From Eubacterium sp. (GTDB taxonomy: Bacteria; Bacillota; Clostridia; Lachnospirales; Lachnospiraceae), in the NCBI GenBank assembly GCA_017459345.1, contig JAFUDC010000022.1, positions 1-32,830 of the forward strand: DNA of 32,830 nt, written 5' to 3'. The notes beneath the pieces are model-generated. The model saw only the letters and a program-made list of their open reading frames with translations. It had not been told where the DNA came from and ran no database searches. Below are positions 1 to 32,830 of the stretch, in pieces (positions within the stretch are counted from its first letter, which is position 1; each line of letters opens with the position of its first letter). The position numbers were made by a program, and so were the translations under genes.

Positions 1-37
1 ACTTGACGTGGAACAAAGGATATGGTAGCGTAAGAAT

Positions 38-54
38 GATAACAGTGTGTTATC
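38..54. repeat. perfect inverted repeat, unknown role
   Basis: GATAACA (38-44) and TGTTATC (48-54) are exact complements around a GTG spacer. The symmetry extends imperfectly outward, with AGAA on the left and TTCT on the right. It lies about 100 bases upstream of the marR promoter, so it may be an operator or the remains of a structure from the gene to the left. No T-run follows, so it does not look like an intrinsic terminator. Confidence 0.35.
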
Positions 55-158
55 TTCTAACAGCATTTCAAAAAACTATCTAAAACTATAATCCAGAGGG
101 TAACTCTATCCTCAAAAATCCTACAGTAAGTTTACGCTATCATGACTTAAGAACAGAC

Positions 159-187
159 TTGACATCATTCGAATGTTAGAGTATACT
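159..187 (+). promoter_or_regulatory. sigma-A type promoter of the marR gene
   Basis: A perfect -35 TTGACA (159-164) is separated by 17 bases from a -10 TATACT (182-187). Transcription should start near 194, about 28 bases before the marR ATG. Confidence 0.75.
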
Positions 188-190
188 AAC
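175..190. promoter_or_regulatory. candidate MarR operator overlapping the -10 box
   Basis: GTTAG (175-179) and CTAAC (186-190) are inverted arms around a six-base centre that contains most of the -10 box. MarR proteins commonly repress themselves through palindromes placed over their own promoter, so autoregulation is a reasonable inference. The arms are short and no second copy was found before feoB. Confidence 0.4.
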
Positions 191-221
191 TTTTGATGGA
201 AGCAACTAAGGAGAGTTATAG

Positions 222-662
222 ATGGATTATACAGAACTGTCGGAAGAGATATGTCAGGTACATATTCGATATGCAGGGATCATGAACCGGATGCAGAGTC
301 TTCTCCTGTCCAAAGGGGAGGATAGCCTTCTGATCTGGCTGGATACCAGAGAGGATAAGGTGACATCCAGGGATATCGCAGACCATTTTCAGCTGACCAC
401 AGGCCGGGTAGCCAATATCCTTAAATCGGCTGAGAACAAGGGATACATTCTGCGGACCCAGAATACGGAAGACCTGCGAAGGGTATATGTAGAGCTGACC
501 TCTGAGGGCAGGGACCGGGCCCGGAAGATTTACCGGCAGATGGTGAAAGAGCATTCCGCTCTTCTTGAGCTGCTGGGAGAGCAGAGGGCTCTTGGTATGA
601 TTGAGACCATGGAGGATGTCTTTCGGCTGGTGACAGAATCCGAGATCTATGCGGGAGTGTAA
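222..662 (+). CDS. MarR-family transcriptional regulator
   Basis: A 146-residue protein with the size and layout of MarR-family dimeric winged-helix regulators. Helices at both ends would form the dimer interface. The central part (about residues 45-95) reads as helix-turn-helix plus wing, with TSRDIADHF as the first helix, TTGRVANILKSAENKGYI as the recognition helix region, and the charged turn NTEDLRRVYVELT as the wing. AAGGAG at 208-213 sits eight bases before the ATG, which supports this start. The gene is directly upstream of the iron-uptake genes, and similar MarR genes next to feo genes are common in Clostridia. Control of iron uptake or metal stress is therefore plausible, but the ligand cannot be read from the sequence. 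A terminator-like hairpin separates it from feoAB, so the two may be transcribed separately. Confidence 0.85.
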   Translation: MDYTELSEEICQVHIRYAGIMNRMQSLLLSKGEDSLLIWLDTREDKVTSRDIADHFQLTTGRVANILKSAENKGYILRTQNTEDLRRVYVELTSEGRDRARKIYRQMVKEHSALLELLGEQRALGMIETMEDVFRLVTESEIYAGV

Positions 663-726
663 AAAGCCTGGCAGCCTTAGCTGGCTTCCGGCATATATTG
701 CGCAGCTTTTAAAAAAGGGAAGTATC

Positions 727-755
727 CGCCCGGGAAGTTCGGGCGATATATTTTT
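727..755 (+). terminator. intrinsic terminator-like hairpin after marR
   Basis: CGCCCG (727-732) pairs with CGGGCG (740-745) around a seven-base loop. The sequence ATATATTTTT follows, so the T-run starts a few bases after the stem. This makes it a moderate terminator at best. It would limit read-through from marR into feoAB. Confidence 0.5.
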
Positions 756-909
756 AACCAAAAAACTTCTAATAAAAGATTTTGATAAAAGAATCTGACG
801 AAAGGTTTCAACAGAAGACGAAAGTTGAACACTCTGATAAAAAGTTCAGATGTGAGTTAAAGAATACAAAAGAGAAAAAAAGAATGAAGAAAAAACGAGG
901 TAGCTTGCA

Positions 910-3261
910 ATGACATTAAGAGAACTGGAACTGGGAAGGACCGGAATCATCCGAACAGTGGGCGGCCAGGGGGCCCTCCGGCAGCATTTCCTGGATATGG
1001 GTGTGATCCCGGGGGCTGAGGTCACGGTAGTCAAGTACGCCCCCATGGGAGACCCTGTGGAGCTGATGATCCACGGCTACCAGCTTACCCTCCGCCTGGA
1101 TGATGCAGCTAAGATTGAGATCGAGGAGATTAAGCATGAGATTGAGGAGGATAAGGGAAAAGCCGGTGACAGACAAAGAGGCCGGTCTGAGCATCCCGGA
1201 CTTGGCGAGGGAGGGAAATACCATCCCAGGGGCAGCGGAGACCCGCTTCCGGAAGGGACCAGGCTTACATTTGCTCTGGTGGGAAACCAGAACAGCGGTA
1301 AGACCACCCTCTTCAACCAGATTACCGGTGCCAACCAGCACGTGGGCAACTTTCCCGGCGTGACGGTGGACCGGAAGGATGGTCCCATTAAGGGGCATCC
1401 GGATACCCTGGTCACTGATCTGCCTGGTATCTATTCCATGTCACCCTACAGCAATGAGGAGATTGTATCCAGGAATTTTGTCATCCATGATAAGCCCAAG
1501 GCCATCATCAATATCGTGGATGCCACCAATATAGAGAGAAATATGTATCTGACCATGCAGCTTCTGGAGATGAATGTCCCTATGGTGGTGGCTCTCAACA
1601 TGATGGATGAGCTGACAGCCAACGGAGGGTCGGTGGATGTCAACGAGATGGAACGGCAGCTGGGTGTCCCGGTAATTCCCATCTCCGCTGCGAAAAATCA
1701 GGGCATTCATGAATTGGTTGACCATGCCGTTCACATCGCCAGGTACCAGGAAAGGCCGGGAAGGCAGGATTTCTGTGATGAGAGCGACCATGGCGGAGCT
1801 GTACACCGCTGTATCCATGCCATATCCCACCTGATTGAGGATCATGCCAGAAAATATGGTCTTCCGGTCCGCTTTGCGGCCACCAAGGTGATTGAGGGTG
1901 ATCAGCTGGTGATATCCCAGCTTATGCTGACGCAGAATGAGAAGGAGACCATGGAGCATATCGTCCTGCAGATGGAAGAGGAGCGGGGCCTTGACCGGAG
2001 CGCCGCCATCGCAGATATGCGTTTTGCCTTTATTAAGAAGGTCTGCAGGCAGACGGTGACCAGGCCGGTGGAGAGCCGGGAGCGGGTCCGCAGCGAGAAG
2101 ATTGACCGCTTTCTTACGGGCAAATATACGGCAATCCCGGCCTTTATCGGCATCATGGGACTGGTTTTTTACCTGACATTTAACGTAATCGGAGCCTTTT
2201 TGCAGGGCCTGCTGGAGACCGGCATCGATGCTCTGGCCGGTGCGGCTGACCAGGCCATGACCTCAGCAGGTGTGAACGAGGCCCTCCATGGCCTGATTAT
2301 CGATGGTATTTTTGCAGGAGTGGGCAGCGTGCTGAGCTTTCTGCCCATCATCGTGACCCTCTTTTTCTTCCTTTCCCTGCTGGAGGATTCCGGCTACATA
2401 GCCAGGGTGGCCTTCGTCATGGACCGGCTCCTGCGCAAGATCGGCCTGTCCGGAAGAAGTATCGTGCCCATGCTGATTGGTTTCGGCTGCACGGTTCCTG
2501 CCGTCATGGCCACACGGACCCTGCCCAGTGAGCGGGACCGGAGGATGACCATACTCCTCACACCATTTATGAGCTGCACGGCCAAGCTGCCCATCTATGC
2601 CTTCTTTGTCAGTGCATTTTTCCCGGGGCAGGGGGGACTGATCATGACCGGCCTCTATGTGCTGGGAATTATTACTGGGATTTTTATCGCCCTGCTCTAC
2701 CGCAACACCCTCTTTAAAGGGGAGGCAGTTCCCTTTGTCATGGAGCTGCCCAACTACCGTATGCCCGGTGCAAGGAATGTCGCCCAGCTCCTCTGGGAGA
2801 AGGCCAAGGACTTCCTGCAGAAGGCATTCTCCGTGATTCTGATTGCTACCATTGTGGTCTGGCTCCTGCAAAGCTTTGACTTAGGCCTACATCTGGTGAC
2901 AGATTCCAAAGACAGTATCCTTGCCCTGATCTCCGGATTCCTGGCCCCTCTTCTGCGTCCCATCGGACTGGGAGACTGGAGGATCTGCACCTCCCTGATC
3001 GCAGGATTCATGGCCAAGGAAAGTGTGGTATCCACCCTGGAGGTTCTCTTCGGCCAGGGCGTCCAGACTGCCCTGTCCTCCCTGTCGGCAGCCTGCCTGC
3101 TGGTGTTCTCTCTCCTGTATGCCCCCTGTGTGGCAGCCGTTGCATCCATAAGGAGAGAGCTTGGAACCAGATGGGCGGTTAACGTGGTGGTTTGGCAGTG
3201 CCTGATCGCCTGGCTGGCCGCCTTTATCATGCACGGGTTCGGGCTGGCATTGGGGATATGA
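910..3261 (+). CDS. feoB: ferrous iron transporter, FeoA-FeoB fusion
   Basis: A 783-residue Fe(II) transporter of the inner membrane with FeoA fused to its N-terminus. Residues 1-73 are an SH3-like FeoA domain (MTLRELELGRTG..., LRQHFLDMGVIPGAEV). A charged, Gly-rich linker spans about 74-118. The GTPase domain follows, with G1 GNQNSGKT at 125-132, DLPG at 170-173 and NMMD at 230-233. The C-terminal half, from about residue 400, has many hydrophobic helices, including the Gate-type segments SVLSFLPIIVTLFFFLSLLE and VPMLIGFGCTVPAVMATRT. GAGG at 897-900 precedes the ATG by nine bases. FeoA and FeoB are usually separate genes; fusions of this order are known in some anaerobes. Two small Cys-rich proteins follow within about 40 bases of each other, the usual feo companions in Firmicutes. 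The identification is very secure. Confidence 0.97.
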   Translation: MTLRELELGRTGIIRTVGGQGALRQHFLDMGVIPGAEVTVVKYAPMGDPVELMIHGYQLTLRLDDAAKIEIEEIKHEIEEDKGKAGDRQRGRSEHPGLGEGGKYHPRGSGDPLPEGTRLTFALVGNQNSGKTTLFNQITGANQHVGNFPGVTVDRKDGPIKGHPDTLVTDLPGIYSMSPYSNEEIVSRNFVIHDKPKAIINIVDATNIERNMYLTMQLLEMNVPMVVALNMMDELTANGGSVDVNEMERQLGVPVIPISAAKNQGIHELVDHAVHIARYQERPGRQDFCDESDHGGAVHRCIHAISHLIEDHARKYGLPVRFAATKVIEGDQLVISQLMLTQNEKETMEHIVLQMEEERGLDRSAAIADMRFAFIKKVCRQTVTRPVESRERVRSEKIDRFLTGKYTAIPAFIGIMGLVFYLTFNVIGAFLQGLLETGIDALAGAADQAMTSAGVNEALHGLIIDGIFAGVGSVLSFLPIIVTLFFFLSLLEDSGYIARVAFVMDRLLRKIGLSGRSIVPMLIGFGCTVPAVMATRTLPSERDRRMTILLTPFMSCTAKLPIYAFFVSAFFPGQGGLIMTGLYVLGIITGIFIALLYRNTLFKGEAVPFVMELPNYRMPGARNVAQLLWEKAKDFLQKAFSVILIATIVVWLLQSFDLGLHLVTDSKDSILALISGFLAPLLRPIGLGDWRICTSLIAGFMAKESVVSTLEVLFGQGVQTALSSLSAACLLVFSLLYAPCVAAVASIRRELGTRWAVNVVVWQCLIAWLAAFIMHGFGLALGI

Positions 3262-3281
3262 GAGTGAATTGAGGGATTAGT

Positions 3282-3527
3282 ATGAATATATATGATATTA
3301 TTATCATTCTTTTGTTAGGAACTGCCCTGGTCCTGGCGGTTCGAAGGATTATATTGAACAGGCGCAGCGGTAAAGGCTGCCTGGGGAGCTGTGCCCACTG
3401 CAGCGCCTGCATCCATGACAGAGGCGACGCCGGGGGAAGAAGCTGTGCTGGAGAATCAGATCGTGCGGCGGAAGGAGCCGGATCTTGCCATGTTTACGAA
3501 GCAAAAGAGAATCCACTGTACAAATAG
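3282..3527 (+). CDS. FeoB-associated Cys-rich membrane protein
   Basis: An 81-residue protein starting 20 bases after feoB, with GAGGG just upstream of the ATG. Residues 3-20 (IYDIIIILLLGTALVLAV) form one membrane helix. A basic stretch follows (RRIILNRRSGKG), then a Cys cluster, CLGSCAHCSAC, and one more Cys pair further on. This arrangement (one helix, basic stop-transfer, CxxxCxxCxxC) matches the small FeoB-associated Cys-rich proteins found after feoB in Firmicutes. They are thought to help Fe(II) transport, but their mechanism is not established. Its position and tight spacing indicate co-transcription with feoAB. Confidence 0.85.
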   Translation: MNIYDIIIILLLGTALVLAVRRIILNRRSGKGCLGSCAHCSACIHDRGDAGGRSCAGESDRAAEGAGSCHVYEAKENPLYK

Positions 3528-3566
3528 GCTTACCTGGGATGGTTTATGAAAAGGAGCGCTGAACAG

Positions 3567-3941
3567 ATGATACAGGCAATGATTATCATAGTCCTGGCTG
3601 CCCTGATTATATGGGCGGTGAGGAAAACGGTGAAAAAGTCAAGACAGGGCGGCGGATGCTGCCCTGAGCATGAAGAAACGGTCAAGAAACAGGGTGTAGA
3701 GGACAGGGATAAGAGTCATTATCCCTTCAAGGCGACACTGGAGATCGGTGGCATGACCTGCGACAACTGCGCCAGAAGAGTGGAGAATGCCTTGAACAGC
3801 CTGGATGGAACCTGGGCCAGTGTGAGCATCGCAGACCGTCGGGCAAAAGTGCTGAGCAAAAGACCCCCGGACCAGGAAGAACTATCCGGGGCAGTGATTG
3901 GAGCCGGATATGTGGTGACGGGGATAAAGATTGAGTCATAA
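3567..3941 (+). CDS. membrane-anchored heavy-metal-associated (HMA) domain protein
   Basis: The protein is 124 residues from this start. It has one N-terminal membrane helix (MIQAMIIIVLAALIIWAV) and a basic stretch, then a GGCCPEHEE segment. The second half is a ferredoxin-like HMA domain with the metal-binding motif GMTCDNC and the family-typical ending GAGYVVTGIKIES. The N-terminal part resembles the FeoB-associated Cys-rich proteins, so this looks like such a protein extended by an HMA module. AAAAGGAG (about 3548-3555) lies 11 bases before the chosen ATG. An in-frame ATG at 3546 would add seven residues, but the better ribosome site lies inside that extension. It is probably in the feo operon. 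HMA domains usually bind Cu(I) or similar soft metals, so its role beside an Fe(II) transporter is uncertain. Confidence 0.8.
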   Translation: MIQAMIIIVLAALIIWAVRKTVKKSRQGGGCCPEHEETVKKQGVEDRDKSHYPFKATLEIGGMTCDNCARRVENALNSLDGTWASVSIADRRAKVLSKRPPDQEELSGAVIGAGYVVTGIKIES

Positions 3942-4054
3942 TATTTTTCCATTACTGGATTGCTGTCCAGATTCCAAAAAAAAGATGCCAAACCGGCATC
4001 CCTTGTGTTATGATAGATATGAAAAATAATCTGAGCACAAAAGGAGGAATATCC

Positions 4055-4399
4055 ATGGTAAGAAAACCTATACTTCAGGTAAGAGAAGGTCTTGGCAATG
4101 GCAAAGGCCCTGCTAATGTATATCATATCGTCCCCAAGGAGGACCTGTACGGGCACGGAAGAATGTATGCAAAGATTGAGCTTCCCCCGGGATCTTATGT
4201 AGGCTGGCATCAGCATGTCCATGAGACCGAACCCTACTTTATCCTGGAGGGAGAAGGAATCTTTACGGATAATGACGGAAGCAAGACCCACGTGTTCCCG
4301 GGAGATGTCTGTACCATCCTGCCAGGCCAGTGGCACTCCCTGGATAATGCATCAGATACGGACAACCTGGTCTTCATGGCCTTGATTTATAACGATTAA
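4055..4399 (+). CDS. small cupin-domain protein
   Basis: A 114-residue single-domain cupin. Motif 1 is visible as GWHQHVHETEPYFILEGEG, with the two His and the Glu that bind the metal. Motif 2 is PGDVCTILPGQWHSLDN, with the third metal-binding His. AAGGAGG at 4041-4047 places the start at 4055; a 15-codon upstream extension to 4010 lacks a ribosome site and is rejected. Small cupins of this kind include sugar-binding, isomerase and regulatory proteins, so the substrate cannot be named. It faces thyA tail to tail across a strong hairpin. There is a 113-base gap after the feo genes, so it may be a separate unit. Confidence 0.85.
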   Translation: MVRKPILQVREGLGNGKGPANVYHIVPKEDLYGHGRMYAKIELPPGSYVGWHQHVHETEPYFILEGEGIFTDNDGSKTHVFPGDVCTILPGQWHSLDNASDTDNLVFMALIYND

Positions 4400-4404
4400 C
4401 TGAT

Positions 4405-4440
4405 TTGACCCCGGCATTCTGTGAAGAATGCCGGGGTCAA
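4405..4440. terminator. perfect 16-bp hairpin between convergent genes
   Basis: The two arms 4405-4420 and 4425-4440 are exact reverse complements (GACCCCGGCATTCT core) around a GTGA loop. It lies five bases after the cupin stop and about 50 bases beyond the 3' end of thyA. Neither strand has a clear T-run next to the stem, so it is not a textbook intrinsic terminator. It may still act as a two-way terminator or as a 3'-end stabiliser for both transcripts. Confidence 0.6.
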
Positions 4441-4490
4441 GCTAATTATATAGGTGTCATATTACGAAATCGACCTTATTAACCTGTTTT

Positions 4491-5345
4491 TTATATCCCC
4501 AGCTCGAATTTAAGCTGGGGCTTAACAGGATTATAATCCTTCACTTCAAAATCATCGATTGTCATCTCAAAGAAATCTTTTGCCGAATCTTTAAGAATCA
4601 GGGCCGGCCGGGCTTCTGCCTGCCCTTCTTCCGCAGCACATTTCTCTTCGTAGCGGCGGATGAGCTCATCTGCCTGCTCATAGTGGCGGTCATAAATCTG
4701 CTCATTCTGCACATAGTGGACAAAAACTCCGGGCTGATAACCGGTGTGTCTTGCCACCATCAGGAGGAGGGCGGCGTACTGAACCTCATTGATGCCGCCG
4801 GCGCCCGAGGCAGTCAGCATGTCACCGGACCGCTGGACCAGGGTCATGTCGAGATATTCCCCTCTTACATTCCACATGGTAAGGAAGGCGCAGGGGGCGA
4901 GACCTGGTGTCTCCCTGAGGTCATTCTCCTGCCAGAGAGACATGACCTTCCTCCGTCCATAGGGGTCCTTCTCGATATCGGCAAGAAGCTTGCGCATCAG
5001 GTCATATTCCGATACGGTATAACCATAGCGGTGCCCGATGGTGCCGTCTCCGATATCCCAGTCATCCCACCAGCCGATGCCCATATCCCGCATCTCAGAG
5101 AGCACATGTGTGCCCTTCTGATAGATGGCGAAAATCTCCCGGATGCCGGTCTTTATGGCGATGGGACGAAGGGTCAGCAAGGGAAAATCTCCTTTGCTCA
5201 AATCATATTTTCGAAGGACCTGGTTGACCGAGATGGTGTAGGCAGGTGTCCCGTCTGCATATCTGGGGCGGGGGTTGATGTCCTGGTAGCCGTTCTCTTT
5301 TATATTTTTTATATCATTGATCAAATATGTATCCGCTCTTGTCAT
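4491..5345 (-). CDS. thyA: thymidylate synthase
   Basis: A 284-residue enzyme that methylates dUMP to dTMP using methylenetetrahydrofolate. The catalytic Cys is Cys152 in LAPCAFLTMWNVRGEYLDM. The phosphate-binding QRSGD is at 171-175, the conserved Asn is near 186 in GGINEVQYAAL, and the YDRH near the end of the core is the usual HIYDRH site (here QIYDRH). The segment after the catalytic Cys (CAFLTMW rather than CHTMFQF) and the GAGGINEVQY loop differ from the E. coli type and recall the more divergent thymidylate synthases found in some Firmicutes. A GGAG lies about ten bases before the ATG. No dihydrofolate reductase gene is adjacent. It reads leftward, divergent from the MATE gene. Confidence 0.93.
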   Translation of the reverse strand: MTRADTYLINDIKNIKENGYQDINPRPRYADGTPAYTISVNQVLRKYDLSKGDFPLLTLRPIAIKTGIREIFAIYQKGTHVLSEMRDMGIGWWDDWDIGDGTIGHRYGYTVSEYDLMRKLLADIEKDPYGRRKVMSLWQENDLRETPGLAPCAFLTMWNVRGEYLDMTLVQRSGDMLTASGAGGINEVQYAALLLMVARHTGYQPGVFVHYVQNEQIYDRHYEQADELIRRYEEKCAAEEGQAEARPALILKDSAKDFFEMTIDDFEVKDYNPVKPQLKFELGI

Positions 5346-5505
5346 GGTGGTTCATCTCCAATTTCTATTAATACTGATAACCCGCCGCTTAAACAAAGCC
5401 TTGGGCGGTGGATTCGACGGATGTTGAACTGATTTTATCATAAATGGGCCGGATTTTCTATATACCAATAAAAAATGTTTGTGCAAAATGTCCGTTGCAT
5501 TTTTC

Positions 5506-5577
5506 TTGGATATTTGGTACCGTAAATGTATCGTGTAGCAGATACTGCGTAATTCCAGTGCCTGCTGCACTTTTTTT
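5506..5577 (+). promoter_or_regulatory. candidate promoter and short terminator in the MATE leader
   Basis: TTGGAT (5506-5511) and TATCGT (5529-5534) are 17 bases apart and could be a weak promoter. Downstream, AGTGC (5557-5561) pairs with GCACT (5567-5571) around CTGCT, followed by a run of T to 5577. That is a small intrinsic terminator about 20 bases before the MATE start codon. A second weak hairpin (TGCAA 5482-5486 with TTGCA 5495-5499, then TTTTT) lies further upstream. The arrangement could be an attenuator, or the tail of an unseen small transcript. Confidence 0.35.
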
Positions 5578-5596
5578 ATTTTGGAGGTAAATAATT

Positions 5597-7054
5597 ATGA
5601 ACAATCATGAAAATCAGTTTTTGGGCACGGAGGCCATTGGTGCTCTCATGGGGAAGTATGCGATTCCCTGCATCATATCCCTTCTGGTGGGCGCCCTTTA
5701 CAACATCGTCGATCAGATATTTATTGCTAATGCGTCCTATTTGGGGTCTTTTGGCAATGCGGCTAATACAGTAGTTTTTCCCCTGACCGTGATTGCATTG
5801 GGCATCGCCGTGATGGTGGGGGATGGCTGCTGTGCCTATGTAAGTCTTTCTCTCGGAATGAAGCAGGCTGACCGGGCAAGGAAGAGCGTGGGAAACTCCA
5901 TTGTCGTAGTACTTGCGGTCAGCCTTGTTCTTTCAGCCATTTATCTGATCTTCTGCAATCAGATTATCGCCATGTTCGGGGGAACCGTAAATCAGGAGAC
6001 ATTTCATCACTCGAAAGAATATTTCTTCTACATCACCCTGGGCATTCCCTTTTACATGTTCGGCCAGGCCATGAATCCGGTAATCCGGGCTGACGGAAGT
6101 CCCCGCTTCGCTATGGCATCGACCCTGGCAGGGGCGATAATTAATATCATCCTGGATCCGATCTTCATCTTTGTCTTCAGGTGGGGCATGATGGGAGCTG
6201 CCGTCGCCACAGTAGTCGGCCAGGTAGCGACGGCTCTCCTGGCTGTCTGGTATATCCGTCATATGAAGCAGGTTAAGCCGGAGCTTGCCGATTACCGGCT
6301 GGTGGCACCTGTGATAAGGAGAACCCTGGTTCTTGGAATCACCAGTTTCTTATCCCAGATTTCCCTGGTGGCAGCCATGGCGGCCATCAACAACATGATC
6401 CGTAAATATGGTGCCATAGACCCAATCTTCGGCCAGGACCAGTACGCCCAGATTCCCATGGCAGTGGTGGGCATCGTCATGAAGTTTTTCCAGATTGTCA
6501 TCTCCATTGTAGTGGGCATGGCAGCCGGCTGCATACCCATTGTTGGCTATAACATGGGGGCCGGTCTTGCAGGCAGAGTGAAGGCTCTGTTCACGAAGCT
6601 TCTGACGGCAGAAGCCCTGGTGGGGGCTGTGGCTCTGCTTATCGTGGAATTGTTCCCTGGCAAGCTGATTGCCATATTCGGTGCAGCCAATGAGAGTGCC
6701 TACTATACAGAGTTTGCCCTCCATGCCTTCCGGATCTATCTGTGCATGATGGTACTGGCCTGTGTGAACAAGGCCTGCTTTATCTTTCTCCAGGCCATGG
6801 GAAAAGCTGTGGAGTCCACCGCCCTGTCCATGATTCGTGAGATTGTTTTCGGTGTGGGCTTTGCACTTGTCCTGCCGAGATTATTCGGGCTGGACGGTGT
6901 CCTCTATTCCATGCCGGTGTCGGATATATTGACATTTATCATTGCTTTGTATCTGATTATCCAGACCTGCCGGGAGTTGAATGCAAAAATCAAATTTGAA
7001 AGTCAATCGGAGCTGGATATATCCGTTGTCAGGGAAGTGACGGCAGAGTCCTGA
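5597..7054 (+). CDS. MATE family multidrug/cation antiporter
   Basis: A 485-residue inner-membrane protein with about twelve hydrophobic segments, the size and layout of MATE transporters. The opening GTEAIGALMGKYAIPCIISLLVGALYNIVDQIFIA is typical of clostridial MATE proteins. The conserved motif for repeat one includes ALYNIVDQIFI, and the second half has the related MKFFQIVISIVVGMAAGCIPIVGYNMGAG. MATE proteins expel cationic drugs or metabolites in exchange for Na+ or H+; the substrate cannot be predicted. GGAGG at about 5582-5586 supports the start. The next gene is an XRE regulator about 200 bases downstream with its own extended -10 promoter, so it is not obviously in the same operon. 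Confidence 0.92.
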   Translation: MNNHENQFLGTEAIGALMGKYAIPCIISLLVGALYNIVDQIFIANASYLGSFGNAANTVVFPLTVIALGIAVMVGDGCCAYVSLSLGMKQADRARKSVGNSIVVVLAVSLVLSAIYLIFCNQIIAMFGGTVNQETFHHSKEYFFYITLGIPFYMFGQAMNPVIRADGSPRFAMASTLAGAIINIILDPIFIFVFRWGMMGAAVATVVGQVATALLAVWYIRHMKQVKPELADYRLVAPVIRRTLVLGITSFLSQISLVAAMAAINNMIRKYGAIDPIFGQDQYAQIPMAVVGIVMKFFQIVISIVVGMAAGCIPIVGYNMGAGLAGRVKALFTKLLTAEALVGAVALLIVELFPGKLIAIFGAANESAYYTEFALHAFRIYLCMMVLACVNKACFIFLQAMGKAVESTALSMIREIVFGVGFALVLPRLFGLDGVLYSMPVSDILTFIIALYLIIQTCRELNAKIKFESQSELDISVVREVTAES

Positions 7055-7137
7055 ACGAAAAACTCCTTATATCGGGCTTTGCAACTCCTGGTTGACAGAT
7101 TGATAAGCAGGATTGGTGGAGTGTAAGGCCTCCTTTA

Positions 7138-7146
7138 TGCTATAAT
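7138..7146 (+). promoter_or_regulatory. extended -10 promoter of the XRE-membrane gene
   Basis: TATAAT at 7141-7146 is preceded by TG one base away (TGCTATAAT), an extended -10 box. No good -35 is seen at the normal distance; the TTGACA at 7092-7097 is too far upstream to pair with it. The transcript would have a leader of roughly 100 bases. Confidence 0.5.
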
Positions 7147-7251
7147 CAAGGCACAAAAGAACACTGGTGTCTTACTTTAGGAATCATTTTTCGAGCCAGA
7201 TACGAGTTTCGCAATCACCTAAGTTATCGTAAGGATTATAAGGAGGCAAAT

Positions 7252-8247
7252 ATGATTATAGCAGACAAGATTATTGAGAACAGAAAGAAGAACGGCTGGT
7301 CTCAGGAAGAGCTGGCGGAAAAGCTTGGCGTATCGAGACAGTCGGTGTCCAAATGGGAAGGTGCCCAGTCCATACCGGATATGAAGAAGATCCTCCTCCT
7401 GTCGGAGGTTTTCGGGGTGAGTACAGATTACCTGTTGAGGGATGATATCGAAGAGATGCAGGTGGCAGACACCGTACCTGTTGAGATTGAGAATGAGGAT
7501 GCCGTCAGGTCCGTCTCCATGGAGGAGGCCAATGCATTTCTTCTCCATAATGAGAAAGCAGCCGGACATATCTCAACCGGAGTGATGCTATGCATCCTGT
7601 CTCCCATATTACTGATCCTGTTAACAGGGATGTCAGAGATAGGAATGATATCCCTTGGAGAAACTACAGCCGAAATTGGTGGAACCATTCTGCTGCTGAT
7701 TATAGTATCAAGCGCGGTTGCCTTATTCCTGATGGCAGGCATGAGGGGCAAGCCCTTTGACTATCTGGAGAATTCTTATATAGATACAGAATATGGGGTG
7801 ACCGGTATGGTCAAGGAGCGTATGTCCTCCTATGCGGAGACCCACAGCAGGCTTCTGATTGTCGGCATCATGCTGTGTGTCATTGCAGCGATTCCCTTGC
7901 TGATGCTTCAGCTTGTCCACTATTCCAATAATACAGACCTGCTTCCCATTGTGGGTGTTGCCGTTATGCTTGCCATGGTGGCAGTGGGCGTCAAGATGAT
8001 CGTGCTGACCTCCATCAGGCAGGGTGGTTACCAGAAGCTCCTGGAGGAGGGTGACTACACCAGAATGAACAAGAAGATCGGCCGGTATGATGGCATCTAC
8101 TGGGCCATTGCTCTTGCTGTCTATCTGTGCTGGAGCTTTGTAACAAACCGCTGGGATTTCACCTGGATCGTATGGCCTGTGGCAGGAGTACTCTTTGCCG
8201 TTTACCGGGAGATATTGAAAGTGATCGTCAGAGCACGGAGGAGCTGA
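7252..8247 (+). CDS. XRE-family HTH regulator fused to a six-helix membrane domain
   Basis: A 331-residue protein. Residues 1-66 are a Cro/C1-type helix-turn-helix (GWSQEELAEKLGVSRQSVSKWE, the most conserved part of the family). After an acidic linker, six hydrophobic helices lie at about 108-126, 143-163, 201-222, 230-252, 281-298 and 303-319. AAGGAGG lies a few bases before the ATG. This would be a DNA-binding protein tethered to the membrane, a design frequent in Firmicutes and usually without known ligands. Membrane stress or a lipid-soluble signal is possible, and the neighbouring MATE gene is the obvious candidate target, but that is inference from position only. Confidence 0.85.
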   Translation: MIIADKIIENRKKNGWSQEELAEKLGVSRQSVSKWEGAQSIPDMKKILLLSEVFGVSTDYLLRDDIEEMQVADTVPVEIENEDAVRSVSMEEANAFLLHNEKAAGHISTGVMLCILSPILLILLTGMSEIGMISLGETTAEIGGTILLLIIVSSAVALFLMAGMRGKPFDYLENSYIDTEYGVTGMVKERMSSYAETHSRLLIVGIMLCVIAAIPLLMLQLVHYSNNTDLLPIVGVAVMLAMVAVGVKMIVLTSIRQGGYQKLLEEGDYTRMNKKIGRYDGIYWAIALAVYLCWSFVTNRWDFTWIVWPVAGVLFAVYREILKVIVRARRS

Positions 8248-8311
8248 TACAAGAACAAAATGAACATACTGCGGTAATAATCCTTCCCAACTTATTTTGC
8301 AGGAAAACCTC

Positions 8312-8340
8312 TTGACAAATTCATAAATAAGTGAAATAAT
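8312..8340 (+). promoter_or_regulatory. promoter of the asnB-carAB group
   Basis: A perfect TTGACA (8312-8317) is separated by 17 bases from AATAAT (8335-8340), one mismatch from the -10 consensus. Transcription should begin near 8347, immediately before the leader hairpin. Confidence 0.7.
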
Positions 8341-8353
8341 GGCATAGAGCAAT

Positions 8354-8391
8354 GGGGCTGGAACGTTTTTAGGACGTTCTGGCCCCTTTTT
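8354..8391 (+). terminator. leader terminator (attenuator) ahead of asnB
   Basis: GGGGCTGGAACG (8354-8365) pairs with CGTTCTGGCCCC (8375-8386) over 12 positions, including two G-U pairs, around a nine-base loop. TTTTT follows at 8387-8391. It lies between the promoter and the asnB ribosome site, so it should stop most transcripts unless relieved. No T-box sequence and no clear A1/G4 hexaloop is visible here, so the anti-termination trigger is unknown. Confidence 0.7.
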
Positions 8392-8425
8392 CTTGCAAAA
8401 TAATAAAACGAAAGGGGAGAGGAAT

Positions 8426-10012
8426 ATGTGTTCAATCTTAGCATATTGCAGCCCACAGGCAGACAAAGAAGTTTTTGAGGAAATGTTATCCCGCACGGCA
8501 TCCAGGGGACCGGACCAGTCCAGGATCTATAATACCGGCAATGGTTTCATGGGATTTAACCGGCTGTCCATCATGGGCCTGACTGAGGCAGGGATGCAGC
8601 CCTTTCATCTGAATGGAAATGTCTGCATCTGCAACGGGGAGCTGTATGGATTCCGCTCCCTGAAAGAGTATCTCATGGAATTAGGTTATACATTTGCCAG
8701 TGCCAGTGACTGTGAGATCCTTCTGCCCCTTTACGAAAAACTGGGTTCGTCCATGTTTAAACTGCTGGATGCAGAGTTCGCCCTTGTAATCTATGATGGG
8801 GAGAAAGGGACTTATATTGCGGCCAGAGATCCCATCGGGATAAGGCCGCTTTACTATGGATATGATGAGCAGGGGGCGATTATCTTCGCATCGGAACCTA
8901 AAAACCTGGTGGGCATCTGCCAGGACATCAGACCCTTCCCGCCGGGACACTATTATGAGGATGGGGAGTTTATCTCCTATCGGTCTCCTGCAGATCCAAA
9001 AAAAATTAGTTCGGAGACAGATGTAGATGATATCTGTCAGCATATCCATGATCTCCTGATCCGGGGGATCCACACCCGCCTGGATGCAGATGCACCGGTA
9101 GGCTTCCTGCTCTCAGGAGGACTGGATTCTTCCCTGGTATGCGGCGTGGCGGCGAAATATCTGGACAGGCCCTTAGAGACATTTTCCATTGGAATGGATC
9201 TGGATGCCATCGACTTAAAGTATGCCAGGGAGGTGGCAGATTATATCCACAGCAATCACCATGAGGTGATTATGACTAAAGAGGATGTAATCGCAGCCTT
9301 GGAGCCGGTAATTAAAGCCCTGGGCACCTACGATATCACGACCATCCGGGCCTCTGTGGGAATGTATCTGGTCTGCAAGTGGATTCACGAGAACACGGAT
9401 GTCCGGGTCATCCTGACCGGCGAGATCTCCGATGAGCTTTTCGGATATAAATATACCGACTTTGCCCCGGATGCGGAGGAATTCCAGAAGGAAGCGCAGA
9501 AAAGAATCCGGGAAATCCATATGTATGATGTCCTCCGGGCGGACCGATGCATCTCCGTCAACTCTCTGGAAGCCAGGGTGCCTTTCGGAGACCTGGCCTT
9601 TGTGGACTATGTCATGGCGATAGACCCGGAGCTTAAGATGAACCGGTATGGCATCGGCAAGTACCTCCTGCGCCATGCCTTTGAGGAGGATGCCCTGATT
9701 CCTCACAGTATTCTCATGAGAGAGAAGGCGGCCTTTTCCGATGCGGTGGGACATTCCTTAAAGGATGACCTCTGTGACTATGCCGAGTCCTGCTACAGCG
9801 ATGAGGAATTCGCCGGAAAATGTAAACAATATGACCATGCCGCTCCCTTTACCAAGGAATCTCTCCTATACCGGGAGATTTTTGAGAAGTACTATCCCGG
9901 CCAGTCGCAGATGGTGGATGATTTCTGGATGCCCAACCGGTCCTGGGAGGGCTGCGATGTGAATGATCCCTCCGCCAGAGTCCTGTCCAACTACGGGGCC
10001 AGCGGGGAGTGA
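8426..10012 (+). CDS. asnB: asparagine synthase, glutamine-hydrolysing
   Basis: A 528-residue cytosolic enzyme that makes asparagine from aspartate, ATP and glutamine. The N-terminal class II glutaminase domain begins with the nucleophile Cys2 (MCSILAY), which fixes the start at 8426. An upstream in-frame extension to 8393 would bury this Cys and is rejected. The family residues RLSI, NGELYG and RDPIGIRPLYYG follow. The synthetase domain has the PP-loop SGGLDSS at 230-236 and continues with EISDELFGYKY and the LEARVPFGD segment. GGGGAGAGGA precedes the ATG. It sits 110 bases upstream of carA with no terminator between, so asnB-carA-carB is probably one transcript of glutamine-using enzymes. 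Its leader has an intrinsic terminator. Confidence 0.95.
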   Translation: MCSILAYCSPQADKEVFEEMLSRTASRGPDQSRIYNTGNGFMGFNRLSIMGLTEAGMQPFHLNGNVCICNGELYGFRSLKEYLMELGYTFASASDCEILLPLYEKLGSSMFKLLDAEFALVIYDGEKGTYIAARDPIGIRPLYYGYDEQGAIIFASEPKNLVGICQDIRPFPPGHYYEDGEFISYRSPADPKKISSETDVDDICQHIHDLLIRGIHTRLDADAPVGFLLSGGLDSSLVCGVAAKYLDRPLETFSIGMDLDAIDLKYAREVADYIHSNHHEVIMTKEDVIAALEPVIKALGTYDITTIRASVGMYLVCKWIHENTDVRVILTGEISDELFGYKYTDFAPDAEEFQKEAQKRIREIHMYDVLRADRCISVNSLEARVPFGDLAFVDYVMAIDPELKMNRYGIGKYLLRHAFEEDALIPHSILMREKAAFSDAVGHSLKDDLCDYAESCYSDEEFAGKCKQYDHAAPFTKESLLYREIFEKYYPGQSQMVDDFWMPNRSWEGCDVNDPSARVLSNYGASGE

Positions 10013-10122
10013 TTTATTCTACTTTGTATTCATGGACGTAATCGGCTGATATGGGAAATATGCGTCAGGAATACGAACAGAAAATATGGAAATATAAGAA
10101 AAATATGGAGTTCAATTGAACG

Positions 10123-11214
10123 ATGGATAATAAGAAACATTATGATAGAAAAATCGTTCTGGAGGACGGTCAGGAGTACTATGGATATGGCTTTGGTTTT
10201 GAAGAGGACCGGGTCCTGGAGCTGGTCTTCAACACCTCCATGGCAGGCTATCAGGAGATTCTGTCCGATCCCTCCTATACCTGCCAGGCAGTGGTCATGA
10301 CCTACCCTCTGATCGGCAATTACGGGATGGCAGCAGATGACTATGAGACAGACCGGCCTTCCATCGGGGCATTGATTGTCAGAGAGTATAATGACAGACC
10401 TTCTAATTTCCGAAGTGTTGAATCTTTAGGCCGGGTTATGGAGCTCTTTCATATCCCGGGCATCTGGGGAGTGGACACCAGGAAGCTGACCCGGTCCATC
10501 TGGGATTACGGATCCAGGAAGGCCCTGATCTGTGACGCATCTTTGTCAAGAGAAGAAGCTCTTAGGAATCTTGCCGAAAGGGACGTGCCAAAGGATGTGG
10601 TGTCCTTGGTAAGCTGCCGGGAGAAGAAAGTAGTGGAGGCAGGTCAGGAGCGGCACAGGATTGTTGTGATTGACTGCGGGATTAAGGAGAATATTCTGCG
10701 TTCCTTTAAGAAGCGGGGTGTGACATCCATTGTTGTTCCCTGGAATACGAGCGCCCAAGAGATTAGAACCCTGCAGCCTGAAGGAATCTTCATCTCCAAC
10801 GGTCCGGGAGACCCCGCCGACGTCCCGGAAACCATTCAGACTGTAAAAAAACTGATTGGCAGTTACCCCATTTTCGGCATCTGTCTGGGGCATCAGATTA
10901 TCTCCCTGGCCTATGGGGCCAGAATATATAAACTGAAATTCGGTCACCGGGGCGGCAACCACCCTGTAAAAGACCTGACCAGCGGCCGGATTGAGATTAC
11001 CTCCCAGAATCACTCCTATGCAGTGGATGAGGACAGTCTGAAAGATACAAGTCTGGAGCTGACCCATGTGAATCTGCTGGATCATACAGTGGAGGGAGTC
11101 TGCTGTCTGGCGGACCGGGTGATGAGCGTTCAGTATCATCCGGAAAGTGCCCCGGGTCCACAGGACAGCGGAGGGCTCTTTGATCAGTTTGTGGGGATGC
11201 TGCGGGTATTATGA
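10123..11214 (+). CDS. carA: carbamoyl-phosphate synthase small (glutaminase) subunit
   Basis: A 363-residue subunit that releases ammonia from glutamine for CarB, feeding arginine and pyrimidine synthesis. The N-terminal domain carries VFNTSMAGYQEILSDPSY and the MTYPLIGNYG motif. The class I amidotransferase domain has FISNGPGDP near 223-231, the nucleophile Cys254 in GICLGHQ, and His339 with Glu341 in QYHPES. The length is normal for the family. The ribosome site is poor (AATATGGAG, about 18 bases before the ATG), so the start rests on alignment of the VLEDG segment. It is followed by carB after 85 bases. Confidence 0.95.
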   Translation: MDNKKHYDRKIVLEDGQEYYGYGFGFEEDRVLELVFNTSMAGYQEILSDPSYTCQAVVMTYPLIGNYGMAADDYETDRPSIGALIVREYNDRPSNFRSVESLGRVMELFHIPGIWGVDTRKLTRSIWDYGSRKALICDASLSREEALRNLAERDVPKDVVSLVSCREKKVVEAGQERHRIVVIDCGIKENILRSFKKRGVTSIVVPWNTSAQEIRTLQPEGIFISNGPGDPADVPETIQTVKKLIGSYPIFGICLGHQIISLAYGARIYKLKFGHRGGNHPVKDLTSGRIEITSQNHSYAVDEDSLKDTSLELTHVNLLDHTVEGVCCLADRVMSVQYHPESAPGPQDSGGLFDQFVGMLRVL

Positions 11215-11299
11215 AGCATGGACCGGAGCATCCAAAACGAGGAGAATATGCAAAAGTAACAGCCGGGAGGGCTGAGTTCGGTATAAGGAGGAAACAACT

Positions 11300-14200
11300 A
11301 TGCCCAAGAGGACAGATATCCATAAAATACTGGTGATCGGGTCCGGTCCCATCGTGATCGGCCAGGCGGCAGAGTTCGATTATGCCGGCACCCAGGCCTG
11401 TCTGGCTCTCAAGGAGGAGGGCTATGAGGTGGTTCTGTGCAATTCCAACCCTGCCACCATCATGACGGATACCTCCATCGCTGATAAAGTCTATATGGAG
11501 CCCCTGACTCTGGAGTACATGGCCAAGATTGTCCGTTATGAGAGGCCGGATGCCATCCTGCCGGGTATCGGCGGACAGACGGGTTTGAACCTGGCCATGC
11601 AGCTTCTAAAAAAAGGAGTTCTGGCGGAGTGCCGCACCGAGCTTCTGGGTACCAGGGGAGAGAGCATAGAAAGGGCAGAGGACAGGGAGGCTTTTAAGGA
11701 GCTTTGCCAGGAGCTTTCGGAACCGGTGCTGCCTTCCGATATTGCCTCCTCCCCGGAGGAAGCCATGACAATTGCTGATCAGATCGGCTATCCGGTGGTC
11801 CTGCGGCCGGCCTTTACCCTGGGAGGCACCGGGGGAGGCTTTGCGGAAAATGAAACTGAGCTGACAAATCTAATCGGTCATGCCCTGGAGCTCTCCCCGG
11901 TGGGCCAGGTGCTCATCGAAAAAAGTGTGCGGGGTTATAAGGAGATTGAGTATGAGGTGATCCGGGACAGCAATGATACCGCCATTACCGTCTGCAATAT
12001 GGAAAACCTGGATCCTGTGGGTATCCATACGGGAGACTCCATCGTGGTCTGCCCCTCCCAGACCCTGACCAATAAAGAGTACCAGATGCTGAGAGACTCT
12101 GCCTTAAAGATTATCCGGGCTCTGAAGATTGAGGGAGGGTGCAATGTCCAGTTCGCTTTGGATCCTCATTCCTTCCAGTATTACCTGATTGAGGTCAATC
12201 CCAGGGTCTCCCGGTCTTCCGCCCTGGCCTCCAAGGCCAGCGGCTATCCCATCGCCCGGGTATCTGCCAAGATTGGGGTGGGGATGACCCTGGATGAGAT
12301 CATGCTTGCCAACACGCCGGCCTGCTTTGAGCCATCTCTTGATTATGTGGTGACCAAAATGCCCCGCTTTCCCTTTGATAAATTTGACGAGGCCAGCAAT
12401 GAGCTGGGAACCCAGATGAAGGCCACCGGGGAAGTAATGAGTGTGGGGCGGACATTTGAGGAGAGTCTGCTTAAGGGGATCAGGTCTCTGGAGGTGGGGC
12501 TCTATCATCTGCACCACAGCCGCTTTGACCAATGGACAAGTCAGGAGCTGAAGGACTATATAAAAACCGGGACGGATGACCGGATCTATGCTATCGCCCA
12601 GCTGATGCGGATGGAGGAAGAAATTTCCGAAATCGCCCAGATAACCGGTATCGATGCTTTCTTTTTAGAGAAACTCCGGCGAATCATCGGCATGGAAAAG
12701 GAACTCTCCGCTCATCCCGGAGACCTTGGCATCCTGAAGGATGCCAAGCGGATGGGTTTCTCCGACCGGGAGATCGGGTTCCTCTGGGAAAAGTCCGGAA
12801 AGGCTGGAAAATCCGGATGGACCGATAAGGAGGTGGAGGCTCTCCGCCAGAGGGAGGGCATTGTCCCCGTCTATAAGATGATCGACAGCTGTGCCGGTGA
12901 ATTTGACTCCTATATTCCTTATTTCTATTCTACCTACGAAGAAGAAAATGAATCGGTCAGATCCGACCGGGATAAGGTGATTGTTCTGGGCTCCGGCCCC
13001 ATCCGGATCGGCCAGGGGGTGGAGTTTGACTATTCCACTGTCCATGCGGTCTGGACTATACAGAAAGCCGGCTATGAGGCCATCATCATCAACAACAATC
13101 CGGAGACGGTGTCCACGGACTATACCTGCTCCGATAAACTATATTTTGAGCCCCTCTGTACTGAGGATGTGATGGATATCATCCGCTTTGAGGAGCCACT
13201 TGGCGTGATTGTCACCTTGGGAGGTCAGACCGCCATCAACCTGGCGGAGTCTCTGAAAGACTACAATGTCCCCATCATCGGGACTGATTGTGCAGCTATC
13301 GAGCGGGCAGAGGATCGTGACCTCTTTGAAAAACTTCTGGAAAAGCTTGACATTCCCCAGCCGGAGGGCCGGGCAGTGACCAGCATAGAAGCGGGGCTTG
13401 CAGCGGCAGCAGAGATCGGTTATCCGGTTCTGGTTCGTCCCAGTTTCGTTCTGGGCGGCCGGGCCATGCAGATTGTGGCCAAGGAAAAGGACCTGGTCCA
13501 TTACCTGAAAACAGCGGTAGAGATCGATGAGGATAAGCCTGTCCTGGTGGATAAATATATCTGCGGCAGGGAGCTGGAGGTGGATGCCATCTGTGATGGC
13601 AGACGGGTCTTCGTTCCTGGCATCATGGAGCTGGTGGAAAGAACGGGGGTCCATTCCGGAGATTCCATGAGTGTCTATCCCACCTACAGCATATCGGACG
13701 CCGTCAGGAGAACTATCCTGGACTATACGAAAAGGCTTGGACTGGGAATCGGGATCATAGGTCTTTTCAACATCCAGTTTATTGTGGATGAGGAAGACCA
13801 GGTCTATATCATAGAGGTTAACCCCAGATCTTCCCGGACTGTGCCCTTCTTATCCAAGGCCACCGGTTACAGTCTGGCGGATATCGCCACCCTGGTCATG
13901 CTGGGCCGTGACCTTGATGCCCAGGGGATTCCTCGGGGTTATCCTGCCGAGAAGCAGCGCTACTATGTGAAGGCGCCGGCCTTCTCCTTCTCCAAGCTTC
14001 ACGGCATGGATGCCTACCTGTCCCCGGAGATGAAGTCCACCGGGGAGGCCATCGGCTATGACAGGAAGCTCCACCGGGCCATGTATAAGGCCATGATAGC
14101 ATCAGGAATCCGACTTCTTAATTACGGAACCGTGGTGGTAACCCTGGCTGACGAGGACAAGGAAGAGGCCCTGCCCCTGGTACGGCGTTTTTATGACATG

Positions 14201-14509
14201 GGCTTTAACATCGAGGCGACCATCGGAACTGCCCTCTTCCTGAAAGACCACGGAATCCGAACCCGGATCCGCCGTAAGCTGTCAGAAGGGAGCACGGAGA
14301 TTCTGGAATCCATCCGGGCCGGCTATGTCAGCTATGTTATCAATACCCGGGCCATCCTGTCCGGGATTCACTACGAGGACGGCGTGGCCATCCGGGCCTG
14401 CGCCATAGAGAACAATATCACCATGCTGACCTCCCTGGATACGGTGAAAGTACTTCTGGATGTGTTAGAGGAGCTGACCATCGGGATATCCACCATTGAT
14501 GCGGGGTGA
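11300..14509 (+). CDS. carB: carbamoyl-phosphate synthase large subunit
   Basis: A 1069-residue subunit that makes carbamoyl phosphate from bicarbonate, two ATP and the ammonia delivered by CarA. The two homologous ATP-grasp halves each start with the family motif ([20 protein letters not shown] and [20 protein letters not shown]). The ATP-grasp signatures [17 protein letters not shown] and [16 protein letters not shown], and the metal-site segments [12 protein letters not shown] and [12 protein letters not shown], are intact. The C-terminal MGS-like allosteric domain (from about residue 935) includes [14 protein letters not shown] and SYVINT. AAGGAGG precedes the ATG. The length is that of a complete enzyme. 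It is followed at once by an intrinsic terminator. Confidence 0.97.
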
Positions 14510-14575
14510 GTGTCAGGCATATAGCAGGGAATATCTACAAATATCCGTGAGTCAGGAAAAAATGGCTAAGGATCG

Positions 14576-14620
14576 CATTTGCCCCCGTTAAAAACAATGA
14601 AACGGCAAATGTTTTCTTTC
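14576..14620 (+). terminator. intrinsic terminator after carB
   Basis: CATTTG and CCGTT (14576-14589, with a short C bulge) pair with AACGG and CAAATG (14601-14611), followed by TTTTCTTTC. It lies about 65 bases after the carB stop and should end the asnB-carAB transcript. Confidence 0.7.
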
Positions 14621-14680
14621 AGCGAAACAAGTCCTATCAGCTATTGATGCCTCATTCATGTAATATAATGCCATTAAAAA

Positions 14681-14733
14681 GAGCCGTGTTAAGGTCGGTT
14701 GGAAACAGCCCCATGCCAGACACGGCTCCTTTT
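14681..14733. terminator. two-way terminator-like structured hairpin, possible small RNA end
   Basis: GAGCCGTGT (14681-14689) pairs with ACACGGCTC (14720-14728). Inside is a second hairpin, GGTTG-GAAA-CAGCC, with a GNRA-type loop. The plus strand continues CTTTTAAA and the minus strand continues with five T, so it could stop transcription both ways. A TATAAT lies at 14664-14669 just upstream, but its -35 partner is poor. It may be a short noncoding RNA or only a terminator; no gene ends here on the minus strand. Confidence 0.45.
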
Positions 14734-15169
14734 AAAGTGGAAAACAAAAAGTTAAGTTATATTTCACTCAAATGGTAAAGATAACGGAAAAATGGCACAG
14801 AAATATTAAGTCCGGAGTAGTAGGAGATGAAAACTCTGTTTAAAGCAGTTTTTATCCACTAATGTAGATAAAAGGCTTCGGAGATCAATGAATCATCCAC
14901 CAAAACAGACGTGAGAATCTAAGATTTACCTATTTATTCTGATTTGTGGTAGATAAAAGCAGGATGATTAATAGAATATATCCGAGATCTACGATAAAAA
15001 TTTCCCAAAAATGAAGTTGTATCTCCCAGAACTCCCTGCAAAGGGATTTTTCAACATCAGTCGCAGTCTCCCGCTTCTAAGCATTGCGTAAGAGGGATTT
15101 ACTATTTCCAATATAAGTGTGAACTGTACCGAAGGGAAAAGAGAGAGTATGAAAACTCGATAAACAGAG
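14734..15169. other. AT-rich noncoding stretch with no recognised gene
   Basis: About 430 bases without a convincing coding frame. A 68-codon minus-strand frame (14989-15195) has no ribosome site and no recognisable family. One small hairpin is visible, TTTTATC with GATAAAA near 14850-14873. The stretch may be a decayed gene or simple spacer between the carAB terminator and the selenium-operon promoter. Confidence 0.5.
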
Positions 15170-15198
15170 TTGACAAGTAGGCCGGTCATGCCCATAAT
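15170..15198 (+). promoter_or_regulatory. promoter of the selenium-related operon
   Basis: A perfect -35 TTGACA (15170-15175) is separated by 17 bases from CATAAT (15193-15198), one mismatch from consensus. Transcription should start near 15205, so the whole repeat array would be part of a leader of about 250 bases. Confidence 0.7.
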
Positions 15199-15242
15199 AG
15201 GTATTGAATTTCATTTTTTATGTGCGATATACCGAAGGAACG

Positions 15243-15430
15243 GGATATGATATATCGAGGAAATGAAACATGATATATCGGAGAAAACAGGATATGATAT
15301 ATCGAGGAAATGAAACATGATATATCGGAGAAAACAGGATATGATATATCGAGGAAATGAAACATGATATATCGGAGAAAACAGGATATGATATATCGAG
15401 GAAATGAGGCATGATATATCGGAGAAAACG
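15243..15430 (+). repeat. four tandem 47-bp repeats in the selenium-operon leader
   Basis: Units lie at 15243-15289, 15290-15336, 15337-15383 and 15384-15430. The first three are identical; the fourth differs at a few bases. Each unit has two similar halves of 23 and 24 bases, each holding ATGATATATCG with the palindrome GATATATC. The half-repeat ATGs fall at 15247, 15270, 15294, 15317, 15341, 15364, 15388 and 15411. Degenerate halves continue on both sides: GATATACCG at 15226, an ATG at 15435, and the GTG at 15459 that probably starts the downstream gene. Each half carries a Shine-Dalgarno-like GAGG or GGAG before the next ATG. The array is therefore a multiplied copy of the operon's own translation-start region. 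It is not a CRISPR: there are no unique spacers. Confidence 0.95.
15270..15414 (+). other. chain of three 16-codon mini-ORFs encoded by the repeats
   Basis: Frames starting at 15270, 15317 and 15364 each read 16 codons (MIYRRKQDMIYRGNET in the first two; EA replaces ET at the end of the third). Each ends in a TGA that overlaps the next ATG as ATGA. The fourth start, 15411, is in the same position but its frame stays open and continues into the desulfurase gene. Each start has GAGGAAA about nine bases upstream. Whether any is translated is unknown; the arrangement fits stop-start translational coupling. Confidence 0.5.
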
Positions 15431-15458
15431 AGATATGATAGACCGGAGGGAACAAGAT

Positions 15459-16601
15459 GTGATTTATCTGGATAATGCTGCCACCACCCGGACGAAGCCG
15501 GGAGAGGTCATTGAGGCAGTCGTATCAGCCATGCAATCCCTGGGCAATGCGGGCCGGGGGGCCAATGATGCATCCCTCATGGCCTCAAGGAGTGTATATG
15601 AGGTGAGGAGTCTTCTGGCGGAGTTCTTTCATGGAGAGGATCCGGCCAGGATTGCCTTCACACAGAACTCTACAGCCAGCCTCAATATGGCGATCAAGGG
15701 AAGCTTGCATCCGGGAGACCATGTCATCTCCACGGTATTGGAGCATAATTCCGTTCTCCGTCCTCTTTATGAGATGGAAGCCAGGGGTCTGGAGCTTACC
15801 CTTCTGCCCTGTGATGAGTACGGAATGGTTTATGCGGCTGATTTTAAGGAGGCTATCCGGGACAATACCCGGGCCATTATCTGCACCCATGCCTCCAATC
15901 TTACGGGAAATGTCCTGGATATCAGGAGTATCGGAGAAATTGCTGCCCGTCATGACCTCCTCTTCATCGTGGATGCATCCCAGACTGCGGGGGTCTTTGA
16001 TATTGATGTAGAGGAAATGCATATTGATATCCTCTGCTTTACAGGGCACAAGAGCCTGATGGGACCTCAGGGAACCGGCGGCATCTATGTAAAGAAGGGG
16101 GTTAAGGTTCGTCCTTTGCTGACCGGGGGCAGCGGGATTAAAACCTTCCATAAGGAGCATCCGGAGGATATGCCTGCGGCCCTGGAGGCCGGGACACTTA
16201 ACGGACACGGGATTGCCGGTCTGGGTGCGGCCATCCGATATATTAATATGACTGGCATGGATCTGATCCGCCGCCAGGAGCAGGATATGGCCTGGTATTT
16301 TTATGAGAATATCCGGGATATTCCGGGAGTACGTGTCTATGGGGATTTTCGGAGTAAAAACCGCTGTCCCATCGTGACCTTTAACATCGGAGATTGTGAT
16401 TCGGGGGTCATCGGAGACGACCTGCTCATGAATTATGATATCTCTGTACGGACAGGCGGCCACTGTGCCCCGCTTATGCATCAGGCACTGGGCACGGCTT
16501 CACAGGGGGCGGTCAGGGTAAGCTTTTCCCACTTTAACAGCACGGAAGAAGCGGATGTCATCATCCGGGCTGTTCGGGAGATGGCAGTGTCTTCTTGTTA
16601 G
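15459..16601 (+). CDS. cysteine desulfurase-like aminotransferase class V protein (EF2568-type)
   Basis: A PLP enzyme of 380 residues from this start. The N-terminus (M/V)IYLDNAATT is the family norm, the PLP lysine is Lys198 in FTGHKSL, and the reactive Cys is Cys336 in RTGGHCAPL. The VDASQTAG segment binds the cofactor. It would remove S or Se from cysteine or selenocysteine. Its place directly before selD and yedF matches the EF2568-type family found beside orphan selD genes, so supply of selenium is the likely role. GGAGGG at 15445-15450 is eight bases before the GTG at 15459. In-frame ATGs at 15435 and 15411 would add 8 or 16 residues that are translated repeat sequence. The start is therefore uncertain, the enzyme identity is not. 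Confidence 0.9.
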   Translation: MIYLDNAATTRTKPGEVIEAVVSAMQSLGNAGRGANDASLMASRSVYEVRSLLAEFFHGEDPARIAFTQNSTASLNMAIKGSLHPGDHVISTVLEHNSVLRPLYEMEARGLELTLLPCDEYGMVYAADFKEAIRDNTRAIICTHASNLTGNVLDIRSIGEIAARHDLLFIVDASQTAGVFDIDVEEMHIDILCFTGHKSLMGPQGTGGIYVKKGVKVRPLLTGGSGIKTFHKEHPEDMPAALEAGTLNGHGIAGLGAAIRYINMTGMDLIRRQEQDMAWYFYENIRDIPGVRVYGDFRSKNRCPIVTFNIGDCDSGVIGDDLLMNYDISVRTGGHCAPLMHQALGTASQGAVRVSFSHFNSTEEADVIIRAVREMAVSSC

Positions 16602-16709
16602 CAAGATATCAGACAGCAATAAAATGATTATAGAGTAATGTGAGAAGTATGAATAATGATGGTAGAAAAGATTTGATAAAGCAGAAAGAATAAAACAGGA
16701 GCATAGGAA

Positions 16710-17753
16710 ATGAAAACGAACACAAGCGACTTCTGCACCGGGGGAGGCTGTACGGCCAAGCTGGGAGCCGGAGTATTAAGCCGGGTCTTATCCCGGCTGC
16801 CCAAAGGGCCGGAGGATGCCAACCTTCTGGTCGGATATGACAGCAAGGATGATGCGGCGGTCTATCGGATTTCCGAGGATACCGCCATTGTCCAGACCCT
16901 GGACTTCTTCCCTCCCATGGTGGATGATCCCTATACTTTTGGCAAGATTGCAGCGGCCAATGCCCTAAGTGACATTTATGCCATGGGTGGAGAAGTGAAG
17001 ACGGCTCTCAATATCGTATGCTTCCCGGAATCCATGGATCTGAATGTCCTGGGGGAAATCATGCGGGGAGGGGCTGAAAAAGTGATGGAGGCCGGAGGAA
17101 CCCTGGTGGGCGGCCACTCTATTGCAGACAGCGGGGTGAAGTATGGACTCTCGGTTATGGGAGTGATTCACCCGGACCGGGTCTATCAGAATAATCAGGC
17201 AGTTCCCGGAGATAAACTGATTCTTACCAAGAAGCTTGGAGTGGGTATCATCTGCACTGCCAACCGGGTGGGAGAGGCCTCGGAGGAAGCCATGGAGGAG
17301 GCTGTTGATTCCATGACAACTCTGAACAAAACCGGGGCTGAGATAAGCAGAAAGTATCCGGTTCATGCCTGCACCGATGTGACCGGTTTCGGCCTTCTGG
17401 GACACTTGCATGAGATGCTTGACGGCAAGCTGTCCTGCAGGATTCAGGCCTGGGATGTTCCGGTGATAAAAGAGGCGCTGAAGCATGCGGATGAATTCCT
17501 GCTCACCGCAGCCGGACAGAAGAACCGGAATCATGTAGGTGATCAGGTTCGTTTTGACCAGGTGAGCTTTGCCATGGAAGAGGTTCTTTTTGATCCCCAG
17601 ACCTCCGGCGGCCTGCTTATTGCGGTGGAAGCCGGCCAGGCAGATGCACTAACCCAGGAGCTTAAGATTGCAGGGCTGCCTGCCGCGGTGATTGGAGAGA
17701 TAATAGACAGGCAGGATATAGAGATTCTGGTTGAGGGCAATAATAGGATATAA
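16710..17753 (+). CDS. selD: selenide, water dikinase (selenophosphate synthase)
   Basis: A 347-residue enzyme that makes selenophosphate from selenide and ATP, the activated selenium donor of the cell. The N-terminal glycine-rich catalytic segment [14 protein letters not shown] has Cys14 where many SelD proteins have Cys or selenocysteine, and Lys17 as the second catalytic residue. The AIRS-type ATP-binding motifs follow: [42 protein letters not shown] and [12 protein letters not shown]. This is the Cys form; no in-frame UGA is needed. AGGAG lies upstream of the ATG. The gap from the desulfurase is 108 bases without a terminator. No selA, selB or selC occurs in the window. Confidence 0.95.
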
Positions 17754-17862
17754 CTATTAAGACCTGTGCAAAGGCAGCGCAATGATATCCTATTGTGAAG
17801 AGATTAAGCCTCCGGCGCCAAGAACGCCGAGGTGTTCTTGATAATTATAAGGAGAAGATAAC

Positions 17863-18594
17863 ATGATTAAAGTAGATGCTATGGGCGATGCATGCCCGAT
17901 TCCCGTTGTTAAGACAAAAAATGCGATTAAAGAGCTGAAAGGAGCTGCAGGCCAGGTTGAGACTCTGGTAGATAACGAAATCTCCGTGCAGAATCTGACA
18001 AAGATGGCCAGACAGAAGGGGTACGGCGTGCGGTCTGAGAAGCTTGCCGACCAGGAATTTCGCGTTGTCATGGATATTCCGGCTGTGGATGCAGGTTCTG
18101 ATTTGGACCCGGCAAATTCGGCAGCCTCTACTAGCATAGTAGCAGAGGCGAAAGATCGCACAGCAGTCACAGCACCGGGAGCAAAAGATAGCACAGCGGC
18201 AAATCCGACAGCTTCTGCAGCAGAGGAAGGGATCGCCTGTATTCCGGATGGAAGAAAGAATACCGTGGTGGTTATCTCCTCTGATAAGATGGGCGGCGGC
18301 AGCGATGAGCTTGGAGAGGCCCTGCTTAAGAGCTTTCTCTTTGCCCTGTCCCAGCAGGATGACTTACCATCCCTGATTCTATTCTATAATGGAGGTGCAA
18401 AGATGACAGTGGAGGATTCTCCCGCCCTGGAGGATATCCAGTCCATGGAAGCCCAGGGAGTTGAAATCCTGACCTGTGGAACCTGCCTAAACTATTACGG
18501 CCTGACCGAGAAGCTGGCGGTTGGAGAGGTCACCAATATGTATGTGATTGTGGAGAGGATGAGTCAGGCTTCCCTGATTATCAAGCCCTGTTAA
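17863..18594 (+). CDS. yedF: selenium metabolism protein YedF (TusA-like plus DsrE-like)
   Basis: A 243-residue two-domain protein. Residues 1-70 are a TusA-like sulfur/selenium carrier with the CPxP motif at 11-14 (ACPIPVVKTKNAI). An Ala/Ser-rich linker at about 75-125 (SAASTSIVAEAK..., ANPTASAAEEG) is longer than usual for the family. Residues 133-243 form the family-specific DsrE-like domain with NTVVVISSDKMGGGSDELG and a CGTC motif at 205-208. YedF occurs almost only in genomes with selD and is thought to move selenium; its exact reaction is not established. AAGGAG precedes the ATG. A pair of mutually exclusive hairpins is possible in the 109-base gap from selD (about 17810-17840). Confidence 0.92.
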   Translation: MIKVDAMGDACPIPVVKTKNAIKELKGAAGQVETLVDNEISVQNLTKMARQKGYGVRSEKLADQEFRVVMDIPAVDAGSDLDPANSAASTSIVAEAKDRTAVTAPGAKDSTAANPTASAAEEGIACIPDGRKNTVVVISSDKMGGGSDELGEALLKSFLFALSQQDDLPSLILFYNGGAKMTVEDSPALEDIQSMEAQGVEILTCGTCLNYYGLTEKLAVGEVTNMYVIVERMSQASLIIKPC

Positions 18595-18596
18595 AG

Positions 18597-18833
18597 ATGC
18601 GAGAAAAGAAAGATTATATCATCATTACATTTAAGACAACGACTGCAGCTATGGCCATGGAAAAGGAATGTAAGACAAAGGAGGTCCCGGGGCGTATCAT
18701 TCCCCTGCCGACACAGATCTCTGCAGGCTGCGGTCTGAGTTGGCGTATGACATGTCCTGAATATGATGAGTGGAAGGATCGGATCGAGCAGCTGGATACT
18801 GTCTATGAGGCCGTGTATCACGTCCACATGTGA
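18597..18833 (+). CDS. DUF3343 protein, putative Se/S carrier-like
   Basis: A 78-residue protein with DYIIITFKTTTAAMAMEKECK at the start and the family motif ISAGCGLSWRM near residues 41-52, with a Cys in AGCGL. DUF3343 proteins are found beside yedF and selD and are proposed selenium or sulfur carriers. The ATG begins two bases after the yedF stop and lacks a clear ribosome site, which implies translational coupling to yedF. It closes the cluster desulfurase-selD-yedF-DUF3343. Confidence 0.88.
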   Translation: MREKKDYIIITFKTTTAAMAMEKECKTKEVPGRIIPLPTQISAGCGLSWRMTCPEYDEWKDRIEQLDTVYEAVYHVHM

Positions 18834-18962
18834 ATAGGAATACTGAATTGAAGATTTGGGCTGTATAATCTGTCCATTACCGAAAATATGCTGCGGATAA
18901 TCCCATTGTCAGTCTGAGCCTAAACAAATTAAAAAAGAAAGAAAACACAGGGGGCATTCATC

Positions 18963-19328
18963 ATGAAATTGAGAAATGTACTGATTGTCGTTAAAGAAAT
19001 TGAGAGATCCAGGCAGTTCTACCAGGACCTGTTCGGGCTGGAGATGATTCTGGATAACGATGGGAATATGATCCTCTCAGAGGGCCTGGTTCTGCAGGAC
19101 GAGAAGATCTGGAAGAACTTTCTTGGCAGGGATATCATCCCCGAGAACAATTCCTGTGAGCTTTATTTTGAGGAGAAGGATATAGAGGGCTTTGTGGAGA
19201 AGCTGGAAAGCTATTATCCGGATGTTAAGTATGTGAACCGGCTGATGACCCACAGCTGGGGCCAGAAGGTGGTCCGCTTCTACGATCCGGACGGCAACCT
19301 GATTGAAGTCGGGACGCCCATGGAATAA
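18963..19328 (+). CDS. VOC (glyoxalase/bleomycin resistance) family protein
   Basis: A 121-residue protein with the two beta-alpha-beta-beta-beta units of the VOC fold. The first unit opens with LRNVLIVVKEIERSRQFYQDLFGLEM and the second ends with the typical VRFYDPDGNLIEVGTPM. Members include glyoxalases, dioxygenases and antibiotic-binding proteins; substrate and metal use cannot be told from the sequence. It has its own gap of 129 bases after the selenium genes, with a TATAAT at 18864-18869 whose -35 is poor, and a purine-rich ribosome site (CAGGGGG) about 10 bases before the ATG. Confidence 0.87.
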   Translation: MKLRNVLIVVKEIERSRQFYQDLFGLEMILDNDGNMILSEGLVLQDEKIWKNFLGRDIIPENNSCELYFEEKDIEGFVEKLESYYPDVKYVNRLMTHSWGQKVVRFYDPDGNLIEVGTPME

Positions 19329-19454
19329 AAGTAATTGTCCTTTCCTGATGCAAAATTCTATCAATTTTATGGTGGCAAATCTCGAATTAAATCCCAGATT
19401 TGCCGAACATCTCTGTATTAGATATGGATGAAAAGAATGATAAGAGGAGCCATT

Positions 19455-20150
19455 ATGACTACAGAAGAAATCAGACAAAGACTCTATGAATTACAGGATA
19501 CCGGGTATCGGGACTTTCAGTCAAAACTGATTCCTAATATCAGTCCGGACTCAATGATTGGTGTTCGGACACCGGCGCTTCGAAAACTGGCGAAGAAATT
19601 GATAAAGGATCCTGATATCAATGGATTTCTGCGGGATCTGCCCCACTATTATTTTGATGAAAACCAGCTTCATGCCTTCCTTATCTCAGAGATAAAGGAT
19701 TTTGCAGTGTGCATGGACCAGGTCAGGCGCTTTCTGCCCTTTGTTGATAATTGGGCGACCTGCGATCAGCTTTCGCCAAAGGTTTTCAGGAAGCACAGGC
19801 CGGAGCTTCTGCCATTTATCAGGGAATGGATCAGGTCTGACCAGACCTATACCGTACGCTTTGGCATCGGGATGCTGATGCAGCATTTCCTGGATGAAGA
19901 TTTTAATACGGAGTATCCACGGCTGGTGGCGGCAGTCCGGTCGGAAGAATACTATATCAATATGATGATCGCCTGGTACTTTGCCACCGCTCTGGCAAAA
20001 CAGTATGAAGCTGCAGTTCCATATATCGAGCAGAGGAAGCTGGAAGGATGGACTCACAACAAGGCGATTCAGAAGGCCGTGGAAAGCCGGCGGATCAGTC
20101 CGGAGCAAAAGGAATATCTCCGGGGGCTTAAGGTTAAACTGGTATACTAA
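19455..20150 (+). CDS. DNA alkylation repair protein, AlkD-like HEAT-repeat
   Basis: A 231-residue all-helical protein of the AlkD/DNA_alkylation family. Recognisable parts are MIGVRTPALRKLAKKL near residue 36, the central VDNWATCDQLSPKVF, and RFGIGMLMQHFLD. AlkD relatives remove bulky alkylated bases such as N3- and N7-alkylpurines without flipping the base. GAGGAG at about 19444-19449 places the start at 19455; an in-frame ATG at 19428 has no ribosome site. It converges on purF, separated by purF's terminator. Confidence 0.88.
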   Translation: MTTEEIRQRLYELQDTGYRDFQSKLIPNISPDSMIGVRTPALRKLAKKLIKDPDINGFLRDLPHYYFDENQLHAFLISEIKDFAVCMDQVRRFLPFVDNWATCDQLSPKVFRKHRPELLPFIREWIRSDQTYTVRFGIGMLMQHFLDEDFNTEYPRLVAAVRSEEYYINMMIAWYFATALAKQYEAAVPYIEQRKLEGWTHNKAIQKAVESRRISPEQKEYLRGLKVKLVY

Positions 20151-20199
20151 TAGTAATGAAAAGTGCCAGATTTAATTATAACTCCCTCATGAAAGTGTA

Positions 20200-20247
20200 A
20201 AAATATCAGAAGTCTCCCTCATAAAAATGTATACGAGAGAGACTTCT
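20200..20247 (-). terminator. intrinsic terminator of purF (minus strand)
   Basis: AGAAGTCTC (20208-20216) pairs with GAGACTTCT (20239-20247), and inner CTC/GAG pairs extend the stem. On the minus strand the hairpin is followed by GATATTTTT. It lies 15 bases past the purF stop. The bases CTCCCTCAT also occur twice here (at about 20181 and 20214), a small direct repeat. Confidence 0.65.
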
Positions 20248-20261
20248 ATGTGAGCTTTTCC

Positions 20262-21698
20262 TCAGCTCACCGGATATTTCCCATCAAAGCAGGCGGTACA
20301 CAGCGGCAATTCTCCGGTCATCTTCCTAAAATCCTCTATCTGCAGATATGCCAGGGAGTCCGCCCCGATTTTCTTCCGGATGTCTTCTGTGGAGTGATCG
20401 GCTGCGATGAGCTGCCGGGCAGTGGGTACATCCGTCCCGTAGTAGCAGGGATACAGGAAGGGGGGAGAGCTGATTCTCACATGAACTTCCCTTGCTCCGG
20501 CTTTTTTCAGGGCTTTTATAATTTCCCGCATGGTTGTCCCCCGGACGATGGAATCATCGATCAGCAGTATTCTTTTCCCACAAACCACAGAGGGGAGGAC
20601 GCTGAGCTTCATATGGACAGCATCTCTCCGCTCCCTGTCAGTTGGTTTGATAAAGCTTCTGCCGATATAGCTGTTTTTGTGAAAAACAGATGCATAGGGG
20701 ATTCCTGAAGAGAAGGAATACCCTTCCGCGGCAATCAGGCCGGAGTCGGGGACTCCGGCCACAAGGTCTACCCTGCTGCCCTTACTGCTGCCGCCAGTCT
20801 GTCCTGGAGTCAGAGCCTCCCTCTCTGCATCTCTCTCTGCCAGAGCCTGCCCTGCCCGGAATCTGGCATCCCGGACACTGATTCCGTCCATCACGGAGTC
20901 GGTCCTGGCAAAGTAAATGTACTCGAATACACAGTGGGCTGCCTGTTTCTGACAGAAAGCCTTGTTACTCTGTATCCCGCCCATCGTCACGGTGACAATC
21001 TCTCCGGGCAGGATATCCCGGATAAATTTAGCTCCTACCGATTGGATGGCCGCACTCTCGGAAGCAAGAATATAGGTATCCTCTCTTTTTCCCAATACAA
21101 GAGGTCTGATGCCGAAGGGATCCCGCATGGCGATCAGCTTCCTGGGGCTCATGACGATGATGGCATAGCCCCCTTTAAGCTTAGCGGCAGCGGCAAGAAC
21201 AGCCTGCTCGATGGAATCCGTATGGATTCTCTGGCTGATGATCTCATAGGCCAGAACTTCAGAGTCAGAGGATGAATAATGTGCCTGTCCACGGTACATC
21301 TGTTCTTCCTTTAACGCGGAGGCATTCATGATATTGCCATTATGGACCAGGGCAAGACTGCCCTTGATGTAATTCATGGCGATGGGCTGGGCATTCTTCA
21401 GGGAGCTCTCCCCTGTGGTCGAGTATCTGACATGGCCGACGCCGATATTTCCCCGGAGCCTGTTAAGGTCGTCCTCCTGAAAAACCTCGCTGACCAGGCC
21501 CATTCCCTTTACTGTCTCTATGTTCCCCTTGGGGCCGTCTGTGTCGGAGACGGATATTCCTGCGGATTCCTGTCCCCTGTGCTGCAGCGCCACAAGGCCA
21601 AAGTAGAGATCTTTAGAGACATTTTCCCCTGCCGGCCCGATCAGGCCGATGACACCGCATTCCTCGTGAACTTTGTCTTTGCTCATCCAATCACTCAT
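20262..21698 (-). CDS. purF: amidophosphoribosyltransferase
   Basis: A 478-residue enzyme for the first committed step of purine synthesis, PRPP plus glutamine to phosphoribosylamine. The mature N-terminal nucleophile is the Cys in VHEECGVIG (Cys14 from this start), so a short propeptide must be cleaved. The PRPP loop is intact in RILLIDDSIVRGTT. Cysteines in AAHCVFEY, LYPCYYG and CTAC near the end match the four ligands of the [4Fe-4S] cluster in Bacillus-type PurF. AGAGGG about nine bases before the ATG at 21698 decides the start; a 24-codon upstream extension would contain that ribosome site. It starts 20 bases after the preceding gene, so it is probably co-transcribed with it. Confidence 0.95.
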   Translation of the reverse strand: MSDWMSKDKVHEECGVIGLIGPAGENVSKDLYFGLVALQHRGQESAGISVSDTDGPKGNIETVKGMGLVSEVFQEDDLNRLRGNIGVGHVRYSTTGESSLKNAQPIAMNYIKGSLALVHNGNIMNASALKEEQMYRGQAHYSSSDSEVLAYEIISQRIHTDSIEQAVLAAAAKLKGGYAIIVMSPRKLIAMRDPFGIRPLVLGKREDTYILASESAAIQSVGAKFIRDILPGEIVTVTMGGIQSNKAFCQKQAAHCVFEYIYFARTDSVMDGISVRDARFRAGQALAERDAEREALTPGQTGGSSKGSRVDLVAGVPDSGLIAAEGYSFSSGIPYASVFHKNSYIGRSFIKPTDRERRDAVHMKLSVLPSVVCGKRILLIDDSIVRGTTMREIIKALKKAGAREVHVRISSPPFLYPCYYGTDVPTARQLIAADHSTEDIRKKIGADSLAYLQIEDFRKMTGELPLCTACFDGKYPVS

Positions 21699-21718
21699 AC
21701 ATTTTATCCCTCTTTTTA

Positions 21719-24295
21719 TTAACATACCATCACCAGCCGCTCCTTTTCCAGGTCGTGATATAACTGACATCCGGTTCCTTCTGTGGAGAAAACGTGGACG
21801 ATGCCCTCCGGCAGGTCACTGCCCTCCTCCATAAACTCGTCGGTGATATCGGGAAAGTCTTTCAGCCTGTCCAGGTCAAAGACCTTTGTCTTGCTGCCGG
21901 AGAAGACGGCGGTATAAAGAATCTCTGCCTCCACCAGATCCTGGAATATGTGGCTGCCGTAGGATAATTCGGGATTATATCCCACGGTCTTATCCTCCAC
22001 CTCACAGATTACTTCAAACTCACTGATGTCGGCAAAGGCAGCGGGCACACCCAGCTCCGGGGAGGAGGTCCCGATTCGGCCGGGGACGATCAGTACCATA
22101 TGCCTGCCTTGACCCCGGTAGTGCCAGTTTACCTTCCGGATCAGGTCCACGGTCTTTGGCTTATCTGCATAGGGCATGGAATAGTAGGCCACCGGATCCA
22201 CATAGACGATCCGGTCAACGGGTATATGTCTGGAAAGTCCCATGGAGGAGCCGGTGGTTTCCAGGACAATCCTGTCATCAGAGAGATCAGAGGGAATATC
22301 TACCTTCCCTGTATCCTTAAATACCTGCAGGGGCCTGCACTGGAGGAGGTTGATGGAGTAATCCCCGTCCTCGGAAAGGTTGATGGTATACTCGATATCC
22401 ACCGGATAATCATATTCCGCCTCCAGCACATGGAGGATGGTCTTCATATGTTCCATGAGGTCCTTCTTACGGACAATCCCATGGCAGGAGATAAAGCGGA
22501 TATCCCGCATGATTCCACGGCTGCGAAAGCGGCTTTCCACTTCATAGTCGTGCTCTAGGAGGATGTTGGCCAGGTAGGGGGGAAGGTCAGGCTGGATCTC
22601 CTTTAACTGCAGCTGCTTTAAGGCATGCACATTCACATCCATCACCTCCACATTCCTCTGGGAAAACTGGTGCTTCTCCTTGATGGTTGTGCTGGAAGTG
22701 GCCTCCGGATGGTCCAGGCTCACCAGCCTGGGATAGGACCCTTCTGTCCGGTCCACGGCCCCTGTTCCCAGACCCATGACCAGGCGGAGCATGCCGGCTC
22801 TTGGATCTATGTCGGAAAGAAATTTGTAGGGGCTGTAGGAATAGCCTACTCCGGCAGCGCAGGGCATGTAAGAGCTTCCGTAATAGGATCCGGATACCCG
22901 CTGGATCAGGAGGGCCATCTGTTCATCCCTCTTATCCAGGCCTCTCCGCTTGCGGTAGTCCAGGGCGGACAGACTCATCACGCTGGCATACACCGTCCGG
23001 ACCGCATCCTCGAATTCCTGAAGCCTTTCTTCCATGGTTCCCCTGTTGGCGCAGAATACGGACTCATATTTTCCGGCAAATGCATTGCCGAACCCGTCCT
23101 CTAAAATACTGCTGGACCGGACAATGTAGGGGTCCTGGCCGTAGTATTCCAGAATACTCTTGAAGCGGTTCTTCATTTCCTCCGAAAATACTCCTGTCAT
23201 CAGACGGCCGGCGAATTCTTCGGCAAGGGAAAAGTAGCCCTCTTCCGTCCTCTGGCGGATGCGAAGGTCCCAGAAGCCGTTATCCACAATGTAAGTATAA
23301 AAGACATCAGAGCCCATGAAAAAAGAGTCATGGGGCTCTAGAACCCGGTTGGTTTCGGGAGATTCATTCCGAAGGATGGCTCTGGCCAGAAGCATGCCGC
23401 AGGCTTTGCCCCCGATCAGGCCCGTGCCGATCATATGGCTTCGCACCCGGAAATAATCCTTTGGGCCAAAATGCTTCATCACCATCTCCCGCATCCGTTC
23501 GTCCCGGCTCATCATGACATTGCACATGGTGCTGCAGAAATCACCCATATCCATGTCGTTTTCATAAAAGACCTTTGCCGTGTTGAAAAAGCGGTCCCAG
23601 GAATCAATAAACTGTTCTTCATCCGGCCTCTGAAAGGTACTCAGCAGCTGGTAAAAACGGCTGGACTTGACCCCGTCCGTGATGGGCCGGAAGGTCCCCT
23701 TCTCTTTGTCATAAATGTGGGGCAGAAACATGGTTTCCGAATCCCTGTTCCAGACCTTAGCCGGGCGGACATAGACATGGTCCCGGTCCGAATAAACATC
23801 CAGAAAGAGCTGGGTGGTGTCCAGGATCTTATTGACCGCATGGAAGGAATGCTTCCCCCGGATGATGGGGAAGAAGGCCACTGTATCCAGTATAAAGAGG
23901 AAGGGGCAGGTCACCCGGAAGAAGTTCCCCATCATCAGGTCTGTTGCCCAGGCTGTCTGTAATTCGGACAGGCAGTCAAAGACATAGAATGCGTCAAAGC
24001 CCTCTTTTTCTATCACATTATGAATTTCCACGGTAAATGTCTCGAAGCGGTGAGAAAGCGGAATCTTCACCCTCTTGATCTCCGGGCACTCCTCAAGAAG
24101 CGGTTCGTGGCTGGCAAAGCGGAAATAGATGATATTTCTCTGATCTTTGACAGCCTGTTTCACATAAGGCTCCATAAAAAGTTTGAATTCATCAAGATTT
24201 GACACCCTCCACACCACGTTGTCTCCGAGACGTATGGAATCGAGGGCCTGATCCATCTCCGGAATCCCGGATAATATGGGATCAAATGCTGTCAT
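21719..24295 (-). CDS. PEP/pyruvate-binding (PPDK_N) ATP-grasp protein with KaiC-like N-terminal domain
   Basis: An 858-residue protein. Residues 1-170 resemble a KaiC/RecA-like domain: ILSGIPEMDQALDSIRLGDNVVW is the usual opening, and FDAFYVFDCLSEL sits where a Walker B strand would be. The P-loop position reads VSNLDEFK, with no GxxGxGKT, so nucleotide binding there is doubtful. From about 288 to 720 is the ATP-grasp domain of PEP synthase and pyruvate phosphate dikinase (GLIGGKACGM, then VRSSSILEDGFGNAFAGKY at 392-410). The phosphohistidine swivel domain and the PEP-binding barrel are absent, so it is not a complete dikinase. GAGGAGG lies ahead of the ATG. It sits 90 bases after the amt-PII gene and 20 before purF. 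Function is unknown. Confidence 0.8.
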   Translation of the reverse strand: MTAFDPILSGIPEMDQALDSIRLGDNVVWRVSNLDEFKLFMEPYVKQAVKDQRNIIYFRFASHEPLLEECPEIKRVKIPLSHRFETFTVEIHNVIEKEGFDAFYVFDCLSELQTAWATDLMMGNFFRVTCPFLFILDTVAFFPIIRGKHSFHAVNKILDTTQLFLDVYSDRDHVYVRPAKVWNRDSETMFLPHIYDKEKGTFRPITDGVKSSRFYQLLSTFQRPDEEQFIDSWDRFFNTAKVFYENDMDMGDFCSTMCNVMMSRDERMREMVMKHFGPKDYFRVRSHMIGTGLIGGKACGMLLARAILRNESPETNRVLEPHDSFFMGSDVFYTYIVDNGFWDLRIRQRTEEGYFSLAEEFAGRLMTGVFSEEMKNRFKSILEYYGQDPYIVRSSSILEDGFGNAFAGKYESVFCANRGTMEERLQEFEDAVRTVYASVMSLSALDYRKRRGLDKRDEQMALLIQRVSGSYYGSSYMPCAAGVGYSYSPYKFLSDIDPRAGMLRLVMGLGTGAVDRTEGSYPRLVSLDHPEATSSTTIKEKHQFSQRNVEVMDVNVHALKQLQLKEIQPDLPPYLANILLEHDYEVESRFRSRGIMRDIRFISCHGIVRKKDLMEHMKTILHVLEAEYDYPVDIEYTINLSEDGDYSINLLQCRPLQVFKDTGKVDIPSDLSDDRIVLETTGSSMGLSRHIPVDRIVYVDPVAYYSMPYADKPKTVDLIRKVNWHYRGQGRHMVLIVPGRIGTSSPELGVPAAFADISEFEVICEVEDKTVGYNPELSYGSHIFQDLVEAEILYTAVFSGSKTKVFDLDRLKDFPDITDEFMEEGSDLPEGIVHVFSTEGTGCQLYHDLEKERLVMVC

Positions 24296-24385
24296 GGGAA
24301 CACCTCCTCTAATCGCATATACTATTTTCTGCTAATGTTCTGGGGTACATATTCTTTGCGTAGCAACCTCAACAAAAAAGGCTTC

Positions 24386-26158
24386 TTATTCCACATCCTG
24401 AAGTGCTGCATAATTCTCCTCGCCGGTTCTGATCTTCACCACCCTGCTTACCGGATAAACGAAGATCTTTCCATCTCCGATATGGCCGGTATAGAGGGTT
24501 TTCTTTGCGGTGGCGATCACCTCATCCACAGGGATGGCGCTTACCACTACCTCCAGCTTGACCTTGGGCAGCAGAGTCGCATCGATTTCAACTCCACGGT
24601 AGCGCTCGCCGGACCCCTTCTGGACGCCGCAGCCCATAACCTGGGTGACGGTCATTCCGGTCACACCAAGGGCATTGAGGGCCTTTCTGAGCTTGTCGTA
24701 GCGGGAGAGCTTGGCAATGATCACCACCTTGGAGATGCCTGAGGTCATCTCCGGAATCCCGGTCAGGTCCTCTCTGACTACCGGCACTGCAGCATCCCGT
24801 TTGGTCTGGGACGCCTTATCGTAATCGTCCTCCCCCAGGTTGGTGTTTTCATTAACGCTCATGGTCATGGAGTTGGAGATATCCATGATGGCAAAGCCGG
24901 CGTAAGCGGATGGCAGACCGTGCTCTGTGGTATCAAGGCCTGTGATTTCCTCCTCTTCCGTGACGCGTAGTCCCACAGTTTTCTTTATGATGGTAAATGT
25001 AATATAGATGGTGATGACGGTCCAAAGACCGGTGATCAGCATTCCTCCAAGCTGCTTGCCCAGCTGGTAAAGACCGCCGCCGTAGAAGAGCCCCTGCCTG
25101 ATTCCTGCAACGGCGAATCCCGGAGCAGTCTCTGTTGCAAAGAGACCCACCGCGATGGTTCCCCAGATTCCGTTTAACATGTGGACCGCCACGGCACCCA
25201 CCGGGTCATCCACGTGACTCACATTGTCATTAAACCAGACGCCAAAGACCACCAGAAGGCCTGATACGGCGCCGATGATGGCTGCTCCCGCGCAGTCCGC
25301 CACATCACAGGGGGCTGTGATTGCCACCAGGCCGGCCAGGGAGGCGTTCAGGCACATGGAAACGTCCGGCTTTCCGTATTTGACCCAGGTAAAAATCATA
25401 CAGACCACAGTAGCTACAGCAGGTGCTACCGTTGTGGTAAGGAAGACAGACCCAAGCGTGGGAACATCCGTGGCTGCCGCCCCGTTAAAGCCGTACCATC
25501 CAAGCCAGAGAATAAATACGCCCAGTGCTGCGATGACCAGGTTGTGGCCGGGGAAAGCATTGACTTTTATGACCTTGCCGGATTTATCCTTCTCAAACTT
25601 ACCGATTCTGGGACCCAGCATCCAGGCACCGATCATGGCGCAGATACCGCCCACCATGTGAATACAGTTGGAACCGGCATAATCGTGGAAACCCCACTGA
25701 GCCAGAAAACCGCCGCCCCAGGTCCAGTGAGCCTCGATCGGGTAAATAATTGCCGATATGACGGCAGAATAGATACAATAGCTGGAGAACTTGGTTCTCT
25801 CGGCCATGGAACCGGATACGATGGTTGCGGTTGTCGCACAGAAGACCAGGTTGAAGACGAAGGCAGAGTAGTCAAATGTCCCGTAATGGGTAAAGACATC
25901 GAAACTCATGCCCCCCGCAAAGCCATGAAGTACATTTTCTCCAAGCATCAGGGAAGCGCCGCATATAAACCACATGACGGTTCCGATGCAGAAATCCATC
26001 AGGTTCTTCATAATGATATTGCCTGCGTTCTTGGCTCTGGTAAATCCGGCCTCGCACATGGCAAAACCGGCCTGCATCCAGAAGACAAAGGCGGCACCGA
26101 TTAGGAACCACACCGCAAATATTTCACCATCCAGTATTTTCAGAATCTCATTTGTCAT
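24386..26158 (-). CDS. amt: ammonium channel fused to a C-terminal P-II signal domain
   Basis: A 590-residue protein. Residues 1-400 are an Amt/MEP ammonium channel with about eleven membrane helices. The pore His pair is His167 (SNCIHMVGG) and His326 (AVHMLNGIWGT), the gate segment VFCATTATIVSGSMAERTKF is intact, and the usual C-terminal DTTEHG is at 410-415. After a linker of about 60 residues, 476-590 are a complete P-II domain. It has the T-loop with Tyr520 in RYRGVE, the B-loop TGHIGDGKIF from 557, and the C-terminal region. Free P-II proteins (GlnK) block Amt by inserting the T-loop; here the sensor is tethered to the channel. GAGAGGAG precedes the ATG. Its leader has an ANTAR-type attenuator. 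The gene shares the intergenic region with glnA. Confidence 0.95.
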   Translation of the reverse strand: MTNEILKILDGEIFAVWFLIGAAFVFWMQAGFAMCEAGFTRAKNAGNIIMKNLMDFCIGTVMWFICGASLMLGENVLHGFAGGMSFDVFTHYGTFDYSAFVFNLVFCATTATIVSGSMAERTKFSSYCIYSAVISAIIYPIEAHWTWGGGFLAQWGFHDYAGSNCIHMVGGICAMIGAWMLGPRIGKFEKDKSGKVIKVNAFPGHNLVIAALGVFILWLGWYGFNGAAATDVPTLGSVFLTTTVAPAVATVVCMIFTWVKYGKPDVSMCLNASLAGLVAITAPCDVADCAGAAIIGAVSGLLVVFGVWFNDNVSHVDDPVGAVAVHMLNGIWGTIAVGLFATETAPGFAVAGIRQGLFYGGGLYQLGKQLGGMLITGLWTVITIYITFTIIKKTVGLRVTEEEEITGLDTTEHGLPSAYAGFAIMDISNSMTMSVNENTNLGEDDYDKASQTKRDAAVPVVREDLTGIPEMTSGISKVVIIAKLSRYDKLRKALNALGVTGMTVTQVMGCGVQKGSGERYRGVEIDATLLPKVKLEVVVSAIPVDEVIATAKKTLYTGHIGDGKIFVYPVSRVVKIRTGEENYAALQDVE

Positions 26159-26228
26159 AAGTATTACTCCTCTCTCCTATATCTATAAAGGAATTACACC
26201 ACCAATGAACCCGGGATTCGGCGGAATG

Positions 26229-26265
26229 AAAAACGCCCCGGAGCCTGATAAAGAGCTCCAGGACG
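26229..26265 (-). terminator. leader terminator of amt (minus strand)
   Basis: On the minus strand CGTCCTGGAGC (26265-26255) pairs with GCTCCGGGGCG (26244-26234) over 11 positions, two of them G-U. The loop is ten bases and five T follow (26233-26229). It lies about 75 bases before the start codon, inside the leader. Its 5' arm overlaps the 3' arm of hairpin P2, so the two structures exclude each other. Confidence 0.8.
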
Positions 26266-26324
26266 TCCTTGTCCTTTACGGCAGTAAAGGCGCCTTGAAG
26301 TATCCTCCAAGACGCCTTTGCCTT
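26260..26324 (-). promoter_or_regulatory. ANTAR-type antiterminator hairpins P1 and P2 of the amt leader
   Basis: Read on the minus strand. P1 (26324-26309) is AAGGC-AAAGGC-GTCTT, a 5-bp stem with a six-base loop. P2 (26275-26260) is AGGAC-AAGGAC-GTCCT, again 5 bp with a six-base loop. Both loops have A at position 1 and G at position 4, the signature bound by ANTAR-domain antiterminators. P2 overlaps the terminator arm. P1 can instead join a longer stem, AAAGGCG with CGCCTTT. The P1 loop is identical to that in the glnA leader. Confidence 0.7.
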
Positions 26325-26334
26325 ACGGGTTCCT

Positions 26335-26363
26335 ACTTTACACCCGGAGATTTATTTTGTCAA
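26335..26363 (-). promoter_or_regulatory. promoter of amt-PII (minus strand)
   Basis: On the minus strand a perfect TTGACA (26363-26358) is separated by 17 bases from TAAAGT (26340-26335). Transcription should start near 26328, only a few bases before hairpin P1. Confidence 0.75.
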
Positions 26364-26478
26364 GAGATTTTTTGGGAAAAATGAAATTAAAACATGATTA
26401 CAATTCAAAATAAGCCGTAAAAGCTTAGTTTTATACCCATAAAATGAAGTTTATAAAAAAGAAAATTTCATTATCCCC

Positions 26479-26506
26479 TTGACAAAAGAAAAAATAGGTG
26501 TATCAT
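26479..26506 (+). promoter_or_regulatory. promoter of glnA
   Basis: TTGACA (26479-26484) is separated by 16 bases from TATCAT (26501-26506). Transcription should start near 26513, three bases before hairpin P1. It diverges from the amt promoter, about 115 bases away. Confidence 0.75.
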
Positions 26507-26515
26507 ATTGGTTGT

Positions 26516-26545
26516 AAAGCAAAGGCGCTTTGGAGATAGCAATCC
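26516..26545 (+). promoter_or_regulatory. ANTAR-type antiterminator hairpins P1 and P2 of the glnA leader
   Basis: P1 (26516-26531) is AAAGC-AAAGGC-GCTTT, a 5-bp stem with the A1/G4 six-base loop also found in the amt leader. P2 (26532-26545) is weaker: GGAG-ATAGCA-ATCC, with three pairs plus a G-A closing step, and a loop that again has A1 and G4. Both lie within the sequence of the terminator hairpin, so forming them would prevent termination. Confidence 0.65.
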
Positions 26546-26560
26546 CCGAAGTGCCTTTTT
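26521..26560 (+). terminator. leader terminator of glnA
   Basis: Bases 26521-26533 pair with 26546-26558 over 13 positions (core AAGGCGCTT with AAGTGCCTT), around a 12-base loop, with T at 26556-26560 and more T-rich sequence after. It lies over 100 bases before the glnA start, so it is an attenuator and not a gene end. Confidence 0.8.
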
Positions 26561-26673
26561 CTTTTGTCTTTAGCGGAAAGACAGTCATGTTTGTCCGGGT
26601 ATTATAATCATCCGAAAACCAGGCAGGCCAGACTTTCTTCGGCAAAATCATCTAAAAAAGAGAGGTGCATATT

Positions 26674-28782
26674 ATGAGTAAATCCATTCCCGAAAAATCC
26701 ATCCCTGAATTATACGGCAGCTACGTATTTAATGACAAGATTATGCGCAACAAGCTTCCCAAGGACATCTACAAGGCCCTGAAGAAGACCATTGAAAACG
26801 GCACCCACTTAGAGCTGGATGTGGCCAACTCAGTGGCGGTAGCCATGAAGGAGTGGGCTGTGGAGAACGGAGCTACCCATTTTACCCACTGGTTCCAGCC
26901 CATGACCGGCTTTACCGCTGAGAAGCATGATTCCTTCATCACTCCCATGGGAGACGGCCAGGTGATTATGGACTTCTCCGGCAAGACCCTGATCAAGGGT
27001 GAGCCGGATGCCTCCAGTTTCCCATCCGGGGGACTGCGGGCAACCTTTGAGGCCAGGGGCTATACCGCCTGGGATCCCACTTCTCCTGCATTTATTAAGG
27101 ATAAAACCTTATATATCCCCACAGCCTTCTGCTCCTACAGCGGGGAGGCATTAGATAAGAAGACACCCCTTCTCAGGTCCATGGACGCTCTGTCAAGGGA
27201 GGCGGTCCGGATGCTCCACCTGCTGGGCAATACCTCTGTGACCGGCGTTTCCACCACGGTAGGTCCGGAGCAGGAGTACTTCCTGGTGGAGAGGGCCCTA
27301 TATGAGAAGAGAAAGGACCTGATTTTTACCGGCAGGACCTTACTTGGTGCCCTGCCTCCCAAGGGGCAGGAGATGGAGGACCATTATTTCGGCGCTTTAA
27401 AGCCTCAGGTGGCAGCCTTCATGCATGACCTGGATGAGGAGCTGTGGAAGCTGGGTATCCCGGCCAAGACCAAGCACAATGAGGTGGCCCCCTCCCAACA
27501 CGAGCTGGCGCCGGTATTTGACACCACCAATGTTGCGGTAGACCACAACATGCTGACCATGGAAATCATGAAAAAAGTAGCCAAGAAGCATGGCATGGTA
27601 TGCCTCCTCCACGAAAAGCCCTTCGCCGGAATCAACGGATCCGGCAAGCACAACAACTGGTCCATGATTACCAACGAGGGAGACAACCTCTTAGAGCCTG
27701 GCAAGACACCCTATGCAAACCTACAGTTCCTGGTCTTCCTCATGGCAGTCATCAAGGCTGTGGACGATTATGCAGACCTTATGCGTATGTCTGTCGCCTC
27801 CGCAGGCAATGACCACAGACTGGGAGCCAACGAGGCACCGCCGGCCATCATCTCCATTTTCTTAGGAGAAGAGCTCAATGCCATCGTGGAATCCATAGAG
27901 AATGATACATTTTTTGAGAAACATGGAAAGGTACAGATGGAGACAGGCGCAATAGTGCTTCCCCATTTCTTCAAGGATAATACCGACAGGAACCGGACTT
28001 CACCCTTTGCCTTCACCGGCAATAAATTCGAATTCCGGTCCCTGGGCTCCTCCCTGAACGTGGCAGGACCCAATGTCATCCTGAACACTGCCGTGGCAGA
28101 GTCATTGAGAAGCTTCTACGAGGAGTTAAAGGACAGCGCTCCGGAAGAGCTGGATGAGAAGGTACATGCTCTTCTTAAGAAGACCATCCAGGACCACAAG
28201 AAGGTCATCTTTAACGGTGACGGCTACACCGACGAGTGGATCGAGGAGGCAGAGAGAAGAGGCCTTGAAAACCTCAAGGCCACACCCGATGCCCTGCCCA
28301 GCTTCATCCGTCCGAAGAACATAGAGCTTTTCACAAAGCACGGCATCTTTACCAGAAGCGAGATCGACTCCAGATACGAGATTTTCCTGGAAAACTATGC
28401 GAAGATCATTCACATAGAGGCTAAGACCCTGGAAAGCATGGTGGCCCATGAGTTCCTGCCGGCCTTGGAGAAGTATTCCCTCTCCCTGGCCAAGGCACTG
28501 AAAGCCAAGAAAGATCTGCTGGGAGATAAGCCCTATGCAGAAAAAGCCCAGCTGGAAAAGGCAGCAGCCGACTATGACACTATCTACGACAAGCTTCTTG
28601 GCCTGGGGGCAGATATCGAAAAGACGGAAGGCATCACAGACTCTCTGGAGCTTGCCAAAGCCTGCCACGATGTCCTCCTCTTTGACATGGAAGACCTGCG
28701 GACCGTGGCGGATGCGGCAGAAACCTACATACCAAAGGACATGCTGCCCTACCCGACCTACGATGAATTACTGTTTTCATGA
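26674..28782 (+). CDS. glnA: glutamine synthetase, type III
   Basis: A 702-residue ATP-dependent enzyme joining ammonium to glutamate. The length and motifs are those of type III glutamine synthetase (GlnN type), not the 440-residue type I. Visible motifs are the N-terminal [20 protein letters not shown], the catalytic [10 protein letters not shown], the [16 protein letters not shown] segment, [12 protein letters not shown] and [22 protein letters not shown] at 26660-26665 is eight bases before the ATG at 26674; a GTG at 26665 lies inside that ribosome site and is rejected. The leader has a promoter and ANTAR-type attenuator. It is divergent from amt-PII and upstream of gltB, completing an ammonium-glutamine-glutamate route. 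Confidence 0.96.
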
Positions 28783-28825
28783 TTGAATTCAGAAATTGAG
28801 TTTACATAAATAAATAAAGCTTCAA

Positions 28826-29074
28826 TTTGTGCGGGTGATGTTTGATCTTAATAAAGATGCATATACATGGAGTGCATGAGCAAACATTTTAGCCGGAACA
28901 AGCTGAGATCCATTGCTTACGTAGACTTAGGAGCCGATGTATAAGGAAAGAGTTCCCGAATATATCGGCGACTTAGTCGAAGTTAGCAGTTAGCTCAGCG
29001 TAGTGGGGCGTGGTTTGCGATGAACTCCATGAATATGAATCTGGAGAAATCTTATTATATTTCACCCGCACAAA
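28826..29074 (+). ncRNA. large structured RNA candidate between glnA and gltB (raiA-like?)
   Basis: The ends TTTGTGCGGGTGA (28826-28838) and TCACCCGCACAAA (29062-29074) are exact complements, a 13-bp closing stem. Inside, TGTTTG (28839-28844) pairs with CAAACA (28881-28886), enclosing the hairpin ATCTT-AATA-AAGAT and a TGCA/TGCA hairpin. GCTGAG (28902-28907) pairs with CTCAGC (28994-28999). GCCGATGTAT (28933-28942) pairs with ATATATCGGC (28960-28969) and holds GGAA-AGAG-TTCC. CATGGAGT (28866-28873) can pair with ACTCCATG (29024-29031), a long-range pseudoknot. No T-run follows. No frame is coding. Size and pseudoknotted multi-branch shape recall the raiA RNA class of Clostridia, but I do not recognise the sequence with certainty. 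A cis-acting role on gltB is the alternative. Confidence 0.6.
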
Positions 29075-29107
29075 AAGAAATCAAATATGGAAACAGAGGT
29101 GAAGCAA

Positions 29108-32100
29108 ATGAACCAGAATACAGGCAATCACAGCATGTATGACCCCTCCTTTGAACATGACAACTGCGGTATCGGCGCAGTTGTCTCTGTCCATGGAGAG
29201 AAAAGCCATGAGATCGTCACGGATGCCTTAAGGATCGTGGAGAGACTGGAGCACCGGGCCGGCAAGGATGCCGAGGGAAAGACCGGTGACGGCGTGGGAA
29301 TTCTCACCCAGATTTCCCATACATTTTTTAAGAAGGCCTGCGGCGATCTGGGAATCAGTCTGGGAGAGGAGAGAAGCTACGGCGTGGGCATGTTTTTCTT
29401 CCCGGACAACGAACTGAGGCGTCTTCAGGCTAAAAAGATGTTTGAGACCATCCTGGCAAAGGACGGGCTTACCTTTCTTGGCTGGCGGGAGGTTCCCATC
29501 ATGCCGGATATCCTGGGCAGCAAGGCCAGGGAATGCATGCCCTGCATAGAGCAGGCCTTGGTGGCCAGACCGGCGGAAGACATGACAGACCTGGATTTTG
29601 ACCGGAGGCTATATCTGGTGCGGCGGGAGTTTGAGCAGAGCAATGATAATACTTATGTACCGTCTCTGTCCTGCCGGACCATCGTCTACAAGGGCATGTT
29701 CCTGGTGGACCAGCTCCGGCTCTTCTTCCCGGATCTGACCGATCCGGATTATGATTCGGCCCTCGCCATGGTCCATTCCCGATTTTCTACTAATACCAAC
29801 CCCTCCTGGAACCGGGCCCATCCCAACCGGCTCATGGTTCACAACGGGGAGATCAATACCATCAAGGGCAATGCGGATAAAATGCTGGCAAGGGAGGAGA
29901 CCATGCATTCGGAGGCCTTCTCCGAGAGTGACATGATCCGGGCTCTGCCGGTGATTTCCCAGAGCGGTTCTGACTCCGCCATGCTGGACAACACACTGGA
30001 ATTTCTCATGATGAGCGGCATGGACCTGCCCCTGGCGGCCATGATTGCCATCCCGGAGCCCTGGCAGCATAACGAGACCCTGTCCCAGGAGGAGAGAGAC
30101 TTCTACCAGTATTATGCTACCATGATGGAGCCCTGGGACGGGCCGGCCTCCATCCTCTTTTCTGATGGGGATATCATGGGGGCCATCCTGGACCGGAATG
30201 GACTGCGGCCCTCCAGGTACTATGTGACAGATGACGGAAGGCTGATCCTGTCCTCCGAGGTGGGGGTTCTGCCTATTCCGGAGGAGCACATTTTAAAGAA
30301 GGAGCGGCTTCATCCCGGCAAGATGCTCCTGGTGGATACCAGGGAAGGCCGGGTCTACGAAGATGCCGAAATCAAGCAGCGGTATGCGGGCAAGGAAATC
30401 TACGGGGAGTGGCTTGACAGCAACCTCCTTTCTCTATCCGACCTTCGAGTGCCCAATGTCAGGGTGGAATCCTACGACAAGACCTGGCGGGCCCGCCTCC
30501 ACAAGGCTTTCGGCTATACCTATGAAAATGTTTACGAAAGTATCCTGAAAATGTCCCTGACCGGCCAGGAACCCATCGGGGCCATGGGTGTGGACACCCC
30601 CCTGGCGGTCATGTCCGATACTTACCAGCCTCTTTTTTACTATTTTAAACAGCTTTTTGCCCAGGTGACCAACCCGCCCATCGATGCGGAACGGGAGAAG
30701 ATCGTCACCTCCACCACAGTCTATGTGGGCAAGAACGGCAACCTGCTTAAAGAACAGCCGGAAAACTGCCAGGTGCTTAAGATCAATAATCCCATCCTGT
30801 CGGATCTGGATCTCTTAAAGCTGAAAGGCCTCCGCAAGAGAGGCTTTCAGGTGGCAGAGGTTCCTATCCTTTATTATAAAAATACACCCATTCAGAGGGT
30901 GATTGACCGCCTCTTCCTGGAGGTGGATAAGGCCTACCAGGCAGGAGCGAATATATTGATTCTCTCCGACCGGGGTATGGACGAAAACCGGGTGGCTCTG
31001 CCCTCTCTGCTTGCAGTGGCAGCTGTCCACCAGCACCTGGTACAGACCAAGAAATGTACGGCCATGTCCCTGATTCTGGAGTCCGGGGAGCCCAGAGAGG
31101 TCCACCACTTTGCTACCTTACTTGGCTATGGTGCCAGTGCAGTCAACCCCTACCTGGCCCACGATACCATCCGGTCTCTGGTGGATGACAACCTGCTTGA
31201 TAAGGACTACTATGCCGCTGCCAGGGATTATGACCAGGCTATCCTCCACGGAATTGTAAAGATTGCATCCAAGATGGGCATCTCCACCATCCAGTCATAC
31301 CAGGGCAGCAAAATTTTTGAAGCCATCGGCATTGACCCGGAGGTGATTAAGGAGCATTTTGCCGGCACAGTCAGCCGGATCGGCGGCATCACTCTTTCCG
31401 ATATCGCCCAGGAGACAGACCGGCAGCATTCCAGAGCCTTTGATCCTTTGGGTTTATATACAGAGCTTTCCATCACCTCCGCCGGCCGACACAAGGCCCG
31501 GAGCCAGGGGGAGCACCACCGCTACCGGCCGGAGACCATACACAAGCTGCAGCAATCCACCAGAGAAGGGGATTACGACAAGTTCTGCCAGTACACGGCC
31601 ATGGTGGATGAGGAGCGGACAGGCTACCTTCGCAGCCTCATGGATTTCAATTATCCGGACCAGGGAGTTCCCATTGAGGAAGTTGAAAGTGAGTGGGAGA
31701 TTGTCAAGCGCTTTAAGACCGGGGCCATGTCCTACGGGTCCATATCCGAGGAAGCCCACCAGACCCTGGCCCTGGCCATGAACCACCTGCACGGCAAGTC
31801 CAACAGCGGTGAGGGCGGGGAGAGTGACGAGCGGCTGGCTTCTGCCGGAACGGGGGCGGACAGGAGCTCCGCCATCAAGCAGATCGCCAGCGGCCGCTTC
31901 GGAGTGACCTCCCGCTACCTGATCAGCGCCCGGGAGCTGCAGATCAAGATGGCCCAGGGGGCCAAGCCCGGTGAGGGCGGGCACCTTCCGGGACGAAAGG
32001 TCTATCCGTGGATTGCAAAAACCAGACACTCCACACCCGGAGTCAGCCTGATTTCACCACCGCCCCACCATGACATTTACTCCATTGAAGACCTGGCTCA

Positions 32101-32830
32101 GCTCATTTATGACCTGAAAAATGCAAATAAGCAGGCCAGGATTTCTGTCAAACTGGTGTCTGAAGCCGGTGTGGGTACTGTTGCGGCCGGCGTGGCCAAG
32201 GCGGGAGCCCAGGTTATCCTGGTTTCCGGCTATGATGGCGGAACCGGGGCAGCCCCCCTAAGCTCCATCCACAATGCAGGACTTCCCTGGGAGATGGGCC
32301 TGGCTGAAACCCACCAGACCCTGCTGATGAACGGTCTCAGGGATCAGGTAATCATCGAGACCGACGGCAAGCTCATGAGCGGCCGGGATGTGGTCATCGC
32401 CGCCATCCTGGGAGCAGAGGAATTCGGCTTTGCCACGGCACCCCTGGTAACTCTTGGCTGTGTCATGATGCGGGTCTGCCATGAGGATACCTGCCCCATG
32501 GGCGTTGCCACCCAGAATCCGGAGCTTCGCAAGCGCTTTGCCGGCAAGCCGGAATATGTGGAAAACTTCATGCTCTTTATCGCCAGACAGCTGAGGGAAT
32601 ATATGGCCCGGCTGGGTGTGCATAGTATGGATGAGCTGGTGGGAAGGACTGACCTCTTAAAGAAGAAAGAAGGACTGGCCGGCAAGAAGGCCCGGATCGA
32701 CCTTAGTGCCATCCTTAAGGATGTTTCCTCCATTGACCGGGAAAAACAGACCTTCCATCCGGAAAAGGCCTATGATTTCCATCTGGAGCGGACCAAGGAT
32801 GAGAAGGTTCTGCTGGGGAAAGGATTATCA
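29108..32830 (+). CDS. gltB: glutamate synthase large subunit (partial, runs off the window)
   Basis: The first 1241 codons, open to the last base of the window. The enzyme moves the glutamine amide to 2-oxoglutarate, giving two glutamates. Cys20 in DNCGIGA is the N-terminal nucleophile of the class II glutaminase domain after loss of a 19-residue propeptide. The central domain follows, then the FMN-binding synthase domain with [46 protein letters not shown] and [12 protein letters not shown]. The 3Fe-4S ligands are Cys1118, Cys1124 and Cys1129 ([16 protein letters not shown]), the normal spacing. GAGGTGAAG precedes the ATG. The C-terminal GXGXG-type helix domain lies outside the window. It follows glnA after a 325-base gap holding the RNA candidate. 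Confidence 0.96.

Follow-up and report, generated by a model that had tools for sequence, protein, structure and literature searches.

A tandem array of Shine-Dalgarno and start-codon units, apparently multiplied from a gene's own start region, lies before a selenium operon and may form a translationally coupled leader

The window (the whole 32,830-nucleotide stretch of DNA that was analysed) is one entire contig of a 2.96-Mb draft genome that consists of 188 contigs and is 97.38% complete. On its forward strand, a tandem array is situated between carAB, with carB ending at position 14509, and a selenium operon. The first gene of this operon (15459..16601) begins with the codons GTG ATT TAT and encodes a cysteine desulfurase or selenocysteine-lyase-like protein, which scored 419.7 bits against TIGR01977 (cut-off, 377) when the frame was translated from the ATG at 15411. 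Downstream lie selD, encoding selenide water dikinase (16710..17753; TIGR00476, 402.5 bits; cut-off, 125), and then a gene for a yedF-like selenium metabolism protein (17863..18594; TIGR03527, 208.2 bits; cut-off, 110). Five records with close homologues carry the labels Lachnospiraceae or Blautia, so the organism is probably a member of the Lachnospiraceae. The operon fits the selenium-cofactor trait of molybdenum hydroxylases set out in the available part of a source in which TIGR03527, selD, and TIGR01977 genes are adjacent as EF_2566-2568 in Enterococcus faecalis (PMC2276186).

Tandem Repeats Finder (TRF) called the array at 15239-15440 with a period of 47 (4.3 copies, 96% matches, score of 369) and, in a second call, at 15244-15468 with a period of 24 (9.5 copies). 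Alignment on the start codons placed the half-units at 15224, 15247, 15270, 15294, 15317, 15341, 15364, 15388, 15411, and 15435, each 23 or 24 bases from the one before; the series continues in register with the GTG of the desulfurase gene at 15459. TRF and the alignment thus agreed with the first-pass annotation, which had described half-repeats 23 or 24 bases apart from 15224 to that GTG. Its further statement that every half-unit holds an ATG followed by the same motif was correct for the eight half-units that TRF, the alignment, and a motif count resolved as four 47-base dimers (15247..15434); each of these contains ATGATATATCG plus a GAGG or GGAG core for the next start. It did not apply to the diverged first half-unit (15224..15246), which lacks an ATG of its own and is read in frame from an ATG at 15220 (without a Shine-Dalgarno sequence [SD]) into the following unit, or to the last one at 15435, which reads ATGATAGACCG. 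The exact 11-base ATGATATATCG motif has no further site in the window; when as many as two mismatches were allowed, 14 sites were counted, which is no excess over shuffled sequence (mean, 9.71; 14 reached in 18 of 100 shuffles). The 47-base periodicity is perfect across 15243-15407, and because this 165-nt tract exceeds a read length of 150 nt in a draft assembly, the number of identical dimers is uncertain. On the minus strand, an 89-codon frame (15186-15455) runs antisense to nearly all of the array; it is repetitive and probably a by-product.

The unit that is repeated has the anatomy of a translation start. A GGAGG-like core stands 9 nt upstream of each of ten starts from 15247 to 15459, matching at 5/5 positions before the native GTG, at 4/5 before eight starts, and at 3/5 before 15247; at the same offset, only 24 of the 754 other plus-strand ATGs in the window reach 4/5. 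Since the units are copies of one another, these ten observations amount to about three independent ones (one for each of the two types of half-unit and one for the native start). The native SD core, GGAGG at 15445..15449, has the strongest anti-SD pairing among the starts of the array region, at -10.6 kcal/mol. The corresponding values were -5.9 or -6.6 kcal/mol for the regular array units, -7.3 at 15247, -9.0 at 15411, and -2.0 at the ATG at 15220, each being the best match anywhere in the 22 nt upstream of the start to anti-SD letters that we presumed for this organism. The array SDs are modest in strength: among 12 gene starts examined elsewhere in the window, 6 pair more strongly than -6.6 kcal/mol, and 22.7% of 752 other ATGs reached -6 kcal/mol. 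As a matter of anatomy, the proposal that each GAGG or GGAG stretch serves the next ATG stood up, as did the view that what was expanded is the SD plus start codon, which has kept its register with the real start and its 9-nt spacing. These results, with the comparisons given below, support the conclusion that the array multiplies the start region of the gene itself, comprising the SD, spacer, start codon, and first codons.

When the array was read as translated sequence, four mini-ORFs were found in series: mini-ORF 1 (15220..15273; 17 codons, MCDIPKERDMIYRGNET), which has a second start at 15247 and a TGA that overlaps the ATG at 15270 as ATGA; mini-ORF 2 (15270..15320; 16 codons, MIYRRKQDMIYRGNET), whose stop overlaps the ATG at 15317; mini-ORF 3 (15317..15367; 16 codons, with the same peptide, MIYRRKQDMIYRGNET), whose stop overlaps the ATG at 15364; and mini-ORF 4 (15364..15414; 16 codons, ending in EA), whose stop overlaps the ATG at 15411. 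The ATGA overlaps are thus located at 15270, 15317, 15364, and 15411. Frames opened by the unit ATGs from 15247 to 15388 close after 8 or 16 codons, and only 15411, 15435, and 15459 read into the gene. The last two half-units (15411..15458) carry ATGs in frame with the desulfurase, and no stop intervenes, so that these 48 bases are open into the gene and starts at 15411 and 15435 would lengthen the protein by 16 and 8 residues, respectively. Both the ATGA-coupled mini-ORF relay and the in-frame upstream starts are new relative to the first-pass annotation. The overlaps are no proof of selection, because they follow automatically from an ATGA and a period that is 2 modulo 3; an arbitrary period has about a one-in-three chance of yielding ATGA coupling, and the dimers are so nearly identical that the sequence carries no readable signal of selection. 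A second set of ATGs (15263, 15310, 15357, and 15404), each with a GAGG only 2 nt upstream, probably does not serve for initiation; translation from 15404 would extend for 23 codons and overlap the start of the gene. At 15457-15462, an ATG followed by a TGA forms a one-codon frame that overlaps the native GTG.

All of the mini-ORF stops are TGA, and we considered selenocysteine readthrough of these codons, given the operon that follows. YqeB was found in the genome (314.7 bits; cut-off, 220). SelB did not exceed its cut-off in the 97.38%-complete draft (best, 182.9 versus 242.25 bits), and none of the 150 tRNA-Sec candidates scored, of 241, reached the gathering score (best, 40.2; required, 47). 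Since YqeB passes and both SelB and the scored tRNA-Sec candidates fall below their cut-offs, decoding of the mini-ORF UGA codons as selenocysteine is unlikely, and this reading was set aside.

To trace the array to its source, the native start was compared with the array unit. The block 15435-15478 (the last half-unit plus the first 20 nt of the gene) aligns with the unit without gaps, 32 of the 44 positions being identical, and the best other 44-nt window reached 30/44 among 3,032,306 windows on both strands of about half of the genome, with the array masked. Because this block contains the last half-unit itself, the coding part offers a stricter test; here GTGATTTATCTGGATAATG and ATGATATATCGAGGAAATG share 13 of 20 positions. 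Among 1165 other gene starts, which a simple rule had selected in ORFs of 100 or more codons, 13 matched at 13/20 or better, 4 matched codons 2 to 4 at 6/7, and a single one did both. The native start thus qualifies as a diverged copy of the unit, as had been claimed. Leaders of 420 nt were then compared for 23 of the 35 loci of the gene family, the locus described here being one of the 23; one relative (L022) was excluded since its start could not be placed, leaving 21 homologous leaders. By eye, none of the 21 contains an array, and in all 21 the protein begins with M-I-Y or V-I-Y at the corresponding place, two of them (L007 and L046) with the exact ATGATATATC. Since relatives without the array share this beginning, comparison of the sequences indicates that the gene start is ancestral and the array derived. 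The conclusion that the array arose when the start region of the gene itself was multiplied is well supported, and we regard it as highly probable. A tandem duplication of the desulfurase initiation region would first have given the repeat of 23/24-base half-units, after which the 47-base dimer would have been repeated recently; the palindrome CGATATATCG may have aided slippage. A phage, a plasmid, and a dispersed repeat were each rejected as the source of the array, as 15200-15480 had no match in phages and plasmids and the four exact genome-wide sites of a 15-base unit are all within the array.

The array appears to be confined to this genome. When 24 genomes of the genus were searched with an exact two-unit pattern, this genome alone gave a match, with the same outcome for a DNA search, and it was likewise the single match to an exact three-unit pattern among 397 genomes of the family; diverged arrays lie beyond the reach of exact patterns. 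Recurrence within the genome was examined in 141 stretches (1,522,216 bases including the window, or about half of the genome) by scanning for genes in which the SD plus start is repeated 15 to 66 bases upstream. The first scan, of 1219 ORFs, gave 10 matches at 21/28 or better, consisting of the present array and nine others that were judged by eye to resemble coding repeats or satellites in period, unit, or place. That scan overlooked the case at L162, which was recovered by a second scan that allowed one indel (1361 ORFs, 1439 site pairs) and gave 5 matches at 15/21 or better. Five pairs scored at least 17/21, namely two in the array (19 each) and one each at L162, L115, and L185; leaving out the array pairs, 0.14 was expected from shuffled partners, a control that does not preserve local base composition. 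The L185 pair (score of 17) was set aside because the start lies 37 codons inside an open frame, and a pair at L082 (score of 15) is at chance level, with 2.6 pairs expected at 15 or better. At L162:2230-2290 (C109), three copies of a AACACATG start region stand 22 bases apart; the first is without an SD, and the last opens the frame of a 150-residue protein that matched no Pfam family. The homologue of this protein in another genome (G004; 44% identity) is preceded by just one start region. At L115:15365-15415 (C62), GGAAC...GAGCTATGG occurs twice, 26 bases apart, before a protein with VanW, PG_binding_4, and G5 domains, the true start of which may be a later ATG. Judged by these sequences, start-region duplication has probably occurred more than once in this genome.

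Tandem arrays of other kinds are also present in the genome. The 1.52 Mb contains 91 tandem arrays, of which 29 lie outside called ORFs; the array in the window is not one of these 29, probably since it falls within called frames. Intergenic arrays built from an 85-base unit that carries a TGATTCAGTCATA-like motif occur at L079:16378-16672, L126:150-503, L139:1833-2038, and L164:4688-4866, and others, in which the 74-base unit contains complementary arms such as TACTGACACAAT / ATTGTGTCAGTA, occur at L118:12253-12524 and L151:11620-11809. Units of 54 to 64 bases with complementary GATAGAA and TTCTATC arms form arrays at L060:8451-8823, L078:9330-9661, L101:36-138, and L163:17113-17416. Arrays of a 128-base unit are found at L163:17493-17970, L160:14616-15067, and L107:4-337, two of them near a contig end and one adjoining another array. 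At L172:2429-2549, a 36-base unit (3.4 copies), the first bases of which seem to be the stop codon that ends the preceding gene, lies immediately before a gene whose protein starts with MKVLIVGSGGREHAIAW and which we take to resemble purD.

A transcription start downstream of the array would place it outside the transcript. The best of 8 sigma-70-type promoter sites on both strands of 14450-15500 (shuffles: mean, 3.7; standard deviation [SD of counts], 2.1) is an 11/12 match to the consensus, TTGACA-17-CATAAT, at 15170..15198 on the plus strand. A transcript from this site would begin near 15205, and since the best promoter match is just upstream, the array is probably transcribed as a leader. 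A single motif, repeated, accounts for four 9/12 promoter-like sites within the array (the last is at 15411-15439), and these leave some probability to a transcript start downstream of the array, the case that the first-pass annotation had named as a refutation. The predicted leader RNA (15203-15500) folded at -64.2 kcal/mol compared with a shuffle mean of -49.0 (z = -3.8), which was better than all of 200 shuffles. A single dimer forms a hairpin (z = -4.6) with GATATATC in the stem and GAGG mostly in the loop. Unpaired fractions were 0.20-0.28 for the start regions from 15220 to 15411, 0.58 and 0.51 for those at 15435 and 15459, and 0.26-0.80 for the SD regions. The native SD and start were unpaired at 0.53 and 0.49 when folded without the array versus 0.46 and 0.51 with it; because removing the array barely changes this openness, the array is predicted neither to block nor to expose the native site at equilibrium. 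The one Rfam match in 14400-16800 (E up to 1) lies outside the array at 16069-16167, with 18 bits where 40 are needed.

We propose, as something close to an even prospect, that the leader is a natural, translationally coupled multi-start enhancer of the desulfurase gene. In such a leader, a chain of modest ribosome-binding sites would open the four mini-ORFs, each closing in ATGA, and ribosomes loading anywhere would be handed on by termination-reinitiation to 15411, 15435, or the GTG at 15459. Translating ribosomes would unfold the hairpins that partly mask the internal starts, and translation of the operon's first gene would be expected to be higher and steadier. The last three starts lie downstream of the identical dimers, so a change in length would presumably not switch the frame of the gene; since gains and losses of 47 bases fall upstream of these starts, they would grade output rather than turn it on and off. 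Enhancement is supported by an engineered precedent, which gave a 5-fold increase with six copies in the part of the report available (PMC9723656). Also in its favour are the native start standing in register as a copy, the array-free leaders of the 21 relatives, the 9-nt SD spacing at ten starts, the four ATGA overlaps and the in-frame ATGs at 15411 and 15435, the 11/12 promoter match, the stable predicted folding of leader and unit, and the bicistronic design that works in Leuconostoc (PMC5995908). From the same source, it is counted against enhancement that the SD-SD distance here is 23 or 24 nt versus an effective 15 to 21 nt, and that ten SD-bearing starts are present where no gain was seen beyond six. 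The modest array SDs together with the little-changed openness of the native site also count against it, as do the 29 other non-ORF tandem arrays in 1.52 Mb and the fact that most array starts miss the gene and could drain ribosomes. The broader reading, that this is a naturally evolved relay in which the ribosome-binding site and start were copied as ATGA-coupled mini-ORFs, with unit number as a heritable slippage dial and with recurrence in the lineage, is doubtful.

The main rival, and a serious contender, is that the array is a neutral minisatellite, in which slippage copied the start region and the result is tolerated without function, the native SD and start being intact at its end. Tandem arrays number 91 in the 1.52 Mb scanned (29 outside called ORFs), two other genes probably have their start regions duplicated in low copy, the array turned up in none of the other genomes searched, and the outer units have diverged as is usual in tandem arrays. 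Nevertheless, the 9-nt spacing has been retained and the final 48 bases are open into the gene, and it seems unlikely that ten ribosome-binding sites in a leader would be without translational effect. An error of assembly, in the number of units or in the array itself, is scarcely credible as a full account: the perfect 165-nt tract could not be spanned by 150-nt reads and the draft has 188 contigs, but the divergence of the outer units, and the unique sequence that flanks the array on either side, favour a real array and confine the doubt to the number of dimers.

Regulation by other means was judged far less probable than translational coupling. A leader in which the hairpin chain or a motif binds a protein or senses a signal, such as selenium or temperature, and so gates the starts would accord with folding of leader and unit that is better than in shuffles and with start regions that are mostly paired while the SD regions are 0.26-0.80 unpaired. 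This is nonetheless improbable, because no Rfam family fits in 14400-16800, the element was not found in any relative, and the palindrome follows free from ATGATATATCG. Action on transcription through repeated -10-like TATGAT boxes or regulator sites is very improbable. Although the array holds four 9/12 promoter matches and the region 8 sites versus 3.7 (standard deviation, 2.1) when shuffled, the four are one repeated motif and an 11/12 promoter stands upstream; moreover, a promoter array would need neither register with the start codon nor SD spacing, and 23.5 bases would not make whole helical turns.

If the multi-start leader works as a relay, it is the natural counterpart of a device that synthetic biology has built by hand, and slippage at a start region would be an easy mutational route to graded translation that leaves promoter and coding sequence untouched. 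It makes testable how many serial ribosome-binding sites help before they hinder and whether unit number serves as a dial in bacteria. It would also be a caution for gene callers, the start of the desulfurase being ambiguous among three in-frame codons.

Bacterial leaders may hold variable-number tandem repeats, which can be phase variable or graded. The present array resembles these in that its copies stand in tandem in a leader and include perfect, recent ones, and it differs in that the unit is a ribosome-binding site plus start codon and in that the gene fixes the position of the last three starts, so that changes in length would presumably leave their frame unshifted. The TAACTGA direct repeats of Beggiatoaceae, a 7-base unit with 169 sets in one genome, likewise lie a few bases upstream of starts and have a suggested translational role in the available part of the source, whereas the array here copies one gene's SD and start (PMC4679880). 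Among the literature matches listed (titles and abstract openings, with most subscription journals outside the search), there was no natural tandem array of a ribosome-binding site plus start codon. The first-pass annotation, which knew of no described system of this kind, was thus right about natural systems as far as the literature was searched, and was overtaken on engineered ones by the multiple translation initiation sites that Zhang et al. (2022) built in Bacillus licheniformis (PMC9723656).

In the available part of that report, SD-plus-start repeats raised protein 5-fold at six copies with no further gain beyond six, the start codons were essential, and every start was used, with as many protein bands as ribosome-binding sites; in Escherichia coli, only one start was used. 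SD-SD distances of 15 to 21 nt were effective among the 12 to 24 assayed, an SD-start spacing of 8 nt was best with 7 to 9 nt cited as optimal, and the authors remarked that genes with multiple ribosome-binding sites are rarely reported (PMC9723656). The array shares with the device its tandem SD and start copies in one leader before one gene, its Gram-positive host, and its hairpins with the SD in the loop, and its SD-start spacing is 9 nt at ten starts, with a core of 4-5/5 at nine of them. It differs in being natural rather than synthetic, in its SD-SD distance of 23 or 24 nt, and in that, instead of an N-terminally extended product from every start, only 15411, 15435, and 15459 reach the gene.

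The bicistronic design of Mutalik (2013) reportedly uses a translationally coupled leader cistron. A version that works in Leuconostoc has, in the part of the source available, a 17-residue leader, an internal SD, and a one-base frame shift (PMC5995908). The same anatomy recurs here, with short leader cistrons (16 codons, compared with 17 residues there) that enclose the next SD and a one-base shift between stop and start; there are four ATGA overlaps, three 16-codon cistrons, and one 17-codon cistron from the ATG at 15220. Where the bicistronic design has one such cistron, the array described here has four in series, occurring naturally and copied from the gene's own start.
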